Shown: positions 1 through 64,000 of the stretch, piece after piece
Layout of the letters: each line of letters begins with the position of its first letter
Numbering within the stretch: the stretch's first letter is position 1
Assembly: GCF_005863245.1 (NCBI RefSeq)
Contig: NZ_VBUT01000007.1
Span: 62,001 to 126,000, forward strand
Origin: Nocardia cyriacigeorgica
GTDB lineage: Bacteria > Actinomycetota > Actinomycetes > Mycobacteriales > Mycobacteriaceae
Direction of reading: 5' to 3'
DNA length: 64,000 bases
Notes under the pieces: generated by a model
What the model was told of the DNA's origin: nothing
What the model saw: the letters and a program-made list of their open reading frames with translations, nothing else
The model's database searches: none
Position numbers and translations under genes: made by a program

Positions 1-3000
1 ACCAGATCACGGTCGCCCGTCACCGATTCCACCGCGGTGACCAGCAGCGATCGGCGCGCGCGGCTGCACGCCACCAGCAGCAGCCGGCGTTCCTCGGCCA
101 GGATCGGCGCGGCCCGGCTCATTCGTTCACCCTCGGTGAGCACGCCGGCGGCGACATCGACCAGATCCTCGGTATGCAGCAGGGTGCCGCGCGGACGCGG
201 ATCCGGCCAGATCCCCTCCTGGACACCGGCCACCGCCACCACATCCCACTCCCGGCCCGCGGCGGCGTGCGCGCTGAGCAGCTCGACCGCCTCGACGGGA
301 TTGGTACGCACCGAGGTGTCGTGCGGAATCTCCTGGTGCAGCAGGTATTCCACGAAACCCTCGATGCCGGCCCGTGGCAGCCGGTCGACATAGGCCGCGG
401 CGGCGTCGAACAGGGCGACCGCCGCGTCCAGATCCCGATCGGCCTGCGCACCGGCGGCGCCGCCGCGCTCGGACTGCGCGACCCAGCGCCGCTCCAACCG
501 CGATCCGGTCCACAACGCCCACAGCACATCCTCGAGCCCGCCCCCACGCCGCCGCGCCTTGCGCGCCCGGTCCAGCGCGGTCAGCGCCCGCCGCAGCGGC
601 GCGGATTCGACCTCCGTGAGGCCGGCGAGGATCCGCTGGTCGCCGACGCCGAGCAGCAGATCGCGCAGGACCTCGGCGGAGGATTGTTCGGCGGGCGAGG
701 TGGTGCGCCGGTCGCGCAGCAATTCGTCTTGAGAGCCGCCGGCTGGGTTGCCGGCTATCGGCTCGCGCGGTCCGGCGGGGCCGTCCTCATGGTCGAGCGC
801 GAGAGCGCGAGAGGGGTCCGGCTCGGTGTTCGCTAGAACGGCGTCGAGGCCAGGCTGCTCGTCTTCGCCGGCCGCGTCAGGTGATCGGTCGTCGGAGGCA
901 GCGGTGTTCAGGCCGTGCGCGGCGTCGAATTCCGGCGCACCGACCTGGTCGGAGTCGAACTCCGGGCGCACGTTTCGGTCGGCGGCGGCTCTCGGTGTTC
1001 GGGCGCGCCCGCGTTGCTGCGCGCCTGTCGCGGCGTTCGGCAGGATCTCGGCATCAGTGCCGACATCGACGTCGGCGTTCGCGTCGGCACCGGCGTCGGC
1101 GTTCGCATCGGCATCGGCATCGGCGTTCGCATCGGCATCGACGTCGTCGTTCGCGTCGGCGCCTTCCGTGACGAGTCCGTAGCGCTCTTCTTCGCGATCG
1201 TAGGGATCGGGATCGATGCCGTACCAGTCGGCGTCGGCGGACAGGCGCGACGCCTGCTCGATCGTCCACTCGGGGGTGATGTCGGCGTCGATCGGGTCCG
1301 GCGGGGGGAGCAGGTCGGGCGGTTCGGAGACGAGCGCGTCGACTGGGACATGCAGGTCGGCATCGGCCGGGTCCGGCGGCGGCAGCAGGTCGGGAGGTTC
1401 CGGCGCGTGAGGGTCGACCGGGATGTGGAGAGCGGTGTCGGCCGGGTCCGGCGGCGGGAACAGATCGTCCCGTTCAGTGCTGGAAGCGCCAGGGGCCGAG
1501 GGGGTTTCGGCGTCAAACGGCGACAGGCCGTCACCGTGGCGGCTGGCGGCGCGTTCCAAGCCGAGCGCCGTGCGGCGGATACCTCGGCGCAGCCGGCGCA
1601 GGGCGATCTGGTCGGCGGCGCCGAGCGGGCCGGAGAGCAGGTCGAGGGCGTCGTCGGGGGTGAACAGCGCTTCGTGACGGTGCGGGGTCGCGGCCGGGTC
1701 GGCGCTGGTCGCGGCTTCTGAGGCGAGGATCGCGCGCAGCGAGGCCAGCATCCAGGCCGCGCCGCGTCGCCGCGCCACGGGGGTGTCGAGGGCGGGCTGG
1801 CGCACCGGCACCCCGGCGGCTAGCAGGGCGCGGCGCAGTGGCGGCAGCGACAGCGGGACCGACCGCACCACGACCGCCATGCGCGACCACGGCACCCCGT
1901 CGGTGAGGTGCGCGCGGCGCAGGTGGTCGGCGATCAGCGCCGCCTCCTTGGCCGGGGTGGCGAGCACTCGGACGCGGACATCGGCCCCGGTTTCCGGCGC
2001 GCTGTTCGCTTGGCTCTCCACCCGCGGGCGTTGCGGTGCACTGCCGGGCAGACGGGCCGCGACCCGCGCCACCGCCAGCCGCACCGCGGGCACCGAACGA
2101 TGGTTCTCGCGCAGCACGATGCGCTGACGGTCCGGCACGTCGAGGTCGAGCAGGAAGCGCGCGTCCGCGCCGCGGAAGGCGAACACACCCTGATCGGGAT
2201 CACCGGCGATCACGGTAACGGCCGCGCCCGCGCTCAGCACCCGCACCAGCATCGCGGCCTGCGGGTCCAGATGCTGGGCGTCATCGACCAGCAGATACCG
2301 CACCCGCTCACGTTCGGCGGCCAGCAGCTTGTCATCGGTGGCCAGCGCGTCCAACGCCGCACCGACGAGTTCGGCCGCGTTGAGCGCAGGCGCGGACGCC
2401 TCCGGCGCCGCCACCCCCACCGACCAGCGCAGCAGCATCGCCTGCTCGTACCGCGCCGCGAACCGGCCCGCCGCCACCCATTCGGGCTTGTCCCGCTCCC
2501 GGCCCAGCCGGATGAGATCCTCGGGACCCAGACCGCGTTCGGTGGCACGCAGCATCAGATCGCGCAGTTGATCGGCGAATCCGGCCAGCCCGAGCGCGGG
2601 ATGCAAGCGCTGCGGCCACAGGTGCGTCGCGCCCTCGGCGATATCGATCAGATCGCCCCGCAACATCTCCCGCAGCACGGCATCCTGCTCCGACCCGGTC
2701 AGCAACCGTGGCGGCGGATTGCCGTGCGCGACGGCGTGGCGGCGCAGCACGGAGAAAGCGTAGGAGTGAATCGTGCGCACGAGCGGTTCGCGAGTCGCGC
2801 CGGGCACTCCGAGGAAGTGCGCCGCGTCGGCTGCGGCAGCGCTGGACTCGGGAGCCGGCGCCGCATCGGTGCGATCGCCTTCTTCCTCGAAGGGCACCGC
2901 AGAGCCCGCCGCCAGTCCCCCGGACCGGGCGCCGGTTTCCGGACCGGGTGGTCCGTCTCGCCGCACCCCGTCGCCGCTGTCCAACGCCGCGTCCAGCTCG

Positions 3001-3425
3001 TCGAGGGCGAAGAGTCCCGCCTCATCCCAGGGCGCTTCCGGGTCCGGCGGCGGTTCGAACAGGCTGTCGCCGGGTCCGGGATCGTCGGGCGGCAAGGCGG
3101 GTTCCGGCGCGATCTCGACCGGTGCCGAGAGTCGCGCGGTGATCGCGTCGCGCACGGCGGCGGCCGCGTTCTTCGAGTGGGTGAGCAACAGCACCGACTC
3201 CGGATCGGCGCCCGCGGCGATCCGGTCGGCGGCGAGGTCGACCAGCAGGGCGGTCTTGCCGGTACCGGGGCCGCCGAGAACTTGCCACACGCCGGTGCCG
3301 GGGCGGATCGATCCCGGGTCGGCAGCGGTGGCGAACAGCGCGCGGACCTCGGCGCTCCAGACCCTTGGTCCGGGCGCCGCCACCTTCCGGCGAACCAGCC
3401 GCACGGCGTTATCCGATCGCACCAC
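1..3425 (-). CDS. adnA: AdnA-type ATP-dependent helicase-nuclease subunit (C-terminal part outside window)
   Basis: UvrD/Rep-family helicase subunit of the AdnAB motor-nuclease, which resects double-strand breaks in mycobacteria. The minus frame stays open to the window edge. Visible motifs in order: Walker A GGPGTGKT (Lys about residue 57), THSKNAA, HSYAFSVLR, Walker B-like LLVDDAQHLDP, motif III GDPDQGVFAFRGAD, LRENHRS, motif V EWDVVAVAGVQEGIWP, and motif VI CSRARRSLLVTAVE near base 60. The nuclease domain expected after motif VI lies outside the window. About 1,140 residues precede the edge, more than the whole usual protein (about 1,050), because of an acidic low-complexity insert at about residues 640-800. 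The GTG at 3425 is the chosen start; GTG 3422 and TTG 3503 are alternatives. It is divergent from lipV, as in M. tuberculosis Rv3202c-Rv3203. Confidence 0.9.
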   Translation of the reverse strand, partial: MVRSDNAVRLVRRKVAAPGPRVWSAEVRALFATAADPGSIRPGTGVWQVLGGPGTGKTALLVDLAADRIAAGADPESVLLLTHSKNAAAAVRDAITARLSAPVEIAPEPALPPDDPGPGDSLFEPPPDPEAPWDEAGLFALDELDAALDSGDGVRRDGPPGPETGARSGGLAAGSAVPFEEEGDRTDAAPAPESSAAAADAAHFLGVPGATREPLVRTIHSYAFSVLRRHAVAHGNPPPRLLTGSEQDAVLREMLRGDLIDIAEGATHLWPQRLHPALGLAGFADQLRDLMLRATERGLGPEDLIRLGRERDKPEWVAAGRFAARYEQAMLLRWSVGVAAPEASAPALNAAELVGAALDALATDDKLLAAERERVRYLLVDDAQHLDPQAAMLVRVLSAGAAVTVIAGDPDQGVFAFRGADARFLLDLDVPDRQRIVLRENHRSVPAVRLAVARVAARLPGSAPQRPRVESQANSAPETGADVRVRVLATPAKEAALIADHLRRAHLTDGVPWSRMAVVVRSVPLSLPPLRRALLAAGVPVRQPALDTPVARRRGAAWMLASLRAILASEAATSADPAATPHRHEALFTPDDALDLLSGPLGAADQIALRRLRRGIRRTALGLERAASRHGDGLSPFDAETPSAPGASSTERDDLFPPPDPADTALHIPVDPHAPEPPDLLPPPDPADADLHVPVDALVSEPPDLLPPPDPIDADITPEWTIEQASRLSADADWYGIDPDPYDREEERYGLVTEGADANDDVDADANADADADANADAGADANADVDVGTDAEILPNAATGAQQRGRARTPRAAADRNVRPEFDSDQVGAPEFDAAHGLNTAASDDRSPDAAGEDEQPGLDAVLANTEPDPSRALALDHEDGPAGPREPIAGNPAGGSQDELLRDRRTTSPAEQSSAEVLRDLLLGVGDQRILAGLTEVESAPLRRALTALDRARKARRRGGGLEDVLWALWTGSRLERRWVAQSERGGAAGAQADRDLDAAVALFDAAAAYVDRLPRAGIEGFVEYLLHQEIPHDTSVRTNPVEAVELLSAHAAAGREWDVVAVAGVQEGIWPDPRPRGTLLHTEDLVDVAAGVLTEGERMSRAAPILAEERRLLLVACSRARRSLLVTAVESVTGDRDL
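1062..1160. repeat. Hexanucleotide-like low-complexity tract inside adnA
   Basis: Near-periodic GTCGGC, ATCGGC and GTTCGC units encode, on the minus strand, an Asp-Ala/Asn-Ala tract (DADANADADADANADA type). It stays in the adnA frame, so it is an acidic and probably disordered protein insert, not a frame break. Confidence 0.85.
1281..1475. repeat. 75-bp tandem repeat (about 2.6 copies) inside adnA
   Basis: Units begin at 1281, 1356 and about 1431 and keep a 75-bp period, which is 25 codons. Read on the minus strand in the adnA frame they give a Pro/Asp-rich repeat with the core EPPDLLPPPDPxDAD. The third copy is partial. Confidence 0.85.
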
Positions 3426-3519
3426 GGGGGCTATTGCAACAGACGAGGCCGACACTCCCGGTGGCGGCGCCGCGCCGCCTGGTGCTGCGACCGAATTGGT
3501 CAACGGTCAAAATGTCATC

Positions 3520-4296
3520 GTGTCCCCACTTCACGTTCACCGTTTCGGACCGCGCACCGGCCCGGTCGTGCTAGCCCTGCACGGGGTGACCGGCCACGGC
3601 AGGCGCTGGGCCGACCTGGCCGAACGGTTTCTGCCCGATGTCCGGATCGTCGCACCCGACCTGCGCGGACACGGTCGTTCCACCTCACTTCCGCCGTGGA
3701 ATTTCGAGACGATCGTGCAGGATCTGGTCGAGCTGCTGGCCGAGGAGACCGACGAGCCGGTGGTGCTGGTCGCGCATTCGTTCGGCGGCGCGTGCGCGCT
3801 GCATCTGGTGCACAACCATCCGCAACTGGCCCGCAACCTGGTGCTGCTCGATCCGGCCATCGCCTTGGACCCGACGCGCCTGCACGAGATCGCCATGTCG
3901 ACGCTGGCCTCCCAGGACTACGACGACGTCGAGCAGGCCAGGATGGACAAGCTGCACACCGGCTGGGGTGACGTCGCGCCCGAGCTGTTGCAGGCCGAAC
4001 TCGACGAGCATCTGATGCCCACCGCGAACGGCCGGGTGGGCTGGCGGATGAGCCTGCCCGCCATCAATTCCTACTGGGGCCAGCTGGCCCGCCACTACGT
4101 GCTGCCACCGCAGCAGCTGCCGACGGTGCTGGTGCAGGCCATGAAGGTGGATCCGCCGTTCGTCACCCCGGAGTTCCGGGAGGCGCTCACCACGCATATG
4201 GGCCCGAACCTGACCGTGCACGAATGGGATTGCGACCACATGGTGGCCCAGGCCCTGCCCGAGCGGACCGCCGAACTCATCCGCACCGTGCTCTGA
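3520..4296 (+). CDS. lipV: Alpha/beta hydrolase, LipV-like
   Basis: 258-residue alpha/beta-hydrolase, probably an esterase or lipase. It shows the oxyanion motif LHGVTGHGRRW (residues 20-30), DLRGHGRS (48-54), the nucleophile elbow AHSFGG (Ser about 87) and a late DCDHM that supplies the likely catalytic His. No signal peptide or membrane segment is seen, so it is probably cytosolic. The GTG at 3520 is preferred because the recognisable fold begins there; TTG 3496 is in frame upstream. Its stop overlaps the ATG of the next gene (TGATG), so the two are likely co-transcribed. The position next to adnA matches Rv3203 lipV. The substrate is unknown. Confidence 0.85.
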   Translation: MSPLHVHRFGPRTGPVVLALHGVTGHGRRWADLAERFLPDVRIVAPDLRGHGRSTSLPPWNFETIVQDLVELLAEETDEPVVLVAHSFGGACALHLVHNHPQLARNLVLLDPAIALDPTRLHEIAMSTLASQDYDDVEQARMDKLHTGWGDVAPELLQAELDEHLMPTANGRVGWRMSLPAINSYWGQLARHYVLPPQQLPTVLVQAMKVDPPFVTPEFREALTTHMGPNLTVHEWDCDHMVAQALPERTAELIRTVL

Positions 4297-4604
4297 TGCC
4301 GACCAGCGACGCCGAGATCGAACGCGTCCGCGAGCTGGTCGCCTCGATCCCGCGCGGGCGGGTGGCCACCTACGGCGATATCGCCGCGGCGGCTGGCCTG
4401 TCGACGCCGCGCACCGTCGGCTGGATCATGCGCACCGACTCCGCCGACCTGCCCTGGCATCGGGTGCTCGGCGCCGCGGGACGCCCTGCCGCGCACCTGG
4501 CCGACAAGCAGCTACGGTTGCTCGCGGCCGAGGGTGTTCCGGTGCGCGATGGCCGGGTGGACCTGCGCGCCGCCCGCTTCGTCTTTCCCGACGACCACCC
4601 CTGA
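4296..4604 (+). CDS. Alkyltransferase-like protein (ATL)
   Basis: 102-residue relative of the C-terminal domain of O6-alkylguanine-DNA alkyltransferase. The active-site PCHR motif is replaced by PWHR (residues 53-56), the mark of ATL proteins. These bind O6-alkylguanine and flag it for nucleotide excision repair but cannot transfer the alkyl group. The DNA-binding RVATYGDIAAAAG segment and the VGWIMR region are intact. It overlaps lipV by one base and corresponds in position to Rv3204. The call is firm from the Trp substitution and the size; the repair role is from family knowledge. Confidence 0.9.
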   Translation: MPTSDAEIERVRELVASIPRGRVATYGDIAAAAGLSTPRTVGWIMRTDSADLPWHRVLGAAGRPAAHLADKQLRLLAAEGVPVRDGRVDLRAARFVFPDDHP

Positions 4605-4672
4605 GCCCTCCTGGACAGGCGAACAGCACGCCGAGTAACACGCAATTCACCCCTTCCGAGCGAATCTGCGGT

Positions 4673-4678
4673 TACCGT
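4673..4678 (+). promoter_or_regulatory. -10 element of a leaderless VOC gene
   Basis: TACCGT ends 6 nt before the ATG at 4685, which places transcription start at or next to the start codon. No -35 box was recognised. Confidence 0.45.
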
Positions 4679-4684
4679 GGAGAC

Positions 4685-5428
4685 ATGACCACCCGTCTGG
4701 CGTGTGTGGTATTCGATGCGGACCAGCCACGTATGGTGGCGGATTTCTGGGCGCGGCTGCTGGGCTGGACGGTGACGCTGGACCGTCCGGGTGAGGTCGA
4801 TGTCGCGGGGCCGGACGCCGCGGGCTCCGACCTCGCGCTGACCTTCATTCCCGCATCTCGCGCCAAGACCGGTAAGAACCGGATCCATCTCGATGTCGCC
4901 AGCCGATCCACCGACCATCAGCACATGCAGGTCGATCGCGCCATGGCGCTCGGCGCACGCGCGGTCGACATCGGCCAGGGCGAAGTGCCGTGGACGGTGC
5001 TCGCCGATCCCGAGGGCAACGAGTTCTGTGTGCTCGAACCACGCGAGGAGTACGTGGACACCGGCGCGGTGGCCGCGATCGTGGTCGACACCTTCGACCC
5101 ACAGAAGCTCGCGCAATTCTGGTCGGTCGCCTCCGGCTGGCCGATCTCGCGCGCCGGCTCGCCGGTGACCGGGCTGCGCTCACCGACCGGGGTCGGTAGC
5201 TGGCTGGAATTCGTCGAGACCTCCGAGGCCAAGCAGGGTCGCAACCGCCTGCGTCTCGACGTCGCCGCGTTTCCTCCCGACGACCCGACGGCCGAGATCG
5301 CCCGGCTCAGGGCCGCCGGTGCGCGCACGATCGAACCCTCAGGTCCCGAACCGGGTCTACCGCTGGCCGACCCCGAAACCAACGAGTTCTACCTGCTCTC
5401 ACCCGACTACGACGGCTCGGCGCTCTGA
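4685..5428 (+). CDS. Two-domain VOC (glyoxalase-like) protein
   Basis: 247 residues made of two tandem vicinal-oxygen-chelate modules, about 1-120 and 125-247. Each ends in the typical D-P-(E)-x-N-E-F segment (LADPEGNEFCVLEP and LADPETNEFYLLSP). Both repeats begin with an ADF/AQFW helix (VADFWARLLGW, LAQFWSVASGW). Such proteins bind a metal or a small ligand and include dioxygenases, isomerases and resistance proteins; the substrate cannot be read from the sequence. It is the first gene right of the conserved adnA-lipV-ATL block. Confidence 0.8.
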   Translation: MTTRLACVVFDADQPRMVADFWARLLGWTVTLDRPGEVDVAGPDAAGSDLALTFIPASRAKTGKNRIHLDVASRSTDHQHMQVDRAMALGARAVDIGQGEVPWTVLADPEGNEFCVLEPREEYVDTGAVAAIVVDTFDPQKLAQFWSVASGWPISRAGSPVTGLRSPTGVGSWLEFVETSEAKQGRNRLRLDVAAFPPDDPTAEIARLRAAGARTIEPSGPEPGLPLADPETNEFYLLSPDYDGSAL

Positions 5429-5565
5429 ACCGGCTTCCAGTACGCGCCGTCGACGGTGTGGCGGGCGCGCGATCCCGTCCGCGCACCCCGGCGCGCGCCA
5501 CACGGTCGCCGGGGGTCGTCGAACTAGCATGGACCCATGTCGAACCACAGCGAGGGCCGCGGCCG

Positions 5566-7326
5566 GTGACGGCCGCCGATGCGATCGTGCTCGCCGGGGG
5601 CCGGGCGAGCCGGATGGGTGGTGTCGACAAACCGGCGATCGTCATCGGGGGACGGTCCATGCTGAATGTCGCGCTCGACGCGGTCGCGGCCTGCGGGCGG
5701 ACCGTCGTCGTCGGACCACGCAGGGCCGAATTGGATCCGGCCGTCCGGCAGGTGCGTGAGGTGCCGCCGGGCGCGGGACCGGTCGCCGCGATCGGCGCCG
5801 GGCTGCGTGCACTCGGCGCCGAGGCCGCCCCGCGCATCGTGGTACTCGCCGCAGATCTGCCGTTCCTGACCGAATGGGCGGTGGCCGATTTGCTGCGGCG
5901 CAGCGATCAGTCCGGGGCCGACGCGGTATTCGCGGCCGACGAATCCGGCCGCCCGCAATACCTGATCGGTGTGTGGCGCCGCGACGCGCTGACCGCGCGG
6001 CTCGCCCGGCTGGATTCGCTGGTCAATCAGCCGATGAAGGCGCTGGTGCCGGACGACACGGTGATGGTGCGGTTGGACGGCATCACCGATTGCGACACCG
6101 ACGAGGAGGTGCGCGCCGCCCGGGCCGTCGCCGATGCCGGCCATGCTCCTGGCCACCTGCCGCCGCCGTCCACCCTCGACGAAGCGCGACAAACATTGCG
6201 CGACAACCTCTCCCGGCTGACCTCCTATCACACCGAGCTGTTCGAGGTCACGGGTGCGGCGCTGGCGGCGCCGATCCGGGCGGCGGGGCCGCTGCCGCGA
6301 TTCGACGTCTCGGCCATGGACGGCTACGCCGTCGCGGGTGACGGGCCGTGGCGGTTGCGCGCCGATATCGGTTTCGCTGGTGGACAGCGTCCGGTCGGGC
6401 TGCTCCCGGGTGAGGCCGTGCGGATCGCGACCGGTGCGCACGTGCCCGACGGCACCACCGCCGTGCTGCGCGACGAGTTCGCCGATGTCGGCACCGACAA
6501 TTACCTGCGCCGGCTGCCCGACACGCCGGTCCGCGGCGATATCCGCCACCGCGGCGAGGATCTGGAGCGCGGTGACCTCATCGCCGAGGAGGGCACTCCG
6601 GTCACGCCCGCGCTGATCTCCACTGCCGCCGCGGTGGAGGTACCCGAAGCCGCGGTGCGCGGGCCGGTGCGTGCCCGGATCATCATGACCGGCGACGAGA
6701 TTCGCGCATCCGGCCCCTTGCACGGCGGGCAGACTCGCGATTCCATCGGCCCGATCCTGCCGGATCTGCTGGCCAGGCACGGCATTCGCACCGTTGACCG
6801 GGTCCACCTGCGTGACACACCGCATGGCTTCGACGAGGTGCTCACCGGCACCGAGGGTTTCGACCTGCTGGTCGTGGTAGGGGCGACCGGTTCCGGCGCC
6901 GCCGATCAACTCCGCGCCGCGCTCAGCCGCGCCGACGCCCGCATCCTTGTGCATCGTTTGCGGCTGCGCCCGGGCGGCTCGACCGTCGTCGCGGAGCTGA
7001 ACTCGGGCGCGACGGTCCTCGGCCTACCCGGAAATCCGTTCGCCGCCGTCGCGGTGCTCACCGCCCTGGCGGGTGCGGTGGTCGAGGGCCGCACCGGTGC
7101 CCGTCCGGCGCGACCGCTGCTGGGACCACTGCACAACGCGAGCGAGATCGCCGGCCCGGTCCCGCGCATCGTCCCCGCCGTGGCAGACCCGAGCGGCGGC
7201 TGGCGCGGCGAACCCGCGGTCCGCACCGCCCACCTCGGTGGGCTACTCGGCCACGACGGACTCGTCATCGTGCCCGCCGACGCCCCCGACGGTGTGCTGG
7301 TCGAATTCCTGCCGCTGCCGGGCTGA
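5566..7326 (+). CDS. MobA-MoeA fusion: molybdenum cofactor biosynthesis
   Basis: 586 residues joining two steps of Mo-cofactor synthesis. Residues about 1-190 are a MobA-like nucleotidyltransferase (LAGGRASRMGGVDKP at 9-23; AADLPF), which would attach a nucleotide to molybdopterin. Residues about 205-586 are a MoeA-like molybdenum insertase (MDGYA at 251, IATGAHVP, MTGDEI, LPGNPFAAV). The region that is normally a GGxSxGxxD motif reads VVVGATGSGAADQL, so a usual acidic residue is shifted or missing. The GTG start at 5566 has a GAGGG about 10 nt upstream; nearby ATGs are out of frame. It precedes narGHJI, whose NarG needs bis-MGD cofactor, so the context fits. Confidence 0.88.
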   Translation: MTAADAIVLAGGRASRMGGVDKPAIVIGGRSMLNVALDAVAACGRTVVVGPRRAELDPAVRQVREVPPGAGPVAAIGAGLRALGAEAAPRIVVLAADLPFLTEWAVADLLRRSDQSGADAVFAADESGRPQYLIGVWRRDALTARLARLDSLVNQPMKALVPDDTVMVRLDGITDCDTDEEVRAARAVADAGHAPGHLPPPSTLDEARQTLRDNLSRLTSYHTELFEVTGAALAAPIRAAGPLPRFDVSAMDGYAVAGDGPWRLRADIGFAGGQRPVGLLPGEAVRIATGAHVPDGTTAVLRDEFADVGTDNYLRRLPDTPVRGDIRHRGEDLERGDLIAEEGTPVTPALISTAAAVEVPEAAVRGPVRARIIMTGDEIRASGPLHGGQTRDSIGPILPDLLARHGIRTVDRVHLRDTPHGFDEVLTGTEGFDLLVVVGATGSGAADQLRAALSRADARILVHRLRLRPGGSTVVAELNSGATVLGLPGNPFAAVAVLTALAGAVVEGRTGARPARPLLGPLHNASEIAGPVPRIVPAVADPSGGWRGEPAVRTAHLGGLLGHDGLVIVPADAPDGVLVEFLPLPG

Positions 7327-7418
7327 GATACGCCGCATCGAACTCGCGTCGCCGGGGAAAAGATCGGAAATTCGGCAAATAATCGCGAATAGGAGTGGTG
7401 CCCGCCACTTTCGCTGTG

Positions 7419-7445
7419 TTAACAAATGTAAAGCGACCGAGAAGC
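7419..7445. promoter_or_regulatory. Weak GlnR-like site upstream of narG
   Basis: TTAAC, AAAGC and GAAGC are each separated by exactly 6 nt. This follows the 5-6-5 spacing of GlnR boxes but departs from the TnAC/GaAAC consensus at several bases. It lies about 255 nt before the narG start. Confidence 0.25.
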
Positions 7446-7589
7446 GGCGGTTTCCAAAGCTTCACCGATCGGTCCCGGAGCCGGCCTCGTAACTCTGGAC
7501 ACCGGGTGCCGGTGGCGCGTTTTCCCAGGTCGCGCCCGCTATCGAGGTACTGTCCGTACCCCGCGGAATGACAACCGGGTTGCGCTCAC

Positions 7590-7624
7590 CTCACAGCTCA
7601 CCAAGGCGCGCTGAGCGCTGTGAG
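7590..7624. promoter_or_regulatory. Inverted repeat in the narG leader
   Basis: CTCACAGCTCA (7590-7600) faces TGAGCGCTGTGAG (7612-7624). The arms are complementary except for two extra bases, with an 11-nt spacer. It is 77 nt before the narG start and has no T-tract, so an operator or leader hairpin is likelier than a terminator. Confidence 0.45.
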
Positions 7625-7700
7625 AGATTCGTTTGGACGCCGGTCGCCGCCTCCTTACAGTCGGGACATCAGCCCGATTTCACCGCTCGAAGGGGGCGTC

Positions 7701-10700
7701 GTGGTTAATTCACGCACTCAGGGTTCCGCGCCCTCCGATTCGGCTCACCGGCCCGACGCCGGCGACGCCCTCCTGCGGCTGGGCAAATACTTCCACCGCG
7801 GCGAAATCTCCGCCGACCACCGCACCGTGCACAAGACCGGCGGCCGCAGCGCCGACGAGTTCTACCGCGACCGCTGGTCCCACGACAAGGTGGTGCGCTC
7901 CACCCACGGCGTCAACTGCACCGGCTCGTGTTCCTGGAAGATCTACGTCAAGGACGGCGTGATCACCTGGGAGTCGCAGCAGACCGACTACCCCTCGGTG
8001 GGATCGGACAAGCCCGAATACGAGCCGCGCGGCTGCCCGCGTGGCGCGTCGTTCTCCTGGTACACCTACTCCCCCGCCCGGGTGCGCTACCCGTATGTGC
8101 GCGGCACCCTGCTCGAGCTGTATCGCGAGGCCAAGGCGCGACTCAAGGACCCGGTGCTGGCCTGGGGTGAGATCGTCGAGGACCCCGAAAAGGCCAAGGC
8201 CTACAAGGAGGCTCGCGGTAAGGGTGGCTTCGTCCGTGCGGAGTGGTGGGAAGCCGCCGAGATCGCGGCCGCCGCACACGTCTACACGATCAAACAGTAC
8301 GGGCCCGACCGGGTGGCCGGCTTCTCGCCGATTCCGGCCATGTCGATGGTCAGCCATGCGGTGGGCGCGCGGTTCATCTCGCTGCTGGGCGGTTCGATGC
8401 TGTCGTTCTACGACTGGTACGCCGACCTGCCGGTGGCCTCACCGCAGGTCTTCGGCGATCAGACCGACGTGCCGGAGTCGGCCGACTGGTTCGACGCCGG
8501 CTACCTCATCATGTGGGGCTCCAACGTCCCGGTGACCCGGACCCCGGACGCGCACTACATGACCGAGGCCCGCTACCGCGGCCAGAAGGTCGTCGTGGTC
8601 TCCCCCGACTACGCCGACAACACCAAGTTCGCCGACGAATGGGTGCCCGCCCGCCCCGGCACCGATGCCGCGCTGGCCATGGCCATGGGCCATGTGGTGC
8701 TCAAGGAGTTCTTCGTCGAGAAGTCCACGCCGCGCTTCCTCGACTACATCAAGCGCTTCACCGATCTGCCGTACCTGATCACGCTCGACGAACGCGACGG
8801 CGTCTTCGTTCCCGGCAAATTCCTCACCTCCGCCGACCTCGGCAGCGGCGCCGAGGCCGCCGAATTCCGCACCGTGCTGCTGGATGCCGACGGTAATCCG
8901 GTGGTGCCCAACGGATCTCTGGGCGACCGCTTCGGCGAGGACGGCACCGGACGCTGGAATCTGGATCTCGGTGACGTCGATCCCCTGCTGACCCTGCACG
9001 GCCGCACCGACGACGCTGCGGCCGTGCAGTTCCCGCGCTTCGACACCGACACCCCGGATGTGCTGACCCGCGGCGTGCCGACGATGTTCCTGGCGGGCAA
9101 GCGCGTCACCACGGTGTTCGACTTGTTGCTGGCCCAGTACGGCGTGGCGCGCAGTGGCCTGCCCGGCAGCTGGCCCACCGGATACGACGACCCCTCCGAG
9201 CCCTACACCCCGGCCTGGCAGGAGTCGATCACCGGCGTGCCCGCCAAACAGGCCGCCCGCATCGCCCGCGAATTCGCCGATAACGCCGACCGTTCCGGCG
9301 GCCGTTCGATGATCCTGATGGGTGCGGGCACCAACCACTGGTTCCACTCCGACCAGATCTACCGCGCGTTCTTCACCTTGACGCTGCTGACCGGCTGCCA
9401 GGGCGTCAACGGCGGCGGCTGGGCCCATTACGTCGGCCAGGAGAAGTGCCGTCCGGTGACCGGGTGGTCCACGCTGGCTTTCGCGACCGACTGGCAGCGT
9501 CCGCCGCGCCAGATGCAGGGCACCGTGTTCTGGTACCTGACCAACGATCAGTGGCGCTACGACCCGTTCACCTCCGACACCTTCGCCTCCCCGCTGGGCG
9601 AAGGCCGGTTCGCCGGCCGCACGGCCGCCGACAATATCGCCCTCGCCAGCCGTCTCGGCTGGATGCCGACCTATCCGACGTTCGACCGCAATCCCCTCGA
9701 TCTGGCCGACGAGGCCGAGCAGGCGGGCAAATCGCCGGCCGAGCACGTGGTCGACGGCTTGAAATCCGGTGAGCTGAACTTCGCCTGCGAGGACCCCGAC
9801 GCGCCCGAGAACTTCCCGCGCGTGCTCACCGTGTGGCGAGCCAACCTGCTCGGCTCCTCCGGTAAGGGCAACGAATACTTCCAGAAGCATCTGCTGGGCT
9901 GCGGCTCCAACCTGCAAACCTCCGACGCCACCGGCGTGCGCCCGCAGGAGCTGAACTGGCGCGAGGAAGCACCCACCGGCAAGCTGGATCTGCTGCTGTC
10001 GCTGGACTTCCGGATGACCAGCACCACGCTGTTCTCCGATATCGTGCTGCCCGCCGCCACCTGGTACGAGAAGCACGACCTGTCCTCCACCGACATGCAC
10101 CCGTTCGTGCACGCCTTCTCCCCCGCCATCTCCCCGCCGTGGGAGGCCAAGACCGATTTCGACGCCTTCCACCGGATCGCCCGCGGGTTCTCCTGGATGG
10201 CGGAAAAGCATCTCGGCGTGCGCAAGGACATCGTCGCGGTGCCGTTGCAGCACGATTCGCCCGATGCCATGGCCCAGGCCGGTGGACGCGTGCTGGACTG
10301 GAAAGCCGGTGAATGCGAACCCATTCCGGGTAAGACCATGCCGAAACTGGTGGTCGTCGAGCGCGACTACGGCAAGATCGCGGAGAAGATGGCCGCGCTC
10401 GGGCCGCTGGTGGAGACGCTCGGCCTGACCACCAAGGGCGTCACCACGCTGCCCGATCAGGAAGTCGAATACCTGGCGGGTATGAACGGCACGGTGGTGT
10501 CGGGCGTCGCGCAGGGACGTCCGTCGCTGGCCAAGGACACCCACGCCGCCGAGGCCATCCTCGCGCTGTCGGGCACCACCAACGGCCGCCTCGCCGTCGA
10601 AGGTTTCGAGGCGCTGGAACGGCGCACCGGCACCGAAATGGCCGATCTGGCCGCCGAACACGAGGGCAAGCGAATCACCTTCGCCGACACCCAGGCCCGC

Positions 10701-11435
10701 CCCGTCCCGGTCATCACCTCGCCGGAATGGTCCGGCAGCGAGACCGGCGGCCGCCGCTACTCCCCGTTCACCATCAACAAGGAACGGCTCAAGCCCTGGC
10801 ACACCCTCACCGGACGCCAGCACTTCTACCTCGACCACGACTGGATGATCGAACTCGGCGAACAGCTGCCGATCTTCCGGCCACCGCTGGACATGACGGC
10901 GCTGTTCCGCGAACCGAACGTCGGCGAGGTCGGCGAACGCGGCGTGACGGTGCGCTACCTGACCCCGCATTCGAAGTGGTCGATCCACTCCGCCTACCAG
11001 GACAACCTGCACATGCTGACGCTGTCACGCGGCGGGCAGACGATCTGGATGTCGGAGAAGGACGCGGCGAAGATCGGTGTTGCCGACAACGATTGGATCG
11101 AGGCGATCAACCGCAACGGTGTGGTCGTCGCCCGCGCCATCGTCAGCCACCGGATGCCCGAGGGCACCGTGTTCATGTACCACGCCCAGGACCGGGCGGT
11201 GGACGTACCGCGTATCGAGGGTCCCGACGACAGCGCGGCCTCCGGTAAACCCTTCAACGGCAAGGGCAAGCGCGGCGGTATCCACAACGCGCTCACCCGG
11301 ATCATGATCAAGCCCTCCCACCTCATCGGCGGCTACGCCCAGCAGTCGTTCGCCCTGAACTACCACGGGCCGACCGGAAACCAGCGCGACGAAGTCACCA
11401 CCATTCGTCGGCGCAGCCAGGAAGTGGAGTACTAA
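7701..11435 (+). CDS. narG: Nitrate reductase alpha subunit NarG
   Basis: Catalytic subunit (1,244 residues) of membrane-bound nitrate reductase; it reduces nitrate to nitrite with a Mo-bis-MGD centre and an N-terminal [4Fe-4S] cluster. HGVNCTGSCSW (His69, Cys73, Cys77) is the cluster motif, and ARPGTDAALAMAM and the long C-terminal molybdopterin-binding region are present. It is cytoplasmic-facing in NarGHI. The GTG at 7701 is chosen because a GAAGGGGG sits just upstream and the length then agrees with mycobacterial NarG (about 1,230); the frame is open further upstream. The narH ATG follows two bases after the stop, giving the operon narG-narH-narJ-narI. Confidence 0.97.
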   Translation: MVNSRTQGSAPSDSAHRPDAGDALLRLGKYFHRGEISADHRTVHKTGGRSADEFYRDRWSHDKVVRSTHGVNCTGSCSWKIYVKDGVITWESQQTDYPSVGSDKPEYEPRGCPRGASFSWYTYSPARVRYPYVRGTLLELYREAKARLKDPVLAWGEIVEDPEKAKAYKEARGKGGFVRAEWWEAAEIAAAAHVYTIKQYGPDRVAGFSPIPAMSMVSHAVGARFISLLGGSMLSFYDWYADLPVASPQVFGDQTDVPESADWFDAGYLIMWGSNVPVTRTPDAHYMTEARYRGQKVVVVSPDYADNTKFADEWVPARPGTDAALAMAMGHVVLKEFFVEKSTPRFLDYIKRFTDLPYLITLDERDGVFVPGKFLTSADLGSGAEAAEFRTVLLDADGNPVVPNGSLGDRFGEDGTGRWNLDLGDVDPLLTLHGRTDDAAAVQFPRFDTDTPDVLTRGVPTMFLAGKRVTTVFDLLLAQYGVARSGLPGSWPTGYDDPSEPYTPAWQESITGVPAKQAARIAREFADNADRSGGRSMILMGAGTNHWFHSDQIYRAFFTLTLLTGCQGVNGGGWAHYVGQEKCRPVTGWSTLAFATDWQRPPRQMQGTVFWYLTNDQWRYDPFTSDTFASPLGEGRFAGRTAADNIALASRLGWMPTYPTFDRNPLDLADEAEQAGKSPAEHVVDGLKSGELNFACEDPDAPENFPRVLTVWRANLLGSSGKGNEYFQKHLLGCGSNLQTSDATGVRPQELNWREEAPTGKLDLLLSLDFRMTSTTLFSDIVLPAATWYEKHDLSSTDMHPFVHAFSPAISPPWEAKTDFDAFHRIARGFSWMAEKHLGVRKDIVAVPLQHDSPDAMAQAGGRVLDWKAGECEPIPGKTMPKLVVVERDYGKIAEKMAALGPLVETLGLTTKGVTTLPDQEVEYLAGMNGTVVSGVAQGRPSLAKDTHAAEAILALSGTTNGRLAVEGFEALERRTGTEMADLAAEHEGKRITFADTQARPVPVITSPEWSGSETGGRRYSPFTINKERLKPWHTLTGRQHFYLDHDWMIELGEQLPIFRPPLDMTALFREPNVGEVGERGVTVRYLTPHSKWSIHSAYQDNLHMLTLSRGGQTIWMSEKDAAKIGVADNDWIEAINRNGVVVARAIVSHRMPEGTVFMYHAQDRAVDVPRIEGPDDSAASGKPFNGKGKRGGIHNALTRIMIKPSHLIGGYAQQSFALNYHGPTGNQRDEVTTIRRRSQEVEY

Positions 11436-11437
11436 CT

Positions 11438-13219
11438 ATGCGCGTCATGGCACAGCTGGCGATGGTCATGAACCTCGACAAATGCATCGGCTGCCACACC
11501 TGTTCGGTCACCTGCAAGCAGGCCTGGACCAACCGCGGTGGCACCGAGTACGTCTGGTTCAACAATGTGGAAACCCGGCCCGGTCAGGGTTATCCGCGCC
11601 AATACCAGGACCAGGAGAAGTGGAAGGGCGGCTGGGCGCTGAACAAGCGCGGCAAGCTGACCCTGAAGTCCGGGTCCAGGATGAAGCGGCTGCTCAACAT
11701 CTTCGCCAACCCGGACCTGCCGACGGTCGAGGACTACTACGAACCGTGGAGCTACGACTACGACAACCTGCTGTCCTCCCCGCCCACCGACACCACCCCG
11801 GTGGCCCGGCCGAAATCGCTGATCACCGGCGAGGACACCAAGGTCACCTGGGGTGCCAACTGGGACGACGACCTGGGCAGCGGCCCGGAGCAGGTCGGTA
11901 AGGACCCGCTGCTCGGCAAGCTCGAGAAGAAGGTGAAACTGGAGTTCGAAGAGACCTTCATGTTCTACCTGCCGCGCATCTGCGAGCACTGCCTGAACCC
12001 CTCGTGTGCCGCCTCGTGCCCGTCGGGTGCGATCTACAAGCGCGCCGAAGACGGCATCGTGCTCGTCGACCAGGACAAATGCCGTGGCTGGCGCCAGTGC
12101 ATCACCGGCTGCCCGTACAAGAAGATCTACTTCAACCACAAGACCGGCAAAGCCGAGAAATGCACGTTCTGCTATCCGCGCGTCGAGGTCGGCATCCCGA
12201 CGGTGTGCTCGGAGACCTGCGTCGGACGGCTGCGCTACATCGGCGTGATGCTCTACGACGCCGACGCCGTGCTCGAGGCCGCTTCCGTCACCGACACCAA
12301 GGACCTGTACCCGTCGCAGCTCGGCGTGTTCCTCAACCCGCACGACCCGCGAGTGATCGCCGAGGCCGAACGGGCGGGCATCTCACCGGATTGGATTCAG
12401 GCCGCGCAGGATTCGCCGGTCTACAAACTGATCGTCGACTACCAGATCGCGCTGCCGCTGCATCCGGAATACCGCACCATGCCCATGGTCTGGTACGTGC
12501 CGCCGCTGTCGCCGGTGGTCGACGTGCTGTCGGAGACCGGGCACGACGCCGAGGACGCGGGCAACCTGTTCGGCGCCATCGACGCGCTGCGCATCCCGGT
12601 CGAGTACCTGGCCGAACTGTTCACCGCCGGTGAGATCGGCCCGGTGCGAGCCTCCTTGCAGCGGCTCGCGGCGATGCGCTCGTTCATGCGGTCGGTGAAC
12701 CTGGGTATGGAGCCCGATCCGTCGATCGCGCCCTCGGTGCGGTTGGAGCCGGAGGAGATCGAGGCGATGTACCGGCTGCTGGCCATCGCCAAGTACGAGC
12801 ACCGCTACGTCATCCCGCAGGGCGCGACGTCCAAGGCGCACGAACTGGATTCGCTGGCCACCGGCTGCTCGCTCGACACCGACGGCGGTCCGGGGATGAC
12901 CGCGTTCGACCAGATGGTGGAGAAGTTCCAGCTCACCGACACCAATCAGGCCGCGCCGGAGGAGAAGTCGGGGCGGATCAACCTGCTGAACTGGGACGGC
13001 AAGAGCACCTCGGGGCTGCTGCCGAGTGCGAACAACGGCCACGCCGGCGATCAGGCCGTGCACGGATCCGGCGGCGGGACGAACGGGAAAGCCGGGGATC
13101 ATGCCGTCAACGGGTCTACCAACGGGGTGAACGGCAACGGAGCCGGCGGCACGGACACGCCCACTCCCGGCGGCGAACTGGCCGACACCGCGGGTAGTTC
13201 GACAGGCGGACGGCCATGA
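11438..13219 (+). CDS. narH: Nitrate reductase beta subunit NarH
   Basis: Electron-transfer subunit (593 residues) carrying three [4Fe-4S] and one [3Fe-4S] cluster. The cysteine groups are all visible: CIGCHTCSVTCK near the start, CEHCLNPSCAASCP, CRGWRQCITGCP (Trp in place of one Cys, as in the [3Fe-4S] site) and CTFCYP...CSETC. It passes electrons from NarI haem to NarG. The last 60 or so residues are a Gly/Asn/Thr-rich low-complexity tail (NGHAGDQAVHGSGGG type) that makes it longer than the mycobacterial protein (about 560). Confidence 0.97.
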   Translation: MRVMAQLAMVMNLDKCIGCHTCSVTCKQAWTNRGGTEYVWFNNVETRPGQGYPRQYQDQEKWKGGWALNKRGKLTLKSGSRMKRLLNIFANPDLPTVEDYYEPWSYDYDNLLSSPPTDTTPVARPKSLITGEDTKVTWGANWDDDLGSGPEQVGKDPLLGKLEKKVKLEFEETFMFYLPRICEHCLNPSCAASCPSGAIYKRAEDGIVLVDQDKCRGWRQCITGCPYKKIYFNHKTGKAEKCTFCYPRVEVGIPTVCSETCVGRLRYIGVMLYDADAVLEAASVTDTKDLYPSQLGVFLNPHDPRVIAEAERAGISPDWIQAAQDSPVYKLIVDYQIALPLHPEYRTMPMVWYVPPLSPVVDVLSETGHDAEDAGNLFGAIDALRIPVEYLAELFTAGEIGPVRASLQRLAAMRSFMRSVNLGMEPDPSIAPSVRLEPEEIEAMYRLLAIAKYEHRYVIPQGATSKAHELDSLATGCSLDTDGGPGMTAFDQMVEKFQLTDTNQAAPEEKSGRINLLNWDGKSTSGLLPSANNGHAGDQAVHGSGGGTNGKAGDHAVNGSTNGVNGNGAGGTDTPTPGGELADTAGSSTGGRP

Positions 13220-13374
13220 GCGGGCCGTCGCGTCACTGCGCGGCGCCGACCCCCACCATCGCGAAACCCGCCGCGTCGGGCCGGACCCATGTGGTCGCCG
13301 AGGCGCGACAGGACGTGCTTGCTGCGTCTGCCACCCGCGTGAATACGACCGGAGGCTCGCCATGGCGCTGCTGA
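13216..13374 (+). CDS. Possible 52-codon gene coupling narH to narJ (hypothetical)
   Basis: The ATG overlaps the narH stop (ATGA, 13216-13219), and the reading frame runs without a break across the whole narH-narJ gap to stop 13 nt inside narJ. Third-position GC is high (about 80 percent by eye), as in genes of this genome. The product (MSGPSRHCAAPTPTIAK...) is Ala/Thr-rich and shows no recognisable domain. It could be a real small protein or only a reading frame kept open to couple translation of narJ. NarJ also has its own GGAGG, so coupling is not required. Confidence 0.3.
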   Translation: MSGPSRHCAAPTPTIAKPAASGRTHVVAEARQDVLAASATRVNTTGGSPWRC

Positions 13375-14042
13375 AGATCCGGCGGCGTCCGGAACCCGTT
13401 GTCGCCCTGAGTGATCGCGACCGCCGACTGGTGTGGCGCACCGCCGCGCTGCTGCTCGACTACCCGAGCGCGGACACGCTGAAGGTGCTCGACCAGCTGG
13501 CCGAAGCGGTGGCGCAGCTGCCCGACGCGGTGCGGTCGCCGCTCGAGGCCGTGGTGCTGCATCTGCGAACGACTCCCCCACTGGAACTGGCCGCGCAGTA
13601 CGTCGAAACCTTCGATATGCGCCGCCGGGCCAGCCTGCACCTGACGTTCTACGCCTACGGCGACACCCGCAAACGCGGTATGGCGCTGCTGCGGTTCAAG
13701 CACGCCTACCGGCACGCCGGGGTCGAACTCGGCGACGAGGAACTGCCCGACCATCTGCCGGTGCTGCTGGAGTTCGCGGCCACCGTCGACCCGATCGGCG
13801 GTGAGCGCCTGCTCGGCGAGCATGTCCCGGTGCTGGAGCTGCTGCGACTGTCGCTGTCGGACAGCGGTTCCCCCTACGCGGGTGCGCTAGCGGCTGTCGT
13901 CGCCACGCTGCCGCCGCTGACCACCGCCGATCGGCGCAAGATCGCCGAACTCGCCGCCCAGGGTCCGCCGGAGGAAGAGGTCGGGCTCGACCCCTTCGCG
14001 ATGGATCCCACGATGTTCGAACAAGCCGAAGGCCGTCGATGA
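13362..14042 (+). CDS. narJ: Nitrate reductase assembly chaperone NarJ
   Basis: 226-residue cytosolic chaperone (TorD/NarJ family) that holds apo-NarG for cofactor insertion and is not part of the final enzyme. The family signature is clear: ELAAQYVETFDMRRRASLHL, followed by YGDTRKRG. The ATG at 13362 has GGAGG 7 nt upstream. The stop overlaps the narI start as ATGA, showing translational coupling. Confidence 0.95.
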   Translation: MALLKIRRRPEPVVALSDRDRRLVWRTAALLLDYPSADTLKVLDQLAEAVAQLPDAVRSPLEAVVLHLRTTPPLELAAQYVETFDMRRRASLHLTFYAYGDTRKRGMALLRFKHAYRHAGVELGDEELPDHLPVLLEFAATVDPIGGERLLGEHVPVLELLRLSLSDSGSPYAGALAAVVATLPPLTTADRRKIAELAAQGPPEEEVGLDPFAMDPTMFEQAEGRR

Positions 14043-14797
14043 ACACTGCACTGCACCTGCCGACCGAACTGTGGCTGATCCTGCCCTACATCGCCTTCAC
14101 CTCGTTCGTGCTCGGCCACATCTGGCGCTACCGCAACGACCAATTCGGTTGGACCACACGCTCTTCACAGGTCTACGAGACCCGCCTGCTGCGGCTGGGC
14201 AGCCCGCTGTTCCACTTCGGCATGGTCGGCGTCTTCGGCGGCCACGTGCTGGGCGTGCTGATCCCCGAATCGTGGACCGAGGCCGTCGGCATCAGCGAGC
14301 ACACCTACCACCTGATCGCCGTCGGCGCGGGTTCGGTCGCTGGGCTGTCGGTGCTGGCCGGCGTCGCCATCCTGCTCTACCGCCGCTTCACCGTCACCGC
14401 GGTCCGCAAGGCCACCACCGGCAACGACAAACTCATGTACGCGCTGCTCACCGCCGCCCTGGTCACCGGCCTGATGAACACCTGGGGCGCCAACCTGCTG
14501 TTCGGCACCTACAACTACCGCGAAACCGTCTCTCCCTGGTTCCGCAGCCTGTTCACCCTCAACCCCCAGCCCGAACTGATGGTCGACACCCCCTGGCCGT
14601 TCCAGCTGCACGGCCTGGTCGTCCTCACCCTGGTCTTCCTGTGGCCCTACACCCGCCTGGTCCACATGTTCAGCGCCCCCATCGGCTACCTGGTCCGCCC
14701 TTATGTCGTCTACCGCAGCAAGGAAGTAGCCGCTCCGGACAAGCGACGTTACTCCCGCGCCTGGGATTCGCCGGTGACTCCGGAGCGGTGGAGGTAG
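14039..14797 (+). CDS. narI: Nitrate reductase gamma subunit NarI (cytochrome b)
   Basis: 252-residue integral membrane subunit with about five transmembrane helices that oxidises quinol and binds two b haems. Candidate axial histidines lie in FVLGHIWRYR, FHFGMVGVFGGHVLG and QLHGLVVLTL...RLVHMF, as in the family. It anchors NarGH to the inner face of the membrane and closes the narGHJI operon. No obvious terminator follows. Confidence 0.96.
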   Translation: MNTALHLPTELWLILPYIAFTSFVLGHIWRYRNDQFGWTTRSSQVYETRLLRLGSPLFHFGMVGVFGGHVLGVLIPESWTEAVGISEHTYHLIAVGAGSVAGLSVLAGVAILLYRRFTVTAVRKATTGNDKLMYALLTAALVTGLMNTWGANLLFGTYNYRETVSPWFRSLFTLNPQPELMVDTPWPFQLHGLVVLTLVFLWPYTRLVHMFSAPIGYLVRPYVVYRSKEVAAPDKRRYSRAWDSPVTPERWR

Positions 14798-14852
14798 GGG
14801 CCGACTCAACCGGGATCATCGGTCGCAGTGCGTTGTTGGGGGAATGAGCCGC

Positions 14853-14858
14853 TAGTGT
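14853..14858 (+). promoter_or_regulatory. -10 element of a leaderless gene
   Basis: TAGTGT ends 6 nt before the GTG at 14865, and no ribosome-binding site is seen there. This suggests independent, leaderless transcription of the gene pair that follows narI. Confidence 0.4.
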
Positions 14859-14864
14859 TGCCGC

Positions 14865-15287
14865 GTGGTCCGACGTGGTCAGCAGAACAAGCGAGCGCTC
14901 CGCGAGGCGAGCAAATCGGCATTCGAACAGCTCGATTCACCTCATGGAACCTATGCCCCGCCCGACCGTGAAAAGTGTCGCTATCGGCAATGGGACACCC
15001 CTGTCGATGACCTCGGCACCGTCCGACTGCAATTCAACATCTGGCGAGCCAACGGGCAGATCGCAGATTTTGTGATCAATGTGCAAGTCTTGACATCAGA
15101 CGGTTGGACGTCGGTTGAGCGGGTCGACTGCTGCCACGGGCATTGCCATCTGCACGTCGACAACGACGACGAGAACGCTCGCAGCCTCTACAAACTCGAC
15201 GGGCCAGCCGACGTGGAACATGCGTTCAGCCGAGTTCAGGTCCTGGCAGACCAACGAGCGCGTATCATCCGTGACAGAGGAGCGTGA
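14865..15287 (+). CDS. Hypothetical protein with Cys/His cluster (first of an unknown pair)
   Basis: 140 residues; it resembles the uncharacterised actinobacterial family I know as DUF7718, but that assignment is from memory and uncertain. The N-terminus is basic (RRGQQNKRALREASK). The core has alternating beta-like stretches, and CCHGHCHLHVDND at about 87-99 is a compact Cys/His group that could bind a metal. Base composition is visibly less GC-rich than in the nar genes, and codon use is more relaxed, which suggests acquisition by transfer. The next gene begins 6 nt after its stop, so the two form one unit. No function is assigned. Confidence 0.6.
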   Translation: MVRRGQQNKRALREASKSAFEQLDSPHGTYAPPDREKCRYRQWDTPVDDLGTVRLQFNIWRANGQIADFVINVQVLTSDGWTSVERVDCCHGHCHLHVDNDDENARSLYKLDGPADVEHAFSRVQVLADQRARIIRDRGA

Positions 15288-15293
15288 TTGATC

Positions 15294-15716
15294 ATGAACC
15301 AGTCACTGCTAGACGCATTTCGTCGCGAGGTGAATTTCAATCTCGCGATGGGTGCTCTTGCGGACTATGAACTGCCGGTGACGGGTGTCGATGGCAGCTG
15401 CCCAGTAGTCGTCGCGCTCGAGGATGAAGCACTGTCCACACTTCTCGGTCGGATTCGCGCCGTCGGCGGCTACGCCAATCTGTTCGTGCGTGGCGACGGC
15501 ACGGTACGGATGGCGTCGGTCATCGATGAATCCTGCGCTCTGGTCGATGCGTCGGATGACATGACTCCATATGGCGAACGCCCGGATCCGAACGCAACGG
15601 TCGGTATGTTCCTCGACTGGGTGCAGAAGTGCCCACACGGGGTCAAAATCTCCAACGCCGTCGGCCAACCCGCCTGGGCACGTGATGCGAAGCCCGTCCA
15701 GTTGACTCCCGCCTAA
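15294..15716 (+). CDS. Hypothetical protein (second of an unknown pair)
   Basis: 140-residue soluble protein without a domain I recognise. It starts with a helical NQSLLDAFRREVNFNLAMGALADYELPV segment split by short gaps, then an acidic middle and a WVQKCPHG motif. The ATG at 15294 has GAGGAG 11 nt upstream, overlapping the end of the first gene; TTG 15288 is a possible start. The tight pairing with an equally sized upstream gene and the lower GC suggest a functional module, for example regulator/partner or toxin/antitoxin, but nothing in the sequence decides this. Confidence 0.6.
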   Translation: MNQSLLDAFRREVNFNLAMGALADYELPVTGVDGSCPVVVALEDEALSTLLGRIRAVGGYANLFVRGDGTVRMASVIDESCALVDASDDMTPYGERPDPNATVGMFLDWVQKCPHGVKISNAVGQPAWARDAKPVQLTPA

Positions 15717-15890
15717 CTGCCAGCCGTTATCGGTTGGTCCTCGGTGGCCTCATTGCCGCGGAACATGAGGGAGGAGTTCCTGGACGTTGGCTCGGCGGTG
15801 TGTCACTCGATACTGGTCGTGCCGACACACTCGCCGAACACGCCGATCGGTGTACGAGGCGCGCCGTAGGTTCGTGGTAGAACACCAGTC

Positions 15891-16892
15891 ATGTACCGGC
15901 TCCCGCGATGCCTGGTGTCCCTTCTCGCGCTCGGCGCGTTCCTGCTACCCACCGCAGTGGTGGCGGTGATCTTTCCCGCTCCCGCGGCCGCTGCCCCCGG
16001 CGCCTCCGCGATCCTGTCGGTGCGTCCGCTGGGTGGGCGCCAGCTCGAGGTGGTGGTCCATTCGGCGGCCATGAACCGGCCGATCACGCTGTGGATGTCA
16101 CATCCCGGCGCCGGCGCCCCCACCCTGTACCTGCTGAACGCGGTGGACGGCGGCGAGGACGGCGGACCGTGGACGCGGCGCACCGATGTGGCGCAGTTCT
16201 TCGCGGACAAACACGTCAATGTGGTGGTGCCGATGGGTGGGCGGGCCAGCTACTACACCGACTGGCTCGCCGACGATCCGGTGCTCGGCCGCAACAAGTG
16301 GGAGACGTTCCTGAGCCGGGAGCTGCCGCCGCTGCTGGCCGACCGGTTCCAGACCTCGGGACGCAATGCCGTTGCGGGCCTGTCGATGTCGGCCACTTCG
16401 GCGCTGAATCTGGCGATCCGCTCGCCCGGCCTCTACCAGGCCGTCGGGGCGTTCAGCGGCTGCACCCGGACCAGCGATCCGATGGCGGTGGCCACGGTGT
16501 TCACCCAGCTCGGCGTGTTCGGCGCGAACGCCGTCAATATGTGGGGCCCGCCCGGGCATCCGGCCTGGGCCGAGCACGATCCGATGCTGCATCTGGACCG
16601 GCTGCGTGGGCTCGCGGTCTACGTCTCCTCCGGTAACGGCGGGCCGGGCGTCCACGAAACCCTCGCCTCGCCCGATATCAACGGCAACCCGATCAAGCTG
16701 GCCGACCGCATGCTCGTCGGCGGCGCGATGGAGACCTTCGTCAGCGGATGCACCCGCCCGCTGGTGGACAGCCTCGCCGCGCAGCGCATCCCGGCGACGG
16801 TCAACCTGCGCGCGGGCACGCATGCGTGGGAGTACTGGCAGGACGACATGCATCAGTCGTGGTCGGTATTCGCGCCGGCGCTCGGGGTCTAG
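15891..16892 (+). CDS. Secreted mycolyltransferase / antigen 85-like esterase
   Basis: 333 residues. A signal peptide with a long hydrophobic core and AAAA-P cleavage region ends near residue 36. The mature part is an alpha/beta-hydrolase of the antigen 85 family, which moves mycolic acids onto trehalose or arabinogalactan at the cell envelope. Visible: NAVDGGEDGGPW, WETFLSRELPPLL, the nucleophile elbow AGLSMSA and, near the end, GTHAWEYWQDDMH with the likely catalytic His. Mycolyltransferases occur only in mycolic-acid bacteria, so this gene supports the host assignment. TAGAAC lies 7 nt before the ATG, a possible leaderless promoter. Confidence 0.9.
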   Translation: MYRLPRCLVSLLALGAFLLPTAVVAVIFPAPAAAAPGASAILSVRPLGGRQLEVVVHSAAMNRPITLWMSHPGAGAPTLYLLNAVDGGEDGGPWTRRTDVAQFFADKHVNVVVPMGGRASYYTDWLADDPVLGRNKWETFLSRELPPLLADRFQTSGRNAVAGLSMSATSALNLAIRSPGLYQAVGAFSGCTRTSDPMAVATVFTQLGVFGANAVNMWGPPGHPAWAEHDPMLHLDRLRGLAVYVSSGNGGPGVHETLASPDINGNPIKLADRMLVGGAMETFVSGCTRPLVDSLAAQRIPATVNLRAGTHAWEYWQDDMHQSWSVFAPALGV

Positions 16893-16904
16893 CGGCCCGT
16901 CGCG

Positions 16905-17543
16905 TCATTCCCAGGCGAAACGGGGCTGTTCGATGTGATCGACCCTGGTATGCCTGCGATGCAGCGCCACCTCACGGAACTGATACATGATCGCCGCTGT
17001 CGGCGCGTGCAGATGACCGCCGAGCAGCGGCAAACGGATGAGCGGGCGATCGGACCCGTCGATGCGACCGAACTCGGGCGTGACATCCAGTTCCGTGAAC
17101 GAAATCCGGTGCACGATAGCCACTTCGGCGGGATTGGGTATCACCACCGGATCGGCGCCTGCCCACACCACCACCGGAGTCATGAGGTAGCCGGATCTGG
17201 TCGGATAGTCGTCGAGTAATCCGAGCACATCCGATCGCATCAGTTCGACCCCGAGTTCCTCGTGTAGTTCGCGCAGGGCCGCCGCGATCGCGTCCTCACC
17301 GGCGTCCAACCGGCCGCCCGGCAAGGCGAACTGTCCGGCATGCGCCCGCAGCGTCGGTGCGCGTTCGGTCAGCCAGATCCCCGGGCCTTCCGGGGCGGTC
17401 ACGACGGCCAGCGCCACCGCGGCGGGCTTGTAGCCGTCCGGTTCGACGGTTCGGCGGGGGAACCGGCTCAGTGCGTCGGCCAGCGCGGTCCTGGTGTCGT
17501 CATCGGACCAGCTCGTCCATTGTTTCGCGCCGTCGTCGGACAT
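16905..17543 (-). CDS. Nudix hydrolase (CoA pyrophosphatase-like)
   Basis: 212 residues. The Nudix box is complete: GGRLDAGEDAIAAALRELHE followed by ELGVEL, with REL-EE metal ligands. The upstream LTERAPTLRAHAGQFALPGG segment resembles the CoA-diphosphatase subgroup, which cleaves CoA or similar nucleotide-linked pyrophosphates. It is convergent with the mycolyltransferase gene, with only 12 nt between their ends. Substrate assignment is tentative. Confidence 0.85.
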   Translation of the reverse strand: MSDDGAKQWTSWSDDDTRTALADALSRFPRRTVEPDGYKPAAVALAVVTAPEGPGIWLTERAPTLRAHAGQFALPGGRLDAGEDAIAAALRELHEELGVELMRSDVLGLLDDYPTRSGYLMTPVVVWAGADPVVIPNPAEVAIVHRISFTELDVTPEFGRIDGSDRPLIRLPLLGGHLHAPTAAIMYQFREVALHRRHTRVDHIEQPRFAWE

Positions 17544-17704
17544 CCACGCACCTCACCGTCGTTCGAACCGTCCGGCGGTCGCGGCAGCGAGATGCGCTGG
17601 CGGAGGCATCCTGGCCGGCGGCCGGTATTCATCCGACGATAACGCTGCTCATCTCCCTGCGAGGACGCGGACGTTCGCTGTGCGGGAACACCGTGCGCAA
17701 CCGG

Positions 17705-18787
17705 TCAGATCGTCAGCAGGTCGTCCGCATCGAGATGGACCCGCGTCCCGAACCGGGCACTGATATCGGCGAGCCGGTCCCGCAACCAGCGCGCCTGGAC
17801 ACCGCCGGCCCGCCGCAACCGCATCCGCCGCACACACAGCGGCAGCATCCGCACAGTTGGTTCGCCCCCGACGGTGACCAGGTACAGCAGGCGCAGATCC
17901 GGTCGGTACGTCTCATGACCGCCGATGCCCTCGTAGTCATCGATGACGTCACCGCACCCGTACAGAATCGGTTTACCGCGCCACACCTCGATCGGCCGCG
18001 GATGATGCGCCGAATGACCGTGCACGATGTCGACCCCCGCCCGGATCAAGCGGTGCGCGAATTCCTGTTCGCTCCTACTGATTCCGTAGCCCCAGTTGGG
18101 CCCCCAGTGCACCGACACGATCAGCAGGTCACCGGGGCGTCGATGGGCCGCGAGCTGGGCGGCGATCTCCTCGGCGCTGCGGGCGCCGGGACGATCGATC
18201 CACCACAGGCCCGGCCGGTCCGGGCCCGCCGCCCACGACGCGGGAACGCCGCTGGTCCTGGCTCCCACCGAAACGACCAGCGCGCGGCGGCCTCGAGCCA
18301 GCGGCAAGATCGCGGGAGCTCGGGCGGCCGCCAGATCCCGGCCCGCGCCCACCGCCCGGATCGGCGTCCGCGCCAAAGTGTCGAGGGTGTCGAGCAGGCC
18401 CTGCCGCCCGAAATCGAGGGCATGGTTGTTGCCGAGCGCGCAGGCGTCGGGCGCGATCGCGGTGAGGGCCGCGATATTGCCCGGGTGCATCCGGTAGTGG
18501 ATGCCCTTGTCCGGTTCGAAGTCGCCGTCGGCGGTGATCGCGGTTTCCAGATTGAGGACCCGGATATCGGGTGCGAGGTCGTCGAGGATCCGCGGCACCT
18601 CACCCCACGGCCAGTCGGCGGCGACCGGCCGCGGTATGGGGCCGTTCACCCGCTCGGCGGCTTCGACGTACTGCCTGGCGTCGCGCACCCAGCCCTCGCG
18701 CAGCTCGGGGCGGCCCGGTCGCGGCAGAATCTGGTCGACGCCACGGCCGAGCATGACGTCGCCTCCCAGCAGCACCGTGACCGGCAT
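17705..18787 (-). CDS. CapA-type metallophosphatase (poly-gamma-glutamate synthesis-like)
   Basis: 360-residue member of the CapA/calcineurin-like fold. Metal-site motifs appear in order: GGDVMLGR near the start, LNLETAIT, GNNHALDFGRQG, VHWGPNWGY and HGHSAHHPRPIE. Family members act in poly-gamma-glutamate capsule export or as phosphoesterases. Here there are no capB/C partners and no signal peptide, so the physiological role is open. The gene begins 14 nt after a small VOC gene on the same strand, likely one transcript. Confidence 0.82.
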   Translation of the reverse strand: MPVTVLLGGDVMLGRGVDQILPRPGRPELREGWVRDARQYVEAAERVNGPIPRPVAADWPWGEVPRILDDLAPDIRVLNLETAITADGDFEPDKGIHYRMHPGNIAALTAIAPDACALGNNHALDFGRQGLLDTLDTLARTPIRAVGAGRDLAAARAPAILPLARGRRALVVSVGARTSGVPASWAAGPDRPGLWWIDRPGARSAEEIAAQLAAHRRPGDLLIVSVHWGPNWGYGISRSEQEFAHRLIRAGVDIVHGHSAHHPRPIEVWRGKPILYGCGDVIDDYEGIGGHETYRPDLRLLYLVTVGGEPTVRMLPLCVRRMRLRRAGGVQARWLRDRLADISARFGTRVHLDADDLLTI

Positions 18788-18801
18788 GGTCGCTCGGCTG
18801 A

Positions 18802-19161
18802 TCAGTCCAGGTCGTGTGCGGTCGGATGCAGCGGCTCGTAGAGGCCGATCTCGCCGGCGCCGGGCACGGTCACCCTGGTGACCCGGCCCCATCCGGCCTC
18901 CTCGATCTCGTCGGCGATCTCGACGCCCTTGGCGCGCAGCTCGGCGATCGTGGACGCGAGGTCGTCGCACATCAGATACATCTCGGTGCGACCGCCGTCG
19001 GCGGGCCCGGTGGGGTGCACGGCCAGCTCGGCGGGCGGCGACTTGAAGATCAGCCAGCCGTGTCCGGCGTCCACATGGGCCAGGCCGAGGACGTCACGGA
19101 AGAACGCCCGGGCGGCCTCGGCGTCGCTCGCGTAGAGGATGGAATGCGCACCGGTGATCAT
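18802..19161 (-). CDS. Small VOC family protein
   Basis: 119-residue single-domain glyoxalase/bleomycin-resistance fold (ILYASDAEAARAFFRDVLGL at the start, TVPGAGEIGLYEP at the end). It probably works as a dimer. It sits 14 nt upstream of the CapA-like gene in the same direction. The ligand is unknown. Confidence 0.8.
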   Translation of the reverse strand: MITGAHSILYASDAEAARAFFRDVLGLAHVDAGHGWLIFKSPPAELAVHPTGPADGGRTEMYLMCDDLASTIAELRAKGVEIADEIEEAGWGRVTRVTVPGAGEIGLYEPLHPTAHDLD

Positions 19162-19333
19162 GTCGAAACGCTATCAGCGTCGGTGTGCGGGTCGTGGTTG
19201 TTTGCGCACCTCGCCGACCACATCGGATCCGATCGAAAAAACGTCTGGCGAATCGAGGCAGATGTGTCGAGAAGGTCGAGGGGGCTCCGACTACGGGATG
19301 ACAGCACGTCACACCCGAACAGAGGAGAACATC

Positions 19334-19789
19334 ATGTCCAGCGTCAACACTTTCCTGTGGTTCGACACCGCCGCCGAGGAGGCCGGCGAGTTCTACGCGT
19401 CGGTGGTGCCGAATTCGCGGGTCGTGGAGGTCACCCGCAATGACGACGGGGCGGCTTTCGTCGTCACCCTCGATCTCGACGGGCACGCGGTCACCCTGAT
19501 GAACGGCGGGCCGGGCCATCCGCACTCCGACGCGGCGTCATTGCAGATCGTCGTCGACTCCCAGGAGGAGGTCGACCGCCTGTGGGACGCCCTCACCGAC
19601 GGCGGCAAACCCGGGCCGTGCGGCTGGCTCACCGACCGCTACGGGCTGTGGTGGCAGGTGGTGCCGTCGGCGCTGCCGAAGCTCATGGGCGGCGACGATC
19701 CGGCGAAAACCATCGCCGTCGGCACGGCCCTGCGCACCATGTCCAAGATCGATGTGCGGGCCTTGCAGGACGCCTACGACCGCGCCTGA
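19334..19789 (+). CDS. PhnB-like VOC protein
   Basis: 151 residues of the PhnB / 3-demethylubiquinone-methyltransferase-like VOC family: NTFLWFDTAAEEAGEFYASV at the start, then VTLMNGGPGH, GWLTDRYGLWWQVVP and the C-terminal ALRTMSKIDVRALQDAY. The ATG has AGAGGAGA upstream. It is divergent from the smaller VOC gene, with 172 nt between. Despite the name, such proteins are not methyltransferases; the function is unknown. Confidence 0.82.
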   Translation: MSSVNTFLWFDTAAEEAGEFYASVVPNSRVVEVTRNDDGAAFVVTLDLDGHAVTLMNGGPGHPHSDAASLQIVVDSQEEVDRLWDALTDGGKPGPCGWLTDRYGLWWQVVPSALPKLMGGDDPAKTIAVGTALRTMSKIDVRALQDAYDRA

Positions 19790-19864
19790 TTCCGGTGTCT
19801 CCGGCGAATCCCGGACCCGCCGATCGGTCCGGGATTGTCGGTGCCGGGGTCCACACTGTGTCCC

Positions 19865-20200
19865 ATGGCATACGACGAGGAACTGGCCGAACGCATCCGC
19901 GACCTCATCGAGCCCGGCCCCACCGTCGCCGAACGCAAGATGTTCGGCGGCCTGTCCTTCCTGATCGGCGGCAATATGGCGCTGGCCGTGAGTGGGAAGG
20001 GCGGGCTGCTGGTCCGGGTCGGTCCCGAACTCGGCGAACAGCTCATCGACGACGGCGACGTCCAGCAGGCGGTGATGGGCTCGCGGGAGATGACAGGCTG
20101 GGTCCGGGTGGCCGCGACGCACGTCGAGGACGACACCCGCCTGCGCGAATGGGTGGACCGAGGCGTCGGGTTCGCCCGCTCGCTGCCTCCCAAGGATTGA
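19865..20200 (+). CDS. TfoX N-terminal domain protein
   Basis: 111 residues spanning a TfoX_N domain (ERIRDLIEPGP, AERKMFGGLSFLIGGNMA, LLVRVGPE). This domain is found in competence regulators of Gram-negatives but occurs alone in many actinobacteria, where the role is undefined. It is convergent with the flavodoxin gene: its stop is directly followed by the end of that gene. Confidence 0.85.
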   Translation: MAYDEELAERIRDLIEPGPTVAERKMFGGLSFLIGGNMALAVSGKGGLLVRVGPELGEQLIDDGDVQQAVMGSREMTGWVRVAATHVEDDTRLREWVDRGVGFARSLPPKD

Positions 20201-20671
20201 TCAGGCGGTTTCGACCCGAGCGCGCAGGTTCTCGGCGAACGACCGGGCGGCCTGGAGGTCGTTGTCATCGGGATGGCCCTTGTGGAGGCCGCCGACCAGC
20301 CGCAACGGCAGCCAGGTGTCGTATCCGCGGCAGGTGAAGGTGTCGACGACGTCGAAACCCTTCTGCTCGAGCGTGCGGCTCAGGCTGTGCAGGTAGCGCC
20401 GGAACGGCGGTTCGGCGAGCCCACTGGTGGCGAACACGAACGCCTTGCCGCGCTGCTGTGCCGACAGCGAAGCGACGAACTCCCGCAGTTCCGGATAGAG
20501 GTCCATGTAGCGCACACCGGAACCGAATCCGACCAGGTCGTAGGTGGCAAGCTCGCCCGCGTCGACCCGATCCGGATCGACCACTCGTGCCTGGAGTGCC
20601 TCGCCCATGACCTCGGCGATACGCCTGGTGTTGCCGTGCGAAACCGATGCGCACACGATGATGGCCTTCAT
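20201..20671 (-). CDS. Flavodoxin-like protein
   Basis: 156 residues starting with an FMN-phosphate-binding loop (ASVSHGNTRRIAEVMGEAL) and continuing with the flavodoxin/MioC-type fold (VGFGSGVRYMDLYPELREFV, FVFATSGLAEPPFRRYL). It is likely an FMN electron carrier or quinone reductase. The ATG at 20671 is chosen because the fold begins at once (MKAIIVCAS); the frame continues upstream without a domain. No nearby partner reductase was identified. Confidence 0.85.
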   Translation of the reverse strand: MKAIIVCASVSHGNTRRIAEVMGEALQARVVDPDRVDAGELATYDLVGFGSGVRYMDLYPELREFVASLSAQQRGKAFVFATSGLAEPPFRRYLHSLSRTLEQKGFDVVDTFTCRGYDTWLPLRLVGGLHKGHPDDNDLQAARSFAENLRARVETA

Positions 20672-20827
20672 ATCGAAGCTCCCAGCGTTTGTGGTGTCCG
20701 GCGGGGGTTCGAGGCGTGCCGTGGGCCCCGCCCCCTCGGAGCCCGGTGGACAGCCTACGGGCACACGACGTGCTCGGTGACCGGAATGCCGTTGTCTTTC
20801 CGAGGGGTTGGGGCCGAGGGTTCGCAC

Positions 20828-22201
20828 TCAACCGGCAAGAGCGAGGTCACCTGCCGACCGGCTGGGCCAGCGCGGGTGTTCGGCATCGATGACGAACTCG
20901 TGCGTGTGCTGGTACAGCCGCTCGCTCACCTGAACGGCGTCGGTCAGCCGGGCCGGGTCGATGGTGCCCACTTCGTGCAGGTGGGTGATCACCGCCGGGT
21001 CGTGCCGTGGCCAGGCGCGCAGCGCCACGATGAGTCCGGTGGCGGCGAGCACGGCCAGGGTGACCCAGGTGAGGGTGAAACCGGCTGCGGTGCTGAGCCA
21101 TCCGGTGATCGGGTAGGTGATCAGCCAGGCCACGTGGGAGAGCGAGAACTGCGCGGCGAACAGGGCCGGGCGATCGGCCGGCCGCGACGAGCGCCGCAAC
21201 ACCTGACCGGTCGGGGTCAGCACGGCGGCGGTGCCTGCGCCGATCAGCGCCCAGACGGCGAGCACTGCGCCCCAGCGCCATTCGCCGACGGCAGCCGTCG
21301 ACAAGGCGATGGCTGAGCCGAGGCCCGCGAGCAGGGTGGCCGCGCCGGTGAGCATCACCGGCCGGGGACCGACGTGGTCGAGTACCCGGGGCAGCGTCAG
21401 CGCGACGAGCATGGTGCCGAACCCGTTGGCGGCCAGCAACAGCGCCACACCGGATTGGGTGCCGCCGAGGGTGTCGCGCACATAGTTGACGGTGTTGACC
21501 ATGACCACCGAGCCCGCCGCCGCGACCACCAGGTTCAGGCCGAGCAGCCCACGCAGCCGTGGCGTGGCGGCGAAGATGCGCATGCCCACCGAGATGCGGG
21601 CCAGGAAGGAGGCGTCCGATGCGGTGCCCGCGTCCGGGATCCGCGTCGCGATCACCAGCACCGCCGACACCACGAAACCGATGGCGGTCCCGACGAACAG
21701 CCAGTGGAAGCTGACCAGCGCCAGCGCCGCCGCGGCGAGCATCGGGCTGAGCAGCGTCTCCATGGTCGCAGCCAGCTGCGAGGCCGACAGCGCCCTGGTG
21801 TACTCGCGTTCATCGGGCAGGATGTCGGGGATGATCGCCTGATAGGTCGGGGTGTAGGCGGCCGAGGCGGTTTGCAGCACCGCGATCAGCACGTAGATCT
21901 GCCAGATCTGGTCGATGAACGGCAGCGCCAGCACCACCAGCGCACGGATCACATTGAGGCCGACGAGCAACAGCCGCCGGGGGAACCGGTCGGCATAGGC
22001 CGCCACGATCGGCGCCACCGTCACATACACGAGCATCTTGATGGTGAGCGCGATGCCGAGCACCGCCGCGGCGTCGGCCCCAGCGAGTTCGTAGGCGAGC
22101 AGGCCGAGCGCCACCGTGGTGAGCCCGGTACCGAACAGGGCGGCCACCTGGGCGGTGAACAGCCGCAGATAGTCGCGGTTGGCGAACAACGAGGTGATCA
22201 T
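20828..22201 (-). CDS. MFS transporter
   Basis: 457 residues with about 12 hydrophobic segments and the loop motif AYADRFPRRLL between helices 2 and 3, an MFS-3/EntS-type exporter pattern. The long soluble tail (about residues 400-457) includes THLHEVGTIDPARL. It is divergent from an ArsR-type regulator 38 nt away whose candidate operator sits between them, so it is probably an efflux pump under that repressor. Substrate unknown. Confidence 0.85.
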   Translation of the reverse strand: MITSLFANRDYLRLFTAQVAALFGTGLTTVALGLLAYELAGADAAAVLGIALTIKMLVYVTVAPIVAAYADRFPRRLLLVGLNVIRALVVLALPFIDQIWQIYVLIAVLQTASAAYTPTYQAIIPDILPDEREYTRALSASQLAATMETLLSPMLAAAALALVSFHWLFVGTAIGFVVSAVLVIATRIPDAGTASDASFLARISVGMRIFAATPRLRGLLGLNLVVAAAGSVVMVNTVNYVRDTLGGTQSGVALLLAANGFGTMLVALTLPRVLDHVGPRPVMLTGAATLLAGLGSAIALSTAAVGEWRWGAVLAVWALIGAGTAAVLTPTGQVLRRSSRPADRPALFAAQFSLSHVAWLITYPITGWLSTAAGFTLTWVTLAVLAATGLIVALRAWPRHDPAVITHLHEVGTIDPARLTDAVQVSERLYQHTHEFVIDAEHPRWPSRSAGDLALAG

Positions 22202-22227
22202 CGGGCGCTCCTGCTTCCTACGAGGTC

Positions 22228-22252
22228 TATTATCTACGTATGGATGCAGATA
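22228..22252. promoter_or_regulatory. Leaderless promoter and operator between the MFS and arsR-type genes
   Basis: TATTAT (22228-22233) ends 6 nt before the ATG at 22240. TATCT (22231-22235) and AGATA (22248-22252) form an inverted repeat with 12 nt between, overlapping the -10 and the start codon. This suits autorepression by the ArsR-type protein. Confidence 0.45.
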
Positions 22253-22632
22253 GCAAGAAACTGCCGCCCCGTATTCCCGACGACGAACTGAACCTGGTCG
22301 TCGAGATCTTCCGCATGCTCGCCGACGGCACCCGAATCCGCGTCCTCTGGGCCCTGACCAGCGGCGAACGCTCGGTCAACGAACTCGCCGAGTACGTAGA
22401 AAAGCCCGCGGCCTCGGTCTCCCAGCACCTGGCCAAACTCCGCATGGCCCGCCTCGTCCGCACTCGCCGCGAGGGCACGACGGTCTACTACAGCATCGAG
22501 AACGCCCACGTCCGGCAGTTGGTGATCGATGCGATCCACAACGCCGAACATGCGGGGCCGGGGGTTCCGCCGCACCATCGCGCCGATGCGGACGTGCCCT
22601 CGATCTCACATCGGATCGGCGGTCAGAACTGA
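22240..22632 (+). CDS. ArsR/SmtB-type transcriptional regulator
   Basis: 130-residue winged helix protein: EIFRMLADGTRIRVLWAL, then recognition helix KPAASVSQHLAKLRMARLV and wing RREGTTVYYS. No CxC metal site is present in the recognition helix. The His-rich C-terminus (NAEHAGPGVPPHHRAD) could bind metal, as in the NmtR/KmtR type. It is divergent from the MFS gene and probably represses both it and itself. Confidence 0.88.
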   Translation: MDADSKKLPPRIPDDELNLVVEIFRMLADGTRIRVLWALTSGERSVNELAEYVEKPAASVSQHLAKLRMARLVRTRREGTTVYYSIENAHVRQLVIDAIHNAEHAGPGVPPHHRADADVPSISHRIGGQN

Positions 22633-22867
22633 GGTAACGGTAACGTGCCGAGTACTACTGATCGCGCAATCGCGACACCACGGCACCTCTCTCATTCGCG
22701 GTCGTTGCGCGAGGGGTATATGAGGCTGACGGCATGCCGCGGCCAAGTCTCATGAACCTCGTCGGGATACGCGCATCAAGCGGTGCACGCCATATCCCAC
22801 CGAGAGCTTCCAGCTGCTCGGTGGCGGCCGACGACCTGCCTGAATGCGAGTCAGGACGTGTCGCCCC

Positions 22868-23623
22868 TCACCGCACCCGGGTCCGCACCAACTCCCGCGC
22901 TCCGGCCCGGTAGCGCTCGGTGATCAACCGCACCACGGCCGGGTGAACCCCGATCGGTTCGGCGACACCGTCCGCCCCCGCGTCGTGCAGGCGCTGCTGG
23001 AAGAGGCCGTGGGCCAGCAGGTAGGAGGCGATGAAGACGCGCTGGGCGCCGGTTTCGCGCAGTTCCGTGACGACCTCCGGCACCCGGGGTGCGCCGGTGG
23101 CGACGTAGCCGATGCGGACCGGCGTGCCGAGGTGTTCGGCGAGCATGCCCGCGGCGCGGCGGACGTCCTGGCGGGCCCGGGCGTCCGACGAACCGGCGGC
23201 CGCGAAGACCACCGCATCGCCGGGGCGCCAGCCTGCCGCGCGCAGGCGCAGGCGCATGATCCGGGCCAGGGCCGGATCAGGACCCATGGCCGGTGTCACC
23301 GCGACGGCCGGGTGGGCGCTGTCGTCGATTTCGCGGGGGACGTCCTGGTAGACGTGGTAGCCCGACGCCAGGAACGCCGGAACCACCACGGCCGGAACGG
23401 AATCCGCGTGGTCGGCCAGATCGCGCAGCACCTCCGACGGCGAGGGGCCGAGGACGTCGACGAACGCGGTGCGCACGCGGGGCACGCCGCCGAATTCCTC
23501 CACACCGTCCAGCGCCGGACGGTCGAGCTCACGCGCGACCGCCTCGGCCAGGCTCGCGATCATCTGCACGCCCTTGGTGCTGCGGGTGCCGTGCGCGACC
23601 AGCACCAGGGCGGGCGCGCTCAC
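22868..23623 (-). CDS. Sirohydrochlorin chelatase-like protein (CbiX/SirB family)
   Basis: 251 residues with two CbiX-type modules. The first begins LVLVAHGTRSTKG (catalytic His about 11); YHVYQDVPREID carries a second conserved His region. In this operon the likely task is insertion of iron into sirohydrochlorin, giving siroheme for NirB; cobalt insertion is the alternative. The GTG at 23623 overlaps the stop of the upstream gene as GTGA. It is the last gene of narK-nirB-nirD-hemD-like-sirB and resembles M. tuberculosis Rv0259c. Confidence 0.85.
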   Translation of the reverse strand: MSAPALVLVAHGTRSTKGVQMIASLAEAVARELDRPALDGVEEFGGVPRVRTAFVDVLGPSPSEVLRDLADHADSVPAVVVPAFLASGYHVYQDVPREIDDSAHPAVAVTPAMGPDPALARIMRLRLRAAGWRPGDAVVFAAAGSSDARARQDVRRAAGMLAEHLGTPVRIGYVATGAPRVPEVVTELRETGAQRVFIASYLLAHGLFQQRLHDAGADGVAEPIGVHPAVVRLITERYRAGARELVRTRVR

Positions 23624-24840
23624 CACGTGACCGCCTGGGCAAAGCGTGGTGCCCGGGTCGGCGTTCCGACTCCGGGCACCACGGGACGTGGGTTGTTGTC
23701 GGTACATTCGGCCGGGTCCAGCGCCAATCGGTAGCCGCGCTTGACCACGGTCTGAATGGCTTTCGGGGTGCCGAGACCCGCCCGCAGCCGCGCGATCGCC
23801 GTCTCCACGGCATGGGTGTCGTCACCGCCGCCGGGCAGCGCCGCCAGCAGATCCTCCCGGGACACGACCCGGCCGGGCTGACGGGCCAGCGAACGCATCA
23901 GCGACATCGGCGCGGGCGCGAGCTGACGCACCACGCCGTCGACGACCACGCATCCACCGCGCACGCTGATCGTGTGCCCGGCCGCGTGAATCCGGTTGGC
24001 GCGCCGCGGCAGTTCCTCGGCGACGTGACGGGCCAGCGCACCCAGGCGTGCTCGCGCGGGCATCGACGTCGGCACCCCGAGCTCCTCGAGCGGGGCCGCG
24101 GTGATCGGCCCGACACAGGCGGCCAGCACCCGCCCGCGCAAGGCGTGCAGCAGACCCTCGATCATCCCGGTTTCCTTGGCGCGCATCAACATCGACGCCA
24201 CAGCGGGTGCGCTGGTGAAGGTGACGCAGTCCAGGCTCGAGGTGACGATGGCCTCGATCAGCTGGTCCATCGGGCCCTGGTCGTCGGGCGGAGTCCAGCG
24301 ATACACCGGCACCGGCACCACATCGGCGCCGGCGCAGCGCAGCACCTCACAGAAGTCGGGCACCGGCTCCCATTCGGTGGTCGCGCCGTGCAGTTGCACC
24401 GCGATCCGCACGCCTTCCACGCCTTCGGCCAGCAGGTGATCGAGCACCTCGGCCGAGGACTCCGAGGCCGGCGACCATTCCTCACGCAGTTCGGCAGCGC
24501 GGATGGCGCCCTTGGCCTTCGGGCCGCGAGCCACCACCCTGGTGCTTGCCAAAGTGTCGCGCAACTGTTCGGCCAGCCCCCAGCCTTCGGCGGCCTCCAT
24601 CCAGCCACGGAACCCGATGCCGGTGGTGGCGACGGTGATCTGCGGCGGATCGTCGACCAGCCTGCGGGTCACCCGTTCGAGCTCGTTGTCGTCGGCCAGC
24701 GGAATGATGCGGATGGCGGGCGCGGACACAATGGTCGCGCCCCGCCGGGTGAGCAGGGTGGCGAACTCCTCGGAACGCCGTGCGGCCGTGATGCCGACCG
24801 TGAAGCCCGCGAGCGACGCGCCCGCGTCGAGAGTCGTCAT
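23620..24840 (-). CDS. Uroporphyrinogen-III synthase domain fused to an OmpR-type winged helix
   Basis: 406 residues. About 1-270 is a HemD (uroporphyrinogen-III synthase) fold: FTVGITAARRSEEFATLL, TVATTGIGFRGW, TFTSAPAVASML, ACVGPITAAPLEELG. About 285-385 is a Trans_reg_C DNA-binding winged helix: LAPAPMSLMRSLARQPGRVVSREDL and a terminal VVKRGYRLAL. It is like Rv0260c of M. tuberculosis, beside narK3 there. It may be a tetrapyrrole-sensing regulator, an enzyme, or both. It overlaps nirD (ATGA) and the SirB-like gene (GTGA), so it is coupled to nitrite reductase synthesis. Confidence 0.9.
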   Translation of the reverse strand: MTTLDAGASLAGFTVGITAARRSEEFATLLTRRGATIVSAPAIRIIPLADDNELERVTRRLVDDPPQITVATTGIGFRGWMEAAEGWGLAEQLRDTLASTRVVARGPKAKGAIRAAELREEWSPASESSAEVLDHLLAEGVEGVRIAVQLHGATTEWEPVPDFCEVLRCAGADVVPVPVYRWTPPDDQGPMDQLIEAIVTSSLDCVTFTSAPAVASMLMRAKETGMIEGLLHALRGRVLAACVGPITAAPLEELGVPTSMPARARLGALARHVAEELPRRANRIHAAGHTISVRGGCVVVDGVVRQLAPAPMSLMRSLARQPGRVVSREDLLAALPGGGDDTHAVETAIARLRAGLGTPKAIQTVVKRGYRLALDPAECTDNNPRPVVPGVGTPTRAPRFAQAVTW

Positions 24841-25238
24841 GCCGATCCGTCCGAGTCCATACCGCCGACGACGGGTTCGTTCGACACCGAGACGATGCCG
24901 TCGTCGACGCGCACCCGGTACACCGGCAGCGACACCGACTCATCGTCGAGGCAGCGCCCGTCGATCAGCGAGAACGCCTGCTTGAGCAGCGGCGAGGCCA
25001 CCACGGGCACGCCACCCCGGTCGCCGATGATGCCGCGCGACATCACCGCGGCCCGGCCGAACGGGTCGATATTGCCGACGGCGTACACCGCGCCGTCGGA
25101 GTGCAGGAACAGCGCGGCCTGGCGGCCGCCCTTCAGCAACACCGCAACGCCGCGGCCTGGGATCAGGTAGTCGAGACGGCAGGCCTGGGTCCATCCGGTG
25201 GTGGCCGGGGCAATGCCGGTGGTTTCGATCACGGTCAT
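24837..25238 (-). CDS. nirD: Nitrite reductase small subunit NirD
   Basis: 133-residue Rieske-like fold that assists NirB in NADH-dependent reduction of nitrite to ammonium. The sequence (CRLDYLIPGRGVAVLL, GNIDPFGRAAVMSRGI, VASPLLKQAFSLIDG) lacks the CxH...CxxH ligands of true Rieske proteins, as is normal for NirD. It follows nirB after 129 nt and overlaps the next gene by ATGA. Confidence 0.95.
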   Translation of the reverse strand: MTVIETTGIAPATTGWTQACRLDYLIPGRGVAVLLKGGRQAALFLHSDGAVYAVGNIDPFGRAAVMSRGIIGDRGGVPVVASPLLKQAFSLIDGRCLDDESVSLPVYRVRVDDGIVSVSNEPVVGGMDSDGSA

Positions 25239-25367
25239 CGGGGTTCTCCTCCAAACGCCTTACCCATTGGTACCGGCGCCCTGTTTCCTCGCGGTTAAGC
25301 AGTCATTTCCCGGGCGTAGCAGTTGCGGCGGGGACGAGATCCCGGGCACACGCCGCGCCCTGCCGGC

Positions 25368-27917
25368 TCAGGCCCGGCTGCCGACCCCTGGCATCTCGGG
25401 CAGTCCGAGCAGGACCGGCACCTTGCGCTCGCCGCTGTCGTCGAACGAGATCGTCGGGTCGGCTTCCTCGGGCGCGTTGACGAAGGACACGAAGCGCGAG
25501 AGCTTGTCCTCGTCCTCGAGCACCGCGGCCCATTCGTCGCGGTAGCCCTCGACGTGCTTGGCCATGGCCGCTTCCAGGTCGGCGGCGATGCCGAGGCTGT
25601 CCTCGCAGACCACCTGCTTGACGTACTCGATGCCACCTTCCAGCGATTCCTGCCACGGCGCGGTGCGCTGCAACCGGTCGGCGGTGCGGATGTAGAACAT
25701 CAGGTAGCGGTCGATGTACTTGATCAGCGTCTCGTCGTCGAGCTCACCGGCCAGCAGCACGGCGTGCTTCGGGGTGAGGCCGCCGTTACCGCCGACGTAG
25801 AGGTTCCAGCCGTTCTCGGTGGCGATCACGCCGACGTCCTTGCCGCGCGCCTCCGCGCATTCGCGAGCGCACCCGGACACCGCCAGCTTGAGCTTGTGCG
25901 GGGAACGCAGTCCGCGGTAACGCTTTTCGAGCAGCACGGCCATGCCGACCGAATCCTGCTGGCCGTAGCGGCACCAGGTGGAACCGACGCAGCTCTTGAC
26001 CGTGCGCAGCGACTTGCCGTACGCGTGACCGGATTCCATGCCCGCGTCGACCAGCCGCTTCCAGATCAGCGGCAGCTGGTCCACCCGCGCACCGAACAGG
26101 TCGATGCGCTGACCACCGGTGACCTTGACGTAGAGGTCGAATTCCTTGGCCACCTCGCCGATCACGATCAGCTGCTCGGCGGTGACCTCACCACCGGGCA
26201 TCCGCGGCACCACCGAGTAGGTGCCGTTCTTCTGCAAGTTGGCCAGGAAGTGGTCGTTGGTGTCCTGCAACGCGGCCTGCTCGCCGTCGAGGATGTGATC
26301 GCTCGAGGTCGAGGCCAGGATGGAGGCGACGGTGGGCTTGCAGATATCGCAGCCGGTGCCCTTGCCGTACTTGCCGATCAGCTCGGAGAAGGTGCGGATG
26401 CCGGTGACCTGCACGATGTCGAACAGTTCGGCACGCGACTGCTCGAAGTGCTCGCACAGCGCCTTGGACATCTCGACGCCGGACTGCTCGAGCAGCTTCT
26501 TGATCATCGGCACACAGCCACCGCAGGAGGTACCCGCGTTGGTGCAGCTCTTGACACCGGCGATATCGCAGGCGCCCTCGGCGATGGCACCGCAGATCGC
26601 ACCCTTGCTGACGTTGTTGCAGGAACAGATCTGCGCGTCGTCGGGCAGGGCGTCGGCGCCGAGTTCGGCACCGGCCGGGGAGATCAGCGCGGCGGGCTCG
26701 GCCGGCAGTGGGCGGCCGACCAGCGGGCGCAGCGCCGCGTACTGGGAGGCGTCGCCGACCAGGATGCCGCCGAGCAGGGTCTTGGCGTCATCGGAGATGA
26801 CCAGCTTGGCGTAGGTGCCCTTGGCGGCGTCGTGCAGCACCACCGACAGCGCGCCCTCGGTGGTGCCGTGCGCGTCACCGAAGCTGGCGACGTCGACGCC
26901 GAGCAGCTTCAGCTTGGTCGACATATCGGCGCCGGGGAACTCCCCCGCCCCGCCGAGCAGCCGGTCGGCCACGATCTCCGCGGTGGTGTAGCCGGGCGCG
27001 ACCAGGCCGTAGCAGACACCCTCGACCGCGGCGCATTCACCGACGGCGTAGATGTTCGGGTCCGAGGTCTGCAGACCCAGGTCGGTGATGATGCCGCCGC
27101 GCGGGCCCACCTCGAGGCCGGCTTCGCGGGCGATCTCGTCACGCGGACGGATGCCGGCGGAGAACACCACCATCGCGGCGTCGATGGTGCTGTCGTCGGA
27201 CAGGGTGACCTTGAGCTTGGTGGCCGGGTCGGCGCCCTCGACCGTCTCGATCGAGGAGGTGCCGACACCGGTGTGCACGTGCAGGCCCAGATCGGTGACC
27301 AGCTTCTCCAGGATGGCGGCGCCGCCGGCGTCGACCTGGGCGGGCATCAGCCGGTCGGCGAATTCGACGACGTGCGGGGTCATGCCGAGCAGCCGCAGCG
27401 CGTTGGCCGCTTCCAGGCCCAGCAGACCGCCGCCGACGACCACACCGTGCGCGCCGGGACCGGCCGCGGCGGCGGTGTCACGGATGCCGTCGAGGTCGTC
27501 GAGGGTGCGGTAGACGAAGCAGCCCTCGCTGTCGTGGCCGGGCACCGGCGGCACGAAGGCGTAGGAACCGGTGGCCAGCACCAGCGCGTCGTAGCCGATG
27601 GTCTCACCGGTGGAGGTGGTGATCTTGCGGGCGGCGCGGTCGATGGATTCGGCGCGCTGGCCCAGCCGCAGCTCCACCAGATCGTCGCCGTCGTACTCGT
27701 TGCCGGGCAGGGCGAGCGCGCTGGCATCCCAGTTGCCGACGTAGGACGAGAGCCCGACGCGGTCGTAGGCGGCCAGCTTCTCCTCGCTGAGGATCACGAC
27801 CTGCCACTGGCCTGCCTCGTCGCGGGAGCGCAGCGCCTCGACGAATCGGTGCCCGACCATGCCATGGCCTGCGACCACCACGGTCTTGCGCTGAGTGGGT
27901 TCGACTGTCGGATTCAT
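25368..27917 (-). CDS. nirB: NADH-dependent nitrite reductase large subunit NirB
   Basis: 849 residues in family order: FAD/NAD(P)-binding oxidoreductase (VVAGHGMVGHRFVEAL at the start; VVVGGGLLGLEAANALRLLG), two BFD-type [2Fe-2S] modules (ICSCNNVSKG...CTNAGTSCGGCVP and GCDICKP), then the sulfite/nitrite reductase half-domains with the siroheme-[4Fe-4S] cysteines in SCVGSTWCRYG and SGCARECAEARGKDVG. It performs the six-electron reduction of nitrite to ammonium in the cytosol. The ATG at 27917 has GGAGG 7 nt before it; the frame is open far upstream inside narK, which is only a shadow. Confidence 0.97.
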   Translation of the reverse strand: MNPTVEPTQRKTVVVAGHGMVGHRFVEALRSRDEAGQWQVVILSEEKLAAYDRVGLSSYVGNWDASALALPGNEYDGDDLVELRLGQRAESIDRAARKITTSTGETIGYDALVLATGSYAFVPPVPGHDSEGCFVYRTLDDLDGIRDTAAAAGPGAHGVVVGGGLLGLEAANALRLLGMTPHVVEFADRLMPAQVDAGGAAILEKLVTDLGLHVHTGVGTSSIETVEGADPATKLKVTLSDDSTIDAAMVVFSAGIRPRDEIAREAGLEVGPRGGIITDLGLQTSDPNIYAVGECAAVEGVCYGLVAPGYTTAEIVADRLLGGAGEFPGADMSTKLKLLGVDVASFGDAHGTTEGALSVVLHDAAKGTYAKLVISDDAKTLLGGILVGDASQYAALRPLVGRPLPAEPAALISPAGAELGADALPDDAQICSCNNVSKGAICGAIAEGACDIAGVKSCTNAGTSCGGCVPMIKKLLEQSGVEMSKALCEHFEQSRAELFDIVQVTGIRTFSELIGKYGKGTGCDICKPTVASILASTSSDHILDGEQAALQDTNDHFLANLQKNGTYSVVPRMPGGEVTAEQLIVIGEVAKEFDLYVKVTGGQRIDLFGARVDQLPLIWKRLVDAGMESGHAYGKSLRTVKSCVGSTWCRYGQQDSVGMAVLLEKRYRGLRSPHKLKLAVSGCARECAEARGKDVGVIATENGWNLYVGGNGGLTPKHAVLLAGELDDETLIKYIDRYLMFYIRTADRLQRTAPWQESLEGGIEYVKQVVCEDSLGIAADLEAAMAKHVEGYRDEWAAVLEDEDKLSRFVSFVNAPEEADPTISFDDSGERKVPVLLGLPEMPGVGSRA

Positions 27918-27943
27918 GACTGTCCCTCCGTGGATGATCGGTG

Positions 27944-29416
27944 TCAGGCGCGAGCCGACGAGTTGGTGGACCGGGTGGTGGAGTTGGCGGCCTCGGCTTC
28001 CAGAACCAGGGCCTCGGCCTCGACCACGACGTCGGTGCCGGAGTCGCGGACCCGCATGCTCGGCCTGCGCAGGAACACTGCCCAGGTGACGAGGGCGCAG
28101 GCGACGTAGAAGCCCATGAACACCCAGAAGGCGGTGGTCGCGGACTGGGTGGACGCGTACGACGAGCGCAGCACCAGGTTGATGCCGACACCGCCGAGCG
28201 CACCGATGGCGCCGACGAACCCGATCAACGCGCCCGAGGTGTTCTGCGACCAGGCGGCCTGCTCGGCCGGGCTCGCGTCCAGGCTCTTGGACTTGGCGTC
28301 GAACACCGACGGGATGATCTTGGTGACCGCGCCGTTGCCGAACCCGGAGAGGATGAAGAGGGCGATGAAGCCGATGACCATGATGGTCATCACGCTGCCG
28401 TCGGCCACACCGCCGTTGCGGTCGGCCATCATGCTCGCCAGCCCGACGACGAGGGCGGCGGCCATCATCGCGCCGAAGACGACGATGGTGACCTTGCTGC
28501 CGCCGATGCGGTCGGCCAGTTTGCCGCCGTACGGGCGAGCCAGCGAACCCAGCAGCGGGCCGATGAAGGCAATCGACGCGGCATGCACGGCGGCCTGCGC
28601 GACGGTGTCGCCGCCCGCCTTGAAGCTGATCTGCAAGATCTGGCCGAAGGCGAAGCTGTAACCGATGAACGAACCGAAGGTGCCGATGTAGAGGAAGGCG
28701 ATCGCCCAGGACTGCGGCACCTTCAACGCCGTCACCATGTAGGACAGGTCGGCCTTCTGGTTCTTCAGGTTGTCCATGAACAGCGCGGCCCCGACACCGG
28801 ACAGCGCGACGAGCACCAGGTAGATCGCGCAGATCAGGGAGCCGTAGCCATCGCCGAGGGTGGCCAGGACCAGCAGACCGAGCAGCTGGATGACCGGGAC
28901 GCCGATATTGCCGCCCGCCGCGTTCAGGCCCAGCGCCCAGCCCTTGAGCCGCTGCGGGTAGAAGGCGTTGATATTGGTCATCGAGGAGGCGAAGTTGCCG
29001 CCACCGAAGCCGGCGAACGCGGCCACGATCAAGAACGTGGTGTACGAGGTGCCCGGCTGGTTGATGAAGTACAACGTCAGCAGTGTCGGGATGAGCAGCA
29101 TGAACGCGCTGAAGATGGTCCAGTTGCGTCCGCCGAAGCGGGCGGTGGCCACGGTGTAGGGGATCCGCAGCAACCCGCCGACCAGGGTCGGCACCGCCGC
29201 GAGAAAGAACTTGCCCGCCGGGTCGATACCGAACTCGTCGGCGGGCATGAACAGCACCATCACCGACCAGATCGACCAGACCGAGAAGCCGATGTGCTCG
29301 GCGACCACCGACCAGATCAGATTGCGCTTGGCGATGTCCTTGCCGCCTGCTTCCCAGGCCGCGACATCCTCGGCATCCCAATGCTCGAGGTTGCGGTTAC
29401 GCGTCAGCGTGCTCAA
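27944..29416 (-). CDS. Nitrate/nitrite transporter NarK (NarK3-like)
   Basis: 490-residue MFS porter with about 12 transmembrane helices. Nitrate-porter signatures are seen twice: GFGGGNFASSMTNINAFYP and GFGNGAVTKIIPSVF, with conserved Arg in LRIPYTVATARFGGRNW. It imports nitrate or exports nitrite. TTG 29416 is preferred: GGAGG lies 8 nt upstream; TTG 29419 and 29494 are alternatives. It heads the narK-nirBD-hemD-sirB operon, 26 nt before nirB, and has a GlnR-type site 120 nt upstream. The C-terminus (VVVEAEALVLEAEAANSTT) is a short acidic extension. Confidence 0.93.
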   Translation of the reverse strand: MSTLTRNRNLEHWDAEDVAAWEAGGKDIAKRNLIWSVVAEHIGFSVWSIWSVMVLFMPADEFGIDPAGKFFLAAVPTLVGGLLRIPYTVATARFGGRNWTIFSAFMLLIPTLLTLYFINQPGTSYTTFLIVAAFAGFGGGNFASSMTNINAFYPQRLKGWALGLNAAGGNIGVPVIQLLGLLVLATLGDGYGSLICAIYLVLVALSGVGAALFMDNLKNQKADLSYMVTALKVPQSWAIAFLYIGTFGSFIGYSFAFGQILQISFKAGGDTVAQAAVHAASIAFIGPLLGSLARPYGGKLADRIGGSKVTIVVFGAMMAAALVVGLASMMADRNGGVADGSVMTIMVIGFIALFILSGFGNGAVTKIIPSVFDAKSKSLDASPAEQAAWSQNTSGALIGFVGAIGALGGVGINLVLRSSYASTQSATTAFWVFMGFYVACALVTWAVFLRRPSMRVRDSGTDVVVEAEALVLEAEAANSTTRSTNSSARA

Positions 29417-29535
29417 CAACAGGGCCTCCCAAAATCGGTTGGCCCAACGGTAGGAAACGGGTATTGCCGGAATGCTGCGGAAAATGACCGTCAAATCAAC
29501 GGTTGCTCACGCTGCACGGGAAATGTGGGTGAGAT

Positions 29536-29562
29536 GTTTCCGGCATGTGACGCAACGGTTTC
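29536..29562 (-). promoter_or_regulatory. GlnR-type operator upstream of narK-nirBD
   Basis: On the minus strand GAAAC, GTCAC and GAAAC follow each other with exactly 6 nt between each box. This matches the actinobacterial GlnR pattern (GTnAC-n6-GaAAC repeats). It lies about 120-146 nt before the narK start. GlnR activates nitrate and nitrite assimilation under nitrogen limitation in mycobacteria and streptomycetes, so the target makes sense. Confidence 0.7.
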
Positions 29563-29715
29563 CGCAGGTGTCCAATCGCCTGCTCGCGCGCTTCGCCGCG
29601 GTGAGGTCGCCTGTCAGCATGACCTGCGTCACGCTCGGCCGCAAGTCCTACGAATGCACCGCGATGACATCCGGCGCCGCTGCCGATGTCCTCGCAGCGG
29701 CACCGGGAGCCTGGT

Positions 29716-30981
29716 TCAGCGGGCCGACCAGGTGTCCTCGAGCATGCGCGGCTTGCACGCCTGCCAGGCGCCGGCCAGCAACACCAGCACCGCCACCCCG
29801 AGGAAGGCGAACGGCACCGCCCAGCCGCCGGTGGCGGTGTGCAGCATGCCGAACAGCACCGGGCCGGCGCAGGCCACCGCGTAACCGACGCCCTGGGTGA
29901 AGCCCGACAGCGAGGCCGAACCAGCCGGGGTGCGGGTGCGCAGGTTGATCAACGTCAGCGCCATCGGGAAGGTGCTCGGGCCGAGCCCGAGCACGATCAC
30001 CCACAGGATCGGCGCGCTCATCGGCGCGATCAGCAGCGCGGTGAAGGCGACGAAGAAGCACACCGCGCAGCCGATCACCACCGGGAACGGATTGGACATC
30101 CGGGCCGCAACGGTCGGCGCAGTCAGCGCGGCGATCAGGCCGACCACCGCGAACAACGCGACCATGGTGCCGCCGAAGGCCGCGCTCGCGCCGGCGTCGG
30201 CGAAGATCGTGGGCAGCCAGGTGAACATCGAGTAGGTGGTCAGCGAGGTCATGCCGAACATGCCGGCCATGCCCCAGGCCACCGGTGAGCGCCAGGCCTT
30301 GCCGGTGGCGGCGTGCGGGTCGGCGGGCAGGGCGGTGGTGTCGGCCTTGTCGCGGCCGCGCCGGTCGCGCAGCACGCCGAACCACGGGATGGCCGCGGCG
30401 AAGCCGAGCAGCGCCCACATACCGAGCGAGATCCGCCAGCCGTGCGCTTCGGCGACCGGCACCGCCACCAGCGCGGGCAGCACGGTGCCGATCTGCACCA
30501 TGGTGATGTAGAGCGCGCTGACGATCGCGAGCCGGTCCGGGAAGTACCGCTTGACCAGCGGCGGGATCACGACGTTGCCGACACCCATGCCGCCGAGGGC
30601 CAGCGCGGAGAAGACGAACAGTTCCGCGGTGCCGGAGACGAACACCCGGATGAGCATGCCGAGACCGGCCATCAGCATGGCGACCAGCGCGGTGCGTTCC
30701 AGGCCGAGCCTGCGCACCATGACCGGCGTCAGCAGGCCCGACAGCGAGAACATCAGCGTCGGGATCATGCCGAACACGCCGACGACGGCGGTTCCGTATC
30801 CGATCTCGTGGCCGATCTCCTCGGCCAGCGGAGTGAAGGCGGTGACCGCGACGCGCAGCACCAGCGCCGACATGATGATCGCCGCGAGTACGAGCAGCCG
30901 GCCTTCGGTCAGCGCACGACGACGCGCGGCCGTCGGCGAGCCTGCGGGGCTGCTGGTGGTCTCGGGCAGGGTTGCGGTCAC
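29716..30981 (-). CDS. CynX/NimT-family MFS transporter
   Basis: 421 residues, about 12 membrane segments, resembling cyanate / 2-nitroimidazole-type transporters: RVAVTAFTPLAEEIGHEIG near the start, GLGMLIRVF, LGGMGVGNVVIPPLVKRYFP, and LGPSTFPMALTLINLRTRTP. The GTG at 30981 is chosen because TATGAT lies 6 nt before it (leaderless) and the first helix follows shortly. It is divergent from a GntR regulator that probably controls it. The substrate is unknown; the surrounding genes hint at a small nitrogen compound, but that is a guess. Confidence 0.85.
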   Translation of the reverse strand: MTATLPETTSSPAGSPTAARRRALTEGRLLVLAAIIMSALVLRVAVTAFTPLAEEIGHEIGYGTAVVGVFGMIPTLMFSLSGLLTPVMVRRLGLERTALVAMLMAGLGMLIRVFVSGTAELFVFSALALGGMGVGNVVIPPLVKRYFPDRLAIVSALYITMVQIGTVLPALVAVPVAEAHGWRISLGMWALLGFAAAIPWFGVLRDRRGRDKADTTALPADPHAATGKAWRSPVAWGMAGMFGMTSLTTYSMFTWLPTIFADAGASAAFGGTMVALFAVVGLIAALTAPTVAARMSNPFPVVIGCAVCFFVAFTALLIAPMSAPILWVIVLGLGPSTFPMALTLINLRTRTPAGSASLSGFTQGVGYAVACAGPVLFGMLHTATGGWAVPFAFLGVAVLVLLAGAWQACKPRMLEDTWSAR

Positions 30982-30987
30982 CGAGAA

Positions 30988-30993
30988 ATCATA
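30988..30993 (-). promoter_or_regulatory. -10 element of the leaderless CynX-type gene
   Basis: TATGAT on the minus strand, ending 6 nt before the GTG at 30981. Together with the gntR -10 at 31034 it defines a compact divergent promoter of about 65 bp. Confidence 0.5.
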
Positions 30994-31033
30994 GGATGAC
31001 CGGATGACGGGAGCAAGCCGATGTGACGAGCGG

Positions 31034-31039
31034 TACCCT
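31034..31039 (+). promoter_or_regulatory. -10 element of the leaderless gntR gene
   Basis: TACCCT ends exactly 6 nt before the GTG at 31046. No ribosome-binding site precedes that codon. Confidence 0.5.
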
Positions 31040-31045
31040 GTTGCG

Positions 31046-31729
31046 GTGCAACCCGTCCGCCGCACCAGTCTCATCGCGCAGGTCACCGAACAGCTCCGGG
31101 CCGAAATCCGCTCGGGCCGTTGGCCGATCGGCTCACGCATACCCACCGAGCCCGAACTCGCCGAACTCACCGGCACCGGGCGAAATACCCTGCGCGAGGC
31201 GGTGCAGGCACTCGTGCACGCGGGCATGCTCGAACGCCGTCAGGGCTCGGGCACCTACGTGATCGCCAACTCCGAGGTCAGCGGCGCACTGGCGAAGTAT
31301 TTCGCCGACGCCCAGGAACGCGACATTCTGGAACTGCGCCAAGCGCTCGACACCACCGCCGCCGCCCTCGCCGCCCAACGTCGCGACGAGACCGATATCG
31401 CCACCATGCGGCGGTTGCTGGAAGAACGCAGCAAGTCATGGGACGACGACAACCCCGCCGCCATCGAAGCCGACGTGCAACTGCACCGCGCCATCGTCGT
31501 CGCCAGCCACAACGCGGTGTACCTGGAGTTCTACGATTCGCTGCTGCCGGTCATCGAGGCGGGCATCCGGTCGCGGACCTCGAAGTACGGCGATTCCTAC
31601 GACGCCGAACATCGCGAACTGGTCCAGGCCGTCATCGACGGCGATCCCGAACGCGCCGCGCAGGCCGCCCGCTGCTTCCTCGGATCCCTGCTCGCCGAGT
31701 ACCCAGCACCGGGCAGCGAGGGCGAGTAA
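31046..31729 (+). CDS. GntR-family (FadR-type) transcriptional regulator
   Basis: 227 residues. N-terminal winged helix: LIAQVTEQLRAEIRSGRWPIG, IPTEPELAELTGTGRNTLREAV, GMLERRQGSGTYV. The C-terminal all-helical FCD domain (ILELRQALDTTAAALAA, LHRAIVVASHN, EHRELVQAVIDGDPERAAQA) has conserved His positions for metal or ligand binding. Divergent from the CynX-type transporter, its probable target. The GTG at 31046 starts exactly at the domain. Confidence 0.9.
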   Translation: MQPVRRTSLIAQVTEQLRAEIRSGRWPIGSRIPTEPELAELTGTGRNTLREAVQALVHAGMLERRQGSGTYVIANSEVSGALAKYFADAQERDILELRQALDTTAAALAAQRRDETDIATMRRLLEERSKSWDDDNPAAIEADVQLHRAIVVASHNAVYLEFYDSLLPVIEAGIRSRTSKYGDSYDAEHRELVQAVIDGDPERAAQAARCFLGSLLAEYPAPGSEGE

Positions 31730-31738
31730 CCAACCGGT

Positions 31739-31763
31739 CACCGGTGTGCCGGATCACCGGTGA
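31739..31763. promoter_or_regulatory. Two CACCGGTG palindromes 16 bp apart
   Basis: CACCGGTG occurs at 31739-31746 and 31755-31762; the second is extended to the perfect palindrome TCACCGGTGA (31754-31763). It lies 10 bp after the gntR stop and about 190 bp before the second narK. It could be an operator pair or part of a terminator. Confidence 0.35.
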
Positions 31764-31946
31764 GGCGGATGTGCCGCGATCGTCACCGCACGCCACGTGA
31801 GCGCAACAACCGGCTCCTACCTTGTGATTCGACCGCTCAGGCACCCGAGGCGTTCGCACGAACCGCCCGGGCCCGCACGCCGCTGCGATGAGGCAGCAGC
31901 GCTGCCACGATGAGGGAGCGGTCGCAGTGCGATCGAGAGGGAGCCG

Positions 31947-33422
31947 ATGACCGCGACAATCGACACCGGCAGTCACACACCGTCGTTCACCTATCAGAGG
32001 CGCGGACGCTGGATCGACACCTGGGAGCCGGACGACCCACAGTTCTGGGAATCGGGCGGGGCGCGAACGGCCCGCAAGAATCTCGCGTTCTCGGTGTTCG
32101 CCGAGAACCTCGGATTCAGCGTCTGGGTCATCTGGGGCTCGGTCGTGACCAGCATGGGCGCTGCCGGATTCGGCTTCCTGGCCGGGCTCGGCAAGGGCGA
32201 CCCGGTCGCGGTGAGCAATGCCCTGCTGCTCACCTCCACCCCGACGCTGGTCGGCGCGGCACTGCGCATCCCCTACACCTTCGCCATCCCCCGCTTCGGC
32301 GGCCGCGCGTTCACCGCGTTCAGCGCGGCGATGCTGTTGCTGCCGACGCTCGGACTCGCCTACTTCGTCAACCAGCCGCAGACCCCGATGTGGGTGTTCC
32401 TGCTGCTGGCGGCGCTGGCCGGCGTGGGTGGCGGCAACTTCTCCTCCTCGATGGCCAATATCTCCTTCTTCTTCCCAGAAGGGAAAAAGGGTGCGGCCCT
32501 CGGCATCAACGCCGCGGGCGGCAATCTCGGCGTCGCGCAGACCCAGCTGATCCTGCCGCTGCTGATCACCCTCGGCACGCATCTGACCGCGAAGGACCCG
32601 GCGGGCTACCGGCTCGGCATCACGCTGGCCGTGCTGGTGTGGGTGCCGTTCATCCTGATCGCGACCATCGGCGCATTGCGCTGCATGGACAGCCTGCGCA
32701 CCGCGAAATCCGACGGCAGGTCCTATCGGCTCGCGCTGACCAACCCGCACACCTGGGTGATGTCGCTGCTCTACATCGGCACCTTCGGTTCATTCATCGG
32801 GTTCTCCTTCGCCTTCCCCACCCTGATCAAGGCGAACTTCCCGAACCTGGCGAACATCGGCTGGATCACCACCCTGGGCAACCTGGCCTTCCTCGGCGCC
32901 CTGGTCGGTTCGTTCAGCAGGCCGTTCGGCGGCTGGATCTCCGACCGGGTCGGCGGCGCCAAGATCACCCTCGGGGTGTTCGGCGGGATGGCCGTCGCGG
33001 TGGCGTTGATCATGGCGGCACTGGAGCTGAAAAGCTTTCCGCTGTACCTGATCTCGTTCCTGCTGCTGTTCGTGCTCACCGGCATCGGCAACGGCTCCAC
33101 CTACCGGATGATCCCGTCGATCTTCAGCGCCGAGGCGAGCAAGTACGCCGCCGAGCACGATCTCGATCCGGCCGAGGCGGCGGCGTCGGCCAAGCGGCAG
33201 GCGGGTGCGGCGATCGGCGTCATCGGGGCGATCGGCGCCTCCGGCGGCTACCTGCTACAGCAGGCACTTCGACTGTCCAACATCAACTTCGGCAGCATGT
33301 CACCCGCGTTCTGGGCGTACGCGATCGCCTTCCTGGTGATGGCCGGGGTGACGTGGTGGTTCTACCTGCGCTCGTCGTTCGCGGTGGCACGGGTGCCATC
33401 ACTGGCGTACGCGAACGTCTGA
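31947..33422 (+). CDS. Nitrate/nitrite transporter, second NarK-type
   Basis: 491-residue MFS porter of the same family as the narK at 27944 but clearly diverged. Signatures: VGGGNFSSSMANISFFFP, KGAALGINAAGGNLG, GIGNGSTYRMIPSIF, and LRIPYTFAIPRFGGRAF. ATG 31947 has GAGAGGGAG upstream. It stands alone on the plus strand rather than with nirBD, so the two NarKs may serve different directions or conditions (for example nitrate uptake versus nitrite exchange). Confidence 0.92.
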   Translation: MTATIDTGSHTPSFTYQRRGRWIDTWEPDDPQFWESGGARTARKNLAFSVFAENLGFSVWVIWGSVVTSMGAAGFGFLAGLGKGDPVAVSNALLLTSTPTLVGAALRIPYTFAIPRFGGRAFTAFSAAMLLLPTLGLAYFVNQPQTPMWVFLLLAALAGVGGGNFSSSMANISFFFPEGKKGAALGINAAGGNLGVAQTQLILPLLITLGTHLTAKDPAGYRLGITLAVLVWVPFILIATIGALRCMDSLRTAKSDGRSYRLALTNPHTWVMSLLYIGTFGSFIGFSFAFPTLIKANFPNLANIGWITTLGNLAFLGALVGSFSRPFGGWISDRVGGAKITLGVFGGMAVAVALIMAALELKSFPLYLISFLLLFVLTGIGNGSTYRMIPSIFSAEASKYAAEHDLDPAEAAASAKRQAGAAIGVIGAIGASGGYLLQQALRLSNINFGSMSPAFWAYAIAFLVMAGVTWWFYLRSSFAVARVPSLAYANV

Positions 33423-33435
33423 GTTCGGTTCGGCC

Positions 33436-33481
33436 GCACCGGGTGTGGCGTCGTCGATGCGGCGACGGCGCACCCGGTGTG
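33436..33481. terminator. Hairpin between convergent narK and TIGR02569 genes
   Basis: CACCGGGTG (33437-33445) pairs with CACCCGGTG (33471-33479), with a partly paired GGCGTCG/CGGCGAC inner stem. It lies between two converging genes and can serve both. No T-tract. Confidence 0.5.
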
Positions 33482-33532
33482 TCGTTCGCCAGCGCCCGGA
33501 TCGACACCGAGTCGAACCCGCGGCCCGGCGAG

Positions 33533-34384
33533 TCAGAGCAGGAATCGCACCATGTCCGCGGTACGGGCGAGACCGGGCAGCGCCTCCGGCGTGGATCGTG
33601 GATGCAGGGCGTGCACCGCGAGCCGGAACATCACCGCCCGCAACAACATCTGCGGCCACTCCGGCAGATCCGACCAGCGCTCCAGCAGCCCGTCGTCGGC
33701 ACCACCCCACGACAGCGCGTCCACCACGACCACACCCGCCGCCCACGCCGCCGGGCGCCAATAGGGGGTGATATCGCTGAGGCCGGGAGTGTCGGCGCCG
33801 GAGAACAAGACCGTGCCGAACAGGTCACCGTGCACCAGCTGCGCCGGGGTATGCACCGGCTTACGCAGGGTGGCCAGCTGCCCGATCAGCTCCACGCTGT
33901 GCCTGCCGTCCGGTGACGTCGCGGGCAGCGTGCCGCCCGCGCGCAGGCTGCGCAGCGGCACCGGCTCCCAGGCAGCGCGGTCCGCGGCGACGAACACGTC
34001 GACGTCCATCCACGGCGCCACCGGCGGCTGCACCAGGAACCGCGGCCGTTCCAGATGCGCGGTGGCGGCATGCAATCGCAGCGACACCGACACCACCTCG
34101 TCGTGCCGGGGTTCGGGAATGCCCTCCAGGAAGGTGTCGGCGCGCCAGCCGGAGACCACATAGCGGCCGTCGGTGGCACGCACCGGACGGGCCAGGCGCA
34201 GCCCGTCCACCTTCAGCGTTTCCCGCACCTTGGCCGACCAGGCCGCCCTGGCGTGATCGGCGACCGGGCTGAGCACCACGTCACCGAGGCGCCAGCCGCC
34301 TTCCCAGTCGCCCAGCGCAATCGGCGTCACCTCGCGCAGGCCGAACGTGGCTCGCACATGCTCGGGAGGCTCCACAGATGTCAC
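33533..34384 (-). CDS. TIGR02569-family protein (kinase/phosphotransferase-like)
   Basis: 283-residue actinobacterial protein with an aminoglycoside-phosphotransferase-like layout: a small beta N-lobe (IALGDWEGGWRLGDVVLSPV), then LVHGDLFGTVLFSG resembling the catalytic HxDxxxxN loop with changes, and VVVDALSWGGADDGLL in place of the metal-binding DWE. It may be an inactive or altered kinase. Position equals Rv3205c, next to moeZ. Function unknown. Confidence 0.75.
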   Translation of the reverse strand: MTSVEPPEHVRATFGLREVTPIALGDWEGGWRLGDVVLSPVADHARAAWSAKVRETLKVDGLRLARPVRATDGRYVVSGWRADTFLEGIPEPRHDEVVSVSLRLHAATAHLERPRFLVQPPVAPWMDVDVFVAADRAAWEPVPLRSLRAGGTLPATSPDGRHSVELIGQLATLRKPVHTPAQLVHGDLFGTVLFSGADTPGLSDITPYWRPAAWAAGVVVVDALSWGGADDGLLERWSDLPEWPQMLLRAVMFRLAVHALHPRSTPEALPGLARTADMVRFLL

Positions 34385-34460
34385 GGCCGTACCGTACTCC
34401 CGGCGACGCGCCCGAAACGGGCGCCGCGCCGAGATTGCCGGCGATGTGCCGGACCGCCGC

Positions 34461-35645
34461 TCAGTACACCGGTAGTGAGGGATCGACCTGGTTGGCCCAG
34501 GCGATCACACCGCCCTGGAGATGGGTGGCATCGGCGAAGCCCGCGCGCTTGAGCGCGGCCAGCGCCTCCGCGGACCGGATACCGGTCTTGCAGTGCAGCA
34601 CGATCGGCCGGTTCTGCGGCAGCTCCGACAGCGCCTCACCGGACAGGATGCGGTCCTTCGGGATCAGCGTCGCACCCTCGATGTGCACGATGTCCCACTC
34701 CACCGGCTCACGCACGTCGACCAGATGCACCGGCTTGCCGGCGTCGAGCATCTCCTTGAGCTCGCGGGCGGTGATCGTGGAACCGGCGGCGGCCGCCTGG
34801 CCCTCCTCGCTCACCACACCGCAGAAGGCGTCGTAGTCGATCAGTTCGGTGATCGGCTGACGTTCCGGATCGCGGCGCAGCTTGATGGTCCGGTAGGTCA
34901 TGTCCAGTGCGTCATAGACCATCAGCCGGCCCAGCAGCGGGTCGCCGATGCCGGTGATCAGCTTGATCGCCTCGGTCACCATGATCGACCCGATGGACGC
35001 GCACAGCACACCGAGCACACCGCCCTCGGCGCAGGAGGGAACCATGCCCGGCGGCGGGGCCTCCGGGTAGAGGTCGCGGTAGTTGATGCCGCGGCCGTCG
35101 GGGGCGTCCTCCCAGAACACCGACACCTGGCCCTCGAAGCGGTAGATCGAACCCCAGACATAGGGCTTGCCCGCCAGCACGGCGGCATCGTTGACCAGGT
35201 AACGGGTGGCGAAGTTGTCGGTGCCGTCGACGATCAGGTCGTATTCGGAGAACAGCTCGACGGCGTTGTCCGGCTCCAGCCGGATCTTGTGCAGCCGCAC
35301 GTCGATGCCGGAGTTGATCTCCAGGATCGAATCGCGGGCACTGTCGGCCTTGGAGCGGCCGATATCGGATTCGCCGTGGATGATCTGACGTTGCAGATTG
35401 GACAGGTCGACCTCGTCGAACTCGACGATGCCGAGCGTGCCGACACCGGCGGCGGCCAGGTACAGCAGGGCAGGCGAGCCGAGCCCGCCGGCGCCGATCA
35501 CCAGCACCTTGGCATTCTTCAGCCGCTTCTGCCCGTCCACACCCACATCGGGAATGATCAGGTGGCGGCTGTAACGGGCGACCTCGTCCCTGGTCAGCTC
35601 TGCGGCCGGCTCGACCAGTGGCGGCAGGGACTTCGGTGATGACAC
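34461..35645 (-). CDS. moeZ: MoeZ: adenylyltransferase/sulfurtransferase with rhodanese domain
   Basis: 394 residues. N-terminal ThiF/MoeB adenylation domain (VLVIGAGGLGSPALLYLAAAG, DGTDNFATRYLVND) and C-terminal rhodanese domain about 290-390 with active-site Cys in LHCKTGIRS. In mycobacteria MoeZ activates and sulfurates small carrier proteins (MoaD-type for molybdopterin, CysO, ThiS). The GTG start at 35645 has GAGGAG 8 nt upstream. It is the ortholog position of Rv3206c and could feed the Mo cofactor that NarG needs. Confidence 0.93.
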   Translation of the reverse strand: MSSPKSLPPLVEPAAELTRDEVARYSRHLIIPDVGVDGQKRLKNAKVLVIGAGGLGSPALLYLAAAGVGTLGIVEFDEVDLSNLQRQIIHGESDIGRSKADSARDSILEINSGIDVRLHKIRLEPDNAVELFSEYDLIVDGTDNFATRYLVNDAAVLAGKPYVWGSIYRFEGQVSVFWEDAPDGRGINYRDLYPEAPPPGMVPSCAEGGVLGVLCASIGSIMVTEAIKLITGIGDPLLGRLMVYDALDMTYRTIKLRRDPERQPITELIDYDAFCGVVSEEGQAAAAGSTITARELKEMLDAGKPVHLVDVREPVEWDIVHIEGATLIPKDRILSGEALSELPQNRPIVLHCKTGIRSAEALAALKRAGFADATHLQGGVIAWANQVDPSLPVY

Positions 35646-35816
35646 GTCCAGAACTCCTCGAATCGAATGGGCCGGTCACGATGCGTGTGGGCGCACGTCG
35701 TGGTGCGCTACCGGTGCAACACCGACGACACGGCCGTTTCTTCCCCGCCCATGGTCGCGCATCGGCGGGACCGGGCGGCAACCGGGCCGGGGCCCATGAC
35801 TGCCGATGCGAGCGAT

Positions 35817-36896
35817 TCAGCCGCGCGGGTACGGCCAGGGATTGAACCGGCAGCGCTTACCGTCCATCGGCACCACACCGTCGGGATCGAGGGTGGCGAT
35901 GACGTTGTTCTCCACGCCGAAGGTTTGCTGCATCATCACCGGCGCCAGCCCGCCGTCGGTCTCACACGGCTGATGCTGGTGGTAGCCGATGGCGTGGCCG
36001 ACCTCGTGGTTGACCAGGTATTGCCGGTAGGAGCCGATATCGCCCTCGAACGCCAGCGCGCCGCGCACCCAGCGGGCCTCCGACAACACCACCCGGCCCA
36101 GGTCGGAGTTGTAGCAGGAGGAGTCGATCTCGATCTCGAAACCGCATGCGGTGCGGGTCGTTTGACGCGAGGTGAGCGATACCCGGAAATCCGGCTCGCC
36201 CTGATCCACCCGGCGGAAGGCGAACTTGCGGTCATGAGTCCAGCTCTTCGGATTGGCCAGCGTGGAGTCGACCATCTTGGCCACCGAGGCGTCGCCGCCG
36301 TAGCCGGTGGTGTCGAGTCCGTCCTCGATCTCCACGGTGTAGCTGAACACGTACTGCTCGCCGATGCCGACCTGCGCGCTGGTCCCCGGCACCACCCGCC
36401 AGGTTCCTGCGCCGGTCTCCACGAACTGGCCGCCCTCGGGCAGCGCACCGGTGGGCAGATCATCCGGGAACTTGCCGTCACCGGGCGGGGCGCCGATGAC
36501 GCCTTCACTGGCCGCGGGCGGGCTCAGCCGCCCGAATCCGGGTTCGCCCGCCGCGGGCGCGGGCTCGGGACCCGTGCGGATCGCGTCGACGACCACGATG
36601 AGCGTCACCGCGAACAGCACCGGCAACGCATACGCCCGCCACCCGTAGGTGGAGACGAATCGGCCGATGGCGCTCTGCTTCTTCACATCCCGCGACGGTC
36701 GCGGGGCCCGCGAGCGAGCCTTCTCATCCGGTGCGGTGGGGTCCCAGCGAGCGCGCAATGGTTGCCGCGAACGGTCGGAGGTGCCGGAGTCCGGCCATGC
36801 CACGGGGCTCGTCACTGCGGAACCGGAGTCCTCGGAACCATGGGGGCGGTGCGCATCGCGCCCGCCACCGGTCGGCTTTTCCGGTCGGTCGGTCAC
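35817..36896 (-). CDS. DUF3152 membrane-anchored zinc-protease-like protein
   Basis: 359 residues. A charged cytosolic N-terminus (about 1-80) precedes one transmembrane helix (YALPVLFAVTLIVVVDAI), a Pro/Gly linker and an extracytoplasmic domain. NHEVGHAIGYHQH has the HExGHxxGxxxH spacing of metzincin metalloproteases. Four cysteines nearby may form disulfides. Position corresponds to Rv3207c. The peptidase activity is inferred from the motif alone. Confidence 0.85.
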   Translation of the reverse strand: MTDRPEKPTGGGRDAHRPHGSEDSGSAVTSPVAWPDSGTSDRSRQPLRARWDPTAPDEKARSRAPRPSRDVKKQSAIGRFVSTYGWRAYALPVLFAVTLIVVVDAIRTGPEPAPAAGEPGFGRLSPPAASEGVIGAPPGDGKFPDDLPTGALPEGGQFVETGAGTWRVVPGTSAQVGIGEQYVFSYTVEIEDGLDTTGYGGDASVAKMVDSTLANPKSWTHDRKFAFRRVDQGEPDFRVSLTSRQTTRTACGFEIEIDSSCYNSDLGRVVLSEARWVRGALAFEGDIGSYRQYLVNHEVGHAIGYHQHQPCETDGGLAPVMMQQTFGVENNVIATLDPDGVVPMDGKRCRFNPWPYPRG

Positions 36897-36953
36897 GGGA
36901 AAAGCCTCTCACAGTGCGAAAGACCGCGGCACCGGGCATTGCCGGGCCGGTAG

Positions 36954-37778
<825 letters not shown>

Positions 37779-37794
37779 GTTCAGGCATTAGACG

Positions 37795-37842
37795 AGATTA
37801 TGGCCCCCACCAGAAACCTGGTGGGGGCCATAATCTTCTTCT
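37795..37842. terminator. Strong bidirectional hairpin terminator
   Basis: A perfect 19-bp stem (37795-37813 with 37818-37836) closes an AAAC loop; a TCTTCTT run follows on the plus strand. It lies after the TetR gene and faces the end of the converging DUF3107 gene, so it may stop both. Confidence 0.9.
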
Positions 37843-37976
37843 GGACGACCTTGCCAGAGCGCGGAGAGGGTAACTCACCGGGCACGCCCGAAATCGGATC
37901 ACAAGGTGACCGCCGGCCGCCGGCGTGGGTCTATACGGCTCTCAGTCTGGCCAAAATCGCGGAGAGGCGGACAGCG

Positions 37977-38210
37977 CTAGACGGCGGCGAAGCCTACGCG
38001 GCCACCGGTGGCGGTGCCGATCTCGACGTAGGCGACCTTCGCGGCCTGGATCAGGAACTTGCGGCCCTTCTCGTCGGTCAGCGCGACGACACCGCTGTCA
38101 CCGCTGAGGGCACCGGACACCAGCGCCTCGACCTCGTCGGGGGTCTGCGAGCTGGTGATGACGAGCTCGCGCGGGCTATCCGAAATACCGATCTTGACCT
38201 CCACGGCCAA
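37977..38210 (-). CDS. DUF3107 protein (TB9.4-like)
   Basis: 77-residue ATP-binding-like small protein of actinobacteria: VEVKIGISDSPRELVITS, LTDEKGRKFLIQAAKVAYVEIG. Known in M. tuberculosis as TB9.4 beside the same TetR gene. Function unknown; the length is typical. ATG with GGAGG just upstream on the minus strand. Confidence 0.9.
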   Translation of the reverse strand: MAVEVKIGISDSPRELVITSSQTPDEVEALVSGALSGDSGVVALTDEKGRKFLIQAAKVAYVEIGTATGGRVGFAAV

Positions 38211-38320
38211 CCTCCGAACATAGAGTCGTGTGCTGTCGCACCAAGGCTAATGCAGCCCCGCGGGGTGCAGGCACCTGACCGCCTGCGCTGTCAGCGAAAC
38301 ACCCGCACCGTGCGCGTCCG

Positions 38321-38869
38321 CTACTTCGGCTCGACGAGCTGGATGTCGAGTTCGACCTTGACCGCGTCGCTGAGCATGCCGGGCAGCGGGCCGCCGACAC
38401 CGAAGTCGGTGCGCTTGATGGTGCCGGTCGCGGAGAATCCGGCATGGTTGTCGCCGGTGGCGCCGAACTCCTGCACCCCGCCCCATTCGACCTCGAGGGT
38501 GACCGGCTTGGTGATCTGACCGAGCGTCGCCTCGCCCTCGACGGTGAAGGTCTCCGCGATCCGCACCGGCTCGGTGGCGCGGAAGGTCAGCGTCGGGCGG
38601 TTGGCCACGTCGAGGAAGTCGGCGGTGCGGACGTGAGCGTCGCGGTCGGGGTTGCCGGTGTCGAAAGAGTCGAGGTAGATGGTGGCGCCGATGGTCGCGG
38701 CACCGGATTCGTCGACGACGAATTCGGTCTCGAACTTGGTGAAGCTGCCGCGCACCTTGGAGATGCCGAGGTGACGGATGGTGAACGCGACGGTCGAGTG
38801 CGCGGGATCCAGGGTCCAGGATCCGGGGCGCAGCTGCTGGGTAGCGGTGGTGGTCTCGGGTGTAGTCAT
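38321..38869 (-). CDS. YceI-family lipocalin-like protein
   Basis: 182 residues with the YceI fold: PGSWTLDPAHSTVAFTIRHLG at the start (split here by family position), TIYLDSFDTGNPDRDAHVR, and KRTDFGVGG. Such proteins bind polyisoprenoids or amphiphiles. No signal peptide is seen, unlike E. coli YceI, so it would be cytosolic. ATG 38869 is preferred for its GGTGGAAG; ATG 38881 is the alternative. It is divergent from an XRE regulator across a 14-bp palindrome. Confidence 0.88.
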   Translation of the reverse strand: MTTPETTTATQQLRPGSWTLDPAHSTVAFTIRHLGISKVRGSFTKFETEFVVDESGAATIGATIYLDSFDTGNPDRDAHVRTADFLDVANRPTLTFRATEPVRIAETFTVEGEATLGQITKPVTLEVEWGGVQEFGATGDNHAGFSATGTIKRTDFGVGGPLPGMLSDAVKVELDIQLVEPK

Positions 38870-38884
38870 GGCTTCCACCATGAC

Positions 38885-38898
38885 CGGACCGCGGTCCG
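38885..38898. promoter_or_regulatory. 14-bp perfect palindrome between yceI-like and XRE genes
   Basis: CGGACCGCGGTCCG, in the 93-bp divergent intergenic region. It is a candidate operator for the XRE-type regulator at 38963. Confidence 0.4.
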
Positions 38899-38962
38899 CT
38901 AACCAGACCGCCGTTATCCTGGCCCTGGCAGGGCGCGGATAAACCGCCCCCGACGAGGCACG

Positions 38963-39799
38963 ATGGACGGCATGGCACGAAGCAGGTTCGCCGAATTCCT
39001 GGTCGCCCGGCGTGCGGAGCTACGCCCGGGCGATCTCGGGTTGCCCGAGGGTCGCCGTCGCCGCACCCCGGGTTTGCGCCGCGAGGAGGTCGCGGTGCGG
39101 GCAGGCGTCAGTGCCGACTATCTGGCTCGGCTGGAGCAGGGCCGCGACAACAATCCGTCGCCCGCGGTGGTGGAGGCGCTGGCCGACGCGTTGCTGCTGC
39201 GCGGTGAGGCGCGCTACCAGTTCAATATCCTCGCGCTGACCGCGGCCGACGGGTCGCGCTGTCCGGGCGGAGAGGCCGAGCCGGAGCAGGTGCCCGAGAC
39301 CATCCAGCAGGTGCTGCGCGCGCTCGCGCCGACCCCCGCCTTCGTGGTCGGCAGGCAGTTGAACGTGCTCGACTGGAACGCCGCCTGGGCCGATTTCGCC
39401 GCACCGCTCGGGCTGCTCGACGATTCCTCGCCCAATCTCGCCCGGTTCACCTTTACTCATCCGGCCGCACGGCGGGTGCTGCGCAATTGGTCACAGGCCG
39501 CGGACGCGTTCGCGGCGGCCCTCAATCGCGCGATGGTGCGCTGGCCCGCCGACGACGCCCTGCGCGAGACGATCGATCGATTGCGCGGCCACCCGGACTT
39601 CGCCGAACGCTGGACCCCGCAACGACTCAACGAGCCGACCGTGCCGCTGCTGCGCTTCGACCATCCCGTGCTCGGTGACGTGGACGTGCCATTCGAGACC
39701 TTGGAAACCACCGGCGATCAGAGCCTGGTCGTCTGGCTCACCGACCGAGTCCAGGCCACCGGCCTGCACCTGGTCCGCGATCGCGCGGCCAACCAATAG
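38963..39799 (+). CDS. XRE-type regulator with MmyB ligand-binding domain
   Basis: 278 residues. N-terminal helix-turn-helix with the family hallmark RRRRTPGLRREEVAVRAGVS and YLARLEQGRDNNPS; C-terminal MmyB-like PAS-type ligand domain (PTPAFVVGRQLNVLDWNAAW, WSQAADAFAAALNRAM). The ligand may be a fatty acid. ATG 38963 is used; ATG 38972 is nearly as good. Such genes often regulate the divergently transcribed neighbour, here the YceI-like gene. Confidence 0.9.
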   Translation: MDGMARSRFAEFLVARRAELRPGDLGLPEGRRRRTPGLRREEVAVRAGVSADYLARLEQGRDNNPSPAVVEALADALLLRGEARYQFNILALTAADGSRCPGGEAEPEQVPETIQQVLRALAPTPAFVVGRQLNVLDWNAAWADFAAPLGLLDDSSPNLARFTFTHPAARRVLRNWSQAADAFAAALNRAMVRWPADDALRETIDRLRGHPDFAERWTPQRLNEPTVPLLRFDHPVLGDVDVPFETLETTGDQSLVVWLTDRVQATGLHLVRDRAANQ

Positions 39800-39806
39800 C
39801 GGCGAC

Positions 39807-40508
39807 CTAGAGCCCGAGCACCGCCATCCGTTCGGCGTGGCTGGCCTGCATGCGCTCGAAGAGGGTGGCGATGCCGTTGAGGTCGCCGGTGGCGGCGAGC
39901 ACCAGTTCGGTGAGCTCGTCGCGCTGGGCCATCACGTACTGGGCCTGGGTGATCGCCTCGCCGAGCAGCCGGCGACCCCACAGCGTCAGCCGGTCGCGCT
40001 CGGAACGGCTGGCGGCCACCGCGCGGCGCACCTCGTCCACCACGAACTGCGAATGCCCGGTCTCGGCCAGCACATCGCGCACCACGGCGGCGACGTCGGG
40101 GCTGAGCACGCCGGCGATCTCGCGGTAGAAGTCGGCGGCGATGCCGTCACCGACGTAGAACTTCACCATCGACTCGAGCCACGTCGACGGGTCGGTGGAG
40201 GCGTGATAGGCGTCCAGGGCGCGCACGAACGGCGCCATCACCTCGAAGATGTCGGCCCCGCGCTCCGACAGCGCCGCCTCGAGCAGCGTGAAATGCTCCA
40301 TTTCGGCGGCGGCCATCTTGGCCACCGCGACCTTGCCGCGCACGGTCGGCGAGAGCTTGGCCTCCTCGGCGAGCCGGTAGAACGCGGAGATCTCACCGTA
40401 GGCGAGCACCGCGAACAGATCGGTCACCCCGGGATGGTCGGCGGGAATGGACGGCGAAACCGGGCCGGTCGGCGAAACACCCAGCGCGGCAGGTGACTGT
40501 GCTCCCAT
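39807..40508 (-). CDS. Ferritin-like fold protein (Rv3210c-like)
   Basis: 233 residues, mostly helical. YGEISAFYRLAEEAK, AEMEHFTLLE and ETGHSQFVVDEV carry Glu and ExxH pairs that would bind a di-metal centre, resembling MiaE-type tRNA hydroxylases. It may be a di-iron enzyme; substrate unknown. The stop is 8 nt from the end of the converging XRE gene. Confidence 0.8.
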   Translation of the reverse strand: MGAQSPAALGVSPTGPVSPSIPADHPGVTDLFAVLAYGEISAFYRLAEEAKLSPTVRGKVAVAKMAAAEMEHFTLLEAALSERGADIFEVMAPFVRALDAYHASTDPSTWLESMVKFYVGDGIAADFYREIAGVLSPDVAAVVRDVLAETGHSQFVVDEVRRAVAASRSERDRLTLWGRRLLGEAITQAQYVMAQRDELTELVLAATGDLNGIATLFERMQASHAERMAVLGL

Positions 40509-40589
40509 GGGTCACCAGCGTAATACCCGGCGCGCGGCGCGTCGCGGCTCGACCCGTGCGCCAGCGCCGGGTACGCCGCCGCCGCCCGG

Positions 40590-41639
40590 TCAGGCCCCGG
40601 TGGCGAGGAATTTATCCAGGTAGGTCCAGGTCGTGTCGCGTGCGGTGGGACCGGTCAGGATGCCGAGATGGCTACCCGGCGCGGTTTCGTAGCGCACCGA
40701 GGCGGCGCCGCTGAGCGTGCGCAGTCCGGCTTCCACGGCGGCAGCCGGAGTGATGACGTCGCTCGGGCCGCCGACCAGCAGCACCGGCGCGGTGACGTCG
40801 GCGAGCGCGATGCGCCGCTGCCCCAGCCGGACCACGCCGCGGCCGATGTCGTTGTTCAGGATCAACCTGCCCCACAGCTGGCCGTAGAACCGGCCGGGAT
40901 AGCCGGGCATCTCGGCCATGAACCGGTCGATGGTCTCCATCCGGGCCAGGGTCTCGGTGCGGGCGATATTGCTGGCGACGAACCACGGCCGCTTGAGTTC
41001 GCGTTCCCAAGCGGTGGCCCGGTAGGCGAGCCGGGTGAGTCCGGCCGGCACCCCGCCGGCCGCGCGCACGACCGTGGAAACCGCCTGGCCACCGGTCAGT
41101 TTGGCGACCGCGCGCAGCTGCGGGATGCCGGTCATCTTGTCGTAGTCCAGTGGCGCGCCGACCGCGGTGATCGACCGGATCGGCAGCTGCGTGTTCGCCG
41201 CGGCGGTCAGCAGGGACAGCGTGCCGCCCAGCGACCAGCCGATCAGATCGACGGGCGCGCCGCCGCGATCGGCCGAGGCGCGCAGCACGGCCTCGGGCAG
41301 GATGTCGTCGATCCAGTCCTCGAAGCCCATCCGGCGGTCGGCGAAGGTGATGTCGCCGTAGTCGACCAGGTACGGCGCGCGGCCGGTCTCCAGCAGGAAC
41401 CGGGCCACACTCTGGTCCGGGCGCAGGTCGAAGCAGGTGGCGGGGGCGGCGAGCGGGGGCACGAGCAGCACCGCGGAATCGGCGTCGGCGGATGCGCCGT
41501 CGAAACGACGCAGCGTGCGATGGGGCTGATCCCACAGCACGGTCGACGGTGTCGGTTCCGGATCGGCCACACCGGAGCCGAAGGTCAGGGCCCAGGCGTT
41601 GCGCGCGGCGAGGGTGACGGTGTCTGCGATGCTCACCAC
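40590..41639 (-). CDS. PhaC-like alpha/beta hydrolase
   Basis: 349 residues resembling the catalytic half of polyhydroxyalkanoate synthases: VLLVPPLAAPATCFDLRPDQ, PYLVDYGDI, and IGWSLGGTLSL, where the PHA-synthase lipase box (GxCxGG) has Ser instead of Cys. The late PGSHLGILTG gives the catalytic His. A Ser nucleophile suggests an esterase or acyltransferase rather than polymerase. It is cytosolic or peripherally membrane-bound. Confidence 0.8.
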   Translation of the reverse strand: MVSIADTVTLAARNAWALTFGSGVADPEPTPSTVLWDQPHRTLRRFDGASADADSAVLLVPPLAAPATCFDLRPDQSVARFLLETGRAPYLVDYGDITFADRRMGFEDWIDDILPEAVLRASADRGGAPVDLIGWSLGGTLSLLTAAANTQLPIRSITAVGAPLDYDKMTGIPQLRAVAKLTGGQAVSTVVRAAGGVPAGLTRLAYRATAWERELKRPWFVASNIARTETLARMETIDRFMAEMPGYPGRFYGQLWGRLILNNDIGRGVVRLGQRRIALADVTAPVLLVGGPSDVITPAAAVEAGLRTLSGAASVRYETAPGSHLGILTGPTARDTTWTYLDKFLATGA

Positions 41640-42141
41640 AGCAATGTCTCACATCCGGTACCGCCGGTAACACCCACGGTGTGACGAACGGGGCCTCCGA
41701 TGGCCCCGACTGTCGCCGATATCACCCATTCGCCACGCCCGATGAATTGCCTTGTCGCGCACTACCGATCGCGGGTCTACGCACCGAAAACGAACTAATG
41801 GCCTGGCGATTTTCGCGCCGGATTTCCGGGCGGAGCACAATATCACGCTACAATCACCACGGACAACGAAAATTTCGCGCCCGATCGAGTTACCCGATCA
41901 TCCCCCGACACAGCTGTCGGCCCGGCGCGCAAGACGATGTCCACGGAAAATGTGCGCGCACCAGATCCGCGTCACCGATGCGCCGCGCCGATGTCTCCCA
42001 GGCAGCCCCCTCTCCGGCGGGTACCGCTGACATCCGGCAGCGACCGGTGAGTATCACAGGCGGATACGTGGTCGTCGCGGACCGGCCGGTCCGCCCCACG
42101 CCTCGTGCGCGCGTGACGCGATAACGAGGAAGGCACGAACC
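41640..42141. other. 502-bp region upstream of the DEAD-box helicase gene
   Basis: No convincing gene: short open frames here have poor codon use and no start signals. The middle (41790-41900) is unusually AT-rich and has a TACAAT (41849-41854) that could be a -10, which would leave a leader of about 285 nt. An 18-bp palindrome lies at 42077-42094. Confidence 0.5.
42077..42094. promoter_or_regulatory. 18-bp perfect palindrome in the helicase leader
   Basis: GCGGACCGGCCGGTCCGC; as RNA it folds to a 7-bp stem with a GGCC loop, 47 nt before the presumed start codon. It may be an operator or a leader hairpin. Confidence 0.4.
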
Positions 42142-43944
42142 CTGAGCAAGATCACAGTCGAACAGGAACCGGGACTGGCGGACACCCTGCTGACGGCCGA
42201 ACTGGACGAAACCCATACCGCCCCGACTTTCACCGAATTGGGGGTGCGCCCCGAAATCGTGCGCGCGCTCGGCGAGATGGGCATCGAACGCACTTTCGCC
42301 ATCCAGGAACTCACCCTGCCGCTGGCGCTGGCCGGCGAAGACCTCATCGGCCAGGCCCGCACCGGCATGGGCAAGACCTTCGGATTCGGTGTTCCGCTGC
42401 TGCATCGCATCGCCACCGCCGAATCGGGCACCACCCCGCTGGACGGAACGCCGCGGGCGCTGGTCATCGTGCCCACCCGCGAACTCTGCATCCAGGTCAC
42501 CAAGGACCTGGAAAACGCGGGCAAATACCTGACCAATCACCAGGGACCGCTGAAGGTGGTCTCGATTTACGGTGGCCGCCCGTACGAAGCGCAGATCGAG
42601 GCATTGCGCCATGGTGTCGACGTCGTCGTCGGCACCCCCGGCCGGCTGCTCGACCTGGCCAATCAGCAGCATCTGATTCTCGGCAAGGTCGGCGTGCTCG
42701 TGCTCGATGAGGCCGACGAAATGCTCGATCTGGGCTTCCTGCCCGATATCGAACGCATTTTGGGCATGGTCCCGGATAAACGGCAGACGATGCTGTTCTC
42801 GGCCACCATGCCGGGCCCGATCATCACCCTGGCCCGCACATTCCTCACCCGCCCGACCCATATCCGGGCCGAGGAGCCGCACGATTCCGCGGTGCACGAT
42901 CGCACCGCCCAGTTCGTCTACCGGGCGCACGCGCTCGACAAGAGCGAATTGGTCGCCCGCGTGCTGCAGGCCGAGAGCCGCGGCGCCACCATGATCTTCA
43001 CCCGCACCAAGCGCACCGCGCAGAAGGTGGCCGACGATCTGGCCGAACGCGGTTTCGCGGTCGGCGCGGTACACGGTGACCTCGGCCAGATCGCGCGCGA
43101 GAAGGCGCTGACGAAGTTCCGCAAGGGCACCATCGACGTGCTGGTCGCCACCGATGTGGCCGCCCGCGGCATCGATATCGACGACGTCACCCACGTCATC
43201 AACTATCAGTGCCCCGAGGACGAGAAGACCTACGTGCACCGCATCGGCCGTACCGGCCGCGCCGGCCGCACCGGCGTCGCGGTGACGTTGATCGACTGGG
43301 ACGAACTCAACCGCTGGGCCGGCATCGACAAGGCCCTCGGCCTCGGCATCCCCGAGCCGGTCGAAACGTATTCGCGTTCACCGCATCTGTTCTCGGATCT
43401 GGGCATCCCGGAAGGTGTCACCGGCACCATCCGCAAGCCCAAGCCGGAACGCGACGAGGACGCCGAGGTCGTCGAGCGGCCCGAGCGCACCCCGCGCAAA
43501 CGCAATCGCAGGCGCACCCGTGGCGGCAAGCCGATCGACGGCGAGGCCACCACGAGCACCGGCGACGCCGGCGAGCAGGGCGAGGCGGCGGCCGGTTCGG
43601 CTCCTGCCGAGGACGCTGCCGGTGACGACGGCGAACGTCCGGCGCGGCGCAGGCGTCGTCGGCGCAAGTCCACGGCCGAGGACGGCGCCGCCACCGGCAC
43701 CGCCGAAGCCACCGGCGAGCCCAGCGACACCGCCGAGGCGACCAGCACGGCCGACGTGAACGGCGCTGCTGAGGCACGCACCGCCGAGGCGACAGCCGCC
43801 GAGACCACCGACACCGAGGCCGGCGGCGAGCAGCCCGCGCGTCGCAGGCGTCGCCGCCGCAAGCCGGCCGCCGAATCCGCGGAAGCCTCCGCCGATGCGG
43901 CCACGCCGGTCGAGTCGAACAGCACCGCAGGCGTCTCCGCCTGA
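42142..43944 (+). CDS. DEAD-box RNA helicase (RhlE/CsdA type) with probable CTG start
   Basis: 600 residues if read from CTG 42142, which has GAGGAAGG 9 nt upstream. No ATG, GTG or TTG occurs in frame between the RBS and TTG 42238, and starting at that TTG would remove the Phe of the Q motif (FTELGVRPEIV...FAIQ). Helicase motifs: ARTGMGKT, PTRELC, GTPGRLLD, DEADE, SAT, TDVAARGIDID, HRIGRTGRAGR. From about 430 on, a long acidic/basic tail contains two ARRRRRRRK-type blocks in Ala/Glu/Thr-rich sequence, probably RNA-binding. Position equals Rv3211. Confidence 0.93.
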   Translation: MSKITVEQEPGLADTLLTAELDETHTAPTFTELGVRPEIVRALGEMGIERTFAIQELTLPLALAGEDLIGQARTGMGKTFGFGVPLLHRIATAESGTTPLDGTPRALVIVPTRELCIQVTKDLENAGKYLTNHQGPLKVVSIYGGRPYEAQIEALRHGVDVVVGTPGRLLDLANQQHLILGKVGVLVLDEADEMLDLGFLPDIERILGMVPDKRQTMLFSATMPGPIITLARTFLTRPTHIRAEEPHDSAVHDRTAQFVYRAHALDKSELVARVLQAESRGATMIFTRTKRTAQKVADDLAERGFAVGAVHGDLGQIAREKALTKFRKGTIDVLVATDVAARGIDIDDVTHVINYQCPEDEKTYVHRIGRTGRAGRTGVAVTLIDWDELNRWAGIDKALGLGIPEPVETYSRSPHLFSDLGIPEGVTGTIRKPKPERDEDAEVVERPERTPRKRNRRRTRGGKPIDGEATTSTGDAGEQGEAAAGSAPAEDAAGDDGERPARRRRRRRKSTAEDGAATGTAEATGEPSDTAEATSTADVNGAAEARTAEATAAETTDTEAGGEQPARRRRRRRKPAAESAEASADAATPVESNSTAGVSA

Positions 43945-43957
43945 TCGAACACCCCCG

Positions 43958-43997
43958 AAATGCTGGTGGGCGCGAACCGCGCCCACCAGCATTTTTC
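43958..43997 (+). terminator. Rho-independent terminator after the helicase gene
   Basis: Perfect 17-bp stem (43958-43974 with 43978-43994), AAC loop, ending in five T. It is the clearest intrinsic terminator in the window. Confidence 0.93.
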
Positions 43998-44090
43998 GTC
44001 TGCGAGCAGTGGCGCGCGCCCACTCCCGGCACGCACCGGCGCCGCCGGCCGCCGGGCACGGCGATGTCATCGGCGCTCGCACCGATCCGC

Positions 44091-44096
44091 TAATCT
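44091..44096 (+). promoter_or_regulatory. -10 element of a leaderless gene
   Basis: TAATCT ends 7 nt before the GTG at 44104; no ribosome-binding site is present. Confidence 0.5.
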
Positions 44097-44103
44097 CGCA
44101 CAC

Positions 44104-45330
44104 GTGCTCGCACCCGAGCGGCGGACCCGCGCCGACATCCTCATCGCGGTCGCGATCGCCCTCGTCCTGGCGATCGCGGCTCTGGTGGTGTGGATCCAAT
44201 CGGATGCGCGCGGCACCGAGTCGGTCGTCGCCGATACCCCCGTCGACACCCCGCCTGCCGCGTCGGCGCTGCCCACCGCGCTGCGCGAACTCTGGCGCGC
44301 GCCCGATGGGGCGAGCACGGAGGCGCTCACCTCCGGTGGTGTGGTGGTCACCGCGGACGGCGGCACCGTCACCGGACGCGATCCGCGCACGGGAAACGAA
44401 ATCTGGCACTACCGGCGCGATATCCCGCTGTGCGGCGTGCAAGCCCAGTTCGGCACCGTGATCGCGGTGTATCGCGACGATCGCGGATGCAGCCAGACCA
44501 CCATGCTGCTCGGCTCGGACGGCTCGCGCACCACCGCCCGCAGCAGCGATATGGACTCCGAGATCGCACTGTCGGTCGACGGCACCTACGTGCTGGCACA
44601 GGGGCCGCGCCGGCTGGAGATGTGGCGTTCGGATCTGGTTCGCACCCTCGAGTACGGCCATGTCGAGGCCAAAGAGATCCCCAAATCCCAGCCGCGCCAG
44701 GGCTGTTCGCTGATATCGGCGAGCTCGAGCCCGTCCCGGCTCGCGGTACTGGAGCGCTGCCCCGGCGACGCCGCCAACCGGCTGACAGCCCTGGATCCGG
44801 CGCCCAAGGACTACCGCGTGCCCAAGGAATTCGGTTCCCGCGTGCTGAACGGACCCGGTGCCGATTCACCCGACGCGGAAGTGATCGCGGTGTCGGACAA
44901 CAGGATCGTGGTCTACCTGCCGGGCACCACCGCACCCGAGCCCGCACCGCCACGGCTGGCAGTGTTCGATGCCACCGGCAATCCGCTGGTCTCACACGAA
45001 CTTTCGGCTCCGCTGACCGAGACGACCACCACCACCCGGATCGGATCGGCCTATCTGGTGTTCACCGGCAACAGCCTGATCGCCTTGAATGCCAGTACCT
45101 TCGACCCGATGTGGACCGCCGCGGGCGCGCTCGGCGGACCCGCGTTGATGGCCGGTCACATCCTCATGCCGGTCGAGGGCGCCATTGCCGCACTCGACCC
45201 GGCCACGGGGGCGGAGACCACCCGTATTCCGGTGGAGCGCACGGGCTATGACGGCTCCCCCATCGCGCTCGGTGTGCTCGGCGACGTCGTACTCGAGCAT
45301 CGCGGCGATCAGCTGGTGGCGTTCGGCTGA
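44104..45330 (+). CDS. Membrane-anchored PQQ-like beta-propeller protein
   Basis: 408 residues with one N-terminal transmembrane helix (ILIAVAIALVLAIAALVVW) and an extracytoplasmic region of PQQ-like propeller repeats (VTGRDPRTGNEIWHYR, LIALNASTFDPMWTAAG, AIAALDPATGAETTRIP). Paired cysteines (C at IPLCGVQ, RGCSQ, QGCSLI, ERCPGD) suggest disulfides outside the membrane. Position corresponds to Rv3212. Probably a scaffold for an envelope complex; ligand unknown. Confidence 0.82.
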   Translation: MLAPERRTRADILIAVAIALVLAIAALVVWIQSDARGTESVVADTPVDTPPAASALPTALRELWRAPDGASTEALTSGGVVVTADGGTVTGRDPRTGNEIWHYRRDIPLCGVQAQFGTVIAVYRDDRGCSQTTMLLGSDGSRTTARSSDMDSEIALSVDGTYVLAQGPRRLEMWRSDLVRTLEYGHVEAKEIPKSQPRQGCSLISASSSPSRLAVLERCPGDAANRLTALDPAPKDYRVPKEFGSRVLNGPGADSPDAEVIAVSDNRIVVYLPGTTAPEPAPPRLAVFDATGNPLVSHELSAPLTETTTTTRIGSAYLVFTGNSLIALNASTFDPMWTAAGALGGPALMAGHILMPVEGAIAALDPATGAETTRIPVERTGYDGSPIALGVLGDVVLEHRGDQLVAFG

Positions 45331-45368
45331 GCCCGTTTCTGTCGGTGCCTCGTGGCACACTCACCGCC

Positions 45369-45518
45369 ATGCGCAGGGCAGCCACGAACCCCACCACAGC
45401 CCCGAGCCTGGGCAGCGCTGACCTGGAGGCGTCCGCCGGGCGCGGTGGCGGCGTCGACCGAGTGACACCGTCGCGATCCACCGACGGCCGCACCCCGCTC
45501 GAGCGCGGTGGCTCATGA
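45369..45518 (+). CDS. Possible 49-codon upstream gene (hypothetical)
   Basis: A frame from ATG 45369 ends in a TGA that overlaps the ATG at 45515 (ATGA), which would couple it to the phosphatase gene. The product is Ser/Thr/Gly-rich (MRRAATNPTTAPSLGSADLE...) without a domain. It may be chance in GC-rich DNA; listed because it fills the gap and decides a start. Confidence 0.2.
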   Translation: MRRAATNPTTAPSLGSADLEASAGRGGGVDRVTPSRSTDGRTPLERGGS

Positions 45519-46135
45519 TGGATCACATGTCCGAACTCGAGCACGCCCGGCTGATCGTCCTGCGCCACGGGGAGACCACGTGGTCCGCGCAACGCAAACA
45601 CACCAGCATCACCGACCTGCCGCTCACCGAGCGTGGCGAACAGCAGGCCCGCGCGGCCGGACAGCTGCTCACCGACCTGAAACTGCGCACCCCGCTCGTG
45701 TACACCAGCCCTCGGCTGCGCGCGACGCACACCGCGGAACTGGCCGGGCTCGCATCGGCCGTCATCGACACCGACCTGGCCGAATGGGATTACGGCGACT
45801 ACGAGGGCCGCACCACCGCCGAGATCCGCGAGACGGTGCCCGGCTGGACGGTCTGGACCCACCCGGTGCCCGGCGGGGAATCCGCCGAGCAGGTCCGCGC
45901 CCGCGCCGACCGGGTCCTGTCCACCGTCACCGAACAGCTCGCCGAACGTGATGTGGTGCTGGTCGGGCACGGGCATTTCTCCCGCGTGCTCATCGCCCGC
46001 TGGTGTGAGTTCGAGGTGCGCGAAGGCCGCCGGTTCGCCATGTCGACCGGCGCGGTCAGCGTGCTCGGCTACGACCACGGCGCGGCCACCGTGCGCGGCC
46101 ACAACCTCGTCCCGGCCGAGGAGTTGGCGCGATGA
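45515..46135 (+). CDS. Histidine-phosphatase (phosphoglycerate-mutase-like), Rv3214-type
   Basis: 206 residues. LIVLRHGETTWS is the phosphohistidine motif; VYTSPRLRATHTAEL, AEWDYGDYEG and VLVGHGHFSRVL (second catalytic His) complete the site. The M. tuberculosis counterpart (gpm2) behaves as an acid phosphatase rather than a mutase, and the same is expected here. The ATG at 45515 is used; 45518 and 45527 are in-frame alternatives. It overlaps the GNAT gene by ATGA. Confidence 0.88.
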   Translation: MMDHMSELEHARLIVLRHGETTWSAQRKHTSITDLPLTERGEQQARAAGQLLTDLKLRTPLVYTSPRLRATHTAELAGLASAVIDTDLAEWDYGDYEGRTTAEIRETVPGWTVWTHPVPGGESAEQVRARADRVLSTVTEQLAERDVVLVGHGHFSRVLIARWCEFEVREGRRFAMSTGAVSVLGYDHGAATVRGHNLVPAEELAR

Positions 46136-46617
46136 CCGCCACCGCGATCCGCCGTGCGGTTCCCGAGGATGTGCCCGCCCTGGTCGAGCTGGTCTACGAC
46201 CTGGCCGAATACGAGAAGGCCAGGCACGAGTGCACCCTCACCGCCGAACAACTGCGCACCGCGCTGTTCGGGCCCGCGCCCGCCCTGTTCGCCCATGTCG
46301 CCACCCTGGACGAGCAGGTCGTCGGGTGCGCCATCTGGTTCCTGAACTACTCCACCTGGGACGGTGTGCACGGCATCTACCTGGAGGATCTGTTCGTCAA
46401 GCCGCAGGCGCGCGGCACCGGGCTCGGTAAGGCGCTGATCGCGGCGCTGGCCGAGGAGGCTGTGCGCAACGGATACAGCCGGGTGTCCTGGTCGGTGCTC
46501 ACCTGGAACACCCCGTCGATCGAGTTCTACGAATCCCTCGGCGCGGACGTCCAGGACGACTGGGTGGGCTACCGGCTGTCCGGTGCGGCGCTGACGGCCC
46601 TGGCCGGGAGTCGCTGA
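46132..46617 (+). CDS. GNAT-family N-acetyltransferase
   Basis: 161 residues with the acetyl-CoA-binding motif VKPQARGTGLGKALIAAL and upstream LEDLFV, as in the diamine/spermidine-acetyltransferase-like group (IRRAVPEDVPALVELVYDLAEYE split by family position). Position equals Rv3216, which is broken in some mycobacteria but complete here. It overlaps neighbours at both ends (ATGA, TGATG), so phosphatase-GNAT-EndoV form one unit. Confidence 0.87.
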   Translation: MTATAIRRAVPEDVPALVELVYDLAEYEKARHECTLTAEQLRTALFGPAPALFAHVATLDEQVVGCAIWFLNYSTWDGVHGIYLEDLFVKPQARGTGLGKALIAALAEEAVRNGYSRVSWSVLTWNTPSIEFYESLGADVQDDWVGYRLSGAALTALAGSR

Positions 46618-47297
46618 TGCGGCTGTCGCTACCGCAGCGGTGGCCGGCCTCGGAAGCCGAGGCGAAGGCGATGCAGGACGAGCTGCGGCCACTGGTACGG
46701 GCCGAGAACCCGCGACCACCACGGTTTCGCACCATCGCCGGGCTCGACTCCGCCTACCACGATGACGGCACCGTCGCCGCCGCCATCGTCGTGGTGGATG
46801 CGCAGACCCTCGACACCGTCGACACCACCGTGGCCTACGGCACCGCCGCCTTCCCCTACATTCCCGGACTGCTCTCGTTCCGCGAGATGCCCACCACCGT
46901 CGCCGCGCTCGAACAGCTGACAACCACGCCCGACCTGCTGGTCTGTGATGCCCAGGGCCTGGCCCACCCGCGCCGCTTCGGGTTCGCCTGCCATGTCGGC
47001 CTCGTCACCGGGCTGCCGACGATCGGGGTGGCCAAATCCGCGTGGGGCGACTGCCCGGAACCGGGACCGGAGCGCGGCGCGCAGGCCGACATCACCATCG
47101 ACGGCGAGATCGTCGGCCGGGTCCTGCGCACCCGCGCCGGAGTGAAGCCGGTGTTCGTCTCGGTGGGCCACCTGATCGACCTGGACACCGCCTGCGCTCA
47201 GGTGCTCGCGCTGACGCCGCACTACCGGCTGCCGGAGACGACTCGACGCGCCGATCACCTGTGCCGGCAGGCGCTGAAAGACGCGATCGCCCGCTGA
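46617..47297 (+). CDS. nfi: Endonuclease V
   Basis: 226 residues. AGLDSAY (first metal-binding Asp), YIPGLLSFRE (wedge motif) and LLVCDAQGLAHPRRFGFACH (second Asp and His) are the endonuclease V signatures, followed by GVAKS and KPVFVSVGH. It nicks DNA 3' to deaminated bases such as hypoxanthine. It overlaps the GNAT gene by one base. Confidence 0.94.
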   Translation: MRLSLPQRWPASEAEAKAMQDELRPLVRAENPRPPRFRTIAGLDSAYHDDGTVAAAIVVVDAQTLDTVDTTVAYGTAAFPYIPGLLSFREMPTTVAALEQLTTTPDLLVCDAQGLAHPRRFGFACHVGLVTGLPTIGVAKSAWGDCPEPGPERGAQADITIDGEIVGRVLRTRAGVKPVFVSVGHLIDLDTACAQVLALTPHYRLPETTRRADHLCRQALKDAIAR

Positions 47298-47330
47298 GCC
47301 GATCGTGCCGGGGCTCGATCGTTCGATCAG

Positions 47331-47370
47331 CCGGATCGTCGGTGGTTCGCCTCGGGCACCTTCGATCCGG
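47331..47370. terminator. Hairpin between convergent nfi and a membrane-protein gene
   Basis: CCGGATCG (47331-47338) pairs with CGATCCGG (47363-47370), with inner GGTG/CACC. It lies between converging genes; no T-tract. Confidence 0.5.
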
Positions 47371-47403
47371 CCGACGGCGTGCGGGCAGGTTCGGAAGCGC
47401 CCC

Positions 47404-47820
47404 TCAGTCCGGGTCGATCCCGTACTCGCGCGCCATCCACCGACTGGTGGCCGGTGTGAACAACAACACCAGCGCACCGACCACCACCACGCCGAGCAAG
47501 GCGCCGTAGAACGGCTGATGGGAATCGGTCAGCAACGACCACACCACCGGCAACAGCAGCAGCTGCGCGATCACCGCGATGGCACGACCCCAGCGGTGGC
47601 CGAGCAGCAGACCGATGCCCGCCGCGAGCACCGCACCGCCCAGGATCACGAACCACGCGGCCGTGCCGTAACCGCTGGCCTGGCTCTGATCGTGACCGAG
47701 CAGACCACGCACCACCAGCACGATCGCCACCGTCACCGCGACGGCGCCCTCCAAGGCCACCAGCCCACCGGCGCCACGCACCGTGCCCGGCACCGTTCCG
47801 ACGTCATCTCGCTCAGCCAC
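47404..47820 (-). CDS. Small integral membrane protein (Rv3217c-like)
   Basis: 138 residues with four hydrophobic helices: AVAVTVAIVLVVRGLLG, WFVILGGAVLAAGIGLLLG, IAVIAQLLLLPVVWSLL and LLGVVVVGALVLLFTP. Conserved actinobacterial protein of unknown function; no catalytic motif. Confidence 0.8.
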   Translation of the reverse strand: MAERDDVGTVPGTVRGAGGLVALEGAVAVTVAIVLVVRGLLGHDQSQASGYGTAAWFVILGGAVLAAGIGLLLGHRWGRAIAVIAQLLLLPVVWSLLTDSHQPFYGALLGVVVVGALVLLFTPATSRWMAREYGIDPD

Positions 47821-47884
47821 CCGACCAGGGTAGGTCGCGGGCTCGACGGCCGTGGCATCGGCCGAACCGGTAACCCGGCTGAAT

Positions 47885-47890
47885 TAAGGT
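47885..47890 (+). promoter_or_regulatory. -10 element of a leaderless gene
   Basis: TAAGGT ends 6 nt before the GTG at 47897. Confidence 0.45.
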
Positions 47891-47896
47891 GCGTAG

Positions 47897-48841
47897 GTGC
47901 GGACGTTGTTGATCGTGAATCCGAATGCCACCTCTACCACCGCGGCCACCAGGGATCTGCTGGCCCACGCGCTGGAGAGCCGGACGCAATTGACCGTCGC
48001 CCATACCCAGCATCGCGGCCATGCCGCCGAGCTCGCCCAGTGGGCGGCGACCAATGAGATGGATCTCATCGTGGTGCACGGCGGCGACGGCACCGTCAAC
48101 GAGACGATCAACGGATTCCTGCCGCTGCCGCAGGTGGACGACGGTCAGGCGTGGCGGCCCAGGCTCGGGGTGATCCCCGGCGGCTCGGCCAATGTCTTCG
48201 CCCGCGCCCTCGGCCTGAAACCCGATCCGGTCGCGGCCACCAACCAGCTGATCGACCTGCTGTCGGTGAACGACGACCGCCGCATCGGGCTCGGCATCGC
48301 CGACGATCGATGGTTCTGCTTCAGCGCGGGAGTGGGCCTGGATGCCGACGTGTGCGAGGCCATCGACGCCAGTCGCGCGAACGGAAAAGCCGCCACTCCG
48401 GTGCGTTATCTGGCGACCACGGTGCGCCAGTTCTTCCGGGCCAAACGGCACAAGCCCGAGGCCACCGTCATCGTCCCCGGGCACGACCCGGTCGAGGGTG
48501 TGCATTACGCATTCGTGACCAACACCAGTCCGTGGACCTATCTGAACGCCACCCCGGTGCGCACCAACCCCGGTACCGCCTTCGAATCCGGGCTCGGTGT
48601 GTTCGCCATGCGATCCATGGCGTTGCTGCCGACGTTGCGGGTCGCGGGCCAACTTCTGGCACCGAACGGAAACCCGAAGTCACGCAAATTGTTTCGCGAA
48701 GACGACGTGGCGTCGGTGCGAATCGAGACCGATCAGGAGATCGGCCTGCAAATCGATGGCGACTTCATCGGCAAACGCAACGTGGTGGATTTCACCGCGG
48801 TCCCCGACGTGCTGGAAGTCGTCGCGCCGCGCCCTTCGTGA
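47897..48841 (+). CDS. Diacylglycerol/lipid kinase-family protein
   Basis: 314 residues. LLIVNPNATSTTA, the nucleotide-binding VVHGGDGTVNETING, and LGVIPGGSANVFARALG are the DAGK catalytic-domain motifs; the C-terminal LQIDGDFIG closes the second lobe. It phosphorylates a lipid, perhaps diacylglycerol; the true substrate is unknown. Position equals Rv3218, just before whiB1. Confidence 0.9.
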   Translation: MRTLLIVNPNATSTTAATRDLLAHALESRTQLTVAHTQHRGHAAELAQWAATNEMDLIVVHGGDGTVNETINGFLPLPQVDDGQAWRPRLGVIPGGSANVFARALGLKPDPVAATNQLIDLLSVNDDRRIGLGIADDRWFCFSAGVGLDADVCEAIDASRANGKAATPVRYLATTVRQFFRAKRHKPEATVIVPGHDPVEGVHYAFVTNTSPWTYLNATPVRTNPGTAFESGLGVFAMRSMALLPTLRVAGQLLAPNGNPKSRKLFREDDVASVRIETDQEIGLQIDGDFIGKRNVVDFTAVPDVLEVVAPRPS

Positions 48842-48969
48842 GACGCGCCGGAGTGAAAAACATCGCTGTTGTGCTGCGAAAACCCGGCGGAGCGAGTACA
48901 AAGGACCGGGCAAGCTCCCCTTGCGGGACCTTCAGAGCGTGAGCTTCCCCACGGTGACCTGGATACCTA

Positions 48970-49002
48970 TTGACATCTACGGTGTTCGTGAAAGCATTCA
49001 CA
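48970..49002 (+). promoter_or_regulatory. whiB1 upstream region: consensus -35 and CRP-like site
   Basis: TTGACA (48970-48975) is a perfect -35. Twelve bases later CGTGAAAGCATTCACA (48987-49002) matches the TGTGA-n6-TCACA CRP site in 9 of 10 defined bases. The -10 is not certain. The M. tuberculosis whiB1 promoter is controlled by the cAMP receptor protein Rv3676. Confidence 0.55.
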
Positions 49003-49091
49003 AGCAACCGTGCGGAAATCTTCAGGTCGCACAAGTGAACTATCCACAAACCATCGGCGCCATTTGTGGCGCCCAGTGAAGGAGCAGAGGA

Positions 49092-49346
49092 ATGGACTGG
49101 CGCCACAAGGCCATCTGTCGCGACGAGGACCCCGAACTGTTCTTCCCGGTGGGTAACAGTGGTCCGGCGCTCGCGCAGATTGCCGATGCCAAGCTGGTCT
49201 GCGCTCGATGCCCCGTCACCGCCGACTGCCTGTCGTGGGCCCTGAAGTCCGGACAGGATGCCGGTGTGTGGGGAGGCATGAGCGAAGACGAGCGTCGGGC
49301 GCTCAAACGCCGCAACGCGCGCACCCGCACCCGCACGGTCGTCTGA
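49092..49346 (+). CDS. whiB1: WhiB1 iron-sulfur transcription factor
   Basis: 84 residues. Four cysteines at 9, 37, 40 and 46 (AICRDEDP, VCARCPVTADC) hold a [4Fe-4S] cluster; GVWGG and the basic tail KRRNARTRTRT bind DNA. WhiB1 is an essential NO-responsive regulator in mycobacteria that works with SigA. RBS GGAGCAGAGG lies upstream. The leader before it is about 250 nt from the previous gene and carries a CRP-like site. Confidence 0.96.
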   Translation: MDWRHKAICRDEDPELFFPVGNSGPALAQIADAKLVCARCPVTADCLSWALKSGQDAGVWGGMSEDERRALKRRNARTRTRTVV

Positions 49347-49398
49347 CCCTCGGTCAGACGAGCGATTCGGGCCCCAGCCCGGACCCGAATCGCATTCG

Positions 49399-49434
49399 GC
49401 CCGGCACCCGCAGAGGTGCCGGGCTTGTTGTTTG
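49399..49434 (+). terminator. whiB1 terminator
   Basis: GCCCGGCACC (49399-49408) pairs with GGTGCCGGGC (49415-49424), then TTGTTGTTT. Two further hairpins precede it: CGTCTGACC/GGTCAGACG at 49340-49360 across the stop codon, and GATTCGGG/CCCGAATC just after. Confidence 0.85.
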
Positions 49435-49449
49435 TCGGGCTGAAAACAG

Positions 49450-50964
49450 TCAGCGTCCTGAGCGCCGGCCCAACGGGACCCGCAGCACCGCGTCCGTGCC
49501 GATATCGGCACCGGGATGCAGGCCGATGGAACCGCCCAGTTCGGCCGTCACCAGCGTCCGCACGATCTGCAGGCCGAGCCGGTCGGAGGATTCCAGGCTG
49601 AAACCGGGGGGCAGGCCGCGGCCGTCGTCGCTGATGATGACGTCGAGCCAGCGCGCCGAACGCTCGGAACGAATCGTCACGGTGCCGTTCTCGCCGGCAT
49701 CGAAGGCGTGCTCGATGGCGTTCTGCACCAGCTCGGTCAACACCATCACCAACGGTGTCGCCCGCTCCGCGGAGAACACACCGAGCGAACCCGCCCGGCG
49801 CACCTTGATCCGTGCGGTGTGCACGGTCGCGACGTCGGCCATGATCGGCAGCAGCCGGTCCACCACCTCATCGAGGTCGACCTCTTCGTCCACCGACATC
49901 GACAGCATCTCGTGCACCGAGGCGATGGAGGTGACGCGGCGGACCGATTCGGTCAGCGCGACCTGCGCCTCCTCGTTCTCGGTGCGGCGGGCCTGCAACC
50001 GCAGCAGCGCGGCCACGGTCTGCAAATTGTTCTTCACCCGGTGATGGATCTCCCGGATGGTGGCGTCCTTGCTCAGCAGCGCGCGGTCGCGGCGCTTGAC
50101 CTCGGTGACATCGCGCACCAGCACCGCGGCACCGGCCAGCTCACCGTGCGGGCGCAGCACCAGCGTGCGCAACAGCACCGTCGCGCCCCTGGCCTCCACC
50201 TCCATCCGGCGCCCGGTGCGACCGGCCAGCGCGGCCTGGATATCGCCGACCACTTCCTGCGCGTCGAACGGATCGGTGATCAGCGAACGGGTGGTGACGG
50301 CCAGATCCTGCCCGGCCAGATCGGCTTGCAGGCCCATCCGGTGATAGGCCGAGAGCGCGTTGGGACTGGCATAGGTGACGATGCCCTCGGTGTCGAGCCG
50401 GATGAATCCGTCGCCGGCGCGCGGGCTGGAATGGGTGGCGGCGCGATCCTCGGTGGTCGGGAAGGTGCCGTCGGCGATCATCTGGCACAGATCGTCGGCG
50501 CAGGCCACATAGGCGATCTCCAGCGTGCTGCGCACCTTGGACCGTTGTAGATCGGTGTCGCGGCTCAGGACCGCGATCACGTCGTCGCCGCAGCGCACCG
50601 GAATGGCCTCGCGGATGGCGTCGACCGGATACGGGTGGTAGACGCCCTTGGCGTCGGCCTCACCGTCGGTGCGCACGATCCGGCCGGTGGTCAGGGCCTC
50701 GAAGACCTGCGGATGTTCGGTCCGCAGCGCCTGGGTCCCGACGAGATCCTCGTAGTGCACGGTGGGCGCGGTGGTGGGCCTGCACTGCGCCACACACACG
50801 ATGTCGGCGCCATCGGTGACCGGCCCCGCACCCACCCACAACAGCAGATCGGCGAAGGACAGATCCGCGAGCAGCTGCCAATCCCCCACCACCCGTTGCA
50901 GATGATCCACCGCGACGCCGGGTAGATCGGTGTGTTCGGCCAGCAGCTCGCTCAGTGTCGCCAT
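49450..50964 (-). CDS. pdtaS: PdtaS-type sensor histidine kinase
   Basis: 504 residues, soluble. N-terminal GAF-like domain (about 1-160), PAS domain (about 175-290, FIRLDTEGIVTYASPNA), HisKA_2 with the phosphorylated His in REIHHRVKNNLQTVAALLRL, and an HATPase with VLTELVQNAIEHAF and DDGRGLPPGF. In M. tuberculosis (Rv3220c) it phosphorylates the RNA-binding antiterminator PdtaR and responds to NO, copper or cyclic-di-GMP; pdtaR is not in this window. Next to whiB1, as there. Confidence 0.94.
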   Translation of the reverse strand: MATLSELLAEHTDLPGVAVDHLQRVVGDWQLLADLSFADLLLWVGAGPVTDGADIVCVAQCRPTTAPTVHYEDLVGTQALRTEHPQVFEALTTGRIVRTDGEADAKGVYHPYPVDAIREAIPVRCGDDVIAVLSRDTDLQRSKVRSTLEIAYVACADDLCQMIADGTFPTTEDRAATHSSPRAGDGFIRLDTEGIVTYASPNALSAYHRMGLQADLAGQDLAVTTRSLITDPFDAQEVVGDIQAALAGRTGRRMEVEARGATVLLRTLVLRPHGELAGAAVLVRDVTEVKRRDRALLSKDATIREIHHRVKNNLQTVAALLRLQARRTENEEAQVALTESVRRVTSIASVHEMLSMSVDEEVDLDEVVDRLLPIMADVATVHTARIKVRRAGSLGVFSAERATPLVMVLTELVQNAIEHAFDAGENGTVTIRSERSARWLDVIISDDGRGLPPGFSLESSDRLGLQIVRTLVTAELGGSIGLHPGADIGTDAVLRVPLGRRSGR

Positions 50965-50996
50965 GATCGATCAGTCGCTTCGATTCCGCCGCGCGC

Positions 50997-51212
50997 TCAG
51001 GAGATGACGGCGATCAGATCGCCCTGCTGCAGGACCTGGCCCGGGGTGACCGCGATCGAGGTGACCTCGCCGCCGACCTCGGTGATCACCGGAATCTCCA
51101 TCTTCATCGATTCGAGCAGCACCAGAGTCTGGTCATGGGTCACCCGGTCACCGATCGCGACCTCCACCGTCAGCACGGTCGAGACCATCTCCGCACGCAC
51201 TTCCTCAGCCAT
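50997..51212 (-). CDS. Small biotinyl/lipoyl attachment protein (TB7.3-like)
   Basis: 71 residues, a free-standing biotinyl domain with the ESMKME modification motif (Lys about 37). It resembles biotinylated protein TB7.3 (Rv3221c). No carboxylase is adjacent, so its partner is elsewhere. ATG 51212 starts at the domain. Confidence 0.93.
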   Translation of the reverse strand: MAEEVRAEMVSTVLTVEVAIGDRVTHDQTLVLLESMKMEIPVITEVGGEVTSIAVTPGQVLQQGDLIAVIS

Positions 51213-51315
51213 GACACCCCGTTCGCCTCTGTTGTATGGGTCACCGCCGTGGGCGGTGAGGTCCCGCTGACGATATAGCCAATCACACTCCCGGCCACCG
51301 CCTTCGCCGAGGAAT

Positions 51316-51445
51316 CCCCCGGCTGCCGTCGCGGGGGTGTGCGGTAGATTGGCACGGGCCCCGCACCGGCGGGGAGGATTCGTCTTTCCCCGTGCACGCG
51401 GGGGGACTATCCCAATTATCGACGAGTTCCCCGCGCAGGCGGGGG
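51316..51445. repeat. Four CCCCG...CGGGG hairpins (CRISPR-repeat-like) before the bL37 gene
   Basis: Short palindromic units begin at 51316, 51359, 51388 and 51429. The last (GTTCCCCGCGCAGGCGGGG then GTGATCC) looks much like a type I-E CRISPR repeat. Unit spacing (43, 29, 41) is irregular and far too short for a CRISPR array, and no cas gene is present. Confidence 0.5.
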
Positions 51446-51462
51446 TGATCCGGGAGCTACCG

Positions 51463-51537
51463 ATGGGTAAACGTGGCCGTAAGAAGCGCAGCCGCAAGGG
51501 CAACGCCGCCAACCATGGCAAGCGTCCGAACGCCTGA
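51463..51537 (+). CDS. 24-residue ribosomal protein bL37-like
   Basis: Product MGKRGRKKRSRKGNAANHGK plus RPNA: an extremely basic peptide that closely resembles the small actinobacterial large-subunit ribosomal protein bL37 found in mycobacterial ribosome structures. ATG 51463 has GGGAG 6 nt upstream and the gene is followed by a strong terminator. It is easily missed because of its length. The identity is from remembered sequence, not a search. Confidence 0.85.
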   Translation: MGKRGRKKRSRKGNAANHGKRPNA

Positions 51538-51566
51538 CGCGCGTTCGCTCGGTCTTCGACCGAAAC

Positions 51567-51618
51567 ACGAGCGGCACGTCACTTCCTGACGGAAGGACGT
51601 GCCGCTCGTTCGTTTTCC
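51567..51618. terminator. Terminator between bL37-like gene and rshA
   Basis: A 14-bp stem (51567-51580 with 51596-51609), extended by an inner CTTCC/GGAAG, is followed by TCGTTTTCC. It lies between converging genes and can serve both. Confidence 0.85.
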
Positions 51619-51633
51619 GGGTACCGGACCCGC

Positions 51634-51933
51634 TCAGGACTCAGCCGACTCGATGCGGGTGGACTCCTGCCGCATCGTCACCGACCGGCGGATCTCCACG
51701 GTCAACCGCTCGCGCAGCGAATCCGGCGCGCGGTCGCCACCGCATTTGCGGCTGAGCAGGCCCTTGAGCTTCTCCTCGATGCCGTAGGCCTCGATGCACG
51801 GCGCGCAGTGATCCATATGGTGCTGTAGCCGCGCACGGGTCGAGTCGTCGCATTCACCGTCGAGCATCAGCCACACATCGGCGAGTACCGCCGTGCAGTC
51901 GAGCTCCATGTCGGGATCGTGCTCGGCGCTCAC
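51634..51933 (-). CDS. rshA: Anti-sigma factor RshA
   Basis: 99-residue zinc-binding anti-sigma factor. HMDHCAPC (His39, Cys43, Cys46) is the HxxxCxxC redox switch: oxidation releases SigH. It overlaps the sigH stop by ATGA, giving matched amounts. As in Rv3221A. Confidence 0.93.
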
Positions 51934-52697
51934 TGCTTGACCTCCTGGCGCACCGTGTCCGCGGTGGACGCGGACGTGTCGTCTGACGTGCCCCCGGCGC
52001 GGTTGAATCCACGTTCGCGCGCCACGTCGGCGAGCAAACCCTTCAATTGCTTACGGCCGCGATGCAGCCGGGACATCACCGTACCGATAGGAGTGCCCAT
52101 GATGTCGGCGATCTCCTTGTACGGGAAGCCTTCGACGTCGGCGTAGTACACCGCCATCCGGAATTCCTCCGGCAGCTCCTGCAACGCGGCCTTGATGTCG
52201 TCGTCGGGCAGCGCGTCCAGCGCCTCCACCTCGGCCGAGCGCAGACCGGTCGAGGTGTGCTCGGCGGTCGCGGCCAGCTGCCAGTCGGTGATCTCGTCGG
52301 TCGGGTACTGCGCGGGCTGACGCTGCTTCTTGCGATAGGAGTTGATGTAGGTGTTGGTCAGGATCCGGTACAGCCAGGCACGCAGGTTGGTGCCCTCTTT
52401 GAAGGACTTGAAGCCCTGATACGCCTTGACGTAGGTCTCCTGCACCAGGTCCTCGGCGTCGGCCGGGTTCCTGGTCATCCGCAGCGCGGCGCCGTAGAGC
52501 TGGTCGAGCAGCGGGAGCGCGTCGCGCTCGAACCGCTGAGCCAGCGCGGTCGGATCCTCCGCCACGTCTTCGTCGCTCGTCACAGGTGTCCCTTCGATCG
52601 GCGTCCCCGCCAAATCTACCGGCACCACTGTTTCCGCCGGGAACCGAGCTTGCGGGACCTCGGTCCACACCGGGCGTTCTTCGACCAGAACGGGCAA
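51930..52697 (-). CDS. sigH: ECF sigma factor SigH
   Basis: 255 residues. Sigma region 2 ([24 protein letters not shown], split here at 20: [38 protein letters not shown]) and region 4 ([39 protein letters not shown]). Controls oxidative and heat stress (thioredoxin system). TTG 52697 is chosen because AAGGAGGAG lies just upstream; the N-terminal 70 residues are poorly conserved, and GTG 52583 is an alternative. A SigH-type promoter precedes it. Confidence 0.93.
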
Positions 52698-52793
52698 AGC
52701 TCCTCCTTCATGAACTGCGCCGGACCAGCGCGGCGGCGGAATGCGAGCCGTCACGCACTCCACCGGAATCACGCGCGAGCGCTGTACCGATGC

Positions 52794-52819
52794 AACAGAG
52801 GAACCACCGGCCGTGTTCC
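52794..52819 (-). promoter_or_regulatory. SigH-type promoter of sigH-rshA
   Basis: GGAACA (minus strand, 52819-52814) and GTT (52796-52794) are 17 nt apart, the GGAA(T/C)-n17-GTT pattern used by SigH. It lies about 95 nt before the chosen start, which implies autoregulation. Confidence 0.65.
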
Positions 52820-52939
52820 CGCACCCGTGTCGACCGGTCGCCGGTGGCGTCGAATCCGGTAGGTGCGCCCATTCGAGGCCGGCGGGTGCCGGGAGGGGAC
52901 GTGTATGCGGCGGCGGTGAAATCGGCTCGACAGGCGCCT

Positions 52940-52945
52940 TAGGGT
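52940..52945 (+). promoter_or_regulatory. -10 element of a leaderless ybaK gene
   Basis: TAGGGT ends 7 nt before the ATG at 52953. Confidence 0.4.
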
Positions 52946-52952
52946 GACCGGT

Positions 52953-53447
52953 ATGGCACGAGCCTCAACCCCCGCCATCCGCACCCTGGTGCAGGCCGCG
53001 GTCGAGCACCGGGTGCACACCTACACTCACGACCCGCGCACCGACTCCTACGGCACCGAGGCGGTCGACGCGCTCGCGGCCGAGCTCGGCCTGGATCCCG
53101 GGCAGATCTTCAAGACCCTGGTGCTGGAACTGTCCACCGGGTCGCTGGCGGTTGCGGTGCTTCCGGTGCCGCGGAGCCTGTCGCTGAAGGCGGCCGCCGC
53201 CGCACTAGGCGCACCCAAAGCGGCTATGGCCGACCGGGCGAAGGCCGAGCGCAGCACCGGCTATGTGCTGGGCGGAATCTCACCGCTGGGCCAGCGCAAG
53301 GCGTTGCCGACCGTGGTGGACGCCTCGGCGAACCGCTGGGAACACATTCTGTGCAGTGCCGGCCGGCGTGGACTCGAGATCGAACTGGCACCGGCCGACC
53401 TGGCCCGATTGACCGGAGCGGTCATCGCGCCGGTCACCGCAGGCTGA
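52953..53447 (+). CDS. ybaK: YbaK/EbsC-type aminoacyl-tRNA deacylase
   Basis: 164 residues. Editing-domain motifs: FKTLVLE-type [46 protein letters not shown]. It hydrolyses Cys-tRNA(Pro) formed by ProRS. The M. tuberculosis counterpart is split (Rv3224A/B) but the gene here is intact. GTG 52944 is an alternative start. Confidence 0.93.
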
Positions 53448-53488
53448 AGCCGGTGGCCGCAGGCTGGAGCCGACGGCCGCGAGCTGAA
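53439..53488. repeat. 20-bp tandem repeat at the ybaK stop codon
   Basis: Two units GCAGGCTGAAGCCGGTGGCC and GCAGGCTGGAGCCGACGGCC (53439, 53459) and a half unit follow directly. The first unit contains the ybaK stop TGA; in the second it reads TGG. Confidence 0.75.
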
Positions 53489-53600
53489 ATTCGGTGTCGC
53501 CGCGAAGGAAACACTGTGGCGCCACGCCGGTAAACCTCGCCTCGGGCGGTTCGGTGTGCGTCAATTGAAGCGCCAAGTTTCCGACCGATCCGAGGATGTG

Positions 53601-53909
53601 ATGCGAATGTCTCCGCGCCAACGTCTGCGCACCACGATCGTCGCCCTGTCCGGGGCGTTGATCCTGGCCGCGGGCCCCGCGGTGCTGTCGGCCCCGGCCG
53701 CGGTCGCCGCGCCGCAGGGCGGCCAGCCCACCTACCCGTTCGACGGCGGGGAAGACGGCGGCACCGCCCACGAGCCGAAGAAGGACGAGCGCGCCCAGCG
53801 GGCCGAGGAATTCGGCGGCGGGCTCGCCAGCGAGGTCATCGACCTGGCCGCGAACATCCTCAAATGCGGTTTGAACGTCGTGACGCCGACGGTGGGTTGC
53901 TCGATCTGA
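53601..53909 (+). CDS. Small secreted protein (hypothetical)
   Basis: 102 residues. Signal peptide with basic start and hydrophobic core (TTIVALSGALILAAGPAVL) and an AVAA-P cleavage region near 37. The mature part is polar (GGEDGGTAHEPKKDERAQ) with two cysteines near the end (ILKCGLNVV, VGCSI) that may pair. ATG 53601 has GAGG upstream; ATG 53607 is an alternative. No family recognised. Confidence 0.65.
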   Translation: MRMSPRQRLRTTIVALSGALILAAGPAVLSAPAAVAAPQGGQPTYPFDGGEDGGTAHEPKKDERAQRAEEFGGGLASEVIDLAANILKCGLNVVTPTVGCSI

Positions 53910-54056
53910 GACGCGTGTGCAGTGTGTGACGGGCCGGGTCGTCCGGATACCGGATAGCCCGGTCCCGTCACTGTGTCCTGTCGCGGCCCGCTGCCGCGGA
54001 CCCGCGGAGCCGCACCCGGCGCACAGGCGGGCGCATGGGTGGTGCGAGCGCCCGGA

Positions 54057-54857
54057 TCACAGCAGGCTGATCTGCTCCGACTTCTCCTTGTCGTCGGCCG
54101 GTTCCAGCAGTTCCGGGCCGTTGTTGCGCACGCTGTTGACCAGTGGCGACACCGGCCGCGCGGTGATACCGGCGACCAGCTCCGGCGCCGGTGGTTCCAG
54201 CAGTTCTGCGGGCGCGGGATGATCCGGGTCCAGCCAGGCGTCCCAATGCTCACGCGGCATCGGCAATGGCATCCGATCGTGGATGCGGGTGAGATCGCCG
54301 ATGGCGTCGGTGGTCAGGATCGTGCATGAGAGCAGCGGCTCGGATTCTGGCTGGGTCTTATCGCGCCACACCGACCACAGGCCCGCCATGTACAGCCGCG
54401 AACCATCCGCGTTCGACATGAAGTACGGGTGTTTGACCACCTTGCTCTTGGCGCCGGACGGATCCGGCTGCACCAGCCACTCGTACCAGCCGTCCATCGG
54501 CACCAGGCACCGGCGGTATTTCACCGCGTCCCGGAACGACGGTGTGGTGGCGGCCTTGTCGGCGCGCGCGTTGAACAGCGGTTTGCCCTTCACCGGCACG
54601 CCCGGTTCGGCCGCCTTGGTCCAATGCGGGATGAGACCCCAGCGCATGCGGCGGATCCGCAGGCGCGGGTCGTCGTCGGGGTGGTCGTGGTCGTGGCGTT
54701 CGACCACGGTGAGCACCTGCGTCGTCGGGGCGACGTTGTAGTTCGCGCCGCCGCGATCGGAGTTCTCCGGCCCGGTCTCCTCGCCGGTTTCATCGATCGC
54801 GTCGAGCTCGACCGCGAGCCGGCCGGGGTTGGTCGTCGTCGCATAGCGTCCGCACAT
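54057..54857 (-). CDS. SRAP/HMCES-family abasic-site protein
   Basis: 266 residues starting MCGRYA: Cys2 becomes the catalytic residue that crosslinks to abasic sites in single-stranded DNA. NYNVAPTTQVLTV, FNARADKAATTPSFRDA, VPMDGWYEW and HDRMPLPM complete the SRAP signature. ATG 54857 is certain because Cys2 must follow it. Matches Rv3226c in position. Confidence 0.95.
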   Translation of the reverse strand: MCGRYATTTNPGRLAVELDAIDETGEETGPENSDRGGANYNVAPTTQVLTVVERHDHDHPDDDPRLRIRRMRWGLIPHWTKAAEPGVPVKGKPLFNARADKAATTPSFRDAVKYRRCLVPMDGWYEWLVQPDPSGAKSKVVKHPYFMSNADGSRLYMAGLWSVWRDKTQPESEPLLSCTILTTDAIGDLTRIHDRMPLPMPREHWDAWLDPDHPAPAELLEPPAPELVAGITARPVSPLVNSVRNNGPELLEPADDKEKSEQISLL

Positions 54858-55002
54858 ATCCCGATAGTGCCACCGGGCACCGACATCGACAGCCGACTTC
54901 GTGCCGCACCGCGGATTCACGCCCCGGCGGGCCGCCCGGAATCCCGCGCCGACCTGGGGATCACTGCTAGCGTGAGCGGAATCTGACGAAGAGGAGAGAT
55001 CC

Positions 55003-55560
55003 ATGCTTCGATCCAGTTTCTTCCGCATCGGGATTGGCAGATTCTGCGCGGCCGTCGCGCTCGGCGTCCTCACCGCCACCGCAGTGCCCGCTGTCGCCGC
55101 CGCACAGGATCCGCGACCACCGGTCGACCTGAACACCTCGGTGGCGGGTTCCACCATCGACTACACCATCGACAACATCCCCAACCGGCGCGATACGTTC
55201 CCGGTCATCCGTGGCGAATGCACCACCGCGGTGGTGAACGTCCTCGTCGCCGCGCCGATCCTCGCGCCCGCCGCCATCGACACCCTCAGCGGACGTGAGC
55301 CGGATGTGTTCGCGCTGTTGCAGCGCCTGATCGCCGAGGGCGCGCTCGCGGCGGGACCGCGGATCCAGTTCGCTTCCGCGACCGGGCAGATCAGCGGATC
55401 GTTCACCGATATCCCGCGTGGGGTCTATGTGGTGGGCACGACCTGCAATATCGACCCGATCAGTGGCGAATTCGATCCGAATCTGTTCGATTTCTCGCCC
55501 GCCGTGGTCGTCGACCTACGCTCGGGCTCAACTGCTCCGGCGCCCGCTCCCGTTCCCTGA
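55003..55560 (+). CDS. Secreted protein of unknown function
   Basis: 185 residues with a signal peptide (AAVALGVLTATAVPAVAAAQ, cleavage about 33-34). The mature part has two cysteines (GECTTAVV, TTCNIDP) and ends in a Pro/Ala tail (STAPAPAPVP). RBS GAGGAGAG lies upstream. Divergent from the SRAP gene. No family recognised. Confidence 0.7.
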   Translation: MLRSSFFRIGIGRFCAAVALGVLTATAVPAVAAAQDPRPPVDLNTSVAGSTIDYTIDNIPNRRDTFPVIRGECTTAVVNVLVAAPILAPAAIDTLSGREPDVFALLQRLIAEGALAAGPRIQFASATGQISGSFTDIPRGVYVVGTTCNIDPISGEFDPNLFDFSPAVVVDLRSGSTAPAPAPVP

Positions 55561-55700
55561 ACGCTCGAACCCTGCTGTGACGAACGGGTTCCCACCGAGG
55601 GAATGCTCGCCGATGCCGGGATCGAGGCGCGGAAGGCGCGCATACTGACGGGGATGACGCCGGAGAGGGCCGAATCGATCGGCCCGAACTGGTGACACCC

Positions 55701-55727
55701 TGAGAGTAATGCCATAACATTCTCTCA
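55701..55727. promoter_or_regulatory. Inverted repeat upstream of the aldehyde dehydrogenase gene
   Basis: TGAGAGTAATG and CATTCTCTCA flank a 6-nt centre; arms are complementary apart from one base. It is 106 nt before the gene and resembles a TetR-type operator. No TetR gene is adjacent. Confidence 0.45.
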
Positions 55728-55832
55728 ACGAGTCGGAGGGTTTCCTCCGGCCCGCTCGGCATGCGCCCGACAAGCCACGCCACCACCCAGCGCCCAGGCG
55801 GACCGTCCGGGCGCCCGGCACGAGGAGCCCCT

Positions 55833-57335
55833 GTGACAACGACCGACGCCGCCCCCGCGGAAAAGGTGCTCACCTCGGTCGATCCCGCCTCCGGCGCGAC
55901 CCTGGCCACCTACCCCATCGCCGACGACGACGCCGTCCGCGCCGCCGTCGCCACCGCCCGCAAGGCCGCCGAGACCTGGGCCGCACTCGATTTCGACGAG
56001 CGCCGTAAAGCGCTGCTGCGCTGGTCGAGCCGGCTGGTCGCCGATTCCGACGAGTTCTGCGCGCTGATCCACGCTGAGAACGGCAAACCGCTCGACGACG
56101 CCTTCCTCGAACTCATGCTCGCCCTCGAGCACATCGCCTGGGCGGCCAAGCACGCCAAGAAGGTGCTCGCGCCCAAGAAGATCTCCCCCGGCGCGCTGAT
56201 GTCGAACTTCTCGGCCCGGCTCGAGCAGCGCCCGCTGGGCGTGGTCGGTGTGATCGGCCCGTGGAACTATCCCGTCTACACCCCCAACGGTTCCATCGCC
56301 TACGCGCTCGCCGCGGGCAACACCGTGGTGTTCAAGCCGAGCGAGTACTCCACCGGCATCGGCAATTTCCTCGCCGAAGCGTTCACCAAGGCCAACCCGG
56401 ACCTGCCCGAGGGCGTGTTCAGCACGATCAACGGCTACGGCGCGACCGGCGCGGCGCTGGTGCGGGCGGGTGTGGACAAGATCGCGTTCACCGGCTCGCC
56501 CGGCACCGGCCGCAAGATCATGGCCGCAGCCGCCGAGTCGCTCACCCCGGTGCTGCTGGAATGCGGCGGTAAAGACGCGGTGATTGTGGCGCCGGACGCA
56601 AATGTGAAAGCCGCGGCCGACGCGGTGGCCTGGGGCGCTACCTCCAACAGCGGCCAGACCTGCGCGGGTGTCGAGCGGGTATATGTGCATCGGTCGATTC
56701 GCGACGAATTCGTCGCCGAAGTGCGCCGCATCCTCGCCGAGGTCAAGCCCGGCGCCGAGGCCGGCGCCAACTATGGGCCGATGACGATGCCCAGCCAGGT
56801 CGACATCGTGCGCCGCCACATCGACGACGCCATCGCCAAGGGTGCGACCGCCGTGGTCGGCGGCCCGGAATCGGTCAAGGCGCCGTTCATCGAGCCGGTC
56901 GTGCTGCTCGACGCTCCCGAGGATTCGGCTGCGGTCAAGGAGGAGACCTTCGGACCCACCATGACCATCCGCACCGTCGACAGCGTCGACGAGGCGATCG
57001 CCCTGGCCAACGACTCCACCTACAGCCTCGGCTCGGCGGTGTACTCGCGCAAACAGGGCCTCGAGATCGCCCGCCGGCTGCGCGCCGGGGCCACCTCGGT
57101 GAACTCGGTGCTCGGCTTCGCCGCCATTCCTGGACTGCCCTTCGGCGGCAGCGGCGATTCCGGCATCGGGCGTATCCACGGCGAACAGGGCCTGCGCGAA
57201 TTCGTCAGCCCCCATTCGATCGCGATCCAGCGGTTCAGCATCCCCGGCATGGCCCTGCTCAGCTACTCCCGCACCCAGTCGACCATGAAACTTCTGCGTC
57301 GCCTGGTGCCGGTGTTGCACGGGAGACACACGTAA
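55833..57335 (+). CDS. NAD(P)-dependent aldehyde dehydrogenase
   Basis: 500 residues. [20 protein letters not shown] (cofactor fold), [24 protein letters not shown] (general-base Glu) and [12 protein letters not shown] (catalytic Cys) are the ALDH signatures. The C-terminus ends in a hydrophobic/basic stretch ([23 protein letters not shown]) that might associate with membrane, as in long-chain ALDHs. GTG 55833 has GAGGAG upstream. Substrate unknown. Confidence 0.92.
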
Positions 57336-57396
57336 CAGATCGGGCGGATTCCACGCCGCCCGTGTATCCGCGCCGCACATAAGCGAAGATGGACTG

Positions 57397-58683
57397 GTGA
57401 ATTTCTGGCCAGCGCCCCATGTCGACGCCCCCGTGCACGCGACCGTGACCCTGCCCGGATCGAAATCGATCACCAACAGAGCATTGATCCTGGCCGCCCT
57501 CGCCGAGGGGCCGTCGACGATCACCGGTGCGCTGCGCAGCCGCGACACCAACCTGATGATCGACGCACTGCGGGCCCTCGGCGTCCGCATCGACGGCGAC
57601 GCCGAAACCCTCACCGTCACGCCGGGCGAGCTGCGTGGCGGTGCCGTCGACTGCGGGCTGGCGGGCACGGTGATGCGGTTCCTGCCGCCGCTGGCCACCC
57701 TCGCCACCGGTGCGGTGGCCTTCGACGGGGACGCGCAGGCCAGGGTCCGGCCGCTGCGCACCATCCTGGACGCGCTGCGCGGGCTCGGCGCGCGGATCGA
57801 TGGCGACGCGCTGCCGTTCACCGTGCACGGCAGCGGATCGCTGCGCGGCGGCGCGGTCACCATCGACGCGTCGGGCTCCTCGCAGTTCGTTTCCGGCCTG
57901 CTGTTGTCGGCCGCGCGCTTCGAGGAGGGCATCACCGTCCATCACGACGGCAAGGCGCTGCCGTCGATGCCGCATATCGAGATGACGGTGGAGATGCTGC
58001 GCCGCGCCGACGTCGAGGTGGAGGCTCCCGCCGACAGTCGCAAGGCGCAGACCTGGACGGTGGCGCCGGGCGCTATCGCCGCCGTGGACTGGGATGTCGA
58101 ACCGGACCTGTCGAACGCGACGCCGTTCCTGGCCGCTGCGGCGGTCACCGGCGGCAGCGTCAGCATTCCGCACTGGCCGCGGCTGACCACCCAGCCCGGC
58201 GACGTCATCCGCGAGATCCTGGTGCGGATGGGCGCCGAGGCGCGCATCTTCGATGGTGTGCTGACCGTCAACGGGCCGGACCGGCTCGCGGGCATCGATA
58301 TCGACCTGCACGATGTCGGTGAGCTCACCCCCACCGTCGCCGCGCTGGCCGCCCTCGCCGATTCGCCGTCCTATCTGCGCGGCATCGCGCATCTGCGGGG
58401 GCACGAGACCGACCGGCTGGCCGCGCTGTCCACCGAGATCAACCGGCTCGGCGGCAATGTCACCGAAACCGAGGACGGGCTCGAGATCGTCCCCGCGCCG
58501 CTCACCGGCGGGCAGTGGCATTCCTACGCCGACCACCGGATGGCCACCGCGGGCGCCATTCTCGGTCTCACCGTGCCGGGGATCGAGATCGAAGACATCG
58601 GAACCACCGCGAAAACCCTGCCGAACTTCGTGGCGCTGTGGGAGCGGATGCTCGATCCCGCCGATCAGGGAGCGGTGCGCTGA
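57397..58683 (+). CDS. aroA: 3-phosphoshikimate 1-carboxyvinyltransferase (EPSP synthase)
   Basis: 428 residues. [20 protein letters not shown] is the class I PEP-binding start; [43 protein letters not shown] and [12 protein letters not shown] follow as in the family. Sixth step of the shikimate pathway: joins PEP to shikimate-3-phosphate. GTG start. It overlaps the next gene by four bases. Confidence 0.97.
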
Positions 58684-59681
58684 GCCGGCGCGGCCGCTCC
58701 CTCGCCGGCTACGACGAATCCGATGTGCGGGTGCGTCCCGGCAAGAGCTCGCGTCCGCGCACCAAGACCCGCCCGCAGCACAACGATGCCGAAGCCGCCA
58801 TGGTGGTGTCGGTCGACCGTGGCCGCTGGGGTTGTGTGCTCGACGGCGATCCGGACCGTCTGATCGTCGCCATGCGGGCGCGCGAGCTCGGCCGCACGCC
58901 GATCGTCGTCGGCGATCAGGTCGACGTCGTCGGGGACCTGTCCGGTAAGCCCGACACCCTGGCCAGGATCGTGCGCGTCGCCGAGCGGCGAACGGTGTTG
59001 CGCCGCACCGCCGATGACACCGACCCCTTCGAACGGGTGGTGGTCGGCAATGCCGAACGCCTGTTCATCGTCGTCGCGCTGGCCGATCCGCCACCACGCA
59101 CCGGTTTCGTGGAACGTGCCATGGTCGCCGCGTATGCCGGTGGCCTGCAACCGATTCTGTGCCTGACCAAACACGATCTGGCCGCCGACTCCGAATTCGC
59201 CGCCCTCTTCGACGATCTCGAGCTCACCATCGTCTACGGCGGCATCGACGATCCCATCGAGCCGGTGCTCGAGCTGCTCACCGGCCACCTCACCGCCTTC
59301 ATCGGCCATTCCGGTGTCGGCAAATCCACCCTCGTCAACCGGCTGGTCCCCGATGCCGACCGTGCCGTCGGCGAGGTCTCCGGCGTCGGCAAAGGCAAAC
59401 ACACCTCCACCCAATCGGTCGCGCTGCCGCTACCGGGCGGCGGCTGGGTGATCGACACCCCCGGCGTGCGCTCCTTCGGCCTGGCTCACATCACCCCCGA
59501 CGACGTCATCGCCGCGTTCACCGACCTCGCCGACGCGATCGAAGACTGCCCGCGCGGCTGCACCCACCTGGGCCCACCCGCCGATCCGGAGTGCGCACTG
59601 GACCAACTGCCCGGCAAGGAACGCCGCGTGGCGGCGATTCGTCAGCTGCTGACGGCGTTGAATTCCAACGATCACTGGTAG
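58680..59681 (+). CDS. rsgA: Ribosome small-subunit GTPase RsgA with probable CTG start
   Basis: 333 residues. OB-fold N-terminal part, then circularly permuted GTPase: TKHDL (G4), GHSGVGKST (G1), GKGKHTST (G2), DTPGVRSFG (G3), and a zinc site with [11 protein letters not shown] and PEC. Assists 30S maturation. Homologs begin right at SRR...YDESDVR, and the only codon fitting there is CTG 58680, overlapping the aroA stop as CTGA with GGGAG 7 nt upstream. The first ATG (58801) would delete a conserved basic segment. Confidence 0.95.
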
Positions 59682-59713
59682 TCGGGCGCAGGGCCGCCCA
59701 TCGCATCTGTGCC

Positions 59714-59741
59714 GGTGAGTGGGGTGATGGCCCCACTCACC
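59714..59741. terminator. Hairpin after rsgA
   Basis: An 11-bp perfect stem GGTGAGTGGGG / CCCCACTCACC with a 6-nt loop lies between converging genes; no T-tract. Confidence 0.6.
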
Positions 59742-59750
59742 AGCCGTCGG

Positions 59751-59990
59751 TCAGTGGCAGACCGGCTGCCACAGCGTGCCGCACCACATGCGGCTCAACG
59801 CCTCGGAAGAGCCGGCGGTGAGGAAGTCGGCCGAACCGCTGCTGACGATTCCGCTGCCGTCGATGTGCGCGGTCGTGGGCTCGGCCTCAGTGAGCCGCAG
59901 GCCCGCTTCGGCGTGCGCGGGGGCGATGGACATCAGCATCGCGCCACCCAGGAGGGCACCCGCGACGATGTGGCGATGGAGACGAGTCAT
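59751..59990 (-). CDS. Small secreted peptide (hypothetical)
   Basis: 79 residues: signal peptide (HRHIVAGALLGGAMLMSIAP, cleavage at AHA-E about 27) and a mature part of about 52 residues ending with two cysteines (RMWCGTLWQPVCH) that could form a loop. Its leader shares two conserved elements with the lipoprotein gene at 60115. No family recognised. Confidence 0.65.
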   Translation of the reverse strand: MTRLHRHIVAGALLGGAMLMSIAPAHAEAGLRLTEAEPTTAHIDGSGIVSSGSADFLTAGSSEALSRMWCGTLWQPVCH

Positions 59991-60013
59991 GTCAAACCTG
60001 TTCTTCTTCAGTG

Positions 60014-60081
60014 ACTTCCGGGCTCACGGAGTGCGCTCCCGGTTGAATAGTCGGCATCATGTGATGGCCCGTTACATAACG
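60014..60081 (-). promoter_or_regulatory. Twin leader element, copy 1
   Basis: CCGTTACATAACG (60069-60081, near-palindrome CGTTA-n2-TAACG) and ACTTCCGGGCTCACG (60014-60028) upstream of the secreted peptide gene. Both occur at the same distance from one another in copy 2 at 60913-60980. Confidence 0.55.
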
Positions 60082-60114
60082 AACCGCTATTTACGGAAGA
60101 CCCGGATTGCGGGG

Positions 60115-60855
60115 TCATGGCAGGTATGCGGCCAGCGCCTCACTGACGACGGCCGTCTGTCCGCACGACTGGCCCACCTCGGGTTTGCCACCGTGCAAGC
60201 GCAGCGAGAACATGACGCTGCCGTCCGGGACGACCACGCTGACCGCGCAGGTCGACATGTTCACATCCTGGATCGACCGGTACTTGACCGCATCGCGTCC
60301 ATCGACGTACACCGAGGTGTACTCCTTGAATTCGGGGTCCTGACGCACCTCGTCGAGCGACCGATCGGTGGAGACCACCGTCATGTCGAAGGCGCCGTCG
60401 GCGGATTGCCACTGGCAGGTGAGCCAGTCCGGACGCCAGGAGCCGGTGATGTTCTGCTCAGTGGAGGCATCCAGTCCCGCTGCCGACAGGGCCGATTCGG
60501 GCAGCGCGCAGGGGTCCCACAGCCCGGCGCCGCCCGGGGCCGGAGTCGGTTCCGCCGGCTCCGGAGCCGGTTCCGCCGCCGGTCCGGTCGCGGGTGCGCC
60601 CTCACCGGGCTTGTCCCCGGGTTCCGGCGGATCTACCGGATCCGGTGCCGCGCTGCCGCTTTCCGCACCGGACTCGCCGGGCGCGGCGCTGCCGGCCGTC
60701 GTGGACGCGGCACCGGCGGTGGTGCGGGCCGCGGTCGAGGTGACCGTTTTTCCGTCACCCGGAAGTGCCTCCCCCGTTTCGCCGCCGCATCCGGCGAGCA
60801 CCAGCCCGACACTGCACGCGATTGCGATGCCCAGCACCTTCGTACGTCTCATCAT
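60115..60855 (-). CDS. DUF3558-type lipoprotein
   Basis: 246 residues. Lipobox LVLAGC near residue 22, then about 90 residues of Ala/Pro/Gly/Ser linker, then a folded domain with DPCALPESALSAAGL, WLTCQWQSAD, STCAVSVVV and GQSCGQT. The cysteine pattern is that of DUF3558 actinobacterial lipoproteins. ATG 60855 has AAGGGA upstream. Anchored on the outer face of the membrane; function unknown. Confidence 0.8.
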   Translation of the reverse strand: MMRRTKVLGIAIACSVGLVLAGCGGETGEALPGDGKTVTSTAARTTAGAASTTAGSAAPGESGAESGSAAPDPVDPPEPGDKPGEGAPATGPAAEPAPEPAEPTPAPGGAGLWDPCALPESALSAAGLDASTEQNITGSWRPDWLTCQWQSADGAFDMTVVSTDRSLDEVRQDPEFKEYTSVYVDGRDAVKYRSIQDVNMSTCAVSVVVPDGSVMFSLRLHGGKPEVGQSCGQTAVVSEALAAYLP

Positions 60856-60912
60856 TGTCGAGATTCCCTTACTGCCAAGCATTCTCGAGGACCTTCGGCC
60901 ATCCCGTCAGGA

Positions 60913-60980
60913 ACTTCCGGGGCTCACGAGCGTGAACCCGACAGCTTGATCGACAACGAAAAACGAGCCGTTACATAGCG
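60913..60980 (-). promoter_or_regulatory. Twin leader element, copy 2
   Basis: CCGTTACATAGCG (60968-60980) and ACTTCCGGGGCTCACG (60913-60928) upstream of the DUF3558 lipoprotein gene. Match to copy 1: 12 of 13 bases and 15 of 16 with one insertion; inter-element spacing is within one base of copy 1. Confidence 0.55.
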
Positions 60981-61102
60981 GCACGCTGTGAGGGTCGGGA
61001 GAGGCGCCGCATGGAGTACCGGAAAGCCACAACCCGCAGACCAGGGCTACTCGCGGTCGCCTCGGTCGAAATCACAACGCGCGGTAGATACCCGGGTATG
61101 GC

Positions 61103-61134
61103 GAAGGCGCCCATGGAAACCCATGGGCGCCTTC
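61103..61134. terminator. Hairpin downstream of secA1
   Basis: A 14-bp perfect stem GAAGGCGCCCATGG / CCATGGGCGCCTTC with an AAAC loop starts 13 nt after the secA1 stop. No T-tract on the minus strand. Confidence 0.65.
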
Positions 61135-61146
61135 ACAAGTGTTCGC

Positions 61147-63981
<2,835 letters not shown>

Positions 63982-64000
63982 GGGTCTCGTCAGTCCTCTG

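Follow-up and report, generated by a model that had tools for sequence, protein, structure and literature searches.

Among the described cases that come closest to the arrangement reported here is infC, the gene for IF3, which starts at AUU or AUC and whose product represses non-canonical starts, so that the gene regulates itself through its own start codon (PMC5472188). A second is the actinobacterial sigR, whose GTC start was found in 32 of 34 Streptomyces, is likewise repressed by IF3, and on replacement by canonical codons leads to over-production of the protein (PMC5472188). In E. coli, extra IF3 has further been reported to lower re-initiation (PMC2268962). A third comparison is offered by coupled operons, in which the stop codon of one gene and the start codon of the next overlap as ATGA or GTGA. 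With respect to CTG, the codon accounts for 0.024% of bacterial starts, and CUG is reported to give 0.86% of the protein output of AUG (PMC11497404, citing its ref. 22); at such rarity, and at less than 1% of the efficiency of AUG, the near-fixation of a CTG start in a ribosome-assembly gene needs a reason.

Here we describe such a start in rsgA, which codes for a small-subunit biogenesis GTPase, in Nocardia cyriacigeorgica and its relatives. Like infC, rsgA has a conserved start outside the ATG/GTG/TTG set and its product acts on the 30S subunit; unlike infC, the codon is CTG and overlaps the stop codon of an upstream gene, and the link to IF3 is one that we infer. The likeness to sigR lies in a conserved actinobacterial non-canonical start that annotation had missed, but sigR codes for a sigma factor, uses GTC rather than CTG, and is described in PMC5472188 from Streptomyces only; a term search of the main text of that paper returned neither “rsga” nor “ctg”. 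The four-base stop-start overlap is shared with the ATGA and GTGA junctions, but in these A and G interchange between species, whereas the C at rsgA is nearly fixed. In a search of open-licence papers no conserved CTG start for rsgA or for the helicase considered below was described among the matches listed. Non-canonical starts and stop-start overlaps are themselves known kinds of feature.

The aroA-rsgA junction

The window, i.e. the whole stretch of DNA analyzed, spans 64,000 nucleotides (contig C7:62001-126000) of the 6.52 Mb host genome, G000. Its features at the junction are the following:

57397..58683, + strand: aroA (EPSP synthase), the gene upstream of rsgA; over cut-off for TIGR01356 and PF00275; putative start at the most upstream GTG of its open frame
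58668..58672, + strand: Shine-Dalgarno-like GGGAG, ending 7 bases 5' of the CTG
58680..58682, + strand: inferred CTG start codon of rsgA; CTG in 134 of 137 loci, one parsimony change across 116 loci
58681-58683, + strand: TGA stop of aroA, overlapping the rsgA start as CTGA (58680-58683)
58680..59681, + strand: rsgA, small-subunit biogenesis GTPase; 333 codons from the CTG, plus stop
58710..58730, + strand: codons for YDESDVR, just 3' of the proposed start; synonymous change with a nearly invariant protein
58800..58802, + strand: downstream ATG, rejected as the start; its use would cost 40 residues

Searches with curated family models identify both genes: the aroA product scores 384.7 bits against TIGR01356 (cut-off 287.25), and the translation of the window from the CTG at 58680, which is open for 333 codons, scores 134.9 bits against TIGR00157 (cut-off 100) and 146.5 against PF03193 (cut-off 30), falling under the cut-offs of NF008931 (135.9 versus 360) and NF008932 (100.4 versus 483). 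By eye, the motif order is permuted, with G4 preceding G1 (LTKHDL, then GHSGVGKST), and a C-terminal Cys/His zinc motif is present, its spacing not identical to that of the motif printed in PMC9032327. The proposal in the initial annotation of a CTG start of rsgA overlapping the aroA stop as CTGA agrees with these coordinates and is strongly supported by the conservation presented below, and the GGGAG that it placed before the CTG does lie at a proper distance, with a gap of 7 bases.

Conservation of the start codon across relatives

We examined the corresponding site in 137 close loci from Nocardia, Rhodococcus, Prescottella, Skermania and their kin, leaving out L002, whose match is a second, distant GTPase, as well as four additional matches to the pattern, in L001, L026, L048 and L072, that were spurious. 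The stop-start overlap of the form NTGA, with rsgA in frame, is present in all 137, and the start site reads CTG in 134 and GTG in three, with no instance of ATG or TTG; upon removal of identical sequences 116 loci remain, of which 113 have CTG and three GTG. The GTG loci belong to N. takedensis (L069), N. aurea (L092) and N. bovistercoris (L095). Rhodococcus erythropolis NBRC 15567 (L133) carries CTG, from which its RsgA would begin (M)SPRQY. Two irregular loci were noted in passing: rsgA is split into two adjoining matches in one genome (G072:C1:2832339-2833312), perhaps reflecting a frameshift or an assembly error, and L164 (G104) carries one TAA inside the rsgA match.

Beyond this set we relied on the order- and class-level loci among the matches listed, which sample the genomes matched rather than cover them in full. 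At the level of family and order, 184 loci were located, 173 with the NTGA overlap and 11 without; those with the overlap comprise CTG in 161 (two of these as CTGATG), GTG in six, ATG in four and TTG in two. Five further family or order loci read by eye have TTG, ATG, GTG, TTG and ATG, respectively. Across the class, 21 of the 26 loci read could be located: eight have GTG, five CTG (one as CTGATG), four ATG, and four lack the overlap. Where the sequence is CTGATG (L184, L186 and L375) the start is probably the ATG. The codon is thus nearly always CTG in the window's own branch and mixed farther out, and because the site is nearly always NTG across this wide range it behaves as a start codon.

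The codons just downstream evolve as coding sequence. In the 134 CTG loci the residues of YDESDVR are nearly invariant despite synonymous change, with E encoded by GAA in 86 and GAG in 48, D by GAT in 83 and GAC in 51, and V by GTC in 99 and GTG in 31. Upstream, a Shine-Dalgarno-like motif (GGAG, AGGAG, AGGAGG, GGAGG or GAGG) ends 7 bases 5' of the start in 73 of 116 loci, and positions -11 to -8 show fewer changes than those surrounding them; in 25 of the 116 none of the motifs tried occurs within 18 bases of the start.

CTG starts elsewhere: a DEAD-box helicase and the parallel with infC

The initial annotation took two CTG starts in the window to suggest regular use of CTG initiation by this organism, and proposed a survey of other genes for a CTG preceded by a ribosome-binding site and followed by a conserved N-terminus. 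For this we aligned the orthologues of 251 genes from 400-kb stretches in four Nocardia genomes and applied a blind filter combining a conserved NTG column, a Shine-Dalgarno motif and a step in conservation. Eight CTG-only genes were returned. By eye the CTG looks N-terminal in rsgA and in a helicase gene at 42142, looks internal in five, and is less clear in one (C7:193557-194783, three genomes), where it is probably also internal. The filter recovered a canonical column for no more than 45 genes and gave neither type of column for 198, so it can miss cases; within these 251 genes, a survey far from exhaustive, there was no third convincing case. Judging from the sequences, CTG starts are rare, not regular, in the N. 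cyriacigeorgica genome. A first survey, based on the conservation boundary, had proved too noisy, giving 23 genes with a CTG-only column, many of them by eye internal or in shadow frames, with rsgA absent from the list.

The features of the helicase gene are:

42126..42133, + strand: Shine-Dalgarno-like GAGGAAGG
42142..43944, + strand: DEAD-box RNA helicase beginning CTG AGC AAG ATC; PF00270 and PF00271; conserved CTG

Members of the DEAD-box helicase family have a role in ribosome assembly. This one scores 157.4 bits against PF00270 and 116.6 against PF00271, and the 25 NCBIfam models listed for it all stay below their cut-offs. Its start is CTG in all 30 Nocardia loci; the next codon is AGC in 29 of them and AGT in the other. 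In five of the 30 an in-frame stop lies within 14 codons upstream with no ATG, GTG or TTG between, and in 14 such a codon does occur within 14 codons upstream of the CTG. Among 27 further loci of the family, 21 were located (L306, L311, L314, L322, L324 and L327 were left unread), and 19 of these have CTG and two do not. A CTG start at 42142 is thus strongly supported by sequence conservation. We take it to be the second of the two CTG starts, each followed by AGC, that the initial annotation counted in the window with no position given. A further CTGAGC occurs at 7611 (7611-7620, + strand). Preceded by a weak Shine-Dalgarno-like AAGG, it heads a 1274-codon molybdopterin oxidoreductase frame that had no orthologue among the genes surveyed, and is followed three codons on by a GTG at 7620 that is the likelier start.

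The infC gene itself shows a comparable constancy. It begins ATC AGC in all 16 loci from the genus, that of G000 lying around C2:652109-652606 (L355), and the 24 loci located among 26 (L348-L373) comprise 23 with ATC and one with ATT.

Near-fixation of the C

The C of the CTG is the third base of the last codon of aroA, and A, G or T in its place would still give a start. Parsimony on a codon tree of rsgA for the 116 loci assigns one change to this position, compared with 12-28 for the third positions of the seven aroA codons before it, these counts being approximate since the tree derives from rsgA itself and was midpoint-rooted. Within the last aroA codon the middle base changed 25 times and the first base seven times, and the residue is accordingly variable (R, H, S, F, N, P or L). 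Positions -24 to -1 show from 4 to 34 changes per site. The constancy of the T, G and A after the C follows from aligning the loci on TGA. When the wider order is added (152 loci), the C position shows nine changes versus 25 to 43.

The initial annotation regarded this junction as the CTG counterpart of the ATGA and GTGA couplings. The geometry is indeed the same, but this description overlooks that A and G swap at other junctions and the C at rsgA is nearly fixed. Within 400 kb of G000, 25 NTGA overlaps precede a gene covered by the survey, N being A in 12, G in eight, C in four and T in one. Nineteen of the A/G junctions could be compared with an orthologue in one or more of three relatives, and at seven of these A and G were exchanged; the rsgA junction has C in all four Nocardia genomes. 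The three remaining C junctions are not convincing CTG starts: two are CTGATG, and at the third (L198 11190-11296) an in-frame ATG follows after 96 bases. At this third junction the upstream gene, which by eye we take to be WhiB-like, ends in CTGAGC, and the frame is open into the downstream gene; this is probably a chance CTGA.

The C might be held by history and GC bias only, the CTG being a real start whose weakness brings no benefit. The region is GC-rich and C is a common third base, and across the class GTG (8) and ATG (4) together exceed CTG (5) among the loci listed. The neighboring third bases of aroA in the same loci, however, have 12-28 changes versus one for the C, and a single C-to-T transition would yield TTG, which is seen in none of the 137 loci. 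Moreover, the CTG of the helicase, which no overlapping stop could hold in place, is still the sole codon in the genus sample, equally as fixed as that of rsgA. We therefore consider this explanation unlikely.

We find it more improbable still that the C is retained as part of an RNA-level signal, be it a structure or a protein-binding site, unrelated to start strength. A short predicted stem does span the CTGAGC, and the starts of rsgA, the helicase and infC in this genome read CTGAGC, CTGAGC and ATCAGC, which could be taken as a shared element. Yet the covariation term of the stem is only 0.12 kcal/mol, its pairs break in some of the 12 sequences, and the bases near the C change freely (25 changes at -1 and 21 at +5).

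Position of the start

The foregoing presumes that translation begins at the CTG, which alternative in-frame codons might call into question. In this genome GTG codons lie 14 and 55 codons upstream of the CTG (58638 and 58515), both in the open frame, and gene callers confined to ATG, GTG and TTG would pick among them; were either the start, the CTG would be an internal leucine codon. The statement in the initial annotation that the conserved N-terminus is reached only from the CTG is hence too strong for this genome, considering these GTGs and those within the DVRV stretch. The upstream GTGs, however, are not conserved: only 24 of the 113 CTG loci have any ATG, GTG or TTG within 15 codons upstream of the CTG or between it and the D of YDESDVR. 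Twenty-seven of the 113 lack any such codon in frame from the upstream stop all the way to this D, and 15 CTG loci lack one before codon +10. Eighteen of these 27 have the stop within 12 codons of the CTG (e.g. TGA GGG AGC GGC CCA CTG), and nine of these also lack the other near-cognate codons considered between the stop and the CTG. The protein is also less conserved upstream than downstream of the CTG (0.33 versus 0.60 identical columns in four genomes), and the site itself is GTG, ATG or TTG in some lineages. Together these observations leave an upstream start with scarcely any credibility.

A downstream start, with the preceding segment untranslated, can be dismissed with like firmness: the two V codons of DVRV, both GTG in this genome, and the ATG at 58800 (58800-58802, rather than the 58801 given in the initial annotation) are all in frame here, but the V codons are GTG in only 31 and 54 of 134 loci, YDESD ahead of them is conserved as protein through synonymous change, and tight binding of RsgA to the 30S subunit is reported to require its residues 1-20 (PMC9032327), so that a start at 58800 should be damaging. 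On the sequence evidence, then, rsgA near certainly starts at the CTG at 58680.

A weak start proposed to be under selection

We propose that the CTG is a weak start kept by selection to limit a 30S-acting GTPase, and consider this account as a whole fairly probable. Under this proposal, initiator Met-tRNA would start rsgA at the CTG at 58680, on ribosomes that either bind at the GGGAG or arrive from aroA, having just terminated at its overlapping TGA. Among the four NTG starts CTG is the weakest, so that most such passes would fail and little RsgA would be made, its yield amounting to a small fraction of the rate of AroA synthesis. The CTG would act as a throttle at which ribosomes ending aroA re-start poorly, and the C would be kept because ATG, GTG or TTG in its place would overproduce the GTPase. 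The fixation of the C, taken with the literature on weak starts, makes such a throttle the simplest account, and we would thus regard the weakness of the CTG itself as selected at rsgA. Initiation in the cell, the low yield, the coupling to aroA and the harm of over-expression are steps that we infer. Knockouts of rsgA are reported to grow slowly and to accumulate 17S rRNA (PMC9032327).

A reporter study in Mycobacterium smegmatis bears on the strength of the codon. With a consensus Shine-Dalgarno sequence CTG was not enriched, at 0.03% of reads, and the same source remarks that mycobacteria have few CTG starts (PMC4633059). CTG may therefore be almost inert in this near relative, which would imply that an active CTG at rsgA needs coupling or a different stringency of initiation, or else that the yield is truly tiny.

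Since CTG is discriminated against, the yield of RsgA might in addition track the stringency of initiation, as set by IF3 and the state of the 30S subunit, in the manner of infC; we advance this with less confidence. The appeal of this extension, whose basis is two or three genes, is that the CTG genes code for a 30S assembly GTPase and an RNA helicase and that infC, too, has a discriminated start. Carried further, it would suggest that in the Nocardia-Rhodococcus group a small and old set of genes with discriminated starts (CTG in rsgA and the helicase, ATC in infC) forms a codon-level homeostat of 30S biogenesis: under a shortage of IF3, or on accumulation of immature 30S subunits with loose start selection, these starts would fire more often and RsgA and the helicase would rise. 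We regard this as a doubtful, though conceivable, generalization.

Implications

The three Nocardia species with GTG at the rsgA start constitute a natural experiment on RsgA dosage, and the CTG of rsgA provides a direct test case for whether weak starts are selected as regulators. A conserved CTG also represents a class of start that gene callers limited to ATG, GTG and TTG must misplace, and a similar approach may expose more actinobacterial genes under start-codon discrimination.
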